From positions 3,100,001 to 3,164,000 of the forward strand of contig NZ_JAFBCF010000001.1 in assembly GCF_016907535.1 (NCBI RefSeq): DNA of 64,000 nucleotides, given 5' to 3'. The notes under the pieces are model-generated. The model was not told where the DNA came from. It did not search any database and worked only from the letters and a program-made list of their open reading frames with translations. Positions 1 to 64,000 of the stretch are shown here, one piece after another. Both the position numbers and the translations under genes were made by a program. Numbering within the stretch: the stretch's first letter is position 1; each line of letters opens with the position of its first letter. The DNA comes from Microlunatus panaciterrae. Its GTDB lineage: Bacteria > Actinomycetota > Actinomycetes > Propionibacteriales > Propionibacteriaceae.

Positions 1-167
1 TGGGCCGAGGAGGCCGTGAAGCGGACCGTGGCGGTGGACACGAACGTCTTCTCGGGCTGCTCGAGGTCCCGGCCGGTGAGGTCGACCAGCAGCTCGTACG
101 ATTGCGTGCTGATCAGCCTCGCGCGGGCACGCGCTTCGTCGCGGGTGAGGTTGGCGGGAAAGACCAT
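1..167 (-). CDS. pepN: Aminopeptidase N, N-terminal fragment
   Basis: Only the first 55 codons lie in the window; the gene runs off the left edge. The translation begins [18 protein letters not shown] and continues through [10 protein letters not shown] to STATVRF. This is the typical opening of actinobacterial M1 zinc aminopeptidases (NLTREEA, then the first strands of the N-terminal beta domain). The family removes N-terminal residues from peptides in the cytoplasm; the catalytic HEXXH region is outside the window. The start is the ATG at 165-167. It is divergent from the DsbA-like gene at 212, with about 45 bp between them. Identity rests on family resemblance over a short stretch. Confidence 0.75.
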
Positions 168-198
168 GCCCCGATCTTGTCACGACCGGTCTGCTCCG

Positions 199-204
199 TA
201 GTCT
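199..204 (+). promoter_or_regulatory. Candidate leaderless -10 box for the DsbA-like gene
   Basis: TAGTCT fits TANNNT and lies exactly 7 nt before the ATG at 212. No Shine-Dalgarno sequence is present, so transcription would begin at or next to the start codon. Confidence 0.5.
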
Positions 205-211
205 TGGCGGC

Positions 212-964
212 ATGGCGAAGTCGGACAAGAAGAGCGTCTCGAAGAAGGGCCGTGCCAAGAAGGACCCAGCCAGGAAGGACGCAGCCAAGAAGAGGTCTGC
301 GAAGAAGGGTGCGCAGCTCGAGAGCGTGTCCGCAACGGCCGAGACCGATCAGCCCACCCTGGTTGACTTCTGGTTCGACCCGACCTGCCCGTGGGCGTGG
401 CTCACCTCGCGCTGGATGCTCGAGGTGGAGAAGGTCCGTCCGGTGAAGACGATCTTCCACGTCATGAGCCTGTCGGTGTTGAACGAACATCGCGACGTCT
501 CCGACGACTACCGCCGAATGCTCAATGCCAACTGGGCTCCGGTGCGGATCGCCCTCACCGTCTGGCAGCAGTACGGCCAGGAGCAGCTGGCCGCGTTCTA
601 TACCGCCCTCGGCGTCCGGCTCCATCATCACAAAGAGGGTGTCCACCGGAGCACGCTGGTAGCCGCGCTGAACGACGTCGGCCTTCCGCCGGAGCTGGCT
701 GACGCCGGCGAGACCGGTGACAACGACGACGCGCTGCGCTGGTCGCACCACGAGGGGATGGACCTGGTCGGCAAGGATGTCGGCACGCCGGTGCTGAAGA
801 TCAACGGGGCAGCCATCTTCGGTCCGGTGATGTCACCGATCGTGACCGGGGAGGAGGCCGGTCGCATGTTCGACGCCGTGGTCCGGCTCGCCTCCTATCC
901 CGGTTTCTTCGAGCTCAAGCGCAGTCGCACAGTGGCACCGATCTTTGATGGGATCGGCGGCTGA
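212..964 (+). CDS. DsbA-family protein, mycothiol-dependent nitroreductase (Rv2466c)-like
   Basis: 250 aa. Residues 1-45 form a low-complexity Lys/Ala/Arg-rich tail; from about residue 50 the thioredoxin/DsbA fold follows. The segment [16 protein letters not shown] resembles mycobacterial Rv2466c, a mycothiol-dependent reductase, but the CXXC second cysteine is Ala: only Cys59 remains (C59-P-W-A62). Further family signatures are HVMSL, SHHEGMD, the cis-Pro loop [10 protein letters not shown] and the C-terminal [11 protein letters not shown] single-Cys enzyme could still act by forming a mixed disulfide with mycothiol. The likely role is cytoplasmic thiol redox or nitro reduction. There is no signal peptide. 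The basic tail is unusual and could be a nucleic-acid-binding or interaction extension. The start is supported by the promoter at 199-204. Confidence 0.85.
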
Positions 965-1001
965 CCCTGCCCGGCCCGGCCCGACCTGAGATAGTTCTGC
1001 C

Positions 1002-1475
1002 ATGCGCGTACACATCGGCAGCGACCACGCCGGCTTCGACCTCAAGAACTTCCTGGTGGCCGAGCTGGGCTCGGCCGGGCACGACGTGGTCGACCACGGT
1101 CCGGCACAGCTGGATCCGCAGGATGACTACCCCGTCTTCTGCATCCCGGCGGCTGTGGCGGTGGTGGCTGACCCGGGTTCGCTCGGGGTGGTGATCGGGG
1201 GGTCCGGCAACGGTGAGCAGATCGCCGCCAACAAGGTCCGCGGGGTGCGCTCAGCGCTGGCGTACAACACCGAGACGGCGCAACTGGCCAGACTGCACAA
1301 TGACGCCAACGTGGTGGCCGTCGGTGCCCGGATGCACACCGAGGCGGAGGCGCTCGAACTCGTTACGTTGTTCCTCTCCACGTCCTTCAGTGGCGAGGAA
1401 CGACACGCCCGCCGGATCCAGATGCTGGGCGACTATGAGCGCACCCACGAGGTTCCCAAGCCTGCCACCGAGTGA
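1002..1475 (+). CDS. rpiB: Ribose-5-phosphate isomerase B
   Basis: 157 aa, normal for RpiB. It interconverts ribose 5-phosphate and ribulose 5-phosphate in the pentose phosphate pathway. The N-terminus MRVHIGSDHAGFDLK carries the phosphate-binding SDHAG. GGSGNGEQIAANKVRGVRSAL is the anion-hole and active-site loop of the actinobacterial subtype; the catalytic base is Glu72, corresponding to Glu75 of the M. tuberculosis enzyme, where E. coli-type enzymes use Cys. GARMHT near residue 106 is also conserved. It is read in the same direction as the DsbA-like gene, 37 bp downstream. A six-copy hairpin array lies directly after the stop. Confidence 0.96.
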   Translation: MRVHIGSDHAGFDLKNFLVAELGSAGHDVVDHGPAQLDPQDDYPVFCIPAAVAVVADPGSLGVVIGGSGNGEQIAANKVRGVRSALAYNTETAQLARLHNDANVVAVGARMHTEAEALELVTLFLSTSFSGEERHARRIQMLGDYERTHEVPKPATE

Positions 1476-1508
1476 CGCGCAGCCGCGTTCTTCGGCAGTG
1501 AGGACTTC

Positions 1509-1815
1509 CGGCGCCGATCCGGGTCGAAAACTCGACAGAACGCGACTTCTGCCGTCCGCCTGCGCCGATCTGGGTCCGAAAACTCGGCAGAACGCGACTT
1601 CTGCCGTCCGCTTGCGCCGATCTGGGTCCGAAAACTCGGCAGAACGCGACTTCTGCCGCCTTCCGGCGCCGATCCGGGTCGAAAACTCGGCAGAACGCCA
1701 CTTCTGCCGGCCGCCTGCGCCGACCTGGGTCGAAAACTCGGCAGAACGCGACTTCTGCCGCCCTCCAGGGCCGATCCGGGTCGAAAACTCGGCAGAACGC
1801 GACTTCTGGCATTCC
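1509..1815. repeat. Six-copy 51-52 bp tandem repeat, each unit with a hairpin
   Basis: Units can be anchored on GGGTC(C)GAAAACTCG at 1521, 1572, 1624, 1676, 1727 and 1778. Each contains an inverted repeat with arms CGGCAGAA and TTCTGCCG around a 6-nt loop, mostly CGCGAC. Copies 2-5 have perfect 8-bp arms; the outermost copies 1 and 6 each carry changes in one arm. The sequence between hairpins is conserved too, so this is not a CRISPR array. It lies between rpiB and a small minus-strand gene. Open frames across it are artefacts of the repeat. From 1816 to 1911 nothing is recognisable. Confidence 0.93.
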
Positions 1816-1911
1816 GTCGTCGGCGAAGACGTCCCCATCCTTGAGCGCATCGCGGCAACCGACCACCAGATGACGCCGAAAGGAGCATCGAGGCTCAGAG
1901 CGCGATGTCGG

Positions 1912-2175
1912 TCACACCCTCGCCGAGGCGCGTGGGCGCTTGCCCTCTACCCGCGCCAGTAGGCTGCTGAGTACGGACTCGGCGTACTCCTCGTCCTCCC
2001 GGGTGGGCCGGGACACATCTCGGGCACGCAGGGCCCGATCCGCCGACACCAGTCCGGAGACCCCGTCCCGGCCGAAGTCCCTCGGCCACGGCTCCCGGCC
2101 GTCGTTCGCGTTCGCTGTGATTCCGGCATCGCTGTGTGGCGATGGCACCCCGGAACCCTCCGAGCGTCCTGTCAT
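1912..2175 (-). CDS. Small conserved actinobacterial protein of unknown function
   Basis: 87 aa. The N-terminal 45 residues look variable and polar. The C-terminal half, RALRARDVSRPTREDEEYAE followed by SVLSSLLARVEGKR, resembles a short conserved motif seen in actinobacterial hypothetical proteins. It is predicted soluble with no signal peptide or membrane segment. It is divergent from nei and shares a bidirectional promoter with it (2182-2191); the ATG lies 6 nt from its own -10 box, so the mRNA is probably leaderless. Composition fits coding sequence. The function is unknown. Confidence 0.65.
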   Translation of the reverse strand: MTGRSEGSGVPSPHSDAGITANANDGREPWPRDFGRDGVSGLVSADRALRARDVSRPTREDEEYAESVLSSLLARVEGKRPRASARV

Positions 2176-2181
2176 GGCACA

Positions 2182-2191
2182 AGCCTAGAGT
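2182..2191. promoter_or_regulatory. Bidirectional promoter with overlapping -10 boxes
   Basis: AGCCTAGAGT reads TAGAGT on the plus strand (toward nei, leader of about 35 nt with a good ribosome site) and TAGGCT on the minus strand (toward the 87-aa gene, 6 nt before its ATG). The two hexamers share the central TA. Confidence 0.5.
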
Positions 2192-2230
2192 GACCGCTGG
2201 CCGCCCGCAGCACATTTGAGGAGTATCGAG

Positions 2231-3037
2231 ATGCCCGAGGGTCACACCCTGCACCGGCTGGCGCTGGACCTGAACGCCGCGTTCGGCGGCCGGCAGCTCG
2301 CGGTGACCAGCCCGCAGGGACGGTTCGCCGAGTCCGCCGCACTGATCGACGGCGCCACCCTGGTGACGGCGTCCGCGCACGGCAAGCACCTGTTTCTCGA
2401 GTTCGACCGGGCACTGCTGCTGCACATCCACCTCGGCCTGATCGGCGGCCTGCAGATCGGCCCGGCGGCCCCGCCGCGCGGCGAGGTCCGGGTCCGGCTC
2501 GCCGCCGAGGACACGGTCGCGGACCTACGCGGCCCGCAGGCGTGTGTACTGCGGACGCCGGACGAGGTGGCCCGCCAGGTGGCTGCTCTCGGGCCTGACC
2601 CGCTGCGGCCCGACGCCGACCCCGAGCGGGCCTGGACCCGGATCCATCGGTCCAACCGGCCGATCGCCGCCCTGCTGATGGACCAGACCGTGCTGTCCGG
2701 CGTCGGCAATGTCTATCGGGCCGAGGTGCTGTTCCGACAGCGCCTGAACCCGTTCCGTGAAGGCAGCAGGCTCAGCCGTCGCAGCTGGGACGCGATCTGG
2801 GCCGACCTGCTGGCGTTGATGCCGCAGGGGGTGACCGACAACAGGATCGACACCGTCAGGCCCGAACACCTGCCCGAGCTAATGGGACGTCCACCGCGGG
2901 TCGACGACCACGGTGGTGAGGTGTACGTCTACCGGCGGCACGGGCAATCGTGCTTCGTCTGCGGGTCGAAGGTGCGGACCGAGGTGCTGGCCGGACGTAA
3001 CCTCTTCTGGTGCGGAAAATGCCAGCGGCGGGGCTGA
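2231..3037 (+). CDS. nei: Fpg/Nei-family DNA glycosylase (endonuclease VIII type)
   Basis: 268 aa. Removes oxidised bases and nicks the strand by beta/delta elimination (base excision repair). The mature N-terminus is PEGHT, with Pro2 as nucleophile and Glu3 as general acid. The helix-two-turn-helix contains VLSGVGNVYRAEVLF. The C-terminal zinc finger is C-X2-C (CFVCGSK) plus C-X2-C (CGKC). PEGHT rather than PELPE points to the Nei branch. The ATG at 2231 is chosen because the initiator Met must directly precede PE, and GAGGAG at 2218-2223 gives good spacing; an upstream in-frame start at 2216 would bury the catalytic proline. It is first in a six-gene overlapping run. Confidence 0.95.
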   Translation: MPEGHTLHRLALDLNAAFGGRQLAVTSPQGRFAESAALIDGATLVTASAHGKHLFLEFDRALLLHIHLGLIGGLQIGPAAPPRGEVRVRLAAEDTVADLRGPQACVLRTPDEVARQVAALGPDPLRPDADPERAWTRIHRSNRPIAALLMDQTVLSGVGNVYRAEVLFRQRLNPFREGSRLSRRSWDAIWADLLALMPQGVTDNRIDTVRPEHLPELMGRPPRVDDHGGEVYVYRRHGQSCFVCGSKVRTEVLAGRNLFWCGKCQRRG

Positions 3038-4593
3038 CCTTCCGGCTGCCCGCTGGGTCGGTCCAGTTCGACCCGGACGGACGATTGCTGCGGGTCGCGC
3101 ACGACTCGCGGTCCGACGGTGGCTACCTGGCGCCGGGCTTCGGCCCCGGCTCGCTGGTGGTCGACGGCCAGACGCAGGACTGGATGCGGGTCGGGATGGT
3201 GTCCGACGCCGATGAGCTGGAGGTCTCTTACCAGGCCACCCAGACGCATCTCTCGCTGGTGATCCGGCACACCGTGACGACCGCCTGGGGCGTCCGGCTG
3301 GCGATCACCAACCTCGGCTCCGAACCGGTCAGCATCGAACGTGCGAGCCTCGCACTGCGTCCGTCGCCGGGCTATCTCGGCTGGGCCCTGACCGCCGGAG
3401 CGACCGCCGGCTACGCCGTTTATCCGGCCGACGGCGACGGTCCGCTGCTTGCCTGGACCCTGCAATGGGGTGAACTCGCCCGAGCCACCACCGAGGGTCT
3501 GGAGCTGGGCCCGATCGACCTGCCGCCCCGGGGTCGCTACATCGTCCAGTGGCTGTGGGACTTCCATCCGACGCCGGCACGCCTGGGCCGGGGCCGGCTC
3601 GGGGTGGTGCCGGCGCCGGCGGTGCTGACCATGGGCCAACCGGTGGAGATCATGGACGAGGACACCGCGTTGGTCACCGGTGGCTCCCTCACAGTGAGCA
3701 CCAATGAGGGCGTACGCGAGGTGGCCGCTGAGGAGCCTGGTCCGTATCCGATCGAGCTCAGATCGGGTCGGGGGACCACCCGGTTCGAGGTGACCTGGGT
3801 GCGCCCGATGGACCAGGTCCTGGCCCGCGCCGCGGAGCAGGTCCTGGCAGGACCGACCTCGGCGACCGGCGTCACCAGGCTGGCGGACGCGGCGGCGGCC
3901 CTGCTGGTGCAGCGGGCGCTGGCCGAGATGCTGGTGGCCGATCCCGAACCCGCCGCCGACGCGCTGGAGCTGTTCAGCGCCGGGCTGCTTGAGCGTGGGC
4001 GTTGCGACCCGTTCGAGGTGGCCCTGCTCTGCGGTGAATGGACGCGGACCGGCGATCATGATCTTGTCGAGGTCGCCCGGTCGAGTCTGCTGTCGGCTGA
4101 AGCGGTCCGACCGGGGCTCGGGCTGGCGGCTACCCGTCTCTGCGTCGCACTGATGATGGCCGGTCGGCCGGTGACGGAGGTGTTGGACCGGTTGTCCCTG
4201 CTTCGGCACACGATCGGTGCCGTGCCTTCCGGCCGCCGGGCGAACGAGGACGTTCTGCGGGACCGGCTGGCTGAGCTCGAGCTGATCATGGTGGTGCAAC
4301 GCAACATCGAGGTGGTCGGCGACGACGTACTGCGCCTGGTCGGCTGCCTCGGCGGTTACCTCGGCTACGGGCTTCCCGGACAGCTCACCGAGCCGGTCGG
4401 CGACGACACGCTCGGCTACCTGGTCACCATCCTCAGCCTGTTGCCCGACGAGGTCGGCGAGAACTTCCTTGACAGCTGGGGCGTGACACCGCAGGCGCTG
4501 GCTGACCGCTATCGGCCGGTGGTGCTGTCCGGCCACGACCGGACGCATCAGCGCGCCCTCGCCTGGCTGGTGCTGGGCCGTCAGGCCGCGTGA
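3019..4593 (+). CDS. Unknown protein coupled to nei and lysX
   Basis: 524 aa from the ATG at 3019; a GTG at 3010 is also in frame. Either start lies inside the end of nei, so translation is probably coupled. I do not recognise a family. Roughly residues 1-260 are rich in predicted beta strands (many short hydrophobic strands with Gly/Pro turns), reminiscent of a beta-sandwich sugar-binding fold. Residues 265-520 are helical with Leu/Ala repeats. It has no signal peptide, no membrane segment and no evident catalytic motif. It ends 16 bp before lysX. Codon use matches the neighbours. Its place between nei and lysX suggests a membrane or envelope stress context, but that is inference only. Confidence 0.85.
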   Translation: MPAAGLTFRLPAGSVQFDPDGRLLRVAHDSRSDGGYLAPGFGPGSLVVDGQTQDWMRVGMVSDADELEVSYQATQTHLSLVIRHTVTTAWGVRLAITNLGSEPVSIERASLALRPSPGYLGWALTAGATAGYAVYPADGDGPLLAWTLQWGELARATTEGLELGPIDLPPRGRYIVQWLWDFHPTPARLGRGRLGVVPAPAVLTMGQPVEIMDEDTALVTGGSLTVSTNEGVREVAAEEPGPYPIELRSGRGTTRFEVTWVRPMDQVLARAAEQVLAGPTSATGVTRLADAAAALLVQRALAEMLVADPEPAADALELFSAGLLERGRCDPFEVALLCGEWTRTGDHDLVEVARSSLLSAEAVRPGLGLAATRLCVALMMAGRPVTEVLDRLSLLRHTIGAVPSGRRANEDVLRDRLAELELIMVVQRNIEVVGDDVLRLVGCLGGYLGYGLPGQLTEPVGDDTLGYLVTILSLLPDEVGENFLDSWGVTPQALADRYRPVVLSGHDRTHQRALAWLVLGRQAA

Positions 4594-4609
4594 TGAGAAG
4601 GTGGGCGCT

Positions 4610-7600
4610 GTGAGCTCGACCCGTCACCTGGTGCAACGTCGCCCCGGCATGCCCAAGCTGCCCTTCCTGATCTCTCGCCTGTTCTTCATCGTGGCTGCGC
4701 TGCTGGTGATCAAGCTGGTCTTTCCCGGGGTGCTCTGGTTTGGGGTGGTCATCGACGTCGTGTCGACGCTGTTCATCCCGATCGACTCGTCCACCGTCGG
4801 CGTGGCGGTCTTCCTGGTCATCCTCGGCGCGGCACTGGCCCGCCGCAAACGGATGGGGCTGGTGGTGGCCCTGATCTTCCTGGCCGGGATCCTGTTGAAC
4901 TCACTGCTCTATGTGGGAATCCTGCTGGTGCTCATCTCGGCCGACGAACCGCTGCAGGTCGGGGACCAGCTGCTGCTGGCCCGCTTCTCGCTCAACCTGG
5001 CGACCCTGGGCTGCATCTTCGTGACCCTGCTCGTGCACCGCGCCGAATTCTCCGCGCGCCGGCCGCCGGGCGGCGTCCGCAAAGCGCTGCTGGTGCTGAT
5101 CGGCGGTCTGGCGTTGACCACCGTTGTCGGCATGCTGTTGGTGACCCTGTCGCCGGGCCCCTTGGCGCAGCCTCGCAGCCGGCTGGTCTGGCTGTTCCGG
5201 CGGATGCTGGGACTCGTCCCGGGTACGGAGCTGCCCCCGGGCGGCCCGCCGACGTGGATCAGCAGCACCATCGGGGCCCTGGTGGCGGTCACGCTGCTGG
5301 CCGCTCTGGTGGCACTGATGCGCTCCCAGCGGGCAGCGGCCCTGATGTCGCCCGAGGACGAGCCCCTGGTCCGCGCCCTGGTGGCCCAGTCGAGTGCCGA
5401 CTCGCTCGCCTACTTCGCCACCCGTCGGGACAAGTCGGTCGTGTTCGCCCCCGACGGCAGGGCGGCGATCACCTACCGGCTGGAACTGGGCGTCTGCCTG
5501 GCGAGCAGCGACCCGATCGGCGAACCCGACCACTGGCCTTCTGCAATCGCGGCCTGGCACCAGCTGGTGAACACGTACGGCTGGACGCCGGCGGTGATCG
5601 GGGCCAGTGAGGCGGGAGCGACTGCGTACGCCCGCTCCGGGCTGCGGGTCATCCGGCTCGGCGACGAGGCGGTGCTATCCGCGAAGGACTTCCAGCTGGA
5701 GGGGCGCGAGATGCGGCCGGTCCGGCAGGCGGTCCAGAGACTCGAGAAGATGGGCTATCACACCCGGATCCGCCGCCACCGCGAGATCGACCGGGCGGAG
5801 TTCGACGCGCTGATCGCCCTGGTGGACGCCTGGCGGGACACCGAGACCGAGCGCGGATTCTCGATGGCCCTGGGCCGGCTCGGGGATCCGGCCGACGGGG
5901 CGTGCCTGATGGTGGAGGCCCTGTTCCCGGCAGATCGTGTCCAGGCCGGGCCGGAGGGCGAGGTTGCGGGCCTGCTGTCGTTCGTCCCCTGGGGTGACGA
6001 CGGGTTCTCACTCGATGTGATGCGCCGGAACCCGCGGGCCGACAACGGCGTGACCGAGCTGATGGTGAGTGCCCTGATGGGCGCGTCGCGGGAGATCGGC
6101 ATCCGGCGGGTGTCCTTGAACTTCGCCGTGTTCCGCAGCGCCTTCGAGGAGGGGGCGCGGATCGGTGCTGGGCCGGTGCTGCGGGTCTGGCGGCGGATGC
6201 TGCTGGTCGTCTCGCGCTGGTGGCAGATCGAGTCGCTGTTCCGGTCGAACGTCAAGTACCGCCCGGACTGGTATCCACGCTTCCTGTGTTACGCCGAGAC
6301 GCGCGACATCGCCCTGGTCGGGGCCGCCTCCGGCGTGGCTGAGGGTTTCATCGATCTGCCGTTCTTCCTCCGGCCGCGGATCGAGGCGGTGCAGCGGCCA
6401 CCGGTCGAACTGGCCGGCATCGAGGCCCCCGCCACCGCCCCTGCCGCAGTCGAAGGGAAAGCGGAAGTCGAGCCTGCGGACAACAGGCCGGAGCAGACCA
6501 GGCTGCGGATGGAGGTGCGAGAGCAGCTGCTGGCGGCGGGGATCGACCCCTACCCCCCGTCGTTTCGCCCCACCGCCGGTGCCGGGGAGCTGCGACTGGG
6601 GGAGCATGCCAGGGTGGCCGGCCGGGTCCTCGGCGTCCGTGACCATGGCGGGGTGATCTTCGTCCGGCTCCGCGACTGGACCGGCGATGCGCAGCTGATG
6701 CTCACCCGGAGCGCGACCGGTGACGTGGCGATGGACGAGTTCCGCCGGGTGGTCGACCTGGGTGACCATGTCGGGGCCGAAGGAACCATGATCCTGTCGG
6801 CCAGAGGCGAGCTGTCGCTCGAGGCGTCAGAGTGGCTGCTGACCGCAAAGTCATTACGGCCGCCGCCGGACAAGCACCGCGGCATCACCGACCCGGAGAC
6901 CAGGGTCCGGCAGCGCTATCTCGACCTGGCCGTGAACCCCACCGCCCGGCGCATGCTTGCTGCCCGCTCGGCAGCGGTCAGAGCCGTCCGCCAGACCCTC
7001 GATGGCGAGGGCTATCTCGAGGTGGAGACGCCGATCCTGCAGACCATCCACGGCGGTGCGAACGCCCGGCCCTTCCGTACCCACATCAACGCCTACGACC
7101 TGCCGCTCTATCTGCGGATCGCCCCCGAGCTGTTTCTGAAGAGGCTGATGGTGGGGGGCGTGGACCGGGTGTTCGAAATCGGCCGCAACTTCCGTAACGA
7201 GGGGGCCGACGCCAGTCACAACCCCGAGTTCACCATGCTCGAGGCCTACCACGCCTACGGCGACTACACCACCATGCGCACCCTGGCCCAGGAGCTGATC
7301 GTCCGCGCCGCCCAGGCCGCGAACGGCAGCCTGGTCGTCGGCGGCCGTGACCACTCCGGCTGCTGGCATGATGTCGATCTTGCGGAACCCTGGCCGGTGA
7401 TCACCGTCAACGCCGCCGTGTCGGCCGCTCTGGGGGTCGAGGTGACAGCGGACACCGACCGGTCCACTCTGGCGGCGCTGGCCGACGCTCGGGGGATCCC
7501 CTGCGACCCGCGCTGGGGACGGGGAGCGGTGCTGCTCGAGCTGTACGAGCATCTGGTGGAGGACCGCACCGTCCGGCCGACCTTCTACACCGACTTCCCG

Positions 7601-7939
7601 GCGGAGGTGTCGCCGCTCACCAGACCGCACCGGGAGGACGGCCGGCTTGCCGAGCGGTGGGACCTGGTGGCCTTCGGCGCCGAGCTCGGTACGGCCTACT
7701 CGGAGCTGGTCGACCCGGTGGAGCAGCGAGTCAGGCTGACGGCCCAGTCACTGCAGGCTGCGGGCGGTGACCCTGAGGCGATGGAGCTGGACGAGGACTT
7801 CCTGGTGGCTCTCGAGTATGCGATGCCCCCGTCGGGAGGCCTCGGAATGGGCCTGGACCGCCTGATGATGATGCTGACCAACAGCACGATCCGGGACACG
7901 ATCGCCTTCCCGTTGGTACGGCCACGGAGTCGGGGATGA
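4610..7939 (+). CDS. lysX: Bifunctional lysylphosphatidylglycerol synthetase / lysyl-tRNA synthetase
   Basis: About 1109 aa, close to M. tuberculosis LysX. The N-terminus has several hydrophobic segments (about residues 15-240), followed by the cytosolic MprF-type lysyl-transferase domain (DUF2156, about 250-580; GFSLDVMRRNP, SLNFAVFRS). The C-terminal half is a class II LysRS: OB-fold (VAGRVLGVRDHG), core with motif 2 (FRNEGADASHNPEFTMLEAY) and motif 3 (GLGMGLDRLMM). It charges tRNA-Lys and transfers Lys to phosphatidylglycerol, lowering surface charge and raising resistance to cationic peptides. The GTG at 4610 is preferred over the GTG at 4601 because GAGAAGG at 4594-4600 is then correctly spaced. 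It overlaps the next gene by ATGA. Confidence 0.95.
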   Translation: MSSTRHLVQRRPGMPKLPFLISRLFFIVAALLVIKLVFPGVLWFGVVIDVVSTLFIPIDSSTVGVAVFLVILGAALARRKRMGLVVALIFLAGILLNSLLYVGILLVLISADEPLQVGDQLLLARFSLNLATLGCIFVTLLVHRAEFSARRPPGGVRKALLVLIGGLALTTVVGMLLVTLSPGPLAQPRSRLVWLFRRMLGLVPGTELPPGGPPTWISSTIGALVAVTLLAALVALMRSQRAAALMSPEDEPLVRALVAQSSADSLAYFATRRDKSVVFAPDGRAAITYRLELGVCLASSDPIGEPDHWPSAIAAWHQLVNTYGWTPAVIGASEAGATAYARSGLRVIRLGDEAVLSAKDFQLEGREMRPVRQAVQRLEKMGYHTRIRRHREIDRAEFDALIALVDAWRDTETERGFSMALGRLGDPADGACLMVEALFPADRVQAGPEGEVAGLLSFVPWGDDGFSLDVMRRNPRADNGVTELMVSALMGASREIGIRRVSLNFAVFRSAFEEGARIGAGPVLRVWRRMLLVVSRWWQIESLFRSNVKYRPDWYPRFLCYAETRDIALVGAASGVAEGFIDLPFFLRPRIEAVQRPPVELAGIEAPATAPAAVEGKAEVEPADNRPEQTRLRMEVREQLLAAGIDPYPPSFRPTAGAGELRLGEHARVAGRVLGVRDHGGVIFVRLRDWTGDAQLMLTRSATGDVAMDEFRRVVDLGDHVGAEGTMILSARGELSLEASEWLLTAKSLRPPPDKHRGITDPETRVRQRYLDLAVNPTARRMLAARSAAVRAVRQTLDGEGYLEVETPILQTIHGGANARPFRTHINAYDLPLYLRIAPELFLKRLMVGGVDRVFEIGRNFRNEGADASHNPEFTMLEAYHAYGDYTTMRTLAQELIVRAAQAANGSLVVGGRDHSGCWHDVDLAEPWPVITVNAAVSAALGVEVTADTDRSTLAALADARGIPCDPRWGRGAVLLELYEHLVEDRTVRPTFYTDFPAEVSPLTRPHREDGRLAERWDLVAFGAELGTAYSELVDPVEQRVRLTAQSLQAAGGDPEAMELDEDFLVALEYAMPPSGGLGMGLDRLMMMLTNSTIRDTIAFPLVRPRSRG

Positions 7940-8658
7940 GGAGCAGGCCATCACGGATCTGGCTGCTCCTCGGCTATGTGGTGCTGTTCAGCTACAACAC
8001 CTGGCTGCTCTGGGCGCCGATGAACGGCAACGCGGCCCTCTTCAACGGTTATCTCTCCGAGTTGTCCGCCTCAGACCAGCCCAACAACTTCTTCTTCCGC
8101 GGTGGGGACCTGCTGACAGCGCTGGTGGTGGGGGCGATCGGGGTCGAGGCGCTGCTGCGCTGGCGGGAACCCCGCGGTCAGGGTCGGCGTTGGTGGGTGC
8201 TTTCGGCGTTCGGACTGGTCTTCTTCGCTCTGTCGACGTTCTTCGACGCCTTCTTCGCGATGGACTGTTCGCCGACGCTGAGCAAGGTGTGCCTGGTCGA
8301 GGAGGAGGAAGGGCTGCTGTCGCTGGTGCACTATCTGCACACGTTCACCAGCGTCGGCGCCCAGATCGGCATCGTCACCTCGCTGGTCGCCGCCTTCCTC
8401 GGATCGCGCCAGTCCCACCGGCTGGCACCGTGGATGCAGCGGTTGCTCTTGGCGCTGACCCTGCTGGAGGCTCTATCGCTGACCGTGATGATGGTCATGC
8501 TGGCAGCCGGCGTCCCGGGGATCGGCTACCCGCAGGCGGTGATGGTGCTGATCGCCTCCTTCTGGTTCCTCGCTGTCGGAGCCGGGCTGTCGGAGCATCT
8601 GCCGCTCGGACCGCACCACTTCCAGTTCCACGACCCCGACGAGGAGGAGCGGAGGTGA
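7936..8658 (+). CDS. DUF998-family membrane protein
   Basis: 240 aa. About six hydrophobic segments: near residues 9-27, 57-73, 88-106, 132-153, 166-190 and 198-220. A periplasmic loop carries FDAFFAMDCSPTLSKVC with two cysteines that could form a disulfide. The overall pattern and the SELSASDQPNNFFFRGGD segment match the DUF998 family, whose function is unknown. The start codon overlaps the lysX stop by four bases and the stop overlaps the next start, so it is translationally coupled on both sides. Co-transcription with lysX suggests a role in membrane lipid or envelope maintenance (inference). Confidence 0.85.
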   Translation: MRSRPSRIWLLLGYVVLFSYNTWLLWAPMNGNAALFNGYLSELSASDQPNNFFFRGGDLLTALVVGAIGVEALLRWREPRGQGRRWWVLSAFGLVFFALSTFFDAFFAMDCSPTLSKVCLVEEEEGLLSLVHYLHTFTSVGAQIGIVTSLVAAFLGSRQSHRLAPWMQRLLLALTLLEALSLTVMMVMLAAGVPGIGYPQAVMVLIASFWFLAVGAGLSEHLPLGPHHFQFHDPDEEERR

Positions 8659-9503
8659 CGTGCGTTCCCGGCGAGATCACGACGCTGGCGGGACGCGAGG
8701 TGCATCTACTCACCACCGCTGGCAGCCGTCCCGCTGTCGTGCTGGCCGGTGGTTGCGGAGTGCCGTTCAGCTTCTGGGACGAGGTCGTCCGGTTGCTGGA
8801 CGGGAGAGCCACAGCCAGAATGGACCGGCCGGGCCTGGCCGGGACCCGTTGGCCGGACACCCTGCCGACGCTGGCGGCCGAGGTGGCGACGTTGGCTGCG
8901 TTGGTGGACAGGATCGGCGGCCCGGTGATCATGGTCGGGCACTCGATGGCCGGCCTGCAGGCGGAGGCGCTGGTCCGGCTGCGCCCGGACCTGGTCTGCG
9001 GGCTGGTGCTGGTCGACAGCAGCGTGGAGTGGCGAACGCTGCGGACGGGTCCTCTCCGGCTGTGGCTCAGGTTGGCTCGGCTGGTGCGGTGGGCCGCGCA
9101 GTTGCCGGTGCTCGACCACCTCGGTTCGTTGGCGGCCCGGATCATGGTCATCTCCCAGACCGGTCGGGCGGCGCCCTCGATCCTGAGCCGGCCGACCCTG
9201 CAGCTGTTCCGCAATCCGCAGGCGCTGGCGATGATCATCGCCGAGCAGGCCAGCTATCCTGCCCAGATCGAGGAGCTGCGGGAGCTCCGCGAACGCACCG
9301 CCATGCCGGTGATCCCGACGGTGGTGTTGACTGCGGCCGGAGACGGTGGTGAGCGATGGGTGGTCGACCAGCACCGGTTGTCGGTGCTGCTGGCGGCCAG
9401 ACAGATCGTGTTGGAAGACGCCCGCCACCTGGTGATGATTGACCGGCCCGACGCTGTCGTGGCGGCGGTGCGGTCGATCGGCCAAACCGAGGGCGACCAA
9501 TGA
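8655..9503 (+). CDS. Alpha/beta hydrolase
   Basis: 282 aa. The nucleophile elbow GHSMAG places Ser97 as nucleophile. The oxyanion loop is AGGCGVPFSFWDEV. A catalytic Asp is probably in the ALTN-like strand VVLTAAGDGG or in LVLVDSSVEW, and the His is in DARHLVMIDRPDAV. These are standard signatures of the esterase/lipase-type hydrolase family. No signal peptide is seen, so it is likely cytoplasmic; the substrate cannot be read from the sequence. The GTG at 8655 overlaps the DUF998 stop (GTGA) and follows a GGAGCGGAG purine stretch. Its 3' end overlaps the next gene by ATGA. Confidence 0.9.
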   Translation: MTCVPGEITTLAGREVHLLTTAGSRPAVVLAGGCGVPFSFWDEVVRLLDGRATARMDRPGLAGTRWPDTLPTLAAEVATLAALVDRIGGPVIMVGHSMAGLQAEALVRLRPDLVCGLVLVDSSVEWRTLRTGPLRLWLRLARLVRWAAQLPVLDHLGSLAARIMVISQTGRAAPSILSRPTLQLFRNPQALAMIIAEQASYPAQIEELRELRERTAMPVIPTVVLTAAGDGGERWVVDQHRLSVLLAARQIVLEDARHLVMIDRPDAVVAAVRSIGQTEGDQ

Positions 9504-10381
9504 ACCAGAGAGACGATGAGATGACCGACCCACATGACGAGGCCGCCCACGTGGCCGGTGAGACCTTCGACCCCGGTGCACCGCTGGGCGCGACGGGGCT
9601 GTTGATGGCCGAACTGTGGTACGAGCAGGTGCCGGACCTGCAGGACACGCATCTGCGCGACCGGTTGGCGGCGACCTTCCCAGGTCTGGAGACCCGCGAT
9701 CTGTCGTTCGTGATCCCGCACCCTGATCTGACGGTGCAGATGGAACAGGGTCCAATGCCGTTACTGACCGCCGTCTTCGCCGCGTCAACCCTCGATCAGG
9801 CGGGAAAGCAGAAGCCGAGCACCGCGCAGACCTGGGACTGGCCGGGTGCGGACGCAGCACTGGAGCGGAGCACGGGGAGCCTGCTGGCCAGCGAGCTGTT
9901 GGCCAGCTTCTTCGCGCCCAGTCAACGACTGGAGGCCCTTCGACGGGTGGTCGGTGCCCTGATCACCGAGACGGCACCAGCGGCGGTCAGCTGGCCCAAC
10001 AGCCAGCAGGTGACCGATCCGGCCACCTTTGCCGATCATCAACTGAATGGTCCCATCAACGTACGGTTCTTCACCATGACAGGCGAAGGCGACGAGCCGG
10101 ACAGCACGGTGATGGACACTCTTGGACTGCATGTCTTCGACCTGCCGGACGTGCAGTGTCACTTCCGTGACCGGGACCCGGGGCAGGTCGCGGCCCTGTT
10201 GTTGAACACGGCTCACTACATCTTCGAGGCCGGGGATGTGATCGACGACGGTCACACGGTGTCTGGTCCGACCGGTGAGGAGCGTTACCTGGTCCGACAC
10301 GAGAGCGCGCTTGCCGAACCGATCAGACCGGTGATCGACATCGACCTCGGACCACCGTACGCCGTGGGGGTACGCCGCTAG
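9500..10381 (+). CDS. DUF4261-domain protein
   Basis: 293 aa, soluble. The C-terminal part (about residues 185-270) carries MDTLGLHVFDLPDVQCHF and HYIFEAGDVIDDGHTVSG, characteristic of DUF4261 proteins. In these the N-terminal part is a diverged copy and the C-terminal part is the named domain. Function is unknown in the family. The start ATG overlaps the hydrolase stop. It is the last gene of the run that starts at nei; no strong terminator is seen in the 39 bp before the convergent DUF503 gene. Confidence 0.85.
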   Translation: MNQRDDEMTDPHDEAAHVAGETFDPGAPLGATGLLMAELWYEQVPDLQDTHLRDRLAATFPGLETRDLSFVIPHPDLTVQMEQGPMPLLTAVFAASTLDQAGKQKPSTAQTWDWPGADAALERSTGSLLASELLASFFAPSQRLEALRRVVGALITETAPAAVSWPNSQQVTDPATFADHQLNGPINVRFFTMTGEGDEPDSTVMDTLGLHVFDLPDVQCHFRDRDPGQVAALLLNTAHYIFEAGDVIDDGHTVSGPTGEERYLVRHESALAEPIRPVIDIDLGPPYAVGVRR

Positions 10382-10420
10382 TAGACCGACAGCCGCTCAG
10401 CGCTTTCCGCTCCCGACCGG

Positions 10421-10717
10421 TCAGCCGTCCTGACTGCGCCGCACGCCGCGGCGCGCCGAGAGCAGCTCCAGCTCGGGCCGATAGGCTACGAACTGCTCGG
10501 ACGCGTCCAGCAACTCGGTCAGATGGGCCTGATCGGGGGAGACGCAGGCGATGCCGATGCCCGCTCGGCGGTGCAGGTCGAGATGATCAACTTCGGCAGC
10601 GCTGAGCTGGAACCGGCGCCTGATCTCCGCCACCAGCGGACGGATCACCGAGCGTTTCTCCTTCAACGAGTGCACGTCGCCGAGGAGCAGGTCGAACTCG
10701 ATCCAGCCAATCCACAT
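10421..10717 (-). CDS. DUF503 (YlxP-like) protein
   Basis: 98 aa. MWIGWIEFDLLLGDVHSLKEKR followed by SVIRPLVAEIRRRF is the family hallmark: a small ferredoxin-like alpha/beta protein. In many bacteria the gene sits in the nusA-infB-rbfA cluster and is named ylxP; here it stands alone between DUF4261 and dinB. The start is the ATG at 10717; longer in-frame extensions upstream have no family support. The biochemical role is not established. Confidence 0.9.
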   Translation of the reverse strand: MWIGWIEFDLLLGDVHSLKEKRSVIRPLVAEIRRRFQLSAAEVDHLDLHRRAGIGIACVSPDQAHLTELLDASEQFVAYRPELELLSARRGVRRSQDG

Positions 10718-10757
10718 GGAAACAGTGTCACCTATCCCGTGCAGTGTTCGGTTCGCG

Positions 10758-12185
10758 TCAGGCGTTCTCGGGTGGACGGTCGGTTCCGTGCCCTGAGCTT
10801 GTCGAAGGGCCAACGACTGCAGAGCCAGGAACCTCGTCCGGCTCTGGAGGTCCGACAGCGGCGCGCCGATGCAGGGCCGGGTCGTCCATCCGGAAGGTGC
10901 GTACCGGGCCGGGCGGAGTGTCACGCGCCTCGAACCGTACGGTGACTCTTCCGCGACCGGCTCCCCAGACCCAGCCCGCGCCGTGCTCATCATGATCGAC
11001 ATCGGCGCCGGGTGGCCAGTTGGTGGACGCCGCCGGGTCAGGTCGGCTCACGGCTGTCGGCGCAACACGGTCGGTCACGTCCGCCTCTCCGGTCTCCAGC
11101 TCGGTCACGTCGGCTGCGAACAGGTCTTCCTGGAGCAGGTCCGTCAGTCCTGCAACGCCCACTCCGAGCAGCCGGACACCACCTCTGGTGTCCACGCCGG
11201 CCAACAGCGTTCGGGCGATGTCGGCGATGATCTCTGCGCGGTCGGTGGCGCCGAGGAGTGTCCTCGAGCGCGTGCAGGTGGTGAAGTCGTGCAGGCGTAC
11301 CTTGATCGTGATCGTACGGGCGAACAGCGCAGCGGCACGCAGGCGGCGGGCGACCTGCCGGGCGTGTGCCTCGGTCACCTCGCCCAGCACTCTCGGGTCG
11401 ACCAGATCAAACTCGAACGTGTCCTCGACCGAGATCGACTTGGCCTCCCGCTCCGGCTCGACCGGCCGGTCGTCTCGGGCGAAGGCCAGGGCGGCGAGTC
11501 CTTCGCCCTGAGCCCGGCCGACGACCTGGACCAGCTCGTCGACCTCGACCTGCTGCAGGTCTGCCACCGTATGGATGCCGATCCGGTGCAGTTTCTCCTT
11601 GGTGACCGGCCCGACGCCGGGGATGACCTCGACCCGCATCGGCCGCAGTAGCTCCACCTCCGTTCCGGGCATGGCGATGAAGGCACCGTCCGGCTTGTTG
11701 ATCTCGCTGGCGATCTTGGCTATCAGCTTCGAGCTGCCGATGCCGATGGAGGCGGTCAGCCCGTCGGTCGCCTCAGTCACGGCCCGCTTCAGCTCCACCA
11801 CCAGCGAGCGCAGGCCCGCCTCGGTGAAGTCGATCACCCGGTCCGCGCGGGCCAGGTCGACGAACGCCTCGTCCAGGGACAGCGGCTCGATCACCGGCGA
11901 CAGCTCGCGCAGCACCGCCATCACCCGGCCACTGGCCTCCCGGTAGACGGGAAACCGGCCGGAGAGGAAGGCGGCGTTCGGGCACCGTCGACGGGCCTCG
12001 TGGCTCGGCATCGCTGAACGGACGCCGAATACGCGGGCCTCGTAGGATGCGGTGGCGACCACGCCCCGCTGACCGGTACCTCCGACCACCACCGGCTTGC
12101 CGCGCAGGGAGGGCTTGTCTCGCTGCTCCACGGCCGCGAAGAATGCATCCAGGTCGAGATGGAGGATCGAGGCCTGACCGCGCAC
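10758..12185 (-). CDS. dinB: DNA polymerase IV (Y-family translesion polymerase)
   Basis: 475 aa. Copies damaged DNA with low fidelity. Motifs: ILHLDLDAFFAAVEQ (metal-binding Asp), the YEARVFGVRSAM fingers motif and SLDEAFVD (second catalytic Asp-Glu), then thumb helix-hairpin-helix IPGVGPVTKEKL and a little-finger domain. The GTG at 12185 is chosen because it starts just before the conserved ILHLDLD strand. After the usual DinB end (about residue 400) there is an actinobacterial-style tail containing GAGWVWGAGRGRVTVRFE. The last 17 residues are translated from a copy of the dispersed palindromic repeat (PSTSSGHGT), so the native stop was probably overwritten. The M14 peptidase gene lies 67 bp upstream on the same strand. 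Confidence 0.94.
   Translation of the reverse strand: MRGQASILHLDLDAFFAAVEQRDKPSLRGKPVVVGGTGQRGVVATASYEARVFGVRSAMPSHEARRRCPNAAFLSGRFPVYREASGRVMAVLRELSPVIEPLSLDEAFVDLARADRVIDFTEAGLRSLVVELKRAVTEATDGLTASIGIGSSKLIAKIASEINKPDGAFIAMPGTEVELLRPMRVEVIPGVGPVTKEKLHRIGIHTVADLQQVEVDELVQVVGRAQGEGLAALAFARDDRPVEPEREAKSISVEDTFEFDLVDPRVLGEVTEAHARQVARRLRAAALFARTITIKVRLHDFTTCTRSRTLLGATDRAEIIADIARTLLAGVDTRGGVRLLGVGVAGLTDLLQEDLFAADVTELETGEADVTDRVAPTAVSRPDPAASTNWPPGADVDHDEHGAGWVWGAGRGRVTVRFEARDTPPGPVRTFRMDDPALHRRAAVGPPEPDEVPGSAVVGPSTSSGHGTDRPPENA
10790..10810. repeat. Single copy of the dispersed palindromic repeat inside dinB
   Basis: Contains CCCTGAGCTTGTCGAAGGG, flanked by G and C, in frame in the dinB 3' end. 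It matches the core repeated at 18086-18403, 20916-21153, 39511-39660 and elsewhere. Confidence 0.9.
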
Positions 12186-12252
12186 CGAACCATCTTGCCT
12201 TGCCCGGCGCGACTTGCCCTGCCCGGCCCCTGGGGGCCGGGCCCGGAGCAGC

Positions 12253-13245
12253 TCAGACCCGGCGTCCGCCCAGGGCCTTGAGCAGTGCGTCGGCGTCGCG
12301 GCCCCGCATGGTGGCCACCGAGCGCGCCGTGTAGCCGTACTCGACAGTGATCGCTGCCCCGGCATGGTTGGCGTTGAACCAACCGGTCATGGTGCCGTGG
12401 CAGGAGCCGTGGCAGTCGAGCCGCCGGATGGGCAGCCGGAGACCGTTGGACAACCGCCTCATCAGCGCCTTGTCCTTGACCCGGTAGGAGTCGACCCCGT
12501 ACAGCGGCTGGTGCCACGACACCAGGTATCTCGGGTTGACCCGGTCGAGGAACTTCATCATGACCCGGGTCTCCTTCGCCGACGCTGCGAACGGACCCGA
12601 GTGGGCGCGGACGATGAACCTGTCGTGATAGTTGCGGTTGGCATCCACGCCGCCGGCCAACCAGCGGCGGCTGCGGATGTAGCCGTCCGGGTTGATCACC
12701 GGAACCACCCAGAGGTCGACGTCGGCGATCCGGCGTCCCCGAAGCAGGCCCTGCGCGACGTAGTGCCCGAGGTTCTCCTCGCCATGCATCGTCGCCACGA
12801 CCACGACAACGGGCTTGCCCCTCTGGCCGGCCCGATAGGCAACGATCTTCCTGCCCTCGGCCGAGTAGCCGATCGTCTCGCGGTGGTACCACGTCCGAGC
12901 GGGCGCCTGTGCTGCGACGGCCCGATCCAGCGCCACCATGGTCCGTGCGTCGACCCTGCCGGTGACCTTCAACCGGTTGCGGTCCTGGAGGCGTCTGACT
13001 GCTGCCCGGGTCAGGGTGCCGTAGTAGCCGGTGCGATAGCGAGCCGCCAGGAACCTGGCCTTCACCAGCTTCCGTTGCAGGGAAAGCACAGCCGCGCTGC
13101 GCTGCCCATATCTCGGGTAGTTCACGGCCCTGGTCTGGGTGGGCTGCGCCTGCGCGGTCTGCTGCGGTGCCAGCAGCACGAACGCCGTACTGAGGGCAAC
13201 CAGCGCCAGCAGGGCACCGATCCGAGCGCCGATGCACCTTCGCAT
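12253..13245 (-). CDS. Secreted peptidoglycan-binding M14 zinc carboxypeptidase
   Basis: 330 aa. Residues 1-34 are a signal peptide (positive start, hydrophobic core LLALVALSTAFVLLA, Ala-X-Ala-like end). A PG_binding_1 domain follows (YPRYGQRSAAVLSLQRKLV through VTGRVDARTM). The M14 domain begins near residue 120: zinc motif HGEEN (HXXE), VVPVINPDGY, the substrate-binding NRN in DANRNYHDRF, the third zinc ligand in SWHQPLYGVD and the catalytic Glu in VEYGYTAR. This suggests trimming of cell-wall peptides, in the manner of gamma-D-Glu-mDAP carboxypeptidases. GAAAGG 9 nt upstream supports the ATG at 13245. Its binding module is a paralogue of that in the GDPD protein at 26920. Confidence 0.9.
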   Translation of the reverse strand: MRRCIGARIGALLALVALSTAFVLLAPQQTAQAQPTQTRAVNYPRYGQRSAAVLSLQRKLVKARFLAARYRTGYYGTLTRAAVRRLQDRNRLKVTGRVDARTMVALDRAVAAQAPARTWYHRETIGYSAEGRKIVAYRAGQRGKPVVVVVATMHGEENLGHYVAQGLLRGRRIADVDLWVVPVINPDGYIRSRRWLAGGVDANRNYHDRFIVRAHSGPFAASAKETRVMMKFLDRVNPRYLVSWHQPLYGVDSYRVKDKALMRRLSNGLRLPIRRLDCHGSCHGTMTGWFNANHAGAAITVEYGYTARSVATMRGRDADALLKALGGRRV

Positions 13246-13454
13246 AGTCACAAACCTTTCGGCTGGGCGCACTCGGTTCTCGAGTCGCCGGGTGGACGCC
13301 CCCCGTTGGCCGCAGTATCGCGGTGGGAGGACGTCGGGGGCAACGCTGCCAGGTCCGGATGAGACCGTTCGCGGTCGCAGCGAGGACGGGACACCGAGAG
13401 GCCGCCGTGGGCGCCGGCATTCAGGTCTACCCTGAACGGGGAGGCCCTCTGACC

Positions 13455-16400
13455 ATGCTGCAGGTCTCGCTCTTGGGGGAGCAGGTGATCACCGACGTCG
13501 CCACCGGCGCCGCCCGGCCCTGTCCGTCTCGGACGGTGTCGCTGTTGGCCCTGCTGGCCGCTCATGCCGGAGCCCCGCAGCAACGGCAGCGGATCGCGGG
13601 CCTGTTCTGGCCCGAGTCAGGGGACGCGCAGGCACTGACCAACCTCCGTCGCGAGCTGCATCATCTGCGGCAGCTGCTCGACGACGATCCTGCGGTGGTC
13701 GTCACCAGTCGAGACCTGTGCTGGGTCGACTCGACGAGCTGTCGGGTGGACGTCAGGGTGTTCGAAACCGAGCGCCGGGCCGCCATGAGGGCGTCCGAAC
13801 CTGCCCGAGCACTGGGACACGCCGTCAAGGCCCTCGAGGTCTACCGGGGGGACCTGCTCCCGGCGCTCTACGACGACTGGCTACTGGACCTTCGCGCTGA
13901 TCTTCGCGAGCAGTGCGTCGCGCTCTGTGACCTGATCTGCCGGATCGGAATGCAGCAGGGCGCGTTGGCGCCGGCCCTGGAGGCGGCGCGACGCAGGATC
14001 ACGTTGCAGCCGTTGGAGGAGGTCGGCTATCGCACGCTGATGGAGCTCCAGGTCCGCCATGGTGACCGTGCCGGAGCGATCAGCACTTTTCATCGCTGCT
14101 CGTCGGTGCTGGAACGTGAGCTGGGCGTCGAGCCGGACCGCGCCACCCGCAACCTGATGCGTCGGCTGATGGCGCAGGACGGCTCGGCTGGACCAGGCCG
14201 GCGGACCGACCTTGAGCCGGCTTCTCGCTCCGGGCTGGCGGCAGCACAACTGGTGGGCCGCGACCACGAGTTCGGTCTGCTCAGGTCGTTCTGGCAGGCA
14301 GCGGTGCAGGGGGACCCGCGGCTGGTTCTCGTGCGCGGGGAAGCTGGCGTCGGCAAGTCCCGACTCGTGGCCGAGCTGGCTGCGCTGGCTCGTCGTCAGG
14401 GCGCCGCCGTGGCGGTGGCCCAGTGTTTTGGCACCGCTCCACGACTGGCCCTGGCGCCGGTGGGGGACTGGCTGCGAGACCCTGCCGTCCGAACCGCCAC
14501 GGCAGCGCTGGAGCCGCTCTGGCGCCTCGAGGTCGACCGGCTGGTCCCGACGGGTGGAACCGACCATGCCGCGATCACCGAAGGCACCCGGGCGATGGTG
14601 GACGGCTGGCAGCGGCACCGCTTCTTCGAGGGTCTCGCGCGTGCGTTGAGCGGGCTGGGTCGCCCGACCCTGCTCGTGCTCGACAACCTCCAGTGGTGTG
14701 ATGAGGAGACTCTGTCGTTCATCGCGTTCTGTCTCGGGTTCGCCCAGGACAGCCCGCTGCTGATGGCGGCGACCCTGCGCGACGACGACGAGCAACAACC
14801 TGAGCTGGCTCGATGGCTGCACCGGATGCGGCCGGCCGGCGTTCTGACCGAGGTGTCGCTGGGCCCGTTGGACGAGACGGCGACCGGGCGGCTCGCCGAG
14901 GCCGTCTCCGGCCGCCCGCTGCCGGAGGGGGCGACTGCCCTGTTGCAGGCCACAACCGCTGGGTTCCCCCTGTACGTGGTGGAGGCCGCCCGGGCCAGCT
15001 ATGACGACGGACAGCTGCAGCATGGGGATCTGGCGGCCGTTCTCCGGCATCGCCTGGACCAGACCTCGCCCGCGGCCAGGCAGGTCGCCGCCCTGGCCGC
15101 GGCGGTTGGCCGCGACTTCACCCTGGACCTGCTCACCGAGGCCAGCGACCTGACCTCCGACCTCGTGGTCGAGGCGGTCGACGAGCTGTGGCGGCGACGG
15201 CTCATCCGCGAGCTGCCCGACGGCTACGACTTCACCCATGATCTGCTCCGCGCCGCGGCCTACGGGCTGGTCAGCCCGCCGCAGCGCTGGCTGTTGCACC
15301 GCCGGCTGGCCCAGGGGTTCGAGCTGCTGCACCCCGACCAGCTCGACCGGGTGGCCGTCCAGCTCGCCGAGCAGTATTCGCGCGGCGGCAGGCCGGACCG
15401 CGCCCTGCCGCACTATCTGCGAGCGGCTGAGGTAGCCGCCGGTAGGTTCGCCCATGCCGAGTCGAACCGGCTCAACCGGCAGGCGCTGGAGATCATCCGC
15501 GCGATGCCGACCGGCCCGGACCGGGACGCACGTGAGCTCAACTGCCTGATGACCATGACCGCCCCCCTCAATGCCGAGCACGGCTTCTCGTCGTCGCAAC
15601 TCCAGGAGGCGCTCGAGCGGTCCCTCGTCCTGGCCGAGCGGCTGTGTCGCCCGGATCTGCAGCTGACCACTCTTGTCGGCCTGTGGGCCTCCCGGTTCGT
15701 CCAGGGTCGCATCCTCGACGGCCGTCGGATCGCGGCCCAGGCGGTGGCCATGGTCGGCCCGGACGACGACCTGAGCAGCCAGGCGCACTTCGCCTATGCC
15801 GGGTCGTCCTTCAGCCTGGGCATGCCGGCCGAGGCCCTGGAACACTTCGCGGTGGTCCGGGACCGGCATGGCGTCGTGTCGCTCATGGTCGGCTCCCGGC
15901 TGGACGTGCACGGTGCCGCCTGGGCGGCTCAGGCGCACTGGTTGCTCGGCCACGAGGCGGAGGCCATTACCGCCTGCGCCGATGCGGTGACGCTGGCACG
16001 CAGCATCGAGCACCCGTTCAGTCTTGCTGTGGCGCTCGGCTTTGCGGCCATCACCCACCAGCTGCTGGGCGATCGGGTCGGGGTGGCGGAGAGCGCCGCC
16101 GAGCTGTGCGACCTGTGTCAGAGATACTCCTTCGCGTATTACCCGGAGTGGGGAAGGATCCTGTCCGGCTGGGCCAGGCAGGACGGACAGGGTCTTTCCC
16201 TGTTACAGCAGGGCATCGACGGGCTCCGGGCGCAGGGGGCCTTCACTCGGATGCCCTACTGGCTGGCGCTGCTGGCCGACCGCCTCGCCGACGCGAACCG
16301 GCCGGAGGCGGCGGCGGCTACCCTCGACGCCGCACTGAGCGGCGGTCAGGCCAGAGATGATCGCTGGTGGTTGCCCGAGGTGATGCGGATCCGCGCGGGC

Positions 16401-16553
16401 TTCGACCCCCGGGCGGCCGCGGTGGACCGGCTTCGAGCGGCTGCGGAGATGGCCCGGAGCCAGGGCAGCGTGGCCCTGCTCCGTCGGATCGAGGCCGACC
16501 TGCAGCTCCGGGGTGCTCCCACCGTTCGGAGCAGCGTTCCCTTGGTCAACTGA
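13455..16553 (+). CDS. SARP/AfsR-type transcriptional activator with AAA and helical repeat region
   Basis: 1032 aa. Residues 1-95 form an OmpR-like winged helix; about 95-245 the bacterial transcriptional activation domain (RVFETERRAAM, LYDDWLLDLR, GYRTLMELQVRHGDRAGAI). From about 265 an AAA/NACHT-like ATPase follows, with Walker A GEAGVGKSRL and Walker B LLVLDNLQW, and then a long helical repeat tail. This is the architecture of large AfsR/SARP activators controlling secondary metabolism or stress genes, probably ATP-gated. The start is MLQVSLLGEQ, preceded by GGGGAGG. It is divergent from the M14 peptidase gene and followed by a flavin oxidase about 100 bp downstream, a possible target. 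Confidence 0.9.
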   Translation: MLQVSLLGEQVITDVATGAARPCPSRTVSLLALLAAHAGAPQQRQRIAGLFWPESGDAQALTNLRRELHHLRQLLDDDPAVVVTSRDLCWVDSTSCRVDVRVFETERRAAMRASEPARALGHAVKALEVYRGDLLPALYDDWLLDLRADLREQCVALCDLICRIGMQQGALAPALEAARRRITLQPLEEVGYRTLMELQVRHGDRAGAISTFHRCSSVLERELGVEPDRATRNLMRRLMAQDGSAGPGRRTDLEPASRSGLAAAQLVGRDHEFGLLRSFWQAAVQGDPRLVLVRGEAGVGKSRLVAELAALARRQGAAVAVAQCFGTAPRLALAPVGDWLRDPAVRTATAALEPLWRLEVDRLVPTGGTDHAAITEGTRAMVDGWQRHRFFEGLARALSGLGRPTLLVLDNLQWCDEETLSFIAFCLGFAQDSPLLMAATLRDDDEQQPELARWLHRMRPAGVLTEVSLGPLDETATGRLAEAVSGRPLPEGATALLQATTAGFPLYVVEAARASYDDGQLQHGDLAAVLRHRLDQTSPAARQVAALAAAVGRDFTLDLLTEASDLTSDLVVEAVDELWRRRLIRELPDGYDFTHDLLRAAAYGLVSPPQRWLLHRRLAQGFELLHPDQLDRVAVQLAEQYSRGGRPDRALPHYLRAAEVAAGRFAHAESNRLNRQALEIIRAMPTGPDRDARELNCLMTMTAPLNAEHGFSSSQLQEALERSLVLAERLCRPDLQLTTLVGLWASRFVQGRILDGRRIAAQAVAMVGPDDDLSSQAHFAYAGSSFSLGMPAEALEHFAVVRDRHGVVSLMVGSRLDVHGAAWAAQAHWLLGHEAEAITACADAVTLARSIEHPFSLAVALGFAAITHQLLGDRVGVAESAAELCDLCQRYSFAYYPEWGRILSGWARQDGQGLSLLQQGIDGLRAQGAFTRMPYWLALLADRLADANRPEAAAATLDAALSGGQARDDRWWLPEVMRIRAGFDPRAAAVDRLRAAAEMARSQGSVALLRRIEADLQLRGAPTVRSSVPLVN

Positions 16554-16654
16554 GGCTCTGCCGTCGGGCGAACGCTCCAGGAACGCCTGCTTCCTAGTGT
16601 CGGGGAATGGCCGCACCCGAAGGTCGGGTGCCACTCACACGTCAAGGAACCCAG

Positions 16655-18094
16655 ATGAGCACCATTGCACCGACACCGCCGGCAGGCATCACGCCGGTCC
16701 CGTACGAAGAGCTCGCAGCCGCCATGCGCGGCACCCTCGTACTGCCGGGTGACCCGGCCTACGACTCCGCCCGTGCCGTCTACAACGGCATGATCAACAA
16801 GCACCCGGCCGCTGTCGCCTTCTGCCGAGACGTCACCGACGTGATTGCCTGTGTCCGCTTCTGTCGTGCCCATGCGGTGGAGATCGCAGTCCGAGGTGGC
16901 GGTCACAACGCCGGCGGGCTCGGCGTCTGGGACGGTGCGTTGACGATCGACCTGTCGTCGATGCGCAGTACCACCGTGCATCCTGACGAACACAAGGTCC
17001 GCGTCGACGGTGGCTGCACCTGGGGCGACGTGGATCACGCCACCGTGGGCTTCGGAATGGCCACCCCCTCAGGGATCATCGGTTCGACCGGCGTCGGAGG
17101 GCTCGCCCTCGGCGGAGGCATCGGCTACCTCGCCCGGCGCTATGGCCTCACCGTCGACAACCTGCTCGAAGCCGACGTCGTGCTGGCCGACGGCAGCTTC
17201 GTCACCGCCAGCGAGACGTCCCACGAGGACCTGTTCTGGGCCCTCCGCGGTGGTGGCGGCAACTTCGGAGTGGTCACCTCGTTCACGTTCCGGTGTGGCG
17301 ACATCGGGGAGCAGGGCGTGATCATCGGCGGCCCGGTGTTCTACGACCTGGCCGACACGGCCGAGGTGATGCGCTGGTATCGCGAGCTCCTGCCGTCCCT
17401 TCCTGAGGAGCTCAACGGCTGGCTCGGCATCGTGACCGTTCCCACCGGCCCACCGTTCCCGGAGCATCTGTGGAGTCGCAAGGCGTGTGCCCTGATCTGG
17501 TGCTACACCGGTAGCCACGACAAGGCCGACGAGGTGCTGGCGCCGATCAAGACTTTCGGCTCGCCGATGATGGTCGGGATCCAGCCGATGCCTTACACCG
17601 TGATGCAGTCGCTGTTCGACCCGATCTACCCGCCCGGGCTGCAGTGGTACTGGCGGGCGGACTTCTGCACCGAGATCTCCGACGCCGCGATCGACGTCCA
17701 TCTGAAGTATGCGGAGAAGCTCCCGAGCCCTGCCAGCACCATGCATTTGTATCCGATCGACGGCGCCGCCAGCCGGGTGGCAGAGGACGCGACCGCCTTC
17801 GCCTACCGCGACGGCGGCTGGGCCGGAGTAATCGTCGGCGTCGACCCCGATCCGGCGAAAGCCGAGGAGCTGGCCCAGTGGGCCCGCGCCTACTGGGAGG
17901 AGCTGCACCCGTATTCGGCCGGCGGAGCCTACGTCAACTTCCTGATGGACGAGGGCCAGGACAGGGTCCAGGCGTCCTATCGAGGCAACTACGCGCGTCT
18001 CGCCATGGTGAAGCGTCGCTACGACCCCGACAACGTGTTCCACGTCAACCAGAACATCCGGCCGGCCAACAACACGACCCCGTCCGTGGTCTGA
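16655..18094 (+). CDS. FAD-linked oxidoreductase, berberine-bridge-enzyme family
   Basis: 479 aa. PCMH-type FAD-binding domain: RGGGHNAGGLGVWDGAL places His84 as the likely 8-alpha covalent FAD ligand. GSTGVGGLALGGGIGYLARR is the second flavin loop; it lacks the Cys used for a second covalent bond in bicovalent enzymes. The C-terminal BBE motif reads YDPDNVFHVNQNI. Family members oxidise sugars, alkaloids or polyketides with O2. The ATG at 16655 has AAGGAA upstream. There is no signal peptide. The stop codon at 18092-18094 is supplied by the first unit of a tandem repeat, so the last few residues may not be ancestral. It follows the SARP regulator. Confidence 0.93.
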   Translation: MSTIAPTPPAGITPVPYEELAAAMRGTLVLPGDPAYDSARAVYNGMINKHPAAVAFCRDVTDVIACVRFCRAHAVEIAVRGGGHNAGGLGVWDGALTIDLSSMRSTTVHPDEHKVRVDGGCTWGDVDHATVGFGMATPSGIIGSTGVGGLALGGGIGYLARRYGLTVDNLLEADVVLADGSFVTASETSHEDLFWALRGGGGNFGVVTSFTFRCGDIGEQGVIIGGPVFYDLADTAEVMRWYRELLPSLPEELNGWLGIVTVPTGPPFPEHLWSRKACALIWCYTGSHDKADEVLAPIKTFGSPMMVGIQPMPYTVMQSLFDPIYPPGLQWYWRADFCTEISDAAIDVHLKYAEKLPSPASTMHLYPIDGAASRVAEDATAFAYRDGGWAGVIVGVDPDPAKAEELAQWARAYWEELHPYSAGGAYVNFLMDEGQDRVQASYRGNYARLAMVKRRYDPDNVFHVNQNIRPANNTTPSVV

Positions 18095-18403
18095 GCTTGT
18101 CGAAGACCTGGGGGGATGTGGTCTGAGCTTGCCGAAGACCTGGGGGATGACGTGGTCTGAGCTTGTCGAAGACCTGGGGGATGACGTGGTCTGAGCTTGT
18201 CGAAGACCTGGGGGATGACGTGGTCTGAGCTTGTCGAAGACCTAGAGGGATGACGTGGTCTGAGCTTGTCGAAGACCTAGAGGGATGACGTGGTCTGAGC
18301 TTGTCGAAGACCGCCCTTCGACAGGCTCAGGGCGCGGGTGGGGGTTGCCCTTCGACAGGCTCAGGGCGCGGGTGGCGGTTGCCCTTCGACGGGCTCAGGG
18401 CGC
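18086..18403. repeat. Tandem palindromic repeat array: seven direct and three inverted units
   Basis: GTGGTCTGAGCTTGTCGAAG units start at 18086, 18118, 18152, 18186, 18220, 18255 and 18290 (period 32, then 34-35 bp). From 18313 the orientation flips to CCCTTCGACAGGCTCAGGG units at 18313, 18347 and 18381, period 34 bp. This fills most of the gap between the flavin oxidase and corA. The first unit provides the oxidase stop codon. Spacers are conserved, so it is not CRISPR. Confidence 0.92.
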
Positions 18404-18497
18404 TTCGGTGATCTCAGGGCGCAGGACCGCGCCCCGCTGGGTAGTCTGCAGATCAGTCCAGCGGGGCGGTCCCGGCGGATGAGGAAGGGTGCTGGTC

Positions 18498-19514
18498 GTG
18501 GTCGTGGTCGACAATGCCGTCTATGTCGACGGCGCTCGGCAGTGTGAGCCGGAGTCGTTGGACGTCACCTATGAGCTGCTGCGCGAGCGGCACGGCATGG
18601 GTTGGATCGGCCTCTATCGGCCCGAGCCGGAGGAGGTCATCTCGGTCGCCACGGAGTTCGGCATCCACCCGCTCGCGGTCGAGGACACCATCAGGGCACA
18701 CCAGCGGCCGAAGCTCGAGCGTTACGACGACGTGCTGTTCACCGTGCTGCGACCGGCGCGTTACATCGACGAGGAAGAGCGGGTAGAGTTCGGCGAGCTG
18801 CACGTCTTCACCGGGCCCGATTTCGTGGTCACCGTACGTCACGCGGAGTCGCCGGACCTGGCCCGGGTGAGGAAGCGGCTCGAGGACGCCCCGGACCTTC
18901 TGCGGCTCGGCCCCGGCGCCGTGCTTTACGCCACCCTCGACCAGGTGGTGGATGAGTACCTGCCGGTACTGGTGGGATTGGAGAACGACATCGACGAGAT
19001 CCAAGATCAGGTCTTCGCTGGTGACCCGCAGGTCTCGCGGCGGATCTACGAGCTGTCGCGGGAGGTGATCGAGTTCCAACGAGCCACCCGACCGCTGCCC
19101 GGGATGCTCGACCAGCTGATTGCCGGCTTGGCCCAGCAAGACGTCGATATCGAGCTTCAGCGCAACCTCCGGGATGTCCAGGACCACGCGGTCCGGCAGG
19201 CCGAGCGCGCCGATGCCTTTCGCACACTGCTGCAGAACATCCTGTCGGTCAACGCGACATTGGTCGCCCAGCGGCAGAACGACGAGATGCAGCGGTTGAC
19301 GCAGACCAGCCTCCAACAGAGCGAAGAGGTCAAGCGGATCTCGTCCTGGGCCGCGATCATCTTCGCGCCGAGCGTGGTCGGAACCATCTACGGGATGAAC
19401 TTCGCCCACATGCCCGAGCTGGAGTGGCGCTTCGGATACGCTTATGCGTTGATCATGATGGTGGCGATCTGCGTCGGCCTCTACGTGATCTTCAAGGCGA
19501 AGCGCTGGTTGTAG
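18498..19514 (+). CDS. corA: CorA-family divalent cation transporter
   Basis: 338 aa. A large cytoplasmic N-terminal domain (VEDTIRAHQRPKLERYDD, LFTVLRPARY) and a long stalk helix (about 170-275) lead to two C-terminal membrane segments. The first ends with the signature YGMNFAHMPE (GMN selectivity motif) and the second is YAYALIMMVAICVGLYVIF. It forms a pentameric Mg2+ (or Co2+/Ni2+) channel in the plasma membrane. Several in-frame GTGs exist at 18489, 18498 and 18504; 18498 is preferred because GAGGAAGG at 18481-18488 is then correctly spaced, but this is not certain. It stands alone between the repeat array and a secreted protein gene. Confidence 0.95.
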   Translation: MVVVDNAVYVDGARQCEPESLDVTYELLRERHGMGWIGLYRPEPEEVISVATEFGIHPLAVEDTIRAHQRPKLERYDDVLFTVLRPARYIDEEERVEFGELHVFTGPDFVVTVRHAESPDLARVRKRLEDAPDLLRLGPGAVLYATLDQVVDEYLPVLVGLENDIDEIQDQVFAGDPQVSRRIYELSREVIEFQRATRPLPGMLDQLIAGLAQQDVDIELQRNLRDVQDHAVRQAERADAFRTLLQNILSVNATLVAQRQNDEMQRLTQTSLQQSEEVKRISSWAAIIFAPSVVGTIYGMNFAHMPELEWRFGYAYALIMMVAICVGLYVIFKAKRWL

Positions 19515-19699
19515 GGCGCCGACGGCCTCGTCCAAGGGTCCCGATTTTCCATGCATGGTTAGGTTTTGTCACTGGCCTACCACCAAGAAGGATGCCGATT
19601 GGGTCGAACCGGAACATCTATACCAAACCGTTGACGAGTCGTATTGAATGCAGGCATGCTGCCTGGTATCTAACTACTCTCGATCGGGGGACGATTGTG

Positions 19700-20800
19700 A
19701 TGCGTAAGAAGATGTTGGGTGCCGCCGCCGTGGCGACTACCGCATTGTTCGCCACCATGTCCGTGCCGGCTTCGGCGCACGGACAGTACGACCCATACCA
19801 ACCACAAGTCCATGTGGTCAACACCCAGGTGATCGCGCCGTTCTCACTGGCTCTGTCCAAGAGACACGTGTACGTCGCCGACGGAGGCACCTCGCTGGTG
19901 TCCCGGCTGTCCGGAGGCACCCTCAAAACCGTAGCCGAAGGTCCGCAGCCCGGTGAGGTCGCCGGCTTGGACGTGACGCGCAGCGGCCGCTCTCTGGCTT
20001 ACACGTCGACGAACTACGCCACCGGGGACACGGCGCTGAACATCTACGGGCCACGGGGCAGCCGGACCACGGCTGACCTCTCGACGTACGAACGCACGAA
20101 GAACCCCGACTCGGGGATGAACTACGGCGTGGACAACCCGAGCCCCTGCGTCAAGGCGGCCCTGGAGAGCATCCCCGACGGTCCGCCGGCAAGCTATGCA
20201 GGACTGGTCGACTCGCATCCGTACGCGGTCGCCGCAGTCGGCAAGCACTCGTGGGTGGTGGCCGATGCCGGCGGCAACGACCTGCTCAAGGTGGACCGCC
20301 GGGGGCACATCTCGACGCTGGCCATTCTGCCTCGGCACCCGCTGAAGATCACCAAGGAGATCGCCGCCGGACTGCACATGCCGGACTGCGTTATCGGTGT
20401 GACCTACAACTTCGAGGCGGTGCCGACCGATGTGGAGGTGGGACCCGGCGGCTGGCTGTACGTCAGCACGTTGGCCGGGGGACCGGAGGATCCCAGCCTG
20501 GGAGCCCGCAGCAAGGTGTTCAAGGTGAACCCCTGGAACGGTCATGTGACCCAGATCGGGTCAGGCTTCCTGGGTGCCACCGACCTGGCCCTCGGTCGGG
20601 ACGGCCGGATCTACGTCGCCGAGCTGTTCGGCGGCCGGATCTCGGTGCTCGACCACGGCAAGCGCCGGACCTACGTCGACCTGCCGAACGCCCTCTCGGT
20701 GGAGTCCGGACACGACGGTCTGTGGGCCGGCACGATGGCCGAGATGGGACCTGAGGGTCCGGTTGGTAACGGGTCGATCGTGCACATCACGCGACGCTGA
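19700..20800 (+). CDS. Secreted ScyD/ScyE-family beta-propeller protein
   Basis: 366 aa. A clear signal peptide (MRKKMLGAAAVATTALFATM, cleaved near ASAHG) is followed by a propeller-like protein with repeated strand motifs such as VYVADGG, WLYVSTLAGG and RIYVAELFGGRISVLD. This matches the ScyD/ScyE family, named for cyanobacterial scytonemin genes but widespread in actinobacteria as secreted proteins of unknown function. There are two Cys in the mature protein (PCVKA, PDCVIG). The ATG at 19700 is chosen as it begins the signal peptide and has GGGGGA upstream; a GTG one codon earlier is possible. The 185-bp upstream region is noticeably AT-richer than its surroundings and holds TTGACG near 19632. 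A strong terminator follows. Confidence 0.9.
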   Translation: MRKKMLGAAAVATTALFATMSVPASAHGQYDPYQPQVHVVNTQVIAPFSLALSKRHVYVADGGTSLVSRLSGGTLKTVAEGPQPGEVAGLDVTRSGRSLAYTSTNYATGDTALNIYGPRGSRTTADLSTYERTKNPDSGMNYGVDNPSPCVKAALESIPDGPPASYAGLVDSHPYAVAAVGKHSWVVADAGGNDLLKVDRRGHISTLAILPRHPLKITKEIAAGLHMPDCVIGVTYNFEAVPTDVEVGPGGWLYVSTLAGGPEDPSLGARSKVFKVNPWNGHVTQIGSGFLGATDLALGRDGRIYVAELFGGRISVLDHGKRRTYVDLPNALSVESGHDGLWAGTMAEMGPEGPVGNGSIVHITRR

Positions 20801-20820
20801 CCTGTCGACTATCACGAGTG

Positions 20821-20852
20821 GGGCCCACGGCGAGCGCCGTGGGCCCTCTCGG
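20821..20852 (+). terminator. Rho-independent-type terminator after the ScyD/E gene
   Basis: Perfect 11-bp stem, GGGCCCACGGC and GCCGTGGGCCC, with loop GAGC, followed by TCTCGG. The T-tract is weak, as is usual in high-GC actinobacteria. Confidence 0.75.
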
Positions 20853-20915
20853 TCTGTTGGGAAGATCAACTTCCTTCGCCGATTGCTGGACGCGACCCCA
20901 TCTGCTGACTCCGGT

Positions 20916-21153
20916 GCCCTGAGCTTTCCCCGGTTTTGAGCCTCGCTGCGTGCCCTGAGCTTGTCGAAGGGCGTTGAGCGCTGCGTGCCCTGAGCTTGTC
21001 GAAGGGTGTTGAGCGCTGCGTGCCCTGAGCTTGTCGAAGGCCTCGATCCTCACTACGTGCCCTGAGCTTGTCGAAGGGCGTTGATCGCAGGCTTGGGGTC
21101 TCTTGCGTCGGGAGCCCTTCGACAAGCTCAGGGCGCGTGGTACCAGCTCAGGG
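20916..21153. repeat. Palindromic repeat array, four direct copies plus inverted copies
   Basis: A partial copy at 20916, then full CCCTGAGCTTGTCGAAGG cores near 20952, 20987, 21022 and 21059 (period 35-37 bp). One inverted copy lies at about 21114-21134 and a half copy near 21142. It fills the convergent gap between the ScyD/E gene and the minus-strand gene at 21207; apart from the terminator nothing else is seen in 20801-21206. Confidence 0.9.
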
Positions 21154-21206
21154 CACGTGGTGCCAGCTCGTGGCGCGCATTGCCACTCAGGGGGACCTGT
21201 TCAAGG

Positions 21207-22328
21207 TCAGCCGTAGGACCCTACTGAGGCGGGCGAGTAGTCGGGCGCACAGGAGTAGAGGAACTGATACTCGCCCTTCGGCAGCTGGTCGAAGGAGAAC
21301 GAGATGTCACCGAAGTAGTGACCCGGCGTACGGACAGTCCATCTGGAGTCCGATACGCGGGCGGTGGCGACGGCGGTACCGTCCGCTGCGACCACGTTGA
21401 GGCAGCTCGTGTTCGGGTCGCGAAGATCAGCCTGACCGGTGGCGTCGATGGTGAGCACCAGCACGTTGTTGCGTTGCACCGCCTTCAGCACCAGTGCCTG
21501 ATAGCCACCGCCGCGGAACACCGACACGGCCGGCACTGTCGGAGTGAAGACCGGGGTCTTCGGGGCTGAGACAGCGAAGTCGGCCGACTCCTTGATGGTC
21601 GACGGTTCCTGCCCCTGCTTGACCGCCCAGGCGTGTGCGACGAAGCGGAGAGACGTGCCCGCATCGGCGGCGGTCACGGTGTAGCTCTTGCCGGTGGCCC
21701 CCGCAATGGCGACGCAGTTCCCGCTCGTACAGCGGCTCCAACTAGTGGTGATCACCGCGGCACCTTTCCACGTTCCCGGTGATCCGGTCAGCTGGTCCCC
21801 GATGTTGGCCGGAGGCGTACCGCCGATACTGGGCGGCGTCACGCTCACCGGAGCCTTCGGGGGTCGGGTCAGGAAGAACACGGTGACAGCACCAGCCACC
21901 AGCAACACCGCAAGGCCGATGATCAAGGGCAACAGCCAGCGAGGCCGCTTGCGGACCGGTGCCGGCGGAACGGTCACGGACAGGGCCGGCCCCTGGACTG
22001 CGGCCTCGGTGTCATCCTCCGGAACGGCTACCAGTCGGGTCAGGAATGTTCCAGGGGGAGCGGTCATCGGGACGGTGATGTTGAGCTCGGCCGTCAGGGT
22101 CGACCCGACGACCATCGGTCGCTCCGAATCTCCGACCACCGACACCCAGGAGGGATCGGTGGCGCCGACGGGCTGCGACAGCAGCCGCACCTGGACCGGT
22201 CGGCCCATCAGGTTCGTCACCGTGAAGGGGACCACGCCGGACCTGCCGGGTGGCAGTGCAAGCTCCGCAGGACCTGTGATCGAGAACGCCACAGCGCCAT
22301 TCGGTCCCCAGCTCGGCTCACCGGCCAC
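21207..22328 (-). CDS. Membrane-anchored protein with Ig-like domains, function unknown
   Basis: 373 aa from a GTG at 22328; the exact start is uncertain. Residues 1-110 look like a beta-sandwich (AELALPPGRSGVVPFTVTNL, NITVPMTAPPGTFLTRLVAV), similar to NEW3/Ig-like domains. A single membrane segment follows basic residues (RKRPR, then LLPLIIGLAVLLVAGAVTVF). The outer part contains an Ig-like repeat with GSPGTWKGAAVITTSWSRC and a Cys pair, then a C-terminal beta domain ending with FLYSCAPDYSP. This is a type of bitopic surface protein common in actinobacteria; no enzyme motif is seen. It is convergent with the ScyD/E gene and divergent from the CYTH-CHAD gene. Confidence 0.75.
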   Translation of the reverse strand: MAGEPSWGPNGAVAFSITGPAELALPPGRSGVVPFTVTNLMGRPVQVRLLSQPVGATDPSWVSVVGDSERPMVVGSTLTAELNITVPMTAPPGTFLTRLVAVPEDDTEAAVQGPALSVTVPPAPVRKRPRWLLPLIIGLAVLLVAGAVTVFFLTRPPKAPVSVTPPSIGGTPPANIGDQLTGSPGTWKGAAVITTSWSRCTSGNCVAIAGATGKSYTVTAADAGTSLRFVAHAWAVKQGQEPSTIKESADFAVSAPKTPVFTPTVPAVSVFRGGGYQALVLKAVQRNNVLVLTIDATGQADLRDPNTSCLNVVAADGTAVATARVSDSRWTVRTPGHYFGDISFSFDQLPKGEYQFLYSCAPDYSPASVGSYG

Positions 22329-22424
22329 CCTTCGACGATAGCGGTAACACGACGCCCTGTGCAGTGATGACTTTCGCGGAGTTCTCGATCGTTGCGATGA
22401 TCGGCAAGGTGGCAGGATGGGTGA

Positions 22425-23870
22425 ATGGTCACGGCACATCTCGAGCGGGAGGACAAGTACGAGGTTGATTCGACCTTCGTCCTGCCCGATCCGGCTGATC
22501 TCCTCCTCCCAGCAGGGCACGTGGAGACCGCCGAGCTGCGGTTGGAGAGTGAGTACTTCGACACCGAGCGGGGTGATCTGCATCGACTGGGCCTGACCCT
22601 TCGTCGACGCACTGGAGACGCGGACGTGGGTTGGCAGCTCAAGGTTCCGGCCGCCGACGGGCGTATGGAGATCAGGAGTCGGTCCCGCTCACGGTCGGTG
22701 CCGGCCGCATTGGCGCAGCCCTTGGCAGGCGTGACCAGAGGTCAGGAGCTCCGCTCGGTGGCAACGATCACCACTACCAGGACCGTCACACGCCTGCTGG
22801 ACGGGAGCGGTCAACTGCTGGCCGAGATCGCCGACGACCGCGTGCAGAGTGTCAGGGCGGGGGAGGCAGCCACTCTGGACACGTGGCGCGAGGTCGAGGT
22901 TGAGCTCGGGCCCGCGGGTGACCAAGAACTGCTGAGCATCCTCGGTCAGCGGCTCACGGACGTCGGAGCCCGCCCGTCGCCTGACACCTCCAAGCTGCGG
23001 CGCGCGCTCGGTTCCGCCGCTTCCTCCGCCGACCGGCAGGAGGAGGGGACGCTGGGACAGTTAATCGACGACTACCTGCAACAGCAGTACACGGCGATCG
23101 CGCTCGGCGATCTTGGTCTTCGGCTGAGTCAACCGATGGTGCATGCCACCCGGGTGGCGCTGCGTCGGTTGCGGAGCACGCTTCGGACGTTCGGCTCGGT
23201 CTTCGATGCGGAGCGCGTCGCCGAGCTGGACGCCGAGGTGGTGTGGTTTGCGAACTTGTTGGGTGAGGTGCGTGATCGTGACATCCTGATCGCCAGGCTG
23301 GCCGCGAAGGTGGCCGAGCTGCCACCGGAGTATGTGCTGGGCCCAGTGGCCGCCACGATCGAGTCGACGCTGTCGGTCGAGCGCTCGGACCACCTCGAGG
23401 CGGTCGCGACCGGGATGGCCAGCGAGCGTTACCGGCAGCTGCTCGACCTGCTGGACGCCTGGCGGACTGCACCGCCGCTGACGGCTGAGGCTACGCAGCC
23501 CGCCGCGGAGGCAGCGGACCATCTGAAGAAGGCCAAACGGAAGCTGGACCGGCGCCTCCGCTCCGCGGGCGGGGACGTCGCCGCCCTGCACCGAGCGCGG
23601 AAGGCGGGGAAACGATTCCGCTATGCAGCTGAGCTCGCCGCCCCTGTCCTGGGCAAGAAGGCCAGCAAGTCGGTGCGCCATGGCAAGAAGCTGCAGAAGC
23701 GGCTGGGGGAGCATCAGGACAGCGTGGTCAGCGCCGCCTTCCTGCTGAAACTGGGGACGACAATGGGCACTCGCGCGGGCCATAACGGACTCACCTACGG
23801 CATCCTGCTTGCGGGTGAATGGCATACGGCCGAAAGGATCCGCGCCAAGCTGCGCATCGATACGCGTTGA
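22425..23870 (+). CDS. CYTH and CHAD domain protein
   Basis: 481 aa. The N-terminal CYTH domain (about 1-195) opens with the ExExK-type motif EREDKYEVD; further tunnel residues are in ESEYFDTERGDL, LTLRRRTGDADVGWQLKVP and EVEVELGP. The C-terminal CHAD domain (about 215-475) is helical with conserved His/Arg: MVHATRVALRRLRSTLRTF, LHRARKAGKRFRYAAEL and RLGEHQDSV. CYTH domains hydrolyse or bind triphosphates; CHAD domains bind polyphosphate. The pair is usually linked to inorganic polyphosphate metabolism or granules, typical of polyphosphate-accumulating actinobacteria. It is cytoplasmic and apparently monocistronic. Confidence 0.95.
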   Translation: MVTAHLEREDKYEVDSTFVLPDPADLLLPAGHVETAELRLESEYFDTERGDLHRLGLTLRRRTGDADVGWQLKVPAADGRMEIRSRSRSRSVPAALAQPLAGVTRGQELRSVATITTTRTVTRLLDGSGQLLAEIADDRVQSVRAGEAATLDTWREVEVELGPAGDQELLSILGQRLTDVGARPSPDTSKLRRALGSAASSADRQEEGTLGQLIDDYLQQQYTAIALGDLGLRLSQPMVHATRVALRRLRSTLRTFGSVFDAERVAELDAEVVWFANLLGEVRDRDILIARLAAKVAELPPEYVLGPVAATIESTLSVERSDHLEAVATGMASERYRQLLDLLDAWRTAPPLTAEATQPAAEAADHLKKAKRKLDRRLRSAGGDVAALHRARKAGKRFRYAAELAAPVLGKKASKSVRHGKKLQKRLGEHQDSVVSAAFLLKLGTTMGTRAGHNGLTYGILLAGEWHTAERIRAKLRIDTR

Positions 23871-24061
23871 GGCACCAGCAGCAACTCGTTCCTCGCATCC
23901 CCACAGGTAGGCGGGGCCGACTTCGTTAAGGGCTGCTGAAGAGCACAGAAGGGTAGGATGCACCAAGGTCGGAGGACCTGAGACGGGCGGGGACGATCGG
24001 TGCGCTGGGACAGCAGTGACTCAACAGGGATGCGATCTGCCCGTGTCATCGGGGCACTGCC

Positions 24062-25546
24062 GTGAAAGGGCTGCTCGCACTGGTGCGCCCACCGGCGCAC
24101 GTCGCCTTGACACAGTGGCGTCGAGTCGTCGGACTGCGATTCTGGCTTGCTGTGGTGGTAGGCGCCGTCGTCGGTGTCCTGCTCGCGAACGCGCTGGTGG
24201 CCAACCAACAGCTGCGTCGTAGCCTCGAAGCACAAGAACATCTGCGAGGCAGGATCCGGCCAGCGCAGCAGGACGCCGCCCGGTTGGCCATGGCCTACAT
24301 CGACCAGGAGAGCGGTCAGCGAGGCTTCCTGCTCACGGGGGACGATTCCTTCCTCGAACCCTACGAGACAGGGCGAGCCAGGGCGGCGACGCTCCAGGCG
24401 GCGCTGAGCATGCTGCTGCAGACAGAGCCGGTGGCGCTGGCCCAGCTGGACAAGGTCATTGCCAGCGCCGAGCTGTGGTCGTCGGGTGTCGCCGAACCCA
24501 GTATCGCCCAGCGTAAGCGCGGGCCGGTTGCACCCCGCGAGCTTGCTCGACAAGCTATGCGGGAGAAGGCGCTGTTCGACGACCTGCGCACCCAGCTGGA
24601 GACGCTGGAAGCAGAGATCACGGCGATTGTCGTCGCCCAGATTCGCGTGGTGACGGCGGCTAACTCTGCCGCGGCGGCGATGTCCCTGCTGAGCGGTGGG
24701 ATCGCTGTCGCGGCCGCGGCGATAGCGCTGTTGCTGTGGTACGGCCTGCTCGAGCGGCCACTGAGAGACCTTCTGCGCCAGCTGAACGCCTTCTCCGTTG
24801 CCGGACACGATGAGCCAATCATAGCCAAAGGCCCCCGCGAGATCGCCAGCATCGGAGCCGCCATCGAAGGGATGCGCTCCGCTCTGCTGGCCCGGAACGC
24901 CGAGTTGCTCGAAGCGCAGCGCCAGCTGAGCGTCCACGACGAACGGGACCGATTCGCGGCCGACCTCCATGATCTGGTGATCCAGCGGATCTTCGCCATC
25001 GGTCTCGCCCTGAGTTCTCTCACGGTCCGCCGTCCCGAGATGACCGGGCAGATCCAGCCGCTCATCGACGAGACCGACCAGGTCATCCGTGAGCTGCGGG
25101 CGGTGATCTTCGCCATCACCCGGGGGGACCTCAGCGACCTGCGGGAGGGGGCGACCCGGCTGGTGCGGGATTCCGCCCGTTCACTGGGCTTCGTCCCGGA
25201 GTTGGAGATCGAGGGCGACGTGGCTGTCGCCGAAGAGGTGGCGGCCGAAGCGCTGGCCGTACTGCGCGAGGCCCTGAGCAACGTCGCCAGGCACGCTCAT
25301 GCCGATCGGGTGGTGGTGAAGATCTCGGGTGTCAGTGGCCAGCTGCAGCTCACCGTCACTGACAACGGCATCGGGCTCAGCCCAGGCGCGCAGCGCTCAG
25401 GCCTCCTCAACATGGTCGCCCGCGCGGAGCATCTGGGCGGTGCTGCCGAGTTCGGTCCGGGCGCCGACGGTGGCACGGCCGTCAGCTGGGTGGTTCCGGC
25501 GCGCCCGATCTTCCCCGGCCCGGTCACGAAGGCCAGTCCCAGGTAG
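24062..25546 (+). CDS. Orphan sensor histidine kinase with CHASE3 domain
   Basis: 494 aa. Membrane segment 1 at about 25-47, extracellular CHASE3 domain (ESGQRGFLLTGDDSFLEPYE), membrane segment 2 at about 203-227, a HAMP-like region, then the HisKA_3 dimerisation box with phospho-acceptor His303 in FAADLHDLVIQRIFAIGLAL. The HATPase_c domain carries EALSNVARHAHAD and VTDNGIGLSPGAQRSGLLNM. This is NarL/DevS-type. No response regulator is adjacent. The last dozen codons (from about 25505) are antisense to what was MFS transporter coding sequence, so the native C-terminus was replaced at a deletion junction, although the catalytic domain is complete. The GTG at 24062 is the annotated start. Confidence 0.92.
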   Translation: MKGLLALVRPPAHVALTQWRRVVGLRFWLAVVVGAVVGVLLANALVANQQLRRSLEAQEHLRGRIRPAQQDAARLAMAYIDQESGQRGFLLTGDDSFLEPYETGRARAATLQAALSMLLQTEPVALAQLDKVIASAELWSSGVAEPSIAQRKRGPVAPRELARQAMREKALFDDLRTQLETLEAEITAIVVAQIRVVTAANSAAAAMSLLSGGIAVAAAAIALLLWYGLLERPLRDLLRQLNAFSVAGHDEPIIAKGPREIASIGAAIEGMRSALLARNAELLEAQRQLSVHDERDRFAADLHDLVIQRIFAIGLALSSLTVRRPEMTGQIQPLIDETDQVIRELRAVIFAITRGDLSDLREGATRLVRDSARSLGFVPELEIEGDVAVAEEVAAEALAVLREALSNVARHAHADRVVVKISGVSGQLQLTVTDNGIGLSPGAQRSGLLNMVARAEHLGGAAEFGPGADGGTAVSWVVPARPIFPGPVTKASPR

Positions 25547-26448
25547 TAGGCGATCCCTGCGAGACAGCCGGTGGCGATCAGACCGAGATGTGAGTGCCGC
25601 TCACTGAGTCGTCCGATCAGCAGCAGGGCAGGCACTTCGAGGGCGGCGGCCACACCGAGGGCGATGCCGGCCCAGATCACGTCCAGCTGAAGAGTCTCCG
25701 TCACGTAGACGGTCATGATCGTCATCGCAGTGGCGTTAGTGGCCTGCAGCAGGATGAAGGCCGCCATGATCAGCACGATCTCGATGCGGTTGACCGGCGC
25801 CGCATCCGAACTGGCCAAGGGCGTTGTGGGATTGCCGGATGCTGCTGTTGCCCGGGCTGCGGCGCTGCGGTGGGTGATCATGATCGCGGTGGTGGTGATG
25901 TTGAGCACGGCGACGGCAGCGATGGCGAGCAGGATGGCGCGGTTGCCGAACCAACCGATGATGAAGGTGGCGAGCGGGGGACCGCCAACCCAGGCCACCG
26001 ACACGATGGCTCGGGTGTTGACGATCTCGGCTGGTCTGGCTCCGGAGTGGCGCAGTTGGGCGAACAGCATGGAGCTGCCCACGCCGGCTGGACCGCCGAT
26101 CAGGACCAGTGCAATGGTGGCGACCGGAAGGGTCGTCGTGATCGCCAGCACGATGGCGAGCACGGCAGTGAGCGCGCCGCAGACCAGCATCGGTCTCAGG
26201 TAGTCGTGTTTTTTGTCGGCGTAGGCAGGCAGCGCCAGGGAGGCCAGAAAACCGCTGGCGTTGTAGATGGAGAGCACCCAACCCACTTCCGCAGTCGTGG
26301 CGCCGTAGAGATTGACCAGGATCAGCGCCAGAGCCGGGCTGAGGAACGAGATCTGCAACCCCCACAGCAGCGCTGAGGAGGGAACGAGCAGGTGTCTCAG
26401 ATCGGTTCCTCCACGTCTTGAGCGGGTTCGGGTGTCAGCCGGGCTCAT
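25297..26448 (-). pseudogene. MFS transporter truncated at its 3' end
   Basis: The first roughly 312 codons encode a clear MFS transporter resembling sugar-efflux (SetA-like) types, with about nine or ten membrane segments, e.g. LIGGPAGVGSSMLFAQLRHS and LHVIWAGIALG-like segments, ending at LAGIAYYLGLAFVTGPGK. After that the frame runs about 70 codons through the antisense strand of the histidine kinase (Pro/Arg/Ser-rich, no membrane segments). The last two or three helices, roughly 90 residues, are missing. This is best explained by a deletion joining two convergent genes. The ATG overlaps the stop of an upstream 85-aa frame (TGATG). Probably non-functional. Confidence 0.75.
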
Positions 26449-26705
26449 CAGACTCCGGCCACGCGTGGCTCGACGGTGCTCTCGTCACGGAGCGCGTGGC
26501 GGTCGGACCGGCACTCGGCGTCGATGCCGGGTTCGGACCTGGCGAACTGGGTGGCCCAGACGTCGCCGGTCACCCCTTCGGCAGGTCCTTTGCAGATGGG
26601 TTGGCGCTCTTCGATCTCCACAGGGTCCTTCTCGTCAGGGGCTTCGTCCGGCGCGGAGGTATGGAGGACTCGCGCATCCCGGGCCTGGTGGTCCGTCACC
26701 GACAC
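26448..26705 (-). CDS. Possible small protein coupled to the truncated MFS gene
   Basis: 85 codons whose TGA overlaps the MFS ATG (TGATG), the kind of overlap seen in real operons. The middle segment, PVEIEERQPICKGPAEGVTG, faintly resembles the start of single-domain cupins (EI..GSQPS.KGPA..FTG), but no cupin barrel follows. It could be a truncated cupin gene, a small unknown protein or chance. Composition is less Ala/Leu-rich than neighbouring genes. Confidence 0.35.
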   Translation of the reverse strand: MSVTDHQARDARVLHTSAPDEAPDEKDPVEIEERQPICKGPAEGVTGDVWATQFARSEPGIDAECRSDRHALRDESTVEPRVAGV

Positions 26706-26768
26706 ACCGTACGAGACCTGGCGGCAAAGAGGGAGGTTCTGTCAGTACACGGATATCTCCGCCCGTGC

Positions 26769-26822
26769 GCTCTGAGCCTGTGGAAGAGCGGTTGAGTGAG
26801 CCCTTCGACGGGCTCAGGGACG
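26769..26822. repeat. Inverted pair of dispersed palindromic repeats
   Basis: A diverged direct copy (GCTCTGAGCCTGTGGAAGAGC, read from 26770) and an inverted copy (CCCTTCGACGGGCTCAGGG near 26799) lie between the truncated MFS operon and the GDPD gene. Nothing else is recognised from 26706 to 26919. Confidence 0.8.
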
Positions 26823-26919
26823 GGCCCAAAGGGGGGCCCTGATAGGGGCCTTCGTCCCTGCCTGGCCGGGCGAACCCGTTCATACGCTATGGATCTGGCG
26901 CTGGGTGAGGGGGCCCACG

Positions 26920-28092
26920 ATGGCGACATCAGCTGACCGAGGATCTTCGTTTCGGCAACGACTCGGACGTCGGGGAGCCTGGCATCGACGCTCCGACACT
27001 GGCCGCGAGCCGGCCAAGGCCGTGCGGAGCTGGGCTGCGACGATAGTTGCCATCATGATCATGGTGGCGACGATGATCGGGGCTCCCGGCACCGTCCCCG
27101 TACTGGGGCCCGCTCTCGCCTTCTCCCAGACCGCTCAGGCAGCCACTCGGCACTACCCGCGATTCGGCCAACGATCGCGGAAGGTGATGGTGCTCCAGTC
27201 GCGGCTGGTCAAGGCGAAGGTGCTGCGACCCAGGTACCGGACCGGGTACTTTGGACCGAGGACCAGGGCGGCAGTCAAGAGGTTCCAGCGCCTGCACGGA
27301 CTGGCGGCTACCGGCAAGATCGACAGCAGGACCTGGCGGGTTCTGATGAGGAGGACGAGGCCTGTGTGGAAGGCGCCGGCCGCGATCCCGAGCTCAGGTC
27401 GTCGGATCTTGATGATCGCCGGTCACCGCGGCACGAACAAGGGAGCGCCGGAGTCCACTCTGGCTGCCTTCCGTCGGGCGGCCAGGTCCGCCGACATCTT
27501 GGAGTTCGACGTCCAGTGGTCGGAGGATGGAGTGGCAGTCGTCATTCATGACACCACGCTGGACCGGACCACAGACTGCAGCGGGCCTGTCGCCGAACGT
27601 ACGTTGAGGCAGCTCCGCCGGTGCGACGCCGGCAGAGGAGAGCGGATACCCACCTTCGCCGAGGTTCTGAGGTTGGCGAAGTCCCTGGGAAGGCCGGTGA
27701 ATCCAGAGGCCAAGGGTCATCCTACTGCGGCGCAGATCAGGGACTATGTGCGCAAAGTACGTCATGCCGGAATGCTGTCCCGGACGACGGTGGCGAGCAC
27801 ATACTCAGCTACGCTGCGGCAGTTCGCGGCTGTCGAGCCCCGGCTGCGGCGTGCGTTGATCTCGTACCACAGGGGTTATCGTCTTCGCACCATCCGCAAC
27901 GCGAAGGCCACGGTGTACATTTCCCTGCTGCAGCGTCTGACGAAAGACAAAGTCGTGAGGCTGCACCGAGCCCAGGTCGAGGTCTGGCCCTACAACGGCG
28001 TCAGCAAGTCAGACTTTGATCGTGCGCGCGAGGTGGACGCAGACTGCGTGATGGTGGACGACCCGGCTCTCTTCAGGTCCTGGATGAGTTGA
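26920..28092 (+). CDS. Secreted peptidoglycan-binding glycerophosphodiester phosphodiesterase
   Basis: 390 aa. A long signal sequence (basic Arg-rich start, hydrophobic core ATIVAIMIMVATMIG) precedes a PG_binding_1 domain (HYPRFGQRSRKVMVLQSRLV, RTGYFG, LAATGKIDSRTW). From about residue 150 a GDPD TIM barrel follows: AGHRGTNKGAPESTLAAF (catalytic His-Arg-Gly), ILEFDVQWSEDG (Glu and Asp metal ligands), VIHDTTLDRTT (second His), VNPEAKG and the end VMVDDPALF. It would hydrolyse glycerophosphodiesters outside the membrane while held on the wall. The ATG at 26920 is preferred over the GTG at 26905 because GAGGGG precedes it. Its binding module is paralogous to that in the M14 peptidase at 12253. 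Confidence 0.9.
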   Translation: MATSADRGSSFRQRLGRRGAWHRRSDTGREPAKAVRSWAATIVAIMIMVATMIGAPGTVPVLGPALAFSQTAQAATRHYPRFGQRSRKVMVLQSRLVKAKVLRPRYRTGYFGPRTRAAVKRFQRLHGLAATGKIDSRTWRVLMRRTRPVWKAPAAIPSSGRRILMIAGHRGTNKGAPESTLAAFRRAARSADILEFDVQWSEDGVAVVIHDTTLDRTTDCSGPVAERTLRQLRRCDAGRGERIPTFAEVLRLAKSLGRPVNPEAKGHPTAAQIRDYVRKVRHAGMLSRTTVASTYSATLRQFAAVEPRLRRALISYHRGYRLRTIRNAKATVYISLLQRLTKDKVVRLHRAQVEVWPYNGVSKSDFDRAREVDADCVMVDDPALFRSWMS

Positions 28093-28119
28093 GCTGGACT
28101 CTGGAGGCGGATGTGACAA

Positions 28120-30168
28120 TTGGCTACGCGTGACGAACCGATCGCCCCTGTGAAGGGGACCAGACGGCCGTTGCTGTGGAGTTGGACGACCTGCCTGCTG
28201 CTGATCGCTGTCGTCTTCATCGGTCTTCGGGCGGTTCACGACACCCGTCCTCATCCGCAGTCGACAGCGATCACGACAAGCAAGGTGGTCGTCGTCGGTG
28301 GCAAGGGCGGGTACCAGCTCACGGATGCCGAGCGGACCGTCTTGAACGCGCATGCGGCAACCGCGGAGGCGGGGGCGGTGTCCGTGCGGCCGCGCTACAT
28401 CGGCGACTGTGCGGCTGCAGGCTGGTCCACGCTGGGGGCCGGTCGTCGCACCGCGGTCGGTGGACTGTGCACTCCCCAGGTTGAAGATCAACACGTGGTC
28501 GAGTGGCAGCGGCGCCTGGCCGCAGCCGCCGCACACAACGGCGACGCCCGGCTCGGGACACTCGCCGAGCTCGTTCCTGGCTGTGTGGCTGCGGTCGGAC
28601 CCGGGGCGGCGCTGGCGGCCGCGCGCTCCGACGGGTCGCTCGCGCGCTATCAGACCGTGCAGGAGTTCATCGACGCTGACTTGGCGACCCCGTGCCCGAT
28701 TACGTTGGTCGATCCGGGGGAGGAGTCCGACGCCATCATCACGACTTTGGCACGACGTAGCGACGTCAGCCTCATAGTGACGGGAGTGGGTCCGCCGTCG
28801 GACTCCCACGACTCGCGGTTGCAGGCTCTCTACCTGCTTCGAAGCAGCCCGGCGGGCTGGCTCACGTCGGCGAGCACGCGCCGTGATGGTGTCGTCAACC
28901 TGACCGATCTGACCCGTGTGCTGGTGGACTTCGGGCGTCGCGGCGCCCCGCCGGTGACTGCCCCGATCGACGGATCCCCGCTGATGGTGCGTGTCGCTCC
29001 GGTGACGGCCGATGCACTGCACGGGCACCTCGCGGCCGTCACCGCTCTGTCCGCTGCGGCCCTTCGCGGGCAGATCGCCCTCGGCATCGGCGGCGCGGTG
29101 TTGATGGTCATCCTGGTCGTCAGCCTGATGGTGCGTCGGTTCGACGTGTCACGGGTGATCGTGTCCTTCGGCTGCATCCTGCCGGCGGCCATGATGCTCA
29201 CTGGGGCGGTGCGTTGGCAGGACACCAGCTCACCGGGGCTGGTGCTGAGTCTGCTGGTGGCGGGTTGGGCCGTTGTGCTGACCGCCCTCGTTCTCGTCGT
29301 CGCCCGGCGGAATGATCTTGCCGTGGCCGGGGTGGGCGCAGCTGTCGTGGTGACTGCCTTCACCGTCGACGCAGCGTTGGGCGCGGTGATGCAGCCGGGC
29401 TCGATGCTGAACTCGCGACCGACGAATGGCGGTCGCTGGTATGGCTTCGGCAATGTCACCTTCGCGGTCTATTCCTCGGCGGCGTTGCTGCTCGCCGGCT
29501 ACCTGGCTCACCGTCTGCGGGCGGCCGGGCATCGGATCTCCGCACTGGGCGCTGTCGCCCTGGTCGGGTTCGGGACCGTGCTCTGCATGGGTTGGCCGTC
29601 CATGGGTGCAGACTTCGGTGGCGTTCTGGCGCTGACGCCGGGTGTGCTGTGGTTGCTGCTGGCACTTACCGACCTCCCGGTCACCTGGCGGAAGCTGGCG
29701 GGAATCGGCCTGGTGGGCCTGCTCGCCGTGGTCGTCATCTCGTGGCTGGACTGGCGGCGAGGACCTGATGCCCGGAGCCATCTGGGCAACTTCGTCCAGC
29801 GCGTCATCGACGGAGACGCGGCCGACATCGTCATCCGCAAGGCCGCAGCAGCGGCTGAGTCGTTGGTCGCCCCGATGGGAGTCATCTCGCTGATCATCGG
29901 CATCGCGTTGTGGATCTTGATCTTCCGCCGCCTGTTGGGTCCGCTGTCGACAGACCTCAGCACCATCCGTCCGATCGCCGTTGCGGCTCTGATGACCGCC
30001 GTCCTGGGCACCTTGGTGAACGACGGAGGCTCCAGCGTCTGGCTGACGTTGACAGCGGCGTTCACCGTGAGCGTCTGGGCGCTCTGGATCGACCGGGCCT
30101 ATCGAGCCCGGCGTCGCGACCAGGCCGAGGCACGATCTCTCGCCGGTGCAAGCGAAGCGCGGGCCTAA
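28120..30168 (+). CDS. Large polytopic membrane protein, function unknown
   Basis: 682 aa. An N-terminal membrane anchor (LLLIAVVFIGL) is followed by an extracytoplasmic domain of about 270 residues that resembles an alkaline-phosphatase-like fold (ITLVDPGEESDAIITTL, VSLIVTGVGPPSDSHDSRLQ, with ARRDGVVNLTD-type segment), then about ten membrane helices with the conserved loop MLNSRPTNGGRWYGFGN. I recognise this as an actinobacterial membrane-protein type but know no assigned function. The TTG at 28120 follows GGAGG at 28103-28107; a GTG at 28150 is an alternative start. It follows the GDPD gene by 27 bp on the same strand, so the two are probably co-transcribed and envelope-related. Confidence 0.85.
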   Translation: MATRDEPIAPVKGTRRPLLWSWTTCLLLIAVVFIGLRAVHDTRPHPQSTAITTSKVVVVGGKGGYQLTDAERTVLNAHAATAEAGAVSVRPRYIGDCAAAGWSTLGAGRRTAVGGLCTPQVEDQHVVEWQRRLAAAAAHNGDARLGTLAELVPGCVAAVGPGAALAAARSDGSLARYQTVQEFIDADLATPCPITLVDPGEESDAIITTLARRSDVSLIVTGVGPPSDSHDSRLQALYLLRSSPAGWLTSASTRRDGVVNLTDLTRVLVDFGRRGAPPVTAPIDGSPLMVRVAPVTADALHGHLAAVTALSAAALRGQIALGIGGAVLMVILVVSLMVRRFDVSRVIVSFGCILPAAMMLTGAVRWQDTSSPGLVLSLLVAGWAVVLTALVLVVARRNDLAVAGVGAAVVVTAFTVDAALGAVMQPGSMLNSRPTNGGRWYGFGNVTFAVYSSAALLLAGYLAHRLRAAGHRISALGAVALVGFGTVLCMGWPSMGADFGGVLALTPGVLWLLLALTDLPVTWRKLAGIGLVGLLAVVVISWLDWRRGPDARSHLGNFVQRVIDGDAADIVIRKAAAAAESLVAPMGVISLIIGIALWILIFRRLLGPLSTDLSTIRPIAVAALMTAVLGTLVNDGGSSVWLTLTAAFTVSVWALWIDRAYRARRRDQAEARSLAGASEARA

Positions 30169-30239
30169 ACTCGTGACTTCCCGTGAGGTCGTGTCGGCAG
30201 CCTGGGAGGGTTCGCGGGCGAAGCGCACCACAGGAGAAG

Positions 30240-30655
30240 GGGAGCGTCGTCCTCCGCCTCGAGGCGACGTACGACCAACGCGGCCTGAAGGGCAGGAGCG
30301 AGAAGTACCATCCGATGTTCAGTGGGCGGGGGAAGCCACCGCACGGTGTTCGCCAAGCCGGCCGTGGCGAGGCAGAGTCAACGCTACGCCAAGATCATCG
30401 CCCAAGAACGTTCGCGAGCCCAACGACGCAAGGCGTCGGTGTCCGAGAATTCGTTCAATGAAAGGGCGCCGCTCGAGCCGGGCAACCTGGCCCTCGTGCA
30501 GCTGCTGTCGGACGTTTCCTGGGTCTACAACGAGATGGGCGCGCAATGCCACCAGTGGTGCGGCCGGGCGGCTGCGCGGCTGCCTGGTCGAGCGGGTCGA
30601 ACCGCGGCCCGGAACGTTCACGCGGCCCAGGGCCTACCTGCCGTTCGGCTCCTGA
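30240..30655 (+). pseudogene. Possible decayed gene with several frameshifts
   Basis: In the 611-bp gap after the membrane protein, protein-like stretches occur in different frames. About 30242-30340 reads VVLRLEATYDQRGLKGRSEK and on to MFSGRGK. About 30347-30565 reads VFAKPAVARQSQRYAKIIAQ and on to VSWVYNEMGAQCHQW. About 30580-30655 ends as RVEPRPGTFTRPRAYLPFGS followed by a stop. No single frame looks natural throughout. A gene with two or more frameshifts would explain this; chance is not excluded. No family is recognised. Confidence 0.3.
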
Positions 30656-30779
30656 CCAGACACACCGTCCCCGCCGTGGCGGCGTGTCGGTCGCCTGGAG
30701 CCTGCAGGTCGGGTCAGACCGCAGTAGCATCGGGCCGCGGTCGCAGTTGGGCGACCGTCATTACAGAGAGAGGCAAACG

Positions 30780-31052
30780 ATGGAAATCATCGGCGTCATC
30801 ATCGCAGGCATCATCATCGGCCTGTTGGGTAAGTTTGTCGCTCCAGGTAACCGGGACAACATCCCGCTGTGGCTGACCATTCTGTGCGGGATCGGTGGTG
30901 TGATCATCGGCTGGTACGTCTACGTCGCGTTCGGGGGCAATGGCAGCCCGGGCATCGACTGGGTGCGCTGGATCGTCGCCATCGTCGTCGCAGCCGTGCT
31001 GGTCGTCATCGCTTCCGCGGTGACCGGCCGTAGCAGGACCAACCGGGTCTGA
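30780..31052 (+). CDS. GlsB/YeaQ/YmgE-family small membrane protein
   Basis: 90 aa with three hydrophobic segments (about 2-20, 30-50, 62-82). MEIIGVIIAGIIIGLLGKFV with the Gly-rich IIIGLLGK, and CGIGGVIIGWYVYVAF, are the signature of the transglycosylase-associated family (GlsB/YeaQ), which is commonly stress-induced. AGAGAGAGG 5 nt before the ATG is a strong ribosome site. It is followed by a very strong terminator, so it is probably monocistronic. Confidence 0.92.
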   Translation: MEIIGVIIAGIIIGLLGKFVAPGNRDNIPLWLTILCGIGGVIIGWYVYVAFGGNGSPGIDWVRWIVAIVVAAVLVVIASAVTGRSRTNRV

Positions 31053-31068
31053 GAGCATCGACCGACGA

Positions 31069-31106
31069 GAACCCCGGTCCCGCGTTGGCGGGACCGGGGT
31101 TCTTCT
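31069..31106 (+). terminator. Strong Rho-independent terminator
   Basis: Perfect 15-bp stem, GAACCCCGGTCCCGC and GCGGGACCGGGGTTC, with loop GTTG, followed by TTCT. It lies just after the GlsB-family gene and before the convergent small gene. Confidence 0.9.
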
Positions 31107-31122
31107 GTGTGGTGCCCCCTGT

Positions 31123-31395
31123 TCAACGATCACCCGGTCTGTGCAGATCGTCCAGCAGTGCCAACCACATGATGCCGCTCTTCTTTGCGGATTCGATCGT
31201 GTCGTGTCGCTCTCCCCGCAAGGAGCCGCCCGAGACCACCAGAAAACTGCCCCGGGCCTGTCTGATCTCCACACAGACGAACCTGCCCCTCGCGAGGAGC
31301 GAGCCGTCCGGCTGGCTGATCCAGCGACCGGTCATGACGCGCGCTCCCGGCTCTGTGCTGGTGGCAGGCGGCGTTTCGACATCGCCAGCGAGCAT
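31123..31395 (-). CDS. Small protein of unknown function
   Basis: About 90 aa from the ATG at 31395 (a start at MTGRWIS, 18 codons later, is possible). It contains MTGRWISQPDGSLLARGRFV, QARGSFLVVSGGSLRGERHD and IMWLALLDDLHR; it looks like a small alpha/beta protein, with no signal or membrane segment. It is preceded on the same strand by another small gene 25 bp away, probably one operon. I do not recognise a family. Confidence 0.5.
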   Translation of the reverse strand: MLAGDVETPPATSTEPGARVMTGRWISQPDGSLLARGRFVCVEIRQARGSFLVVSGGSLRGERHDTIESAKKSGIMWLALLDDLHRPGDR

Positions 31396-31420
31396 ACCGG
31401 GTCGGGTCTCGCCGGACCGG

Positions 31421-31660
31421 CTAGGCGCTAGATCGCAAGCCTCCCAGGACGGCATCCGCGATGGCCTTCACCACCGACAGCTCGACATGCACCATATTGG
31501 CGATCTTCTGTAGCACCGCCACGTGGCTCGCCAGCGTAGTGGCGGTGAGGCCCGAATTGAGGATGGCGTCGATGATCTGCTGCAGCACATCTGGCTCTGG
31601 CACCGGGCGGCCCATGGACTCCAAGAGCTCACGGATGTTGTCAGGATCGGTCGTTCTCAT
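31421..31660 (-). CDS. Small helical protein of unknown function
   Basis: 79 aa from the ATG at 31660, which has GAGGGAG 8 nt upstream. The sequence is mostly helical: NIRELLESMGRPVPEPDVLQ, then TTLASHVAVLQKIANMVHVE and VVKAIADAVLGG. Soluble, no Cys. It heads a two-gene unit with the downstream 90-aa gene. No known family. Confidence 0.6.
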   Translation of the reverse strand: MRTTDPDNIRELLESMGRPVPEPDVLQQIIDAILNSGLTATTLASHVAVLQKIANMVHVELSVVKAIADAVLGGLRSSA

Positions 31661-31826
31661 TGCGGCGCTCCCTCGATGCGGCGGTGGCTCGAAGCATAGT
31701 GCTGGAATGCGTCGTCGGGAGGCGATTCGTCGAAACAACTGGCACCCGTAGACACCAGCTGGGCACCCGTAGATACCAGGACTCCGGCCGCCTACCAGAG
31801 GACTGCCGCGCCCGGCCGCGGCAGCT

Positions 31827-32276
31827 TCAGGAGATGGCGGCCTTCACCAGCTCGACGACCTTCTTCTCCACTACGGGGCTCCACTGTCGGAGCGCGTACG
31901 ACACCGGCCAGAAGTCACCGTCATCAAGATTCGCCGCGTCCTGGAAGCCCAGGGTCGAGTACCGATAGTTGAACTTGCCCGAGTCCTGAAAAAACAGGAC
32001 GACCTTGCCGTCCGCGTTGGCGTAGGCGGGCATCCCGTACCAGGTCTTCGGGGTCAGTTCCGGGGCGGTCGCGGTCACTACCATGTGCACGCGCTCGGCG
32101 AGCGCACGATCCTCCGGCGCCATCTCCGCGATCCGGTCGAGGACCGACTGCAGGCCGTCCGCCTTCTTGGCACCCTTCTTGCCCTCAGCGCGCAGCTCGG
32201 CGGCGCGCTCCTTCATCGCCGCGCGCTCCTGGGCGGTGAAGCCTTCGGACTCGGTCGTGGCACTCTTCGCTGGCAT
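31827..32276 (-). CDS. DUF1801 (YdhG-like) protein
   Basis: 149 aa. The N-terminal half is charged and helical (TAQERAAMKERAAELRAEGK, MAPEDRALAERVH). The C-terminal part matches the DUF1801 fold: PKTWYGMPAYANADGKVVLF, FQDSGKFNYRYSTLGF and the final helix EKKVVELVKAAIS. B. subtilis YdhG/Fra is an iron chaperone of this superfamily; whether this one carries iron is not shown. AGAAGGGAAG precedes the ATG at 32276. Monocistronic. Confidence 0.85.
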   Translation of the reverse strand: MPAKSATTESEGFTAQERAAMKERAAELRAEGKKGAKKADGLQSVLDRIAEMAPEDRALAERVHMVVTATAPELTPKTWYGMPAYANADGKVVLFFQDSGKFNYRYSTLGFQDAANLDDGDFWPVSYALRQWSPVVEKKVVELVKAAIS

Positions 32277-32421
32277 TTTCGTCTTCCCTTCTGACGCTCA
32301 GTGGCGCGGCGTCCGGCCGCCGCCCTCCGTCTCAAGGCTAGGGCTCAGCGAGCGTGTGACGCTTCTCGATTCCTGATCGATCGCAGCCGCCTTCTGCGCC
32401 CTCCAGTGAGAGGACTGTCCT

Positions 32422-33612
32422 TCATCGCTCGGTGGCCCGCGCCCGGGCAGCCTGACGGACCAGGTGGTCGCGCTCGGCGACGTTCGTGGCTCGGCGCGCG
32501 GCCTCCGCGTAGGCAGCGGCGGCGGCCGGAAGGTCGCCGCCCAGCTCATGCAGGTAACCGCGGACGGCGTGCCAACGGTGGCGATCGCCGAGCACATCCC
32601 GCAGCCGCTCCGTCTCGCGCAAGCCGGCTGTGGCGCCAAGGACATGGCCGACCGCGACCGCGCGGGCGAGCACCGCGGCGGGGTCCTGGCGTACCGGGTC
32701 GTCGGTCAGGGCGACAAGGTCGTCATACCAGGCGAGGATCTGCGGCCAGTCGGTCTCCTCGGCGCTCGCCGCGTCGTCGTGCAGGGCGGCGATGGCGGCT
32801 TCGACCTGGTAGCGACCGACCCGATGTGCGGCCAGCGCCGACTGCAGGACGCGCACTCCCTCGGCGATCTCGCGGGTGTTCCAGCGGCTGCGGTCCTGCC
32901 GGTCGAGCGTGACGATCCGCCCCTCGGGGTCGAGCCGCGCCGGCAGTCGGGCGTGGTTGAGGAGCATCAGCGCGAGCAGCCCGCCCACCTCCGGTTCGTC
33001 GGTGGCGAGGGTGAGCTGGCGGGCGAGCCGGATCGCCTCGACAGCCAGGTCCACCCGTCCTGCGTGGCCGGCTGTGTAGACGAGGTAGAGCACGCGCAGT
33101 ACGACGGCAAGGTCACCGGGCTGGTCCAGGCGGCGCCCCCGCAAGGCTCGCTTGGCCCGGCTGATCCGCTGCGCCATCGTCGCCTCAGGTACAAAGAAGG
33201 CCTCGGCGATCTCGCGGGTGGTGAGACCGCCGACGGCCCGCAGGGTCAGCGCCACCTGGGAGGCGGGTGCGAGGTCGGGGTGGCAGCAGCAGAAGAACAG
33301 GAAGAGGGTGTCGTCACCCTCCTCGGTGACGCCGGCCCGCGGCTCGGCGTCGACGGCCTCCTCGCGGCGGTGCCGGGCGGCCTCGCTCCGGCGGGCGTCC
33401 ACCAGGCGCCGGGTGGCGACGGTCGTCAGCCACGCGCGCGGCTCGCGCGGCGGGTGCCCGGGCCATACCCGCAGCGCCTCCAGCAGAGCCTCCTGCAGCG
33501 CGTCCTCGGCGGCATCGAAGTCTTCGCCCCGCCGGACCAGGACCGCGAGCACCCGCGGGACGAGGGCGCGCAGGGAGCCCCCGTCCAGCGGTTGCGTCGA
33601 TCCCTCGATCAT
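32422..33612 (-). CDS. ECF42-type RNA polymerase sigma factor with TPR-like C-terminal extension
   Basis: 396 aa. Sigma2 region (AAEDALQEALLEALRVWP, REPRAWLTTVATRRLVDARR), a linker with FLFFCCCHPDLAPASQVALT, and sigma4 (VGGLTTREIAEAFFVPEATM, QRISRAKRALRG). A large C-terminal domain of about 200 residues (DUF6596) with helical repeats follows (LATDEPEVGGLLALMLLNHA, GDLPAAAAAYAEAARRA). This is the ECF42 group, in which the C-terminal extension rather than an anti-sigma factor controls activity and a DGPF/YCII protein is the usual neighbour and target. That partner lies immediately upstream, 6 bp away. The start is the ATG at 33612. Confidence 0.95.
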   Translation of the reverse strand: MIEGSTQPLDGGSLRALVPRVLAVLVRRGEDFDAAEDALQEALLEALRVWPGHPPREPRAWLTTVATRRLVDARRSEAARHRREEAVDAEPRAGVTEEGDDTLFLFFCCCHPDLAPASQVALTLRAVGGLTTREIAEAFFVPEATMAQRISRAKRALRGRRLDQPGDLAVVLRVLYLVYTAGHAGRVDLAVEAIRLARQLTLATDEPEVGGLLALMLLNHARLPARLDPEGRIVTLDRQDRSRWNTREIAEGVRVLQSALAAHRVGRYQVEAAIAALHDDAASAEETDWPQILAWYDDLVALTDDPVRQDPAAVLARAVAVGHVLGATAGLRETERLRDVLGDRHRWHAVRGYLHELGGDLPAAAAAYAEAARRATNVAERDHLVRQAARARATER

Positions 33613-33618
33613 GTCGGG

Positions 33619-34029
33619 TCAGTCGCCCGAGGGTGCTTCGGACATGACCTCCCGGACGTCGATCCACTCATACAGCGGCTTCCCGCCTGGGCCGGGCTCG
33701 GAGGAGACGTAGGCCGCGAGCTCGATCGCGCGCTCGTGTGACTCGACGTCGACCATGTACCAGCCCGCCACGAGATCGCTGGTCTCCGGCAGCGGGCCGT
33801 CGGTGGTGACGGGTGCGGCGTCCGGACCGCCGTAGCGCACCCAGGTGCGCGCCGGCGTGAGCGCCTGCGCGTCGACGTACTCGCCGTTCTCCTGGAGCAG
33901 CTCGCCGACGTGCTTGAGGAAGGCCATGTGCGCCTCCACGTCCTCGGGGGCCCACTGGTCCATCGGGGGGAACGGATGGTGCGGCGCCGGGCCGCCGCGG
34001 TAGTGCTTGAGAAGCAGGTACTTCGGCAT
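33619..34029 (-). CDS. DGPF (YCII-related) protein, partner of the ECF42 sigma factor
   Basis: 136 aa. MPKYLLLKHYRGG opens the ferredoxin-like YCII fold; VTTDGPLPETSDLVAGWYMV carries the DGP signature, followed by VESHERAIELAAYV. The family is often encoded with ECF41/ECF42 sigma factors; the function is unknown and an enzymatic role is suspected. AGGAGAA supports the ATG at 34029. It is the first gene of the two-gene operon, 6 bp before the sigma factor. Confidence 0.93.
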   Translation of the reverse strand: MPKYLLLKHYRGGPAPHHPFPPMDQWAPEDVEAHMAFLKHVGELLQENGEYVDAQALTPARTWVRYGGPDAAPVTTDGPLPETSDLVAGWYMVDVESHERAIELAAYVSSEPGPGGKPLYEWIDVREVMSEAPSGD

Positions 34030-34204
34030 GGTGTTCTCCTGGGTCTTGGGCCCCGCCTGTCGTGGCCCTTCACGTGGTGAGCGGAACTGGTCAGCGCTTC
34101 TCGACATGACATCACCATCTTTGCCGGGGACTTCGGTGGTGGCTTGGGCCGGGAACCAGAAAAGCCGCAGGTCAGGGGCGTCCCTTGACCTGCGGCTTCG
34201 TGCT

Positions 34205-34278
34205 TGGAGCGGGTGACGAGAATCGAACTCGCGTAGCCAGTTTGGAAGACTGGGGCTCTACCATTGAGCTACACCCGC
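34205..34278 (-). tRNA. tRNA-Gly (anticodon TCC)
   Basis: 74 nt including an encoded CCA. Acceptor stem GCGGGTG/CACCCGC, D-arm with AGCTCAATGGTAGAGC, anticodon loop CTTCCAA with TCC, and T-loop GTTCGATTC. The upstream tRNA-Pro gene on the same strand suggests joint transcription. Confidence 0.95.
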
Positions 34279-34324
34279 CGGACCGCAAACCCGGCTGAGG
34301 TCTCGCCTCAGCCGAACCGCGGAG

Positions 34325-34397
34325 TCGGGGCGACAGGACTCGAACCTGCGGTCTTCTGCTCCCAAAGCAGACGCGCTAGCCACTACGCTACGCCCCG
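34325..34397 (-). tRNA. tRNA-Pro (anticodon TGG)
   Basis: 73 nt without encoded CCA. Acceptor stem CGGGGCG/CGCCCCG, discriminator A, D-arm AGCGTAGTGGCTAGCGC, anticodon loop TTTGGGA with TGG, T-loop GTTCGAGTC. Confidence 0.95.
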
Positions 34398-34598
34398 GAC
34401 ATGCATCGTCGAGTGTAGGACACCGGGGCGGCTGAGCCCAATCCAGGCCCGGCGTGGCGTTCGGGCGGAGGTCGGGTCCGTTCGGCCGGGTCAATTTGGC
34501 CGGGTCAGGGGCCAACCGTAGGATTGACGAGGCTCTCATGGAGCCCTCCATCCCTCGGGAGCTACCGCCCCGTGCACCGATCACCCAGGAGTCACCTC

Positions 34599-36026
34599 GT
34601 GCCAAGCACTGTTGAGCAGCTGAGCCCTACGCGGGTCAAGATCACCGTTGAGGTTCCGTTCGCCGATCTCAAGCCAAGCATGGACAAGGCGTACCGCGAG
34701 ATCGCGAAGTCGGTGAACATCCCCGGGTTCCGGCACGGCAAGGTGCCACCGATGGTCATTGACCAGCGCTTCGGCCGTGGCGTCATCATCCAGGAGGCGC
34801 TCAACGAGGCACTGCCGCAGTTCTACGGCCAGGCCGTCACCGAGAACAACCTCAACCCGCTGGCCCAGCCGGACGTTGAGGTGACGAAGCTGGAGGACGG
34901 TGACCTGATCGAGTTCACCGCGGAGGTCGACGTGCGTCCTGACTTCGACGTGCCTGACTTTTCCTCGATCAACGTCACGGTGGACGCCATCGAGGTGCCC
35001 GACACGCTGGTGGACGAGCAGCTCGACACCCTGCGCTCCCGGTTCGGCTCCCTGAACCCGGTCGACCGGCCGGTGCAGGACGGCGACCTGGTCGTCATCA
35101 ACCTGGTGGCGCGTAAGGACGGCGAGGACCTCGAGGACGCGACTGCCTCCGAGTTGTCGTACGAGGTGGGCTCCGGCCAGATGCTCGAGGGTCTCGACGA
35201 GGCCATCATCGGGCTGTCGGCGGGCGAGTCCGCGACCTTCACCTCTGAGCTGGTTGGCGGCCCGCTGAAGGGTGAGCAGGCCGAGATCGAGGTGACGGTC
35301 ACCAAGGTGCAGGAGCAGGAGCTGCCCGAGGCCGACGACGAGTTCGCCCAGACGGCTTCCGAGTTCGACACCATCGAGGAGCTGCGGGCCGATCTCACCT
35401 CCCGGCTGACCCAGATGGCCCGGCTCGAGCAGGCGAGCAAGGCCCGCGACGCCGTCCTCGAGAACCTGATCGCGCAGATCGACATCGAGGTCCCCGAGAA
35501 CGTCCTCAACTCCGAGGTCGAGGCCCGCCGTGAGCAGATCGACAGCCAGCTCGCCCAGGCCCAGCTCACCCTCGAGCAGTACCTGATCGACACCGAGGAC
35601 GACAACGACGTCGAGGGCTTCTGGGCCGATGTGCACAGCCGGTCCGGCGATGCCCTGAAGGCTCAGATGGTGCTGGACAAGATCGCCGACGAGCACCAGA
35701 TCGGGATCGACCAGAACGACCTGACCCAGCACATCATCCGCAAGGCCCAGCAGCAGGGCACCAGCCCCGAGCAGGTGGCCGGGCACATGCAGGAGCACCC
35801 GCACCACATCGAGGAGTACATGACGGAGATCCGTCGTGGCAAGGCGCTGGCGCTGATCGTCGAGGCCGCCACCGTGACTGACTCCAACGGTGAGAAGGTG
35901 GAGCTCTCAAACCTGCTTCCTGATGGGAGCGTCGGTGACGCGGCCGCCGAGGCTGAGGCCGCCGAGACCGTCGAGGTGGCCCCGGAGGACGTCCACACCG
36001 ACGACGCCGACGAGACTCGGGCCTGA
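34599..36026 (+). CDS. tig: Trigger factor (ribosome-associated chaperone, prolyl isomerase)
   Basis: 475 aa. N-terminal ribosome-binding domain with the signature IPGFRHGKVPPMVI (GFRxGKxP), a central FKBP-type PPIase domain (about 160-240; DGDLVVINLVA, GQMLEGLDEAIIGLSAGES) and a helical C-terminal chaperone domain ending in an acidic tail (VAPEDVHTDDADETRA). It binds nascent chains at the ribosome exit tunnel. The GTG at 34599 has AGGAG at 34587-34591; an upstream in-frame extension is not supported by the family. It sits just before the clp genes, as usual in actinobacteria. Confidence 0.98.
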   Translation: MPSTVEQLSPTRVKITVEVPFADLKPSMDKAYREIAKSVNIPGFRHGKVPPMVIDQRFGRGVIIQEALNEALPQFYGQAVTENNLNPLAQPDVEVTKLEDGDLIEFTAEVDVRPDFDVPDFSSINVTVDAIEVPDTLVDEQLDTLRSRFGSLNPVDRPVQDGDLVVINLVARKDGEDLEDATASELSYEVGSGQMLEGLDEAIIGLSAGESATFTSELVGGPLKGEQAEIEVTVTKVQEQELPEADDEFAQTASEFDTIEELRADLTSRLTQMARLEQASKARDAVLENLIAQIDIEVPENVLNSEVEARREQIDSQLAQAQLTLEQYLIDTEDDNDVEGFWADVHSRSGDALKAQMVLDKIADEHQIGIDQNDLTQHIIRKAQQQGTSPEQVAGHMQEHPHHIEEYMTEIRRGKALALIVEAATVTDSNGEKVELSNLLPDGSVGDAAAEAEAAETVEVAPEDVHTDDADETRA

Positions 36027-36048
36027 CCCGGGCGAAGTCTCCAGCAAC

Positions 36049-36097
36049 AAACGACGTCCCCGCTCACGGCTGCAGCCGCGGGCGGGGACGCCTCGTT
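36049..36097. terminator. Bidirectional terminator between tig and gpx
   Basis: Inverted repeat with arms AAACGA plus CGTCCCCGC on the left and GCGGGGACG plus TCGTTT on the right. A/T-rich outer arms give a T-run on both strands, fitting convergent genes. Confidence 0.8.
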
Positions 36098-36160
36098 TCA
36101 GGCCCAGGGCTTGGCCCTGGTCTCCACCGACCTCGGGGATGGGGTCGGGGAGCAGGCGAC

Positions 36161-36643
36161 TCAGGCGGCGAGCGCCGCTTCGATGTCGTCGGAGAGCTTC
36201 TCCGGCTCCGTCTTCGGTGCATACCGCTTGATCGGACGTCCGTCTTTGCCGATCAGGAACTTGGTGAAGTTCCACTTGATCGCATCGGTCAGGATGCCCG
36301 ACTCCTCGGAGCGCAGCCAGGCGAACAACGGGTGGGCGCCGTCACCGTTCACGTCGATCTTGGCGAACAGGGGGAAGGTGACGCCATAGTTCAGCTCGCA
36401 GAACTCGGCGATCTCGTCCTCGGCCCCCGGCTCCTGGTGCCCGAACTGGTCGCATGGGAAGCCCAGGATCACCAGACCGGCGTCGAAGTACTGCTCGTGC
36501 AACGCCTGCAGGCCCTTGTACTGCGGGGTGAACCCGCACTTGGACGCTGTGTTCACCACCAGGACGACCTTGCCGGCGTACTGGCTGAGCGGGGTCTCGA
36601 CGCCGCCGATGGAGGTGGCGGAGAAATCAGAAAGTGTGGTCAC
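36161..36643 (-). CDS. Glutathione-peroxidase-family thiol peroxidase
   Basis: 160 aa, the normal length. The peroxidatic Cys36 is in [13 protein letters not shown] (Cys, not selenocysteine); Gln and a second Cys are in [13 protein letters not shown]; the Trp-Asn pair is WNFTKFLIG. Bacterial Cys-type members reduce hydroperoxides with thioredoxin. The start is a GTG at 36643 with a TANNNT box 7 nt upstream and no strong ribosome site; the longer frame to 36742 lacks family similarity. Convergent with tig and divergent from clpP1. Confidence 0.95.
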
Positions 36644-36650
36644 CTGCTCG

Positions 36651-36656
36651 AATCTA
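36651..36656 (-). promoter_or_regulatory. Candidate leaderless -10 box for gpx
   Basis: Minus strand TAGATT, followed by 7 nt and the GTG start at 36643. Confidence 0.5.
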
Positions 36657-36723
36657 CCCACCGGTCCCGTCGACACGCCTGGGGGCCACTGCCGGCCGCG
36701 GGCGAAAGAGCCGCGCCGCGCCC

Positions 36724-36740
36724 GTGCGCCGATAGCGAAC
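36724..36740 (+). promoter_or_regulatory. Candidate ClgR operator upstream of clpP1P2
   Basis: GTGCGC-CGATA-GCGAAC differs by one base from the actinobacterial ClgR consensus GTTCGC-N5-GCGAAC. It is centred about 60 bp upstream of the start inferred from the clpP1 -10 box, a typical activator position. ClgR activates clpP1P2 in Streptomyces, Corynebacterium and Mycobacterium. Confidence 0.6.
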
Positions 36741-36778
36741 AAAGCCGGTATCCCCTCAGATTCGTCGGTGCCTCGGGG

Positions 36779-36784
36779 TAAGTT
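36779..36784 (+). promoter_or_regulatory. Candidate leaderless -10 box for clpP1
   Basis: TAAGTT, 7 nt before the GTG at 36792. It supports this start over longer in-frame extensions. Confidence 0.5.
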
Positions 36785-36791
36785 CGCTTCC

Positions 36792-37424
36792 GTGACTGAA
36801 CATCAAGGAAACGTGCAGCAGCCCCGAGCCGCGGGCAAGTCGGGCGGCTTCGGCCTGGACGACAACGTCTATCAGGCTCTGCTGCAGAACCGGATCATCT
36901 TCCTCGGCTCCGAGGTCAGGGACGAGAACGCCAACGCCATCTGCGCACAGATGCTGTTGTTGAACGCCGAAGACCCGCATAAGGACATTTGGCTGTACAT
37001 CAACTCGCCCGGTGGTTCGGTCGACTCCGGCATGGCCATCTACGACACCATGCAGTGGATATCCAACGACGTCGCCACCGTCTCGATGGGTCTGGCCGCC
37101 TCGATGGGGCAGTTCCTGCTCTGCGCCGGTACCAAGGGCAAGCGGTACGCACTGCCGCACAGCCGGATCATGATGCACCAGCCGTCCGGTGGCCTCGGCG
37201 GCACCGCCAGCGACATCCGGATCCAGGCTGAGCAGTCGCTGCACATCAAGAGCGTGATGCAGAACCTGATCGCCTCGCACACCGGTCAGACCCTCGCGCA
37301 GATCGAGGCCGACTCCGACCGGGACCGCTGGTTCACCGCCGAGCAGGCCCAGCAGTACGGGTTCATCGACCACGTGTTCTCCTCGGCCGCGCAGATCTCC
37401 ACCGACGACGCCCCCAACCAGTGA
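36792..37424 (+). CDS. clpP1: ATP-dependent Clp protease proteolytic subunit 1
   Basis: 210 aa. Serine protease subunit of the heteromeric ClpP1P2 barrel, which degrades proteins delivered by ClpX or ClpC1. Catalytic Ser104 in [10 protein letters not shown], His129 in [10 protein letters not shown], and Asp in the [10 protein letters not shown] region. The oligomer handle is [19 protein letters not shown]. The GTG at 36792 follows a TANNNT box. It is followed by clpP2 with overlapping or near-overlapping frames and then clpX. A ClgR-like site lies upstream. Confidence 0.97.
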
Positions 37425-37438
37425 AGGAGCGAATCACC

Positions 37439-38095
37439 ATGAACGCGAAGTTTGGCGCGCCCTTTGCTGAGGGCCAACCGTTCGCCCCGCAGATGGACTA
37501 CTACATCCCGCAGTGGGAGGAGCGGACCTCCTACGGCATGCGGCGGATCGACCCGTACACCAAGCTGTTCGAGGATCGCATCATCTTCCTCGGCACCCCG
37601 ATCTCGGACGAGATCGCCAATGCCGTGATGGCGCAGTTGCTGTGCCTGCAGTCGATGGACTCCGAGCGCGACATCGAGATCTACATCAACTCCCCGGGCG
37701 GCTCCTTCACGGCGCTGACCGCGATCTACGACACGATGCGCTACATCAAGCCGGACGTGCGGACCGTCTGCCTGGGCCAGGCCGCCTCTGCCGCGGCCGT
37801 GATCCTGGCCGCCGGCACCAAGGGCAAGCGTCTTGCGCTGCCGAACAGCCGGATCCTGATCCACCAGCCGGCCACCGAAGGCGGCTACGGGCAGTCATCC
37901 GATATCGAGATCCAGGCCAGGGAGATCCTGCGGATCCGGTCCCTGATGGAGGGCATGCTCGCCGGCGACACCGGCAAGAACCTGGAAGAGGTCAGCCGCG
38001 ATATCGAGCGCGACAAGTACCTCACGGCCGAGCAGGCCAAGGACTACGGGATCATCGACGACATCCTCACCTCGTTGAAGGCACTGCCGGTCTGA
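37439..38095 (+). CDS. clpP2: ATP-dependent Clp protease proteolytic subunit 2
   Basis: 218 aa from the ATG at 37439 with AAGGAG upstream; a GTG at 37421 overlapping the clpP1 stop would add six residues. The N-terminus PQMDYYIPQWEERTSYG is typical of actinobacterial ClpP2. Catalytic Ser117 in GQAASAAAVILAAG, His in RILIHQPATEGGYGQ, Asp in SRDIERDKYLT. It forms mixed tetradecamers with ClpP1, and in actinobacteria ClpP2 is the face that docks ClpX/ClpC1. Co-transcribed with clpP1. Confidence 0.97.
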   Translation: MNAKFGAPFAEGQPFAPQMDYYIPQWEERTSYGMRRIDPYTKLFEDRIIFLGTPISDEIANAVMAQLLCLQSMDSERDIEIYINSPGGSFTALTAIYDTMRYIKPDVRTVCLGQAASAAAVILAAGTKGKRLALPNSRILIHQPATEGGYGQSSDIEIQAREILRIRSLMEGMLAGDTGKNLEEVSRDIERDKYLTAEQAKDYGIIDDILTSLKALPV

Positions 38096-38198
38096 GCTGC
38101 CGCATTGGAGCTGATCCCCAGGGGAAATATGCTCCACTTCCCGACCTGGTCGGGTTAATGTGGCAACCAGTGAGCGGCAGTGAAGGAAGGAGGCGGAC

Positions 38199-39488
<1,290 letters not shown>

Positions 39489-39510
39489 CTCGTCCCCGCG
39501 CCCTGACTCC

Positions 39511-39660
39511 GCGCTCTGAGCCTGTCTCCGAGCCCTGAGCCTGTCGAAGGGCATAACAGCGACCCCGGTCACTGCGGCTGAGCCTGTCTCCGCGCCCTGA
39601 GCCTGTCGAAGGGCACAACAGGAGCCCCGGTCACCGCGCCCTGAGCCTGCCGAAGGGCGA
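39511..39660. repeat. Dispersed palindromic repeats after clpX
   Basis: Three full CCCTGAGCCTGTCGAAGGG-type cores (about 39532, 39594, 39638; the last with one change) and two half copies (CTGAGCCTGTCTCCG) fill the convergent gap between clpX and the SDR gene. Confidence 0.88.
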
Positions 39661-39666
39661 CGTACC

Positions 39667-40521
39667 TCAGACCCCGACCGCGGAGTCCACGTCGATCCCG
39701 CCACCCATCAGCATCCGCCGGAACAGGGTGTCCTTGAGCCTGTCCGGCAGGAGGCGGGCCAGGACCATCATCGCCTTGGCCGACTGCGGGGCAACGTAGC
39801 GGATCTTCGGACGTCGTGCGGTGGCAGCGCGATGGATCGCCTCGGCGATGACACTCGGATCCGCGCCCAGCCCGCCGAAGGCGCTGTCGTACGTCGCCCT
39901 CATCGTCTCGACATGGGCCGCGTACGCGGTGTCTCCGGAGTGAGTCATCGCGCTGTCCAAGGCGATCCCGTCCCACTCGGTCCTGATCGCCCCAGGCTGC
40001 ACGACGACCACGTGGATGCCGAAGTCAGCAAGCTCGAGCCGGATCGAGTCGCTGTAGCCCTCGACGGCGAACTTGCTGGCGTGATACCAGGCGCCGAGGG
40101 ACTCCCCGAACCGGCCACCGATGGAGGAGATGTTGATGATGCGTCCGCTGCGGGCTTCGCGCATGGCCGGCAGAACGAGCTGGGTGAGTCGAGCCAGACC
40201 GAAGAGGTTGACCTCCAGCTGATACCTCGCCTCGGTCATCGGAACATCTTCGGCGGCACCGTACGACCCATACCCGGCGTTGTTCACCAGTACGTCGATC
40301 CGTCCGGTCTCGGCCAGGATCTGCTCGACGGCGGCCACCATGGAGTCGTCGTCGGTGACGTCGAGGGCGAGCACCCGGACTCCCAGCTCGGCCAGCCCCT
40401 GCATCCGCTCGACTCGGCGGGCCCCGGCGTAGACGGTGAAGCCGTCTGCCTGCAGCCGGCGGGCGGTGGCCTCGCCGATGCCCGACGAGGCGCCGGTGAC
40501 GATAGCTGTCCTGTTGGTCAT
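39667..40521 (-). CDS. Short-chain dehydrogenase/reductase
   Basis: 284 aa. Classical SDR: NAD(P)-binding TGASSGIGEATARRL, DVTDDDS, NNAGYGSYG, catalytic Ser in INISSIGGRFGE and Tyr-Lys in WYHASK. The RR after the second strand (GARRVERM) favours NADP. A C-terminal extension of about 60 residues has no known role. The substrate is unknown. The ATG at 40521 has TAGGAGC upstream. It is divergent from a TetR regulator, with matching operator-like sequences at both ends of the 96-bp gap, so it is very likely repressed by it. Confidence 0.93.
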   Translation of the reverse strand: MTNRTAIVTGASSGIGEATARRLQADGFTVYAGARRVERMQGLAELGVRVLALDVTDDDSMVAAVEQILAETGRIDVLVNNAGYGSYGAAEDVPMTEARYQLEVNLFGLARLTQLVLPAMREARSGRIINISSIGGRFGESLGAWYHASKFAVEGYSDSIRLELADFGIHVVVVQPGAIRTEWDGIALDSAMTHSGDTAYAAHVETMRATYDSAFGGLGADPSVIAEAIHRAATARRPKIRYVAPQSAKAMMVLARLLPDRLKDTLFRRMLMGGGIDVDSAVGV

Positions 40522-40535
40522 GATGGCTCCTATGT

Positions 40536-40551
40536 AACTAACCAGTTGCTT
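40536..40551. promoter_or_regulatory. Operator-like site at the SDR promoter
   Basis: AACTAACCAGTTGCTT matches the reverse complement of the site at 40587-40602 at 14 of 16 positions. It lies about 15-30 bp upstream of the SDR start, over the likely -10 region. Confidence 0.6.
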
Positions 40552-40586
40552 GACTGGCAGTGAAACATCAGTCGCCTACGGTTGTC

Positions 40587-40602
40587 AACTAACTGGTTAG
40601 TT
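40587..40602. promoter_or_regulatory. Palindromic TetR operator
   Basis: Perfect inverted repeat AACTAAC-TG-GTTAGTT, ending 15 bp before the tetR-family ATG. Typical size and place for autorepression. Confidence 0.7.
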
Positions 40603-40617
40603 TGAGAGGATGGCGCC

Positions 40618-41196
40618 ATGGTGAGAGATGCGGGCAGAACCAAACAGCGCCTGCTGGAGGCGGCGGTGAGCGAGTTCGCCACCTACGGCATCGCCGGCGC
40701 GCGGGTCGACCGGATCGCCGACTCGGCCGAGTGCAACAAGTCGCTGATCTACACCTACTTCGGCAGCAAGGACGCACTGTTCGAGGCGGTGGCCACCGCG
40801 CTGGTGGCCGATACCGTGGAAGAGGTCCCGATCGACGCGGAACACCTGGACCACTATGCGGCGGCCCTGTTCGACCACTACGGCAGCCGGCCTGAGCTGC
40901 TCCGGCTGGCGACCTGGTACCAGTTGGAGCGCAGCCACCTCGAGTCGCAGTCCGACCTCATCCGGTCAGCCAACGCCACCAAGGTCGCGGCCGTTGCCAG
41001 GGCGCAGCAGGCTGGCGCCATCACGACCGAAATCGAGGCCGCAGAGCTGCTCTCGCTCATCGTGGGTCTCTCGACCACAGCGGCCCTGCACTCTCCCGGG
41101 CTCGACCTCGGCTCCCTGTCGGCAACGGCGCGGAGCCGGGCCCGCGCAGCGCTCATCACCGCCGTACGGCGCCTGGTCGCGGTTCCAAGCACCTGA
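40618..41196 (+). CDS. TetR-family transcriptional regulator
   Basis: 192 aa. The N-terminal helix-turn-helix contains TKQRLLEAAVSEFATYGIAG, then RVDRIADSAECNKSLIYTYF and GSKDALFEAV, the classic TetR DNA-binding domain. The helical C-terminal part is a ligand-binding domain of the TetR_C family (RPELLRLATWYQLERSHLES). Divergent from the SDR gene, which it likely represses along with itself through the paired sites in the gap. GAGAGGA precedes the ATG. Confidence 0.95.
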   Translation: MVRDAGRTKQRLLEAAVSEFATYGIAGARVDRIADSAECNKSLIYTYFGSKDALFEAVATALVADTVEEVPIDAEHLDHYAAALFDHYGSRPELLRLATWYQLERSHLESQSDLIRSANATKVAAVARAQQAGAITTEIEAAELLSLIVGLSTTAALHSPGLDLGSLSATARSRARAALITAVRRLVAVPST

Positions 41197-41197
41197 G

Positions 41198-41430
41198 CGC
41201 CCTGACCCTGTTTGTAGGGCCGCGCCCTGAGCCTGTCCTGAGCCTGTCGAAGGGTCGCGTCCTGACCCTGTTTGTAGGGCCGCGCCCTGAGCCTGTCGAA
41301 GGCCGCGCCACGCCCCTAAGCGACTGTGCAGATCCTGATCACTCTGTGCAGGCCCTCAGACGTCTGCACAGAGTGACGGGGGCCTGCACGGTGAGGCTCA
41401 GGGCGCGGTCCTTCGACAGGCTCGGGACGC
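41198..41430. repeat. Palindromic repeats flanking a 71-bp element, 3' of valS
   Basis: Several CCTGAGCCTGTCGAAGG-type copies and half copies (about 41225-41252, 41284-41302) and an inverted copy near 41409-41429. They interleave with two CCTGACCCTGTTTGTAGGGC units (about 41200 and 41260). The 71-bp element at 41322-41391 sits between them. Confidence 0.85.
41322..41391. repeat. 71-bp hairpin element, copy 1
   Basis: Has the same layout as the copies at 57015 and 58095: two TGTGCAG motifs then two inverted CTGCAC motifs at matching distances. The central hairpin has arms CACTCTGTGCAG and CTGCACAGAGTG, a perfect 12-bp stem. Confidence 0.7.
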
Positions 41431-41431
41431 G

Positions 41432-44050
41432 TCAGGAGGCGGGAGGAACGAGGACGATGTCGGCCCGCAGCTCGGCGTCGTCGGTCGGAGTCCAGACCAG
41501 CTCACCGATGATCCGCCCCACCGCACGCAGATCAGCCTCGACCAGCTTCAGCCGGGCCAGCTGGTCGGCCTCACCGGCGAACTCGGCTCGGCTCACCTCG
41601 ACCTTCATCGACGCCTTCGCCTGGGACTTGGCGCCGCGGATGGCGATCAGGGCGGCGGCCACGTCACGCATCAGGCCCAGGTCGCCGTCGGTGGCGATCT
41701 CGTCGGCCGTGGGCCAGGCCGCGTGGTGCACCGAACCCGGGTGCCACCACGACCAGACCTCTTCGGTGACGAACGGCAGGAAGGGTGCGAACAGCCGGAG
41801 CTGGATGTCCAGCGCCAGCACCAACGCGGCCTGCGCCGAGGCGGTGGCGGCCTCCGCCGGCGACCCGTAGGCCCGTTCCTTCACCAGCTCGAGGTAGTCG
41901 TCGCAGAACTGCCAGAAGAAGCGTTCCGTCACCTCCAGCGCGCCGGTGTAGTCGAAGGCGTCGAACGCCCGGGTGGCCTCCTCGACGACGGCGCGCAGGT
42001 CGCGCAGCATGGCCTGGTCCACCGGTTCGGTCACCGCAGAGGCATCCACCGCCGACGCGTCCGTCCGGCCGGCCAGCCCGAGCACGAACTTGCTGGCGTT
42101 CAGCACCTTCATCGCCAGCCGGCGCCCCACCTTCATCTGCTTCTCGTCGAAGGGGGAGTCCAGTCCCGGCCGGGCCATCGCTGCCCGCCAGCGCACGGCG
42201 TCCGAACCGTACCGCTCGAGGATCTCGGTGGGCACGATGGCGTTGCCCTTGGACTTGCTCATCTTCTTCCGGTCCGGGTCGACCACGAAACCGGAGATCA
42301 TCGACCGCTCCCACGGCAGCGACTTGTTCTCGTAGTGGGCCCGCACCACCCGGGAGAACAGCCAGGTGCGGATGATCTCGTGCGCGTGGGTGTTGAGGTC
42401 CATCGGAAAGGTGAGCGCGAACAGCTCCGGATCGCGCTCCCAGCCGCAGACGATCTGCGGGCTGAGCGAGGAGATGGCCCAGGTGTCCATCACATCGGGA
42501 TCGCCGACGAAGCCACCCGGGACGCCGCGCTGGGACTCGTCGAACCCTTTGGGGCAGTCGCTGCTCGGGTCCATCGGCAGGTCGGCCTCGGCGGGCAGGA
42601 TCGGGCGGTCGTAGTCGGGCTCGCCGTCGGCGTCCAGCGGGTACCAGGCCGGGAACGGCACCCCGAAGAAGCGCTGCCGGGAGATCAGCCAATCGCCGTT
42701 GAGGCCGCCGACCCAGTTGTCGTAGCGGTGCTTCATGTGCTCCGGGACCCAGCGCAGTTCGGCGCCGCGCGCCAGCATCTGCTGCTTCAGACCCTCGTCC
42801 CTACCACCGTTGCGGATGTACCACTGGCGGGTGGAGACGATCTCCAACGGCTTGTCGCCCTTCTCGTAGAAGTTCGCCTTCCGCTCGGTCGGCGTCGGCT
42901 CGCCGTCCAGATCGCCGGACTCGCGCAGCAGGGCCACCATCGCCTCGCGGGCGCTGAAGGTGGTCTTCCCGGCCAGCTCGCCGTACGCGGTCAGCGCGGT
43001 CGCTCCGGTCAGCCAGTCGGGAACCTCGCGGAGGATCCGGCCGTCCCGGCCGACGATCGTCCGAGCCGGCAACCGCAGCTCGCGCCACCAGGTCACGTCG
43101 GTCAGATCGCCGAAGGTGCAGCACATGGCGATGCCGGCGCCCTTGTCGGGTTCGGCCGCCTCGTGGGCGAGGATCGGCACCTCGACACCGAACACCGGGC
43201 TGGTGACCGTGCTGCCGAACAGCGGCTGGTAGCGCTCGTCGTCCGGGTGGGCGATCAGCGCCACGCAGGCCGCGATCAACTCCGGCCGGGTGGTCTCGAT
43301 CTGCACCGGGCCGGTCCCGTCCGTGCGCTGGAAGTTGATCTTGTGGTAGGCGCCGGGGTAGTCACGCGCCTCCAGCTCGGCCTGGGCGACGGCGGTCTGG
43401 AAGGTGACGTCCCACATTGTCGGAGCCTCGGACAGGTACGCCTCGTCGCGCTCCACATTGCGCAGGAAAGCCTTCTGGGCAACGGCCTGCGAGTCCGACG
43501 AGATCGTCGTGTACAGCGAGGACCAGTCCACGCTGAGGCCGACGTGACGCCACAGGTCCTCGAAGGTCCGCTCGTCCAGGTGGGTCAGCTCGTGGCACAG
43601 GTCGACGAAGTTGCGCCGACTGATCGGCAGCTGCCGCTTCGGGTCTGCCTTCGCCGGCGGCGTGAAGTCGGGGTCGTAGGGGACCGACGGGTCACAACGC
43701 ACCCCGTAGTAGTTCTGCACCCGCCGCTCGGTGGGCAGACCGTTGTCATCCCAGCCGATCGGATAGAAGACCTGCTTGCCCCGCATCCGCTGGTAGCGGG
43801 CGATCAGATCGGTGTGGGTGTACGAGAACACGTGGCCCACGTGCAGCGAGCCTGAGACGGTGGGCGGCGGGGTGTCGATGCTGAACACCTCGGCTCGACT
43901 GTCCGGCCGGACGAACGCATAGGTGTTGTCGGCCTTCCAGGTCTCGATCCACTTGTCCTCCAGCCCCTCCAGCACGGGCTTGTCCGGTACGACACGTGCA
44001 CCGGCATCGGCAGGCGCAGCGGATCGGTCGGACGGGGGCTGGGTAGTCAT
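41432..44050 (-). CDS. valS: Valyl-tRNA synthetase, archaeal-type
   Basis: 872 aa, class I. HIGH-like motif [19 protein letters not shown] in [15 protein letters not shown], and the editing domain ([19 protein letters not shown]). [19 protein letters not shown] and [14 protein letters not shown] are features of the archaeal/rickettsial ValRS branch rather than the common bacterial one (which has DHAGIATQ and a Pro-Ala-His-Asp editing motif). The C-terminal coiled-coil arm of common bacterial ValRS is absent. It charges tRNA-Val and edits Thr. The ATG follows TAGGAT by 7 nt. Unlike its usual orientation it is divergent from folC. Its 3' end abuts repeat elements. Confidence 0.96.
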
Positions 44051-44057
44051 GGGCAGA

Positions 44058-44063
44058 ATCCTA
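44058..44063 (-). promoter_or_regulatory. Candidate leaderless -10 box for valS
   Basis: Minus strand TAGGAT, then 7 nt, then the ATG at 44050. No Shine-Dalgarno sequence. Confidence 0.55.
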
Positions 44064-44149
44064 CGTAAGACGTCAGGGCCCGCGCATCCTGGTTGTCCAC
44101 AGCCTCACACCTGCGGACCGCCGTTGGGCAGGCCCATGGCGTCGGCGAC

Positions 44150-44155
44150 TAGACT
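44150..44155 (+). promoter_or_regulatory. Candidate near-leaderless -10 box for folC
   Basis: TAGACT, 9 nt before the ATG at 44165; no ribosome site in between. Confidence 0.45.
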
Positions 44156-44164
44156 GCAACGGAT

Positions 44165-45637
44165 ATGGTTGCTGACTCCCACGCACAGGTCGTTGCTGCG
44201 CTCACCTCACGCTGGCCCGAGCATCGGGTCGCGCCCAGCCTGGGTCGGATCCAGGCCCTGACCCGCCTGCTGGGTGATCCCCAGAAGGCCTACCCGGTCA
44301 TCCACGTGGCCGGTACGAACGGCAAAGGCAGCACGGCGGCGATGATCGAGTCGCTGCTGCGCGCCAACGGTCTGCGGACTGGACGCTTCGCGAGCCCGCA
44401 CGTGATGGACGTGACGGAACGGATCGCGCTGGACGGCGAGCCGATCAGCGCCGACCGGTTCGACGAGCTGTGGCACGAGATCGAGCCCTACGTCCAGCTG
44501 GTCGACGACCAGCAGATCGACGGGGTGGCCATGACGTTCTTCGAGATCATCACCGGGATGGCCTTCGCCGCCTTCGCCGACGCTCCGGTCGACGTGGCGG
44601 TGATCGAGGTCGGACTCGGCGGCACCTGGGACGCCACCAACGTGGCCGATGCCGGCGTAGCCGTGATCACGCCGATCGACCTGGACCACACCCATCTGCT
44701 CGGTGACACAGTGCAGCTGATCGCTCGCGAGAAGGCCGGCGTGATCAAGCCGGGTGCGCAGGCGATCCTGGCAGGGCAGAGCCTTGAGGCTGCGACGGTT
44801 CTGCTGGAGCGGTGCGGCGAGGTCGGGGCACTGGTGCATCGCGAGGGGATCGACTTCGGCGTGCTCGACCGGGTCGTTGCGGTCGGCGGACAGCTGATCC
44901 GGTTGAACGCATCCGAGGGGCCGGTCGACGAGATCCTGCTGCCGTTGCACGGTGCCCATCAGGCGGCCAACGCCGCGGTCGCCCTGGCGGCGGTGGAGGC
45001 GTTCCTGGGGATGAAGGCGCTCAATCCCGACGTCGTCCGCGAAGGCTTCGCCGACGTCCAGATTCCGGCCCGGATGGAGGTGGTCCGCAGCTCGCCGACG
45101 GTGGTGCTGGACGCGGCCCACAACCCGCACGGCGCCAGGGCGGCCGCCGCCACGATCACCGAGGCCTTCGACTTCAACCCGCTGATCGGCGTGGTCGCAG
45201 TGATGGGCGACAAGGACGCCGAGGGTGTGCTGCGCACCTTCGAGGAGGTGATGAACCAGGTGGTGGTCACTCAGGTCGCCTCCAGCACCCGCGGGATGCC
45301 TGCCGCGGAGCTCGGTGAGCTGGCCGAGGGCATTTTCGGCACGGACCGGGTGCAGGTCGTCGCCCGGATGGACGAGGCGATCGAGAGAGCCGTCACCATG
45401 GCGGAGAGCGACACGGTCGGCGCCGCCGGCGTGCTGGTCACCGGGTCCGTGGTCGCCGTGGGCGAGGCCAGGACGCTGCTTGCTCCACAGAAGCCGGTTC
45501 GCCGGCCGCCGCGGGTCGAGGTCGTCGGTGCCGAGCTGGGCGCTGACGAGTCGCAGGGGGACGACGCGGACGAGTGGGACGATCCTGATCATCTTGATGG
45601 CGACGTGACCGAGGCGGAGCGGGACAAGTGGTTCTGA
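44165..45637 (+). CDS. folC: Folylpolyglutamate synthase / dihydrofolate synthase
   Basis: 490 aa. Mur-ligase fold: P-loop VIHVAGTNGKGSTAAMIES, FASPHVMDVTERI, the Mg/ATP region GLGGTWDATNV and ITPIDLDHTHLLGDT, carbamylated-Lys region EKAGVIKPG, and C-terminal domain VVLDAAHNPHGARA. It adds L-Glu to dihydropteroate and to folates. The last 30 or so residues are a strongly acidic tail (DESQGDDADEWDDPDHLD) not needed by the fold. It overlaps the next gene by 10 bp and leads the folC-DUF4233-ndk unit. Confidence 0.97.
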   Translation: MVADSHAQVVAALTSRWPEHRVAPSLGRIQALTRLLGDPQKAYPVIHVAGTNGKGSTAAMIESLLRANGLRTGRFASPHVMDVTERIALDGEPISADRFDELWHEIEPYVQLVDDQQIDGVAMTFFEIITGMAFAAFADAPVDVAVIEVGLGGTWDATNVADAGVAVITPIDLDHTHLLGDTVQLIAREKAGVIKPGAQAILAGQSLEAATVLLERCGEVGALVHREGIDFGVLDRVVAVGGQLIRLNASEGPVDEILLPLHGAHQAANAAVALAAVEAFLGMKALNPDVVREGFADVQIPARMEVVRSSPTVVLDAAHNPHGARAAAATITEAFDFNPLIGVVAVMGDKDAEGVLRTFEEVMNQVVVTQVASSTRGMPAAELGELAEGIFGTDRVQVVARMDEAIERAVTMAESDTVGAAGVLVTGSVVAVGEARTLLAPQKPVRRPPRVEVVGAELGADESQGDDADEWDDPDHLDGDVTEAERDKWF

Positions 45638-45999
45638 CCCTCTCGCCGAAGAACCCGATGCGCAGTGTCCTGCTGTCGGTGTTGATCTTCGAGGTGATCA
45701 TCTTCGGGCTGGCGATCGCCGTCATGCTGCAGGTGTCCAAGGTGGCGGTCGGGCCGGCGGTCGGATTCGGGTCCGTTGCCGCTGCGCTCGCCCTGGTTGC
45801 GGCCGGTCTGCTGCGACGACCGGTCGGGTTCGTGATCGGTTGGCTGACCCAGGGCGCCGCGATCCTGCTCGGACTGCTCACTCCCGCGATGTTCCTGGTC
45901 GGCGGGTTCTTCGCCGGTCTGTGGTTGATCAGCTTCATCCTCGGCAAGCGGCTCGATGCCGGCAAGCGGGAGGTCGTCGCGGATCCGGACGGGCTCTAG
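45628..45999 (+). CDS. DUF4233 membrane protein
   Basis: 123 aa with four hydrophobic segments (about 14-36, 39-60, 66-88, 88-106). MRSVLLSVLIFEVIIFGLAI and FGSVAAALALVAAGLLRRP match DUF4233, an actinobacterial family almost always found between folC and ndk; its role is unknown. The GTG at 45628 lies inside folC with GGAG nearby; an ATG at 45658 is an alternative. Confidence 0.92.
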   Translation: MVLTLSPKNPMRSVLLSVLIFEVIIFGLAIAVMLQVSKVAVGPAVGFGSVAAALALVAAGLLRRPVGFVIGWLTQGAAILLGLLTPAMFLVGGFFAGLWLISFILGKRLDAGKREVVADPDGL

Positions 46000-46012
46000 C
46001 GACCGGGCCCGA

Positions 46013-46018
46013 TAGGGT
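46013..46018 (+). promoter_or_regulatory. Candidate leaderless -10 box for ndk
   Basis: TAGGGT, exactly 7 nt before the ATG at 46026, giving ndk its own promoter besides read-through from folC. Confidence 0.5.
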
Positions 46019-46025
46019 CTGGGCT

Positions 46026-46460
46026 ATGAGTTCTGATCCAGTGGCGGCTGCACCGCAGCGCTCCTTCGTCCTGTTGAAGCCCGATGCCGTCCGGCGTGGT
46101 CTTGTCGGTGCCATCCTGAGCCGGTTCGAGTCCCGCGGTCTCAAGATCGTGGCCATGGACCTGCGGTACGTCGACGGCGACCTGGCCGACCAGCACTACG
46201 CCGAGCACGTTGAGCGTGACTTCTACCCGCCGCTGCGCACCTTCGTCACCTCCGGTCCATCGGTCGCGGTCCTGCTCGAGGGCGACCAGGTCATCGAGGT
46301 GGTGCGGACGATGAACGGAGCCACCGACGCCCGCAAGGCGGCCCCGGGAACCATCCGAGGGGACTGGGCCCTGTCGAACCGGGAGAACCTGGTGCACGGG
46401 TCAGACTCGGCCGAGTCGGCCGCGCGGGAGATCGCTCTCTGGTTCCCCGACTTCGCCTGA
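46026..46460 (+). CDS. ndk: Nucleoside diphosphate kinase
   Basis: 144 aa. QRSFVLLKPDAVRRGLVGAI is the N-terminal signature; the phospho-His is in NLVHGSDSAESAAREIALWF; the nucleotide loop contains RTMNGATDARKAAPGTIRGD. It balances NTP/NDP pools. About 10 residues longer at the N-terminus than many homologues, but the ATG has a leaderless-type promoter. Convergent with the IMPase gene. Confidence 0.97.
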   Translation: MSSDPVAAAPQRSFVLLKPDAVRRGLVGAILSRFESRGLKIVAMDLRYVDGDLADQHYAEHVERDFYPPLRTFVTSGPSVAVLLEGDQVIEVVRTMNGATDARKAAPGTIRGDWALSNRENLVHGSDSAESAAREIALWFPDFA

Positions 46461-46486
46461 TCCCTGGCAGTGAAGTGGCCTGCCGC

Positions 46487-47311
46487 TCACCCCGAGCGAC
46501 GGCTCGCGCTCCAGAGCGTGAACAGCTCCTCGGCAGCGGCGGGGTCGGCCACCATCAGCCCACCCTCGGCCGGGAAGGGCTGCTGTCGGCCTGACTCGTC
46601 CCAGACGGCCAGGCCCGCCTCCTGACACAGCAGGGTGGCGGCCAGATGGTCCTCGGGGTGGAATTCGCCGACCACGGCGCCGGTGCAGCGTCCGGCCGCC
46701 GGCTGCGCCAGGGTCAGGGTGGAAGATCCCATCACCCGGGTGGTGCAGTGTCGCTCCGCCAGTGCGGCCAGCAGCTCCAACATCCCCGGCCACGGCTGGT
46801 GCCGGGCCCACTCGGTCAGCACCACACCACCGCTGAGCCGGGACCGGTTGTCGCCGCGCGCGGCCGGCACCTGGACATCGTCGACGAAGCATCCGCGGCC
46901 CTGGACGGCGTGCAGGATCTCCGACCGCCACGGATCGGCGACCACCCCGACCAGCGGAGTGGAACCGACCGCCAGGGACAGCGAGAACGACGTCCAGGGC
47001 AGACCCGCGGCGAGGTTCGTGGTGCCGTCCACCGGATCGCAGTACCAGGTGGGCCCGTCGCCGGCCTCACCGCCGTACTCCTCGCCGACCACCCGGTGTC
47101 CGGGCAGCCGGGTGCCGATCAGCTCCCGGACCGCGCGCTCGACGGCCGTGTCGACCTCGGTCACCGGGTCGGCGGCGTCGGCCTTGGTGCGGACCGCGCC
47201 CAGGGGCGTGTCGCGGACGGTCCTGATCGCGATCCGGGCAGCCTCCAGCGCCACCCCCAGCGCGCTGTCCAGATCGAGGTCAGCGTGGTGGTCGTCACCG
47301 GGAACGGTCAT
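46487..47311 (-). CDS. Inositol-monophosphatase-family phosphatase
   Basis: 274 aa. Metal-binding motifs of the Li-sensitive phosphatase superfamily: GEEYGG (Glu ligand), WYCDPVDGTTNLAAGLPWTS (DPVDGTTN) and the distal site in GEFHPEDHLAATLLCQEAG, where the common WDxAAG is replaced by PEDHLAA. Members hydrolyse inositol phosphates, PAP or sugar phosphates. It overlaps the end of the GDPD gene by 17 bp as the last gene of the ABC operon. In that setting an inositol-phosphate or polyol-phosphate substrate is the most economical reading, but the altered second motif makes the exact substrate uncertain. Confidence 0.9.
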   Translation of the reverse strand: MTVPGDDHHADLDLDSALGVALEAARIAIRTVRDTPLGAVRTKADAADPVTEVDTAVERAVRELIGTRLPGHRVVGEEYGGEAGDGPTWYCDPVDGTTNLAAGLPWTSFSLSLAVGSTPLVGVVADPWRSEILHAVQGRGCFVDDVQVPAARGDNRSRLSGGVVLTEWARHQPWPGMLELLAALAERHCTTRVMGSSTLTLAQPAAGRCTGAVVGEFHPEDHLAATLLCQEAGLAVWDESGRQQPFPAEGGLMVADPAAAEELFTLWSASRRSG

Positions 47312-48200
47312 CGAGCACCTTCCTGAGGGTGCCGATCTGGTTGCTGATCAGCGCGTCGACACCCAGGTCGAGCAGCTGGTGCATCAGAGCGGCGTCGTCC
47401 ACGGTCCAGCAGCAGGTGGCCAGCTGTCGTTCCCTGGCCCAGTCGATGACCTCGCCGGTCATCATCGGCCAGTGCGGGTTGTAGGCCTCCGGCGCGAGCA
47501 GGTCGACCACGGCGTCTGTCGGCGGACCGCCGTTGCCGTTCCCTTCGTCCCAGGAGAGCACGATCCGGGCGTCCGGGTCGGCCTCGCGGATGACCTGCAA
47601 CGACTCGGTCCGTCCGCACCAGACGATCTCGGACCGGTCCAGCCGACCGGCCGTGATGGCCTGCTCCACCACTCGCTGGCTCGGCGTCGCCCACTCTGCC
47701 GAGTCCATGTCGATCAGCAGGGCCGTACCGCTGCCGGCGAGCAGCTCGAGGGCCTCGCTGAGCAGCGGTATCCGCACGCCGTCACCGGCCAGGGCCGTCA
47801 GGTCGGCCAGCTCGAGCCGTCGGATCTCACCGGGGTGGCCCCAGAGCCGCTCGAGGGTGTCGTCGTGCAACAGCACGACCTGACCGTCAGCGGTGACCTT
47901 GACGTCGATCTCGATCAGGTCGGCCGGGGCCGCCAACGCGGCGGTCAGGGCAGGCAACGTGTTCTCGCGGAACCCGACCGGCTCTCCCCGGTGCGCGATG
48001 GCCTTCGCGCCGACGCCGACGCCGATCGGTCGGGGCAGCGCCGGGAGGCGGCCAGCCGTCCGGCCCCGCCGTGCTCCTTCGACAGGCTCAGGACACGTAT
48101 CGACAGGCTCAGGACACGTATCGACAGGCTCAGGACACGTCCCGCGCTCTGAGCCTGTCGAAGAGCGGCCCTCATGACCGTTGCAGCCCAGGTCCGCCAT
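47295..48200 (-). CDS. Cytoplasmic glycerophosphodiester phosphodiesterase with translated repeat near its N-terminus
   Basis: 301 aa. UgpQ-like GDPD barrel from about residue 68: KAIAHRGEPVGFRENT, LIEIDVKVTADGQVV, LLHDDTLERLWG, LLIDMDSAEW, and the end CWTVDDAALMHQLLDLGVDA followed by ISNQ. There is no signal peptide. The ATG at 48200 overlaps the ABC ATPase stop (TGATG). Residues 13-42 are encoded by palindromic repeats (CPEPVDT repeated every 21 bp, ending CPEPVEG). No other ATG, GTG or TTG codon lies in frame between the start and the AHRG motif, so the repeat appears to be translated. It would cleave imported glycerophosphodiesters to glycerol-3-phosphate and an alcohol. Confidence 0.93.
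   Translation of the reverse strand: MADLGCNGHEGRSSTGSERGTCPEPVDTCPEPVDTCPEPVEGARRGRTAGRLPALPRPIGVGVGAKAIAHRGEPVGFRENTLPALTAALAAPADLIEIDVKVTADGQVVLLHDDTLERLWGHPGEIRRLELADLTALAGDGVRIPLLSEALELLAGSGTALLIDMDSAEWATPSQRVVEQAITAGRLDRSEIVWCGRTESLQVIREADPDARIVLSWDEGNGNGGPPTDAVVDLLAPEAYNPHWPMMTGEVIDWARERQLATCCWTVDDAALMHQLLDLGVDALISNQIGTLRKVLDDRSR
48072..48171. repeat. Palindromic repeats inside the GDPD coding sequence, 21-bp period
   Basis: Three copies of GACAGGCTCAGGACACGT start at 48081, 48102 and 48123, and one inverted copy (CTCTGAGCCTGTCGAAGAG) lies near 48147. The 21-bp period equals seven codons and keeps the frame. Confidence 0.9.
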
Positions 48201-49363
48201 CAGGTGAGCACCTCGTCGGCGTACAGCAGCACCGAGCGGAACCGGACCCGCACCTGGGCGCCGTCCTGCAACACCGACAACGGGTCGCCGTTGTCCAGGT
48301 AGGCCCGCACCGTCAGGGGCTGGTCCGATCCGCTCTCGCTGAGCACGACCACCATCTCGGTGAAGTGGCCACGGGGGATCACCCGGGACACCGTGCCCGG
48401 GGCGCCGGCTCCGTTCTCGGCGACGGTGACGTCCTCGGGCCGGACGCCCACCTCGGAGCCGGTGCTCGATGACGTGCCGGGGGCGCTGTCACCTGGGTCC
48501 ACGGGGACCTCGACCCGACCTTCGAGCACGGCGACCAGGGTGCCGTCCGTGTGGCGGACCGTGCCCGGGAAGGCGTTCATGGCACCGACGAAGCTGCCGA
48601 CGAACTTCGTGCTGGGCCGCCGGTAGAGGTCGATCGGGCTGCTGTACTGCTCGATCCGACCGCCGTTCATCACCGCCACCCGATCCGAGATGGACAGGGC
48701 CTCGTCCTGATCGTGGGTGACCACAACCGTCGTGATGGCCAATCGCTGCTGGATCTCACGGATGTCCTCGCGCACCCGCACCCGGAGCTTGGCGTCGAGA
48801 TTGCTCAGCGGCTCGTCCAGCAGCAGCACCGCCGGCCGCTGCACCAGCGCCCTGGCCAGTGCCACCCGCTGCTGCTCGCCGCCGGAGATCCTGGCGGGCC
48901 GGCTGCGGATGTGATGAGTGAGGTTGACCAGCTCCAGCATCTCCTGCACCCGTTCGACGATTTCGGCCTTGGGCAGCTTGCGCAGCTTGAGACCGAACGC
49001 CACATTGTCGAACACGCTCATGTGCGGCCAGAGGGCGTAGTTCTGGAACACCATCGCCGTCGGCCGCTTCTCCGGCCGCAGCCGGGTCACGTCCTGGTCG
49101 TCGATCTGCACGCTGCCGGCGTCGGGGGTGAGGAAGCCGGCGATCATCCGTAGCGTCGTGGTCTTACCGCAACCCGAGGGGCCCAACAGGCAGACCAGCT
49201 CACCCCGGTGCACGGTGAGGTCCAGGTCGTCCACGATGGTACGACCGCCCAGCACCTTGGTGATGCCTTTGAGCTGCAGGCCGGCCGAGCCGGGGTGCTG
49301 TGCTGTCCCGGAGGCCACCGCGGGTGCGGCGGTGGCGGTCATGATGTCCTTGTCGACACTCAT
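48200..49363 (-). CDS. ABC importer ATPase (spermidine/ferric/Ugp-type, with TOBE domain)
   Basis: 387 aa. Walker A LLGPSGCGKTTTLRMIAGF, Q-loop AMVFQNYALWPHMSVFDNVA, signature ISGGEQQRVALARAL, Walker B AVLLLDEPLSNLDAKL, switch His in VVVTHDQDEAL. The C-terminal regulatory/TOBE domain starts near residue 265 (FVGSFVGAMNAFPGTV, GVRPEDVTV). It powers the importer made of the two permeases upstream. It starts in an ATGA overlap with permease 2 and ends in a TGATG overlap with the GDPD. Confidence 0.95.
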   Translation of the reverse strand: MSVDKDIMTATAAPAVASGTAQHPGSAGLQLKGITKVLGGRTIVDDLDLTVHRGELVCLLGPSGCGKTTTLRMIAGFLTPDAGSVQIDDQDVTRLRPEKRPTAMVFQNYALWPHMSVFDNVAFGLKLRKLPKAEIVERVQEMLELVNLTHHIRSRPARISGGEQQRVALARALVQRPAVLLLDEPLSNLDAKLRVRVREDIREIQQRLAITTVVVTHDQDEALSISDRVAVMNGGRIEQYSSPIDLYRRPSTKFVGSFVGAMNAFPGTVRHTDGTLVAVLEGRVEVPVDPGDSAPGTSSSTGSEVGVRPEDVTVAENGAGAPGTVSRVIPRGHFTEMVVVLSESGSDQPLTVRAYLDNGDPLSVLQDGAQVRVRFRSVLLYADEVLT

Positions 49364-50211
49364 CGGATCTGGAACCCTTCAGCGAGCTGTCCACCCATGA
49401 TGTGCTTGCGTACCAGCAGCAGCAGCACGACCGAGGGGATCGACAGCAGAATGGAAAAGACGGCGGCCACCTGGCGCGGGTAGTTCAGCACCAGCGAGTA
49501 CATCTCGGTCGGCATCGTGTAGAACACCGGCGCCCCCACCAGGTAGGTGCCCTGCGCCTCGTCGAACGAGGCCAGGAACGACATGATGATCGCGACCAGG
49601 ATGCCGGGCAGTGCCATCGGCAGCGTGATCGTGAAGAAGACCCGCAGCTTGCCGGCACCCGCGTCCTGCGCCGCCTCCTCGAGACTGCGGGGGACCGACG
49701 CGAAGGCCGCGGCCGGGATCCACGTCATGAACACCACCGTGCCCAGCACGTGCACGATCACCACCCCGGTGAAGGTGCTCATCAGGTTGAACGCGTAGAA
49801 GAGCGACGCCAGCGCCACGAACAACCCCATCTTGGGGAACGCGTTGGTGGCGAACAGACCGATCAGGAAGAACCGACGACCCGGGAAGTCGAACCGGGCG
49901 AAGGCGTAGGCCGCGGGCAGGCAGATCGCGGAGGACACCCCGATCGTCGTCACCGCGAACGCGAGACTGAGCCCGATCGCCGACGACAGCTGCTCGTCGG
50001 CGAGGACCTGGCGCCACCAGTGCAGGGTCCAGCCGTCCGGCGTCAGGTTCGGATAGGTCCAGCCGGTGGCGAACGCCCTGATCGCCAGCCACAGCAGCGG
50101 GCCGAGAATGAAGACCCCCAGCGTGACGAGCAGCAGCAGGGAGAGCACGGCCTTGACCGAGCGGGCCACGGTCAGCGGCTGACGTTCGGACAGTCGTACG
50201 GTGCTGGTCAT
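49360..50211 (-). CDS. ABC importer permease 2
   Basis: 283 aa with six membrane segments (about 20-42, 76-98, 108-130, 141-162, 189-215, 245-268). The EAA loop for ATPase contact reads SLEEAAQDAGAGKLRVFFTI followed by TLPMALPGI. Binding-protein-dependent inner-membrane component of the MalG/PotC/UgpE kind. The ATG at 50211 overlaps the stop of permease 1 (TGATG). Confidence 0.94.
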   Translation of the reverse strand: MTSTVRLSERQPLTVARSVKAVLSLLLLVTLGVFILGPLLWLAIRAFATGWTYPNLTPDGWTLHWWRQVLADEQLSSAIGLSLAFAVTTIGVSSAICLPAAYAFARFDFPGRRFFLIGLFATNAFPKMGLFVALASLFYAFNLMSTFTGVVIVHVLGTVVFMTWIPAAAFASVPRSLEEAAQDAGAGKLRVFFTITLPMALPGILVAIIMSFLASFDEAQGTYLVGAPVFYTMPTEMYSLVLNYPRQVAAVFSILLSIPSVVLLLLVRKHIMGGQLAEGFQIR

Positions 50212-51104
50212 CAGACCCGCCCACTCTCTTGTGCCGACCGGAAGTTGGCCCAGACGTAGATGGCACCGAAACCGGCGGCGATCACGAACACGACGACCGC
50301 CATCACCACCGACTGCTGGGGCCGGTTGAAGGCCTGGAAATAGCTGGCCATGTCCACCCCGAGCATGTTCGGGGCATTCGGCCCGGTGAAGTAGGGCACG
50401 GTGAACGAGCCCAGGGTGCCGATGGCGGTGAAGGTGCCGGCGATCACGGTCGGCACCATCGCCATCGGCGCGATCACCGAGCGCACGGTGCGGAAGAACG
50501 AGGCGCCCGCGTCACTGGCCGCCTCGATCAGCGAGTCCGGGACGCTCTGCACCCCGGAGACGATCATCAGGGTGGCGAACGGCAGGTGGGTCCAGACCAG
50601 GCCGATGATGATGCAGGTGACGCTGTAGCCCCAGGTGGGTGCCTCCACCCCGAACTTCGCCGCCACCGAACGGATCAGCCCGTCGCCGGCGTAGAAGGTG
50701 AGGATGGCCCAGGACGCGATCACCACCGGGATGAACATCGGCACCACCGCCAGCGCCGACAGGGCCTTGGCCGCCCAGGACTGCGACACCCGCAAGTAGA
50801 GCGCGATCACCCAGGCGAGCACCACCACCGTCGCCGTGGAGATCAAGGTGATCACCACGGTGGTGGTGAGGTCCCGCCGGAACCGCTCGTCGGCGAACAC
50901 GTCGCGGTAGGCCCCGGCGGTCATCTGCCACCAGTGGTCCACCTCATGCTGCTCCCTGGCGATGGTGGCGATGGTCTGGTTCAGACCGCCGACATGGCCG
51001 AGGCTGTAGGCCACCGCCACCACGATCGGGAAGCCGACGAACACGGCCACCAGCAGCAGCGGTGGACTGGCCATCAGCAGGCCGACAAGGGGTCGCTTCT
51101 TCAT
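50211..51104 (-). CDS. ABC importer permease 1
   Basis: 297 aa with six membrane segments (first LVGLLMASPPLLLVAVFVGF). A periplasmic loop of about 45 residues follows segment 1 (REQHEVDHWWQMTAGAYRDV). EAA loop SLIEAASDAGASFFRTVRSV followed by IAPMAMVPTV. MalF/PotB/UgpA position in the operon. It starts 27 bp after the binding-protein gene. Confidence 0.94.
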   Translation of the reverse strand: MKKRPLVGLLMASPPLLLVAVFVGFPIVVAVAYSLGHVGGLNQTIATIAREQHEVDHWWQMTAGAYRDVFADERFRRDLTTTVVITLISTATVVVLAWVIALYLRVSQSWAAKALSALAVVPMFIPVVIASWAILTFYAGDGLIRSVAAKFGVEAPTWGYSVTCIIIGLVWTHLPFATLMIVSGVQSVPDSLIEAASDAGASFFRTVRSVIAPMAMVPTVIAGTFTAIGTLGSFTVPYFTGPNAPNMLGVDMASYFQAFNRPQQSVVMAVVVFVIAAGFGAIYVWANFRSAQESGRV

Positions 51105-51131
51105 CTCTTCGCGCTCAGCTCGTCCGGGCGC

Positions 51132-52286
51132 CTAGTGGCCCGGAACCTTCTGGTCCCACAGGTTGTTGATGTCGTTGCCGTGGTCGGAGTTGTACCCGGG
51201 CCGCAGCTGGTCCGGCTTGGCATCCTTGAACTCCTCCTGCACCTCGGCCGGGAGCTTGTCCAGTGAGATCACCGGGTAGCCGGCGATCTTCTCGGCGATC
51301 GCCTTCTGCTGGTCCGGTTCGAGCAGCCAGTTGGCCATTGCGAACGCCGGCTCCTGGTTGCTGGACGCCTTCACCACGCCGACCTCGGTCGAACCGCCGG
51401 TGAACGTCGGATTCGAGATCTGAGCGATCTTCGCGGTCTTCGGGATGGTGCCGTTGGCCTGGCCACTGAGGAACTGGTCCGACCAGACCGGCAGCATCCA
51501 GATCTGACCGCTGGACAACAGGTCGATCGTGCCGTTGTTGCCGTTCGGGTAGACACCCTTCTGGAACACGTACGGGTTCAACCCGGCCAGCGTCTTCCAG
51601 CCCGGTTCCCAGTACTTCTCCAGGTCCTTGTCGTAGCCGGTGGTCATCTTCTCCCGGACGTCCGCGGGTACGTACTTGTCCAGCACGGTGGTGACGAAGG
51701 CGCCGCCGGAGCCGCCGGTCTTCGGTGAGTTGTAGGCGAACTTGCCGGGGTGGGCCTTGATCCAGGCCAGCAGCTCGTCCAGGGTCTTGGGCGGGTCGGT
51801 GACCTTGTCGGCGTTGTAGGCCAGCAGGACTGACGACCCGCGGTAGGGGATCGCGTTGGTGCCGGCAGCGGCGACGACCTTCGAGTCGACATTCGCCAGG
51901 TTGGGCACCTTCGGCTTCGGGTCGGCGAGCAGTCCCGCCTGGCCGGCCTGTTTGCCGACCCCCTCGACCAGATCGATGCCGGGGTCCTTCTTCTGCTGCG
52001 TTGCGGCAGCCAGCTTGGCGATCACCTGGGACGAGTTCTCACCGTGCAGATCGAACTGCAGCACGACCTTGACGTCCGGGTTCGCCTTCTCGTAGGCAGG
52101 GATCAGCGTCTTCTGCCAGAGATCCTGAATGTTCGTGTCACCGCTGGCGTAGACCTTGATCGTCTTCGCTGAGCCCGAATCCGACCCGGTGTCCTTCGTC
52201 GCGCCGGGTCCGTTACCTTGGCACGCACTGACGCCGACTGCGAGCGTCAGCGCGGCCAGAACTGCTGCAAGTCTCTTGCGCTTCAT
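51132..52286 (-). CDS. ABC importer substrate-binding lipoprotein
   Basis: 384 aa. Lipoprotein signal with lipobox VSAC (Cys22) after LAAVLAALTLAVG, then a low-complexity linker and a class I/cluster D-type bilobed fold (TIKVYASGDTNIQDLWQKTL, IPYRGSSVLLAYNADKV, TGGSGGAFVTTVLDKYVP, IWMLPVWSDQFLSG). It resembles YnjB/PotD-type binding proteins more than sugar-binding UgpB. The ligand cannot be read from sequence; several aromatic and Ser/Thr-rich loops would suit a small anionic or polyol ligand. First gene of the six-gene operon; GGAAAGGGAAG precedes the ATG. The 159-bp upstream gap to the divergent kinase gene is AT-richer than average. Confidence 0.93.
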   Translation of the reverse strand: MKRKRLAAVLAALTLAVGVSACQGNGPGATKDTGSDSGSAKTIKVYASGDTNIQDLWQKTLIPAYEKANPDVKVVLQFDLHGENSSQVIAKLAAATQQKKDPGIDLVEGVGKQAGQAGLLADPKPKVPNLANVDSKVVAAAGTNAIPYRGSSVLLAYNADKVTDPPKTLDELLAWIKAHPGKFAYNSPKTGGSGGAFVTTVLDKYVPADVREKMTTGYDKDLEKYWEPGWKTLAGLNPYVFQKGVYPNGNNGTIDLLSSGQIWMLPVWSDQFLSGQANGTIPKTAKIAQISNPTFTGGSTEVGVVKASSNQEPAFAMANWLLEPDQQKAIAEKIAGYPVISLDKLPAEVQEEFKDAKPDQLRPGYNSDHGNDINNLWDQKVPGH

Positions 52287-52433
52287 GGGCGAACTTCCCT
52301 TTCCGGCCCCCGCCGCTTGTCCCTATGACCGAATGTAATGACAAATCTCGGGCCATATAACCATGGTCAACCTATGTGGCGCTAGGCCTGAGCACCATCT
52401 GGCTCAGTCGTCGCCCAACGTTCACCGCCGCGA

Positions 52434-52439
52434 TATGTT
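52434..52439 (+). promoter_or_regulatory. Candidate leaderless -10 box for the histidine kinase gene
   Basis: TATGTT, 6 nt before the GTG at 52446. Confidence 0.45.
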
Positions 52440-52445
52440 CCCTTC

Positions 52446-53744
52446 GTGTCAGCCACCCCTGCCGCCCCGGGTCGGGCCCGGCTGAGCCGGTTGCTCGACG
52501 CCAGTGACGGGATCGGTGTCGGTCCTGCTCTGCCGGGCCGGAGCCTCCTCTTCGACGTCTTGATCGCGTTGGTGTTCACCGCTGTGGGATTTCTGCTGCT
52601 CCAGGTCTTCTCGCCGAAGGCGAGCTGGGACGACGCGCTGTTCGTGGCGTTGATCAACCTTCCGCTGGCCCTCCGGCGTCGCCTCCCGGTGACGTCCTTC
52701 GGGTTGATCTTCGTCCTCGGTCTGCTTCAGATGATGGCGGGCGTTCCGATCGGGCTCTATGACGCCGGCCTGCTGTTCTCGCTCTACTCGGTGGTGGGCT
52801 ACACCGACAGACGGTTCGCCCTGGTCGCCCTGTCAGTGGCCACCGTCGCAGTGCTCGTCGGTGCGGCCACCGACTGGTGGGGCTACGTCGACCGGCAGCT
52901 GGCCGCCCCGAGCACGTCCGTTCGGCTGTTGTCCTCATTCGGGGCCGCCGGGCTGGTGGCGATCACCTGGGCCTTGGGTGAGCGTCTCCGGTCCGGTCGC
53001 GCCGGTGTCATCGCCTTGTCCGCGCGAGCCGACCAGCTGGAGCGGGACCGTGAGCAGCAGGCCATCATCGCGGCCGCCGGGGAGCGGGCCCGGATCGCGC
53101 GGGAGATGCACGACGTGATCGCCCACGGCCTGTCGGTGATGGTCGTCCAGGCCGACGGGGCCGCGTACGTGGTGGAGCAGTCACCGGCGACGGGTAGGGC
53201 CGTCCTGGAACAGATCGCTGCCACCGGCCGCGAGTCGCTGGCGCAGATGCGTGACCTCCTCGGACTGCTGCGTGCTGACGGCGACGACCTGACCCTGGCC
53301 AGCGCCGAGCACGACGACGGCGGGCCGACCCACGTGCCCCAGCCTGCGTTGGATGACATCCCCGAGCTCGTCGCCGAAGCCTCCGCCGCAGGAGCGGACG
53401 TCACGCTGACCGACACCGGTGACTCCGGCGCCGTGCCGCCGATGGTCCAGCTCACCGCCTACCGGGTGGTGCAGGAGGCCCTGACCAATGCACGCAAGCA
53501 CGGCGGCCGAGCGGTCGAGGTGACGATGGACCACTCCACCTCGGGGTTGCGGGTGATCATCCGCAACGGCCCGCCCGACCTGGGTGGGCCCGCTGTGACC
53601 GGGCCGCCGGGGCATGGGCTGGTGGGCATGGCCGAGAGGGTGGCTGCGGTCGGCGGCGACCTCCACACCCGTGCAGTGCAGGATGGAGGCTTCGTCGTCG
53701 ACGCCTGGCTGCCGTTTCGAGGAGAGGGACCACTGCATGAGTGA
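52446..53744 (+). CDS. NarL-type sensor histidine kinase
   Basis: 432 aa. About five N-terminal membrane segments with little periplasmic sequence (37-58, 65-80, 93-112, 116-140, 158-176), a coiled linker, then HisKA_3 with His222 in RIAREMHDVIAHGLSVMVVQ. HATPase_c: VVQEALTNARKHGG and GPPGHGLVGMAERVAAVGG. Intramembrane-sensing (DesK-like) type. It overlaps the response regulator gene by 8 bp (ATGAGTGA), so the two are coupled. Divergent from the ABC operon, but no evidence links their regulation. Confidence 0.95.
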   Translation: MSATPAAPGRARLSRLLDASDGIGVGPALPGRSLLFDVLIALVFTAVGFLLLQVFSPKASWDDALFVALINLPLALRRRLPVTSFGLIFVLGLLQMMAGVPIGLYDAGLLFSLYSVVGYTDRRFALVALSVATVAVLVGAATDWWGYVDRQLAAPSTSVRLLSSFGAAGLVAITWALGERLRSGRAGVIALSARADQLERDREQQAIIAAAGERARIAREMHDVIAHGLSVMVVQADGAAYVVEQSPATGRAVLEQIAATGRESLAQMRDLLGLLRADGDDLTLASAEHDDGGPTHVPQPALDDIPELVAEASAAGADVTLTDTGDSGAVPPMVQLTAYRVVQEALTNARKHGGRAVEVTMDHSTSGLRVIIRNGPPDLGGPAVTGPPGHGLVGMAERVAAVGGDLHTRAVQDGGFVVDAWLPFRGEGPLHE

Positions 53745-54423
53745 GATCCGGGTGTTCCTGGTGGATGACCAGGAGCTGGTCCGGGCCGGGTTTGCGATGC
53801 TGATCGGTTCCCAGCCCGACATGCGGGTGGTCGGCGAAGCCGGCAACGGGGGTGAGGCGGTGGAGAAGCTCGCCGTGACGGCCGCCGATGTCGTGATCAT
53901 GGACGTCCGGATGCCCCGGATGGACGGGGTGGAGGCGACCAGGATCATCACCGAGCGGTCCGCCGACAGCGGCCAGGAGCTGCCCAGGGTGATCGTGCTG
54001 ACCACGTTCGACCTGGATGAGTACGCCTTCTCCGCGCTCCGTGCCGGGGCCTCCGGTTTCCTGATCAAGGACACACCTCCCGGCGACCTGCTCGCTGCCG
54101 TCCGTACGGTGTTCTCCGGGGACGCGGTGGTCGCGCCGAGCACGACCCGGCGGTTGATCGAGAAGTTCGTCGACGCCGTGCCCGAGCGCACCTCGGTACC
54201 CGACCGGACCAGCAGCCTGACCGGCCGGGAGCGTGAGGTGCTGCTGGAGATCGCCCGAGGTCTGAGCAACCCGGAGATCGCCGACAAGTTCGTCCTCTCC
54301 GAGGCCACAGTGAAGACCCACGTCGGGCCGGATCCTGGCCAAGACCGGTCTGCGCGACCGGGTCGCGCTGGTGGTGCTGGCCTACGAGACCGGCCTCGTC
54401 AGAGCCGGCGGCTGAGGTGGTGA
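53737..54423 (+). pseudogene. NarL/FixJ response regulator with a frameshift in the DNA-binding helix
   Basis: Receiver domain intact: LVDDQELVRAGF, phospho-acceptor Asp56 in VVIMDVRMPRMDG, conserved Lys in FLIKDTPPGDL. The LuxR HTH begins normally (LTGREREVLLEIARGLSNPE, SEATVKTHVG) but at the GGG run 54325-54327 one extra G shifts the frame. The annotated frame then ends GPDPGQDRSARPGR and on to a stop at 54423. Removing one G restores the standard end (RILAKTGLRDRVALVVLAYE) with a stop at 54413-54415. Either a real mutation that kills DNA binding or a homopolymer sequencing error. Confidence 0.85.
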
Positions 54424-54542
54424 GCACGCGCCGGCGACGTCCAGAACGGCGGGGTTACGCCATTTCTGGAGCGATGGCACGTAGTCTCGACCGTAGAGCC
54501 CCGACGGGGCGACAGATTCGAACCACCGGAAAGGCACTACTT

Positions 54543-54824
54543 ATGTCTCTGAATCGCACCGAGCTCGTGGCCGCGATCGCCGAGCAGGCATCGCTGTCGA
54601 AGACGCAGGCCGACGCCGCACTGTCCGCGCTGCAGGACGTCGTCATCGCCAACCTGGAGAAGGGTGAGGCCGTCAAGGTCCCCGGCTTTCTGAACGTCGA
54701 GCGGGTCGAGCGGGCCGCCCGCACCGGCCGGAACCCCCGGACCGGCGAGGAGCTGCAGATCCCTGCCGGCTACGGCGTCAAGGTCACCGCCGGCAGCGCG
54801 CTTAAGAAGGCCGTCGCCAAGTAG
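54543..54824 (+). CDS. hup: HU-family histone-like DNA-binding protein
   Basis: 93 aa, without the long Lys-rich tail of mycobacterial HupB, so HupA/HU-alpha-like. MSLNRTELVAAIAEQASLSK, VVIANLEKGEAVKVPGFLNV and the DNA-binding arm GRNPRTGEELQIPAGYGV define the family. It bends and compacts DNA as a dimer. The ATG at 54543 follows GGAAAGG; the longer upstream frame lacks support. A terminator-like hairpin follows. Confidence 0.96.
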   Translation: MSLNRTELVAAIAEQASLSKTQADAALSALQDVVIANLEKGEAVKVPGFLNVERVERAARTGRNPRTGEELQIPAGYGVKVTAGSALKKAVAK

Positions 54825-54853
54825 TCGCTCCACCGACACGCGTCGATCGTTAA

Positions 54854-54892
54854 GGGGCCCCGAACTCGCTCTGGCGGGTCTCGGGGCCTCGT
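54854..54892 (+). terminator. Terminator-like hairpin after hup
   Basis: Imperfect stem between GGGGCCCCGAACTCGC and GCGGGTCTCGGGGCC around TCTG, followed by TCGTCGTT. Confidence 0.6.
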
Positions 54893-54962
54893 CGTTCCAC
54901 CTGGAGTAGACCATCCCGCCCGGTGGCCCAGTTGGACAAAGCACCATGCGGGCCGAGTTCGT

Positions 54963-54968
54963 TACGCT
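54963..54968 (+). promoter_or_regulatory. Candidate near-leaderless -10 box for the TIGR03960 gene
   Basis: TACGCT, 9 nt before the ATG at 54978; no ribosome site. Confidence 0.45.
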
Positions 54969-54977
54969 GGGAACGCT

Positions 54978-56972
54978 ATGACCACCACTGCTGATCCCAC
55001 CACCGTTGAGCACCGTGCCGCCTCGAACGACCACGACCCCGGATCCCTGTTCTGTCGGCTCGAGCCGCTGCTTCCCAAGGTCGGCAAGCCGATCCAGTAT
55101 GTCGGCGGAGAGCTGAACAGCGTCAGCAAGGACTGGTCGTCAGTCGACGTCCGCTGGGCCCTGATGTATCCCGATGCGTACGAGGTGGGGCAGCCGAACC
55201 AGGGGGTGGCCATCCTCTATGAGGTGCTGAACGAACAGGACTGGATCCTGGCCGAACGCACCTACGCCGTCTGGGCTGACCTGGAGGCGATGCTGCGCGA
55301 GCACCGGATTCCGCAGTTCACGCTGGACTCGCACCGTCCGGTCGGCGCCTTCGACGTGCTCGGGCTGAGCTTCGCCACCGAGCTGGGCTACACCAACATG
55401 CTGAACGCGCTGGACCTGGCCGGGATCGCGCTGCACGCCGTCGACCGCTCCGAGGACGACCCGATCGTGCTGGCCGGCGGGCATGCGGCCTTCAACCCGG
55501 AGCCGATCGCCGACTTCATCGACGCGGCGGTGCTCGGCGACGGCGAGGAGATCGCGCTCAAGATCTCCGAGGTGATCCGCGAATGGAAGGCCGAGGCCCG
55601 ACCCGGAGGGAGGGATGGGCTGTTGCTGCGGCTGGCCGCCGGAGGTGGCGTCTACGTTCCGAAGTTCTACGACGTCGACTATCTGCCCGACGGCAGGATC
55701 CAGCGGGTCGCACCGAACCGCAGCGGGGTGCCGTTCCGGGTCGCCAAGCACACTCTGATGGATCTGGACGCCTGGCCCTACCCGAAGAAGCCGCTGGTGC
55801 CGCTGGCCGAGACGGTGCACGAGCGCTACTCGGTGGAGATCTTCCGCGGCTGCACCCGTGGCTGCCGGTTCTGCCAGGCGGGCATGATCACCCGGCCGGT
55901 GCGCGAGCGCAGCATCGAGACCATCGGGGCCATGGTGCAGGGTGGGATCGAGGCCACCGGCCTGGAGGAGGTGGGGCTGCTCAGCCTGTCCAGTGCGGAC
56001 CATTCCGAGATCGGTGAGGTCACCCGCCAGCTCGCGGATCGCTATGAGGGTAGCAACATCTCGCTGTCACTGCCCAGCACCAGGGTCGACGCGTTCAACA
56101 TCGACCTGGCCAACGAGCTGTCCCGCAACGGGCGGCGGTCCGGGTTGACGTTCGCGCCGGAGGGTGGCTCCGACCGGATGCGCAAGGTGATCAACAAGAT
56201 GGTCGACGAGGACGACCTGATCCGGACCGTGGCTGCCGCCTACAGCAACGGCTGGCGTCAGGTGAAGCTCTACTTCATGTGTGGGCTGCCGACCGAGACC
56301 GACGATGACGTGCTGGCGATCGCGGACCTGGCCAGGCGCGTGATCGCGACCGGGCGCGAGGTCAGCGGCCGGCGCGACATCCGTTGCACGGTGAGCATCG
56401 GCGGCTTCGTGCCGAAGCCGCACACCCCGTTCCAGTGGGCTGCCCAGCTGGACGCCGAGACGACCGACGCCCGGCTGGCCAAGCTGCGGGACGTGATCCG
56501 CTCCGACCGGGCGTACGGCAAGGCGATCGGATTCCGTTACCACGATGGGAAACCCGGCATCATCGAAGGGCTGCTCAGCCGCGGTGATCGTCGGGTCGGC
56601 AAGATCATCGAGGCTGTCTGGCGCGACGGTGGCCGGTTCGACGGCTGGAGTGAGCACTTCTCCTACGACCGCTGGGTCGCCTGCTCCGCGTCGGGTCTCG
56701 AGGGCACCGGCGTGGACCTCGACTGGTACACGGTGCGCGAGCGCGACTACGACGAGGTGCTGCCCTGGGACCATCTGGACTCGGGGCTGGACCGCGACTG
56801 GCTCTGGGAGGACTGGCAGGACGCGCTGGACGAGGTCGAGGTCGACGACTGTCGCTGGACCCCCTGCTTCGACTGCGGCGTCTGCCCTCAGCTGGACACC
56901 ACCATCCAGATCGGGCCCACCGGCCGGTCACTGCTGCCGATCGCCTCGGTCAGCTCCGGCGTCGCTCGTTGA
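54978..56972 (+). CDS. TIGR03960-family radical SAM protein
   Basis: 664 aa. The N-terminal B12-binding-like domain (VRWALMYPDAYEVGQPNQGV) is followed by the radical SAM core with CX3CX2C in FRGCTRGCRFCQAGMITRPV, binding a 4Fe-4S cluster. C-terminal part: IGGFVPKPHTPFQWAAQ, FRYHDGKPGIIEGLLSRGDR, and a Cys-rich end CRWTPCFDCGVCPQ. It is the partner of TIGR03936; the two are adjacent or fused in many Gram-positives and sit before rne. The function is not established, with RNA or protein modification suspected. Here the partner is 2.5 kb away behind two inserted genes. Confidence 0.95.
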   Translation: MTTTADPTTVEHRAASNDHDPGSLFCRLEPLLPKVGKPIQYVGGELNSVSKDWSSVDVRWALMYPDAYEVGQPNQGVAILYEVLNEQDWILAERTYAVWADLEAMLREHRIPQFTLDSHRPVGAFDVLGLSFATELGYTNMLNALDLAGIALHAVDRSEDDPIVLAGGHAAFNPEPIADFIDAAVLGDGEEIALKISEVIREWKAEARPGGRDGLLLRLAAGGGVYVPKFYDVDYLPDGRIQRVAPNRSGVPFRVAKHTLMDLDAWPYPKKPLVPLAETVHERYSVEIFRGCTRGCRFCQAGMITRPVRERSIETIGAMVQGGIEATGLEEVGLLSLSSADHSEIGEVTRQLADRYEGSNISLSLPSTRVDAFNIDLANELSRNGRRSGLTFAPEGGSDRMRKVINKMVDEDDLIRTVAAAYSNGWRQVKLYFMCGLPTETDDDVLAIADLARRVIATGREVSGRRDIRCTVSIGGFVPKPHTPFQWAAQLDAETTDARLAKLRDVIRSDRAYGKAIGFRYHDGKPGIIEGLLSRGDRRVGKIIEAVWRDGGRFDGWSEHFSYDRWVACSASGLEGTGVDLDWYTVRERDYDEVLPWDHLDSGLDRDWLWEDWQDALDEVEVDDCRWTPCFDCGVCPQLDTTIQIGPTGRSLLPIASVSSGVAR

Positions 56973-57014
56973 GCCCGCCGGGCACTGTGCAGACCGTCGA
57001 GACCCACCACGGCA

Positions 57015-57085
57015 CACTGTGCAGGCCCTCGCCGTTCCGTGCAGGGCTCCGGGCGCCTGCACGGAGTGCCCACGGACTGCACGGA
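57015..57085. repeat. 71-bp hairpin element, copy 2
   Basis: Aligns without gaps to 58095-58165 with 59 of 71 identical bases, in the same orientation. Core hairpin arms CCGTGCAGG and CCTGCACGG. A partial extra copy (CACTGTGCAG) lies at 56983. It sits just after the TIGR03960 gene. Confidence 0.85.
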
Positions 57086-57095
57086 GCGCTGGCAC

Positions 57096-58004
57096 TCATC
57101 GTGCCGCCCGGGCGAAGGCCCGCTGAAGCCTGTCCCGGATGACCTGCGGCCGCTGCAGGTCATCCCAGATCCAGCGGACCACCTGCCAGCCGAGGTCGCG
57201 GAGGGCGTCCTCGCGCTGTTTCTCGGCGAACAGTACGTCGGCGGCGGTCTGTCCGGGGCGCAGCAGCCGGCCGTACTTCACCCTGCCGTCGAACTCGCCG
57301 AGGGTGCGTTGCTCCGGCCAGCCGAAGTCGGACCGGCCGGCCAGGGTGCCGGTGGGACCGAAGACCTCGTACTGCAGCTCCACCGGCAACAGACCGAGCC
57401 GATCCAGAACGACCCGGCTCAATGACTCGCCCGGGCTCTCGCTGCGACCGTCGAGGAAGGCCGCCACCCGGCGGGCCCCGGCCACCCCCGGCCAATGCCG
57501 CATCCGCCCAAGCATCTGCTCCAGCTGGTCCCGGTCAAGGCCGGCGGCCAGCGCCTGGTCGCCCGCCGCGACCGCCTGCCGGTAGGGGAGTGTCCTGCTG
57601 AGGTCGGCGACCGTCCGCGCCAGCGACGTGACACGTACACCGGCGAGTTCGACCACGTCACCGTCCGCCAGCGGTGCCGAGTGCAGGTGCAGCTGCCGTC
57701 CGCGGCGGCCTCCGCTGGAGCGGTCACGGGTGAAATGCACCCGCTCGAGCCGGGTCCCCCACACGGGAAGGTCATGCAGGAGGGCGGCCGACTCGTGGCT
57801 GACGACCGCCTCCGGGGAGATGTCGTGCAGGCAGGCGCGGAGCAGCCGCTCGTGGACGTCCCGCACCGGAGGCGGCTGCTCCGGCGGCTCGACGTAGACC
57901 CCGCGGCGTATCCCGATCAGCTCGCCGCGGTGCCGCATCCGCGCGATTTCGTCTCGCTGATATCCGGCTGCCAGCAGGTTGCGGCGGAGAATGAGGTCAT
58001 CCAT
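57096..58004 (-). CDS. AbiEi-like / DUF559-like protein
   Basis: 302 aa. The N-terminal winged-helix region (LLAAGYQRDEIARMRHRGEL, RRGVYVEPPE, AVVSHESAALLHDLPVW) resembles the AbiEi antitoxin domain. The C-terminal part is a Vsr/DUF559-like nuclease fold: GRSDFGWPEQRTLGEFDGRV with Asp and Glu-X-Asp, then EKQREDALRDLGWQVVRWIW. Such proteins are abundant and highly multiplied in actinobacteria; no AbiEii-type toxin gene is next to it, so it is not called a toxin-antitoxin pair. It is flanked by direct 71-bp repeats and lies inside an otherwise conserved gene pair, suggesting insertion. Confidence 0.85.
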   Translation of the reverse strand: MDDLILRRNLLAAGYQRDEIARMRHRGELIGIRRGVYVEPPEQPPPVRDVHERLLRACLHDISPEAVVSHESAALLHDLPVWGTRLERVHFTRDRSSGGRRGRQLHLHSAPLADGDVVELAGVRVTSLARTVADLSRTLPYRQAVAAGDQALAAGLDRDQLEQMLGRMRHWPGVAGARRVAAFLDGRSESPGESLSRVVLDRLGLLPVELQYEVFGPTGTLAGRSDFGWPEQRTLGEFDGRVKYGRLLRPGQTAADVLFAEKQREDALRDLGWQVVRWIWDDLQRPQVIRDRLQRAFARAAR

Positions 58005-58094
58005 CCGTCCAGTCCAACGCCTCTGACAGTGCGGGTCGGGCCCTGGAGACGATCTGTGGATAGCTTTTTGGAGCCCTAATGACCTGAGTCACGC

Positions 58095-58165
58095 CACTGT
58101 GCAGATCCTCTCTGTTCCGTGCAGGTCTCCGAGGGCCTGTACGGAGTGCGTACCGTCTGCACGGA
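58095..58165. repeat. 71-bp hairpin element, copy 3
   Basis: Gap-free alignment with 57015-57085 (83% identical). Core hairpin arms CCGTGCAGG and CCTGTACGG (one mismatch). It lies between the AbiEi-like gene and the MFS gene. Confidence 0.85.
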
Positions 58166-58177
58166 CGCGGGGGACGC

Positions 58178-59440
58178 TCAGCGGCGCTGCCGGCGATGCT
58201 CCAACTCGTCCTCGAGGAACTTCGGCCGGACGGCCAGCAGACCCATGACGAGCAGCGGGATCGCCAGGGCGATCAGGAACAGCTTGGGCACCACCCAGCC
58301 GCCGGTGGCGGCGTGCAGCACACCGACCAGGAACGGCCCGGGCGCTGCGATCAGGTAGCCCACGCTCTGGGTGAACCCGGACAACGCCGCGGTGCCCTGG
58401 CTGGTCCGTGCCCGCAGCCCGATCAGGGCCAGGATCACGGGGAAGGCGGCCGTCCCCAGAGCCAGCAGGATCGCCCACAGCCACGGCAAGGCGGACGGCG
58501 CCAGGAGCAGCCCGACATAGCCGCCGACCAGGCAGCAGAAGATCAGCACCAGCAGCCCTGACGGTTGCCGCTTCCGGGCCGTGTAGGCAGGGAACAGGAA
58601 CGCGAGCGGGATCCCCACGACGGCCGAGATGCCGAGGAAGAACCCCGAGGCGGCGGTGGAGTAGCCCGCGTCCTGGTACATGGTGGCGAGCCAACCGAAG
58701 ATGGCGTACGCCTGCATCGACTGAACGCCGAAGAAGACCGCCAGGATCCAGCCCAGCCGGGTGCGGGCCACCTGGCGGATGCTTATCGGCGCGCCCTGCA
58801 CCGCAGTCGCCTCCCCGGGAGTCGGCACGTCCGGGCTGTCATGGCGCACCAGCAGCAACCAGGGCAGCACGGCCACTGCTGCGGTGATGGCCCAGATGCC
58901 CAGGCCCCAGCGCCAGCCGCCGAGAGCGTGCGCGATCGGCACCGTCAGCATGCTGGCGGCGGCGACCCCGATCGTCATCGAGGTCGAGTAGAGGGCGGTG
59001 ACCAGCCCCACCCGATGGCTGTAGTGCAGCTTGACCAAAGAGGGCAGCAGGACGTTGGCGGCGGCCATGCCGGACAGACCGACCATGGTGGACAGCAGGA
59101 AGACCAGTGCGGAACCGGTCGCCGCGCGGATCAGCTGCCCGACGATGACCAGGCCGAGCGCGGTCAGCATCACCCGGTGCACCCCGAACCGGGCGGCTGC
59201 CATCGGTGCCAGCGCGCCGAAGCCCGAGAAGCACAGCACCGGCAGGGCGGTCAGCAGACCCGCCAGGGCGGGCCCCATCCCCAGCTCGCCGGTGATGGTC
59301 GGCAGGAAGGGGCCGAGGGCGACCGCCAGCGGACGGAGGTTGAACGCCAGGATCAGCAGACCCCCGATCACGAGCCAGCGCGACTCGGGCAGCCCGCCGC
59401 CGCGGCTCCGAGTGGACTGCTGGGTCTGCCCGGTTTCCAT
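58178..59440 (-). CDS. MFS transporter, CynX/NimT-like
   Basis: 420 aa with about twelve membrane segments. WLVIGGLLILAFNLRPLAVA and the following LPTITGELG are typical of the CynX/NimT (cyanate/nitroimidazole) branch; the central cytoplasmic loop is HDSPDVPTPGEATAVQGAPI; the second half starts at ARTRLGWILAVFFGVQSMQA. The exported or imported substrate is unknown. The ATG at 59440 has AGGAGGAACG directly upstream, better than the longer frame from 59530. Inserted on the opposite strand between TIGR03960 and TIGR03936. Confidence 0.92.
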   Translation of the reverse strand: METGQTQQSTRSRGGGLPESRWLVIGGLLILAFNLRPLAVALGPFLPTITGELGMGPALAGLLTALPVLCFSGFGALAPMAAARFGVHRVMLTALGLVIVGQLIRAATGSALVFLLSTMVGLSGMAAANVLLPSLVKLHYSHRVGLVTALYSTSMTIGVAAASMLTVPIAHALGGWRWGLGIWAITAAVAVLPWLLLVRHDSPDVPTPGEATAVQGAPISIRQVARTRLGWILAVFFGVQSMQAYAIFGWLATMYQDAGYSTAASGFFLGISAVVGIPLAFLFPAYTARKRQPSGLLVLIFCCLVGGYVGLLLAPSALPWLWAILLALGTAAFPVILALIGLRARTSQGTAALSGFTQSVGYLIAAPGPFLVGVLHAATGGWVVPKLFLIALAIPLLVMGLLAVRPKFLEDELEHRRQRR

Positions 59441-59497
59441 CGTTCCTCCTGAACCGACCTGACGTTGCCGGCGACCAACCGTAACCGGCTCCGACGG

Positions 59498-59503
59498 TAT
59501 CCT
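59498..59503 (+). promoter_or_regulatory. Candidate leaderless -10 box for the TIGR03936 gene
   Basis: TATCCT, exactly 7 nt before the GTG at 59511. A private promoter is expected since the gene is cut off from TIGR03960. Confidence 0.55.
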
Positions 59504-59510
59504 CGTCGCC

Positions 59511-60230
59511 GTGTCCGAGAAGCAGCGCACCCAGCCTGAGCAGCATGCGCCCCCGGTGCAGAAGATGCGGCTGCGCTATGCCAAACGCGGTCGGGCCCGC
59601 TTCACCAGCCACCGGGACTTCTCGCGGGCCTTCGAGCGGGCGCTGCGTCGCGCGGGCATTCCGATGGCCTACTCGTCCGGCTTCTCGCCGCATCCGCGGA
59701 TCTCGTACGCCAACGCCTCGCCGACCGGAGCAGCCAGCGAGGCCGAGTACCTGGAGATCGGCCTGGCCGCCGAGTGTGACCCCGACCGGGTGCGGGCCGC
59801 GCTGGACGAGGCCCTTCCGCCCGGCCTGGATGTGGTCGAGGCCATCGTCGCCCCGCCGGGCGCCCTGGCCGACCTGCTGACCGGCTCGCTCTGGCAGATC
59901 CGGCTCCCCGGGATCGATGCCGCGGAGCTGGGTGCTGCCTGCGAGAACTTCCTGGGCCAGTCGTCGGTCCTGGTCCAGCGGATGACGAAGAACGGCATCC
60001 GCAGCTTCGACGCCCGCCAGGCGGTGGTGTCGCTGCGCGTCTCGGACGGGGAGATCCTGCTGGTCTGCCGACACCAGACCCCGCTGGTGCGGCCGGACGA
60101 CGTGCTGACCGCGCTGGGAGAGGTCTCGCCGTCGTTCGCGCCGGTCGAGGTTCCAGTCATCACCCGGCTCGCCCAGGGCACCCTGGAGGAGGAGACCGGC
60201 GAGATCGCCGACCCGCTGACCGTACGCTGA
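59511..60230 (+). CDS. TIGR03936-family (DUF2344) radical SAM-associated protein
   Basis: 239 aa. MRLRYAKRGRARFTSHRDFS and RALRRAGIPMAYSSGFSPHP followed by RISYANASPTG are the family signatures. It partners TIGR03960 radical SAM proteins; in Firmicutes and others the two can be one polypeptide. The C-terminal third is more variable. The exact role is unknown. It is upstream of rne, the usual location, with a 308-bp leader region between. Confidence 0.95.
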   Translation: MSEKQRTQPEQHAPPVQKMRLRYAKRGRARFTSHRDFSRAFERALRRAGIPMAYSSGFSPHPRISYANASPTGAASEAEYLEIGLAAECDPDRVRAALDEALPPGLDVVEAIVAPPGALADLLTGSLWQIRLPGIDAAELGAACENFLGQSSVLVQRMTKNGIRSFDARQAVVSLRVSDGEILLVCRHQTPLVRPDDVLTALGEVSPSFAPVEVPVITRLAQGTLEEETGEIADPLTVR

Positions 60231-60538
60231 GCGACACCTCTCGCGCGTCGCACAGGTCGGCTGACGGATCCCTGCACATTGTGTGGGATACTGGGCCCAT
60301 GGTTAGAGCACACCGTGTGCTCGAACCCGATGTGGGCAACTGCGAGGTGACAGATCGCAGTGCTGTGCGGCAGTTTCTGCACCGCGACGAGCGAGGTCCC
60401 CCCGAAAGGGTGGGCTCCTTAGACCGCGGGAGACTGTGACTCACACCATCGGGCGACCAACAGCTTCCGCCACCCAGTCCTGCTGGGAGTGGCGAAACGA
60501 GAATGCGTGCCCAAGGGGTGCGTCGCAGAGGAGTCCGG
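60231..60538 (+). other. Leader region of rne with a structured 5' end
   Basis: 308 bp without a gene. GATACT at 60287-60292 is a possible -10 box. Just downstream is a hairpin at 60301-60327: outer GGTT/AACC and inner GAGCACA/TGTGCTC around CCG, with one mismatch. Further GC-rich inverted repeats occur around 60340-60400 (e.g. GATCGCAG and CTGTGCGG segments). AGAGGAG at 60526-60532 is the rne ribosome site. A leader of more than 200 nt contrasts with the leaderless starts nearby. Confidence 0.5.
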
Positions 60539-63500
60539 ATGCTCGAAAATGAGCCCGACACAAGCCAGAACACAGCAGCAACCACCGCAGCACCGTCCGA
60601 GCCGGCGCCGCCCCGCCGGCGCCGCGCTGCCAGCCGCCCGGCCGGCCCCCCGGCCAGTGCTCCTGAGGCGCCGCCGATCCAGGTGAGCGCTCCGGTCAGT
60701 CCGACACAGGAAACCGTTGCGGCACCGGTAGCCGAGCCGCAGCCGACCGTTGCGGCACCGGCCGCCGAGGGCGACGGCCAGGCCACTGCGCCGGCCAAGA
60801 AGGCTCCGGCCAAGCGGACCGCCAAGAGGGCCACAGCGAAGAAGGCCGCGTCGCCCAACGAGGCGCCTGCCGCAACGTCGCCCAACGAGGCGCCTGCCGC
60901 CGCCGGGGAGGCCGCGGCTGTCGAACCGACGGCCAGGACGCCGCGCAAGCGCACCGCCAAGAAGGCGGCCCCGGCCCAGCCCGAGCCCAAAACGGGTCAG
61001 GCGGCAGAGGCCCCAATCGCCGAGCCGACCAGCCCGGCCGCGCCGTTCAGCGGCAGCCCGCACGACGACCAGACGCAGCAGGCTCCGGCGGAGGCTGTGG
61101 CGGAGAAAAAGCCGGCCCGTCGCCGCACCCGCCGTCCGGTGTCCGACCCGTTCGCCGTTCCCGACTTTGCGGTGAGCCGCCCCCAGCCCGAGAGCCAGGC
61201 TGCGCCGACGACTGAGGTGCCCACGCCCGAGGCTGAGCTGGTGGAGGACGAGGAGGCTGCCGCGCTGCTCGCCGCCGAGCAGGCCACCGCCGAGGAGAGC
61301 GCAGCCGAGCCCGAGCCGACGGATCAGCCGGGCGCTGACCAGGAGGCGGGTGAGCAGGAGAGCGCCGAGCAGGACAGCGAAGACACCGACGACGAGTCCG
61401 GTGACGGCCAGCCGCGCCGCCGTCGCCGCCGCCGCGGTGGCCGCCGTCGCCGCCGTGGCGGGTCGGACGACACCGCCGAGTCCGACGAGGAGGACACCGA
61501 CAGCTCCGACGAGGCCGAGAAGGACCAGAACGAACCGGGCCAGTCGGCTGACGATGCCGCCCAGGAGACGAGCCACGACGACGGAGACGAGGGCGAGAGC
61601 GAGGGCCAGCGGCGCCGTCGCCGTCGGCGTCGCCGCCGTGGCGAGGACGCCGGTGCCGCCCCGGACGACCCGTCCGAGGTGGTGGTCCGCGTCCGTGAGC
61701 CGCGAAGCCGCAAGCAGGCCCAGCAGCAGGTCACCGGTATCGAGGGTTCGACCCGGATGGAGGCCAAGCGTCAGCGTCGCCGGGACGGTCGTGAGGCCGG
61801 CCGCCGCCGAGCGCCGATCCTGAGCGAGGCCGAGTTCCTGGCCCGGCGTGAGTCGGTCGACCGGAAGATGATCATCCGTCAGCGCGAGGACCTGTCGCAG
61901 ATCGCCGTGCTGGAGGACGGCATCCTGGTCGAGCACTACGTGGACCGGGACTCCGCTGCGTCCCTGATCGGCAACGTCTATCTCGGTCGGGTCCAGAACG
62001 TGCTGCCGTCGATGGAGGCCGCGTTCATCGACATCGGCCGCGGTCGCAACGCGGTGCTGTACGCCGGCGAGGTCGACTGGGAGTCGTTCGGCGCCGAGGG
62101 TCAGAACCGCAAGGTGGAGAAGGCCCTCAAGTCCGGCCAGACGGTGCTGGTCCAGGTGTCGAAGGACCCGGTCGGCGCCAAGGGTGCCCGACTGACCAAC
62201 CATGTCTCCATCCCCGGGCGCTACATCGTGTACGCCCCGGGCGGGCATCTGTCCGGGATCTCCCGCAAGCTGCCGGACACCGAGCGCAAACGGCTGAAGG
62301 ACATCCTGGCCGACCTGGTCGGTGACCAGGCCAGCGTGATCGTCCGCACTGCGGCGGAGGGTGCCAGCGAGGAGGAGCTGGTCCGCGACGTCAACCGGCT
62401 GAAGGCGCAATGGGAGGACATCGAGCGCAAGGTCAAGGCCGGCAGCGCTCCGCAGCTGCTCTACGGCGAGCCGGACCTGACCGTACGGATCGTCCGCGAC
62501 CTGTTCACCGAGGACTTCAACGAGCTGATCATCCAGGGCAACGGCTCGGTGAGCGACGCCTACGACTCGGTTGAGGCGTACGTGTCCCACGTGGCCCCGC
62601 ACCTGAAGGACCGGCTGACGCGCTGGGACGCCGACAGCGACGGCGACCTGTTCGCCGCCCACCGGCTGGACGAGCAGATCGCCAAGGGTCTCGAGCGCAA
62701 GGTGTTCCTGCCCTCGGGCGGTTCACTGATCATCGACCGGACCGAGGCGATGACAGTGATTGACGTCAACACCGGGAAGTTCACTGGTGCCGGCGGCAAC
62801 CTGGAGGCGACCGTCACGAGCAACAACCTGGAGGCGGCGGAGGAGATCGTCAACCAGCTGCGGCTGCGCGACATCGGCGGCATCATCGTGATCGACTTCA
62901 TCGACATGGTGCTGCCGGCCAACCGCGAACTGCTGCTCCGTCGGCTGGTGGAGTGTCTGGGTCGGGACCGGACCAGGCACCAGGTTGCCGAGGTGACCAG
63001 TCTGGGTCTGGTGCAGATGACCCGGAAGAAGATCGGCACCGGCCTGCTGGAGGCGTTCAGCGCCGAGTGCGAGCACTGCCAGGGCCGGGGCGTCCAGCTC
63101 CACGACGTGCCCGTCGAGTCCCAGAAGCAGGCTGACGGGGGGACCCGTGACGCCGGCAACCGGAACCGGCGCAACCAGCCGGGGCGCCAGGGCTCCGGCA
63201 ACCAGGGCCCGCGCCCCGGCAACCAGTCCGGCAAGCAGCAGCCGGCCGGGGACAGGGAGAAGGCGGGTGAGAAGGACAAGGCCGCTGAGAAGGAGAACTC
63301 CGGCGACGGGTCACGAGACGGTGCTGCCGCAGTTGACGCCTCGACGCAGCCCGGAACCGATCAGGAGCACCGCGAAGGCAGCCATCAGGATGGGGCCAAC
63401 CGGGAGGAGCGCTCCGGTCGGAGCCGTCGACGCCGCGGGCGTGGCGGCGAGGCGGCCGGCGACGACGCCGCTGGTCAGGAGACGCCTGCCGTGGACACCC

Positions 63501-63685
63501 CCGCAGCGGATCACCAGTCGGGCAACGGCCAGGAGTCGAGCCACCCGGTGCCGGAGCCGCAGCCGCACGGGGACGGTGAGCACCCGGCCGGTGACCGGGA
63601 TCGCAGCCCGGCCGCGGAGCAGCCTCAGCAGCCGGCCATGGTCGAGGCTCAGCCGGCTCCGGACCCGGTGACGACCACCGGCTGA
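60539..63685 (+). CDS. rne: Ribonuclease E/G family protein with disordered arms
   Basis: 1048 aa. Residues 1-410 are low complexity: Ala/Pro/Lys repeats, acidic stretches and Arg blocks (RRRRRRRGGRRRRRGG-like), typical of actinobacterial RNase E. The catalytic core is about 425-875: S1 domain (VYLGRVQNVLPSMEAAFIDI), 5' sensor (YIVYAPGGHLSGISRK), and DNase I-like site with metal ligands in MTVIDVNTGKFTG and IVIDFIDM. The Zn-link is ECEHCQGRGVQ. The C-terminal arm is again disordered and charged. It initiates mRNA decay and processes rRNA/tRNA precursors. The ATG at 60539 is chosen because AGAGGAG precedes it. Confidence 0.96.
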   Translation: MLENEPDTSQNTAATTAAPSEPAPPRRRRAASRPAGPPASAPEAPPIQVSAPVSPTQETVAAPVAEPQPTVAAPAAEGDGQATAPAKKAPAKRTAKRATAKKAASPNEAPAATSPNEAPAAAGEAAAVEPTARTPRKRTAKKAAPAQPEPKTGQAAEAPIAEPTSPAAPFSGSPHDDQTQQAPAEAVAEKKPARRRTRRPVSDPFAVPDFAVSRPQPESQAAPTTEVPTPEAELVEDEEAAALLAAEQATAEESAAEPEPTDQPGADQEAGEQESAEQDSEDTDDESGDGQPRRRRRRRGGRRRRRGGSDDTAESDEEDTDSSDEAEKDQNEPGQSADDAAQETSHDDGDEGESEGQRRRRRRRRRRGEDAGAAPDDPSEVVVRVREPRSRKQAQQQVTGIEGSTRMEAKRQRRRDGREAGRRRAPILSEAEFLARRESVDRKMIIRQREDLSQIAVLEDGILVEHYVDRDSAASLIGNVYLGRVQNVLPSMEAAFIDIGRGRNAVLYAGEVDWESFGAEGQNRKVEKALKSGQTVLVQVSKDPVGAKGARLTNHVSIPGRYIVYAPGGHLSGISRKLPDTERKRLKDILADLVGDQASVIVRTAAEGASEEELVRDVNRLKAQWEDIERKVKAGSAPQLLYGEPDLTVRIVRDLFTEDFNELIIQGNGSVSDAYDSVEAYVSHVAPHLKDRLTRWDADSDGDLFAAHRLDEQIAKGLERKVFLPSGGSLIIDRTEAMTVIDVNTGKFTGAGGNLEATVTSNNLEAAEEIVNQLRLRDIGGIIVIDFIDMVLPANRELLLRRLVECLGRDRTRHQVAEVTSLGLVQMTRKKIGTGLLEAFSAECEHCQGRGVQLHDVPVESQKQADGGTRDAGNRNRRNQPGRQGSGNQGPRPGNQSGKQQPAGDREKAGEKDKAAEKENSGDGSRDGAAAVDASTQPGTDQEHREGSHQDGANREERSGRSRRRRGRGGEAAGDDAAGQETPAVDTPAADHQSGNGQESSHPVPEPQPHGDGEHPAGDRDRSPAAEQPQQPAMVEAQPAPDPVTTTG

Positions 63686-63702
63686 GGTCGACCGCGAGCA
63701 CC

Positions 63703-63734
63703 GTCGTCCGGCTGGTTCAGACCAGCCGGACGAC
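63703..63734. terminator. Bidirectional terminator between rne and the DUF1304 gene
   Basis: Perfect 14-bp stem, GTCGTCCGGCTGGT and ACCAGCCGGACGAC, with loop TCAG. The loop contains the stop codon of the minus-strand gene. Confidence 0.75.
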
Positions 63735-64000
63735 TGCCGCCGCCAACAACGCCAGTAGCGGGAAGCCGGCCTGGGTGAGCGCCGCGCGCAGGTATTTCGC
63801 GCCTGTGGAGAGCAGCACGACCGCAGCCGCCACCATGCTGGCGCAGCCGAAGATGATCAAGGCCCAGCCTGCCGCCGGTCGGTCGGTGAGCACCAAGATC
63901 ACCCCGCTGCCGGTGCCGATCGCCAGGAAGAGGTTGTAGAAGCCCTGGTTGAAGGCCAGCTGTCGGGTCAGCCTGGCCTGGTCCTGCGTCTTCAGGCCGA
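63717..64000 (-). CDS. DUF1304-family membrane protein, C-terminal part
   Basis: The gene enters from the right edge; about 94 codons are visible. Segments LTRQLAFNQGFYNLFLAIGT, WALIIFGCASMVAAAVVLLS and AALTQAGFPLLALLAAAVVR match DUF1304, small proteins with four membrane helices, of which three are visible. The function is unknown. Convergent with rne and sharing a hairpin with it. Confidence 0.88.
   Translation of the reverse strand, partial: GLKTQDQARLTRQLAFNQGFYNLFLAIGTGSGVILVLTDRPAAGWALIIFGCASMVAAAVVLLSTGAKYLRAALTQAGFPLLALLAAAVVRLV

Follow-up and report, generated by a model that had tools for sequence, protein, structure and literature searches.

The closest described relatives of the locus analysed here are the REP and REPIN sequences with their RAYT (TnpA-REP) enzymes. 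According to the available text of two studies, such repeats are short, palindromic, often genome-specific and intergenic, and often lie in convergent gaps near the 3' ends of genes; the enzyme gene is flanked by its own class of repeat, and several classes can occur in one genome (PMC3733652, PMC3116915). A second point of comparison is AbiEi, the antitoxin of type IV AbiE systems, the winged helix of which is known to bind inverted repeats. According to the accessible part of PMC3985639, the S. agalactiae AbiEi recognises inverted repeats in its own promoter, which it represses, and the repression requires the winged helix. MITEs and insertion sequences share with the locus a gene bracketed by repeats and solitary repeat copies elsewhere. 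The protein of the locus also resembles Vsr and I-Bth0305I, the latter an EDxHD nuclease with homing behaviour.

The window, which is the whole stretch of 64,000 nucleotides that was analysed, contains a pair of direct repeats that bracket one gene, here named AbiEi-Vsr (Table 1). As given in the preliminary description, the repeats at positions 57015-57085 and 58095-58165 align without gaps in the same orientation, with 59 of 71 bases identical (83%); their starts are 1080 bp apart. The central hairpin described there is also present, with CCGTGCAG at 57037 and CTGCACGG ending at 57064. The two motifs separated by 8 to 24 nucleotides occur once in the window, compared with 0.00 occurrences expected from shuffled sequences. 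The repeat unit, nearly palindromic and 68 bp long, consists of two forward octamers followed by two reversed ones, placed in exact 20-bp steps with 12-bp linkers. The octamers read CYGTGCAG, CYGTGCAG, CTGCACRG, and CTGCACRG, or near forms, and start at 57017, 57037, 57057, and 57077 in the downstream array and at 58097, 58117, 58137 (degenerate), and 58157 in the upstream array. The majority consensus of the window repeat over both strands is a perfect palindrome.

Table 1. Features of the AbiEi-Vsr locus and related repeat copies in the window.
Feature	Position	Strand	Remarks
Partial repeat copy (first 15-17 bp) beside the downstream array	56983..56999	+	
Four-octamer palindromic array, 3' of the AbiEi-Vsr stop codon	57017..57084	.	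also 44 bp past the stop of the radical SAM gene
AbiEi-Vsr gene, 302 aa	57096..58004	-	ORF, PADLOC, AlphaFold and structure alignment
DnaA-box-like site CTATCCACAG	58054..58063	-	about 50-60 bp before the AbiEi-Vsr start codon
Four-octamer palindromic array, 5' of the AbiEi-Vsr gene	58097..58164	.	also 13 bp past the stop of the MFS gene
Solitary full copy of the window repeat	41324..41391	.	between two convergent genes

The AbiEi-Vsr protein is composed of winged-helix and AbiEi-like domains (residues 1 to about 185), followed by a nuclease domain similar to those of Vsr and I-Bth0305I (residues about 188-302). AbiEi models of PADLOC match the protein, the best of them over residues 12-165 (E 4e-20), and Pfam gives AbiEi_4 alone, below its cut-off. 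The AlphaFold model has a pLDDT of 93.0 and a pTM of 0.88. Aligned with VIA-align, residues 1-185 match the AbiEi antitoxin 6y8q (Z 12.0, rmsd 6.4 Å over 169 residues), and residues 190-302 match the I-Bth0305I homing-endonuclease domain 3r3p (Z 11.3, rmsd 2.8 Å over 97 residues); the nuclease domain also matches Vsr, 1cw0 (Z 8.8). The earlier proposal of an AbiEi-like, nuclease-like protein is thereby borne out, with the nuclease predicted to be Vsr-like, of the PD-(D/E)XK type. Residues E193, S194, D226, E237, D239, G240, and K243 are invariant among 32 aligned sequences. E193, D226, E237, D239, and K243 are predicted to be catalytic, and both the fold and the predicted acidic active-site residues agree with the Vsr-like/EDxHD nuclease superfamily. 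Of 60 fetched loci, 58 keep the nine nuclease signature positions, two of these with T in place of S194. The winged-helix region is more variable than the nuclease (identity 0.33 versus 0.49). AbiEi-Vsr homologues are present in 59 of the 77 genomes searched at E ≤ 1e-20, including the window genome, which has three. Sequence searches found no PDB chain at E ≤ 1 and no family for the protein in NCBIfam or PHROGs. No relatives were found in plasmids (E ≤ 1e-20), phages (E ≤ 1e-8), or viral contigs, in collections that may omit records near the window genome.

Membership of the REP/RAYT class fails because a Y1 transposase and an end tag are both absent. PF01797 (Y1_Tnp) has no match in the window genome at E ≤ 0.01, whereas control matches were found in 6 of 14 genomes. 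Inspection by eye of 12 aligned copies with 30-bp flanks showed no GTAG or CGTC tag; the ends start with CYGTGCAG or a near form. Moreover, the enzyme is AbiEi-Vsr, and the repeat is built of four octamers at 19-20 bp steps. In contrast to type IV AbiE antitoxins, AbiEi-Vsr is fused to a nuclease domain, its arrays are also located downstream of the gene and dispersed, and no AbiEii-type toxin gene is directly beside it, the immediate neighbours being the radical SAM and MFS genes. It differs from Vsr and I-Bth0305I in being fused to AbiEi and encoded by a free-standing gene flanked by palindromic arrays. Unlike in MITEs and insertion sequences, the gene between the repeats does not encode a known transposase, and the ends are four-site palindromes.

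A search with the four-octamer pattern, allowing up to three mismatches, identified 12 full copies of the window repeat in the 4.07-Mb genome and none of the reversed control pattern. A covariance model recovered the identical 12 copies and two weak matches; these two, and ten weak partial or indel-bearing matches examined among those listed, are all inside called coding sequence. According to a codon-usage gene caller made for this analysis, all 12 full copies are intergenic: eight are between convergent genes, three between genes on the same strand, and one between divergent genes. The share of convergent gaps (8 of 12) exceeds the background of 7 in 34 window gaps of at least 68 bp (p = 7e-4). 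The convergent neighbours of the solitary copy in the window are, judging from their translations, presumably genes of a TetR-type regulator and a valyl-tRNA-synthetase-like protein. The lone copy in a divergent gap is located around 2046-2113 of L126 (2244 kb in the window genome), and the gene beside it reads as what we take to be a broken peptidase-like gene. Near another copy is an Rfam match to the actinobacterial sRNA Ms_IGR-5 (87.3 bits, L015 555-777), apparently unrelated to the repeat. The dnaA gene is at 2.03 Mb; copies are slightly more numerous toward the origin, but not significantly so (KS p 0.067).

The flanking copies are mutual nearest relatives, with 82% identity compared with a mean of 70% over all pairs. 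The copies at 1117951 and 2794399, 1.7 Mb apart, are also mutual nearest relatives, with 87% identity. The probability that two among 12 random positions fall within 1080 bp is 0.034. Therefore, the repeat pair in the window genome alone is only suggestive, and becomes firm through the comparison across genomes. The four-octamer pattern itself is absent from the other 197 of the 198 genomes of the family and from the other 390 of the 391 genomes of the order, a set that overlaps that of the family. The covariance model matches 4 of 76 other genomes, weakly and once in each (E 0.0016-0.0091); three of the matches are inside called genes, and the fourth, in L049, is intergenic, with no AbiEi-Vsr gene within 1.5 kb on either side. 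The sequence at that match (L049 1501-1570, genome G040) reads as consecutive CTGCAGGGACC-like repeats between genes. The window repeat has no match in plasmid or phage collections, and the exact three-octamer pattern none in viral contigs, although records close to the window genome may be missing from these collections.

Flanking repeats are a general property of AbiEi-Vsr genes. One genome per species was compared. In a first comparison of 33 AbiEi-Vsr loci with 400-bp flanks, left-right repeats were found at 30 loci at E ≤ 1e-5, with sequences specific to each locus. A larger test, overlapping the 33, used 300-bp flanks of 60 loci from 34 genomes, picked from more than 150 matches listed, strongest first and spread over genomes; 59 loci were usable, as one had no flank. 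At E ≤ 1e-8, left-right repeats are present at 44 of the 59 loci and at none of 538 control genes. Relaxed to E ≤ 1e-3, the count is 52 of 59, compared with 6 of 110 neighbouring control genes and 19 of 428 control genes from 20-kb stretches, both of which sets have none at E ≤ 1e-8. Restricting these 428 to the 101 that have 60 bp or more of free sequence on each side gives counts of 0 and 2 at the two thresholds. The seven loci without a left-right repeat even at E ≤ 1e-3 all keep the signature residues, and four of them (L181, L151, L185, L159) retain the TCCACAG site described below; the seven include the G016 copy, for which none was found after its bounds had been corrected by hand. The preliminary description would have been refuted by repeats occurring throughout the genome with no association with this gene type. 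Only half of that condition applies: 10 of the 12 copies in the window genome are away from the gene, but the association with the gene type is strong across genomes. An early reading of the locus, in which a REP-like repeat was dispersed and the gene incidental, was overturned by this comparison of flanks.

The repeats of other loci share the geometry of the window repeat. Among distances between direct 8-mers in 36 kb of AbiEi-Vsr flanks, 19 bp (68 runs) and 20 bp (28 runs) dominate, compared with 6 runs at each distance in 66 kb of control flanks. A step of 19 or 20 bp is present at least once at 39 of 61 loci, compared with 10 of 110 controls. Complete arrays, with two sites forward and two reversed, occur at several loci, for example at L162 on both sides (-179 and -160 forward, -144 and -125 reversed; 4 and 23 forward, 39 and 58 reversed), at L160 on both sides, and at L164 and L163 on one side each, with motifs unlike those of the window. 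The 19-20 bp steps would place the octamers near one face of the helix.

Within the copies of the window repeat, the octamers are better conserved than the linkers. Mismatches to the consensus are found in 33 of 384 octamer cells and 128 of 432 linker cells (p = 1e-14). The contrast is also seen in seven copies found by plain BLAST (13 of 224 versus 70 of 252), and therefore octamer conservation is not solely a product of the octamer-based search. Compensatory pairing is absent: 275 within-copy pairs were counted compared with a shuffled mean of 284, and 464 of 500 shuffles were as high. In REPINs, on the other hand, compensatory pairing is reported to be common in the available text of PMC3116915. 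Conserved octamers without compensatory pairing agree better with predicted sites of protein binding on double-stranded DNA than with an RNA hairpin. A structured RNA was ruled out, with no credible Rfam family at the arrays and no covariation, and so was an intrinsic terminator, with no T-run terminator at the two arrays scanned.

AbiEi-Vsr genes also tend to have a common upstream site. The sequence TCCACAG is present within 200 bp upstream of 51 of 61 AbiEi-Vsr genes and downstream of none of the 61, compared with 0 of 110 and 12 of 428 control upstream regions. The site has the form T-any-TCCACAG at 44 genes and TTRTCCACA at 28. Thirty-two of 67 upstream sites are at -60 to -51, and a second group is near -90. 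Table 1 of PMC4285127 gives TTGTCCACA as the DnaA box with high affinity in M. tuberculosis and S. coelicolor. A single TTGTCCACA occurs in the window outside the AbiEi-Vsr locus, at 44093-44101. At 31 of 59 AbiEi-Vsr genes, the upstream neighbour points toward the gene and the downstream neighbour against it (background 7 of 34, p = 6e-8), indicating that the unit of gene and repeats is preferentially located between convergent genes, like the solitary arrays.

Repeats shared between genomes are found mostly beside AbiEi-Vsr genes. At E ≤ 1e-4, cross-genome repeat matches within 400 bp of another AbiEi-Vsr gene comprise 13 ordered or 9 distinct locus pairs, compared with two matches elsewhere, one of which is about 435 bp from an AbiEi-Vsr gene. 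That 400-bp zone accounts for 6.3% of the compared sequence (9 of 11, binomial 8e-10). At the looser E ≤ 1e-3, the numbers are 24 ordered pairs near AbiEi-Vsr genes versus 8 elsewhere. Orthologous loci were defined by the same neighbour genes in different species. The arrays of one locus match each other with 52-102 bits, whereas orthologous arrays match across species with 0-46 bits, in 8 of 8 ortholog pairs from four groups. Because the array units had been selected by their within-locus match, the comparison was repeated with whole intergenic gaps, giving 52-102 bits within a locus versus 16-51 bits across species, again in 8 of 8. The arrays of one locus change in concert between species.

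Other AbiEi-Vsr genes have dispersed repeats of their own; the genome-wide count above is for the window repeat family, and those of other families come from sampled DNA. In the window genome, the repeat of the AbiEi-Vsr gene at 579 kb has a copy at 1604.4 kb and at three places in a 400-kb sample, and that of the gene at 802 kb has one dispersed copy in the sample. In G006, two of the three AbiEi-Vsr genes fetched have extra repeat copies in sampled DNA. The dispersed copies of other genes' repeats in these two genomes form 12 stretches in 11 gaps and overlap no called gene. Repeat units of other genomes have no matches in the samples of the window genome and G006, and no solitary copies were found in 100-kb samples of G018 and of G003.

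The preliminary description had regarded the gene and its two repeats as a small insertable unit. Bracketing is general, but joint movement of the gene with two repeats is not borne out. The relatives yielded no single-repeat empty site. In G013, the order is radical SAM, a different gene, which we take to be PPOX-like, MFS, and DUF2344, with neither AbiEi-Vsr nor array; the gaps of about 52 and 9 bp by present gene calls leave no room for an array. An AbiEi-Vsr orthologue with one in-frame stop is at the same place in G016 (L150 1391-2304); it retains the DnaA-box-like site, its downstream array has a different motif, and an upstream array is lacking. In G002, another AbiEi-like gene, from its translation presumably also DUF559-like, follows the same radical SAM gene and has a weaker flanking repeat (1.7e-6). 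G004 is Microlunatus speluncae, of the same GTDB genus as the window genome; over 1.2 kb its locus is identical to a record that carries this name. Several AbiEi-Vsr genes are at the same place in different species, indicating that they are long-resident rather than often hopping and that movement of the gene is rare.

The reading that we consider probable is that the AbiEi-Vsr gene and the repeats form an enzyme-plus-repeat system, in which the protein binds its own arrays and the nuclease spreads and homogenises them. We infer its binding, cutting, and movement. The encoded winged helix would bind the octamers, by analogy with AbiEi antitoxins that bind inverted repeats, and the Vsr/EDxHD-type nuclease may nick or cut at the bound arrays. 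Repair or copying would then spread and homogenise the arrays and keep the gene bracketed, and expression may be timed by DnaA. Overall, such a system would resemble REP sequences and RAYTs working with an unrelated enzyme. A more far-reaching form of the proposal is offered tentatively, as a possibility to which we give somewhat less than even chances: AbiEi-Vsr genes may be a new class of self-propagating element, in which a DnaA-timed, sequence-specific nuclease would bind its own four-site palindromic arrays, copy them into convergent gaps, and convert all of them as its winged helix changes. Such elements would parallel REP/RAYT but be based on a nuclease, would be widespread in Actinomycetes, and would each give rise to a separate family of repeats.

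The presence of the DnaA-box-like site in most upstream regions, the orthologous positions across species, and the conserved octamers would also be expected if neither gene nor arrays were mobile and the protein bound the arrays as fixed landmarks of chromosome maintenance, serving replication, supercoiling, or recombination between convergent genes; expression of the protein would be linked to DnaA, and the motifs would co-evolve with its specificity. This explanation is unlikely, since the genome-specific families and the 87% identical copies 1.7 Mb apart suggest copying, and three repeat families side by side in one genome would be odd for landmarks. It is improbable that AbiEi-Vsr is a solitary AbiE-type defence or toxin-antitoxin-like protein and the arrays are its own operators. 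Autoregulation of AbiEi through inverted repeats, described in the accessible part of PMC3985639, and the PADLOC matches to AbiEi agree with that role, but a toxin gene is not directly beside AbiEi-Vsr, where radical SAM and MFS genes are found instead. In addition, the second array is 3' of the stop codon and most copies are distant, past the stops of other genes, where an operator is not expected; a role as operators alone would hardly account for arrays at such sites.

Bidirectional transcription terminators, that is RNA hairpins repeated by coincidence, would account for stable predicted hairpins just past stop codons, yet pairing is no better within copies than between them, a hairpin needs no fixed 19-20 bp steps, and the two arrays scanned lack the T-run; we regard this explanation as very improbable. 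The least probable explanation is that the repeats are ordinary intergenic elements of REP or MITE type and that a pair of them happens to flank the gene. Twelve intergenic copies, a preference for convergent gaps as described for REPs in the available text of PMC3733652, and the close-pair probability of 0.034 agree with such repeats, but flanking repeats at 44 of 59 homologous loci versus 0 of 538 controls, and cross-genome matches mostly beside AbiEi-Vsr genes, do not. The chance-flanking reading is refuted, unless the sampled loci are unrepresentative.

Among the titles and abstract starts listed from the open-access (PMC) literature, none was found that joins AbiEi or DUF559 genes to such repeats. 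The association across species points to a partnership of AbiEi-Vsr and repeat previously unrecognised, as far as that literature goes. In genome annotation, AbiEi-Vsr homologues would appear as AbiEi antitoxins or as proteins with an endonuclease domain. If each AbiEi-Vsr is the partner of its own repeat family, many orphan 'antitoxins' would gain a testable role, species-specific intergenic palindromes in Actinomycetes would gain a source, and the REP/RAYT way of genome living would have a second, unrelated solution. The varying motif on a fixed 19-20 bp geometry would amount to a naturally occurring panel of DNA specificities for winged helices, and a link to replication timing is suggested by the DnaA-box-like sites upstream.

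The gene content of the interval between the radical SAM and DUF2344 genes (window 54978-60230) differs by species, with an MFS gene in G013 and a second AbiEi-like gene in G002; a gene that we take to be PPOX-like is in the interval in 9 of 10 relatives' loci read. Elsewhere in the window genome, one convergent gap (L125 about 1913-2293, 1604.4-1604.8 kb) contains solitary copies of two repeat families, that of the AbiEi-Vsr gene at 579 kb and that of the window gene.
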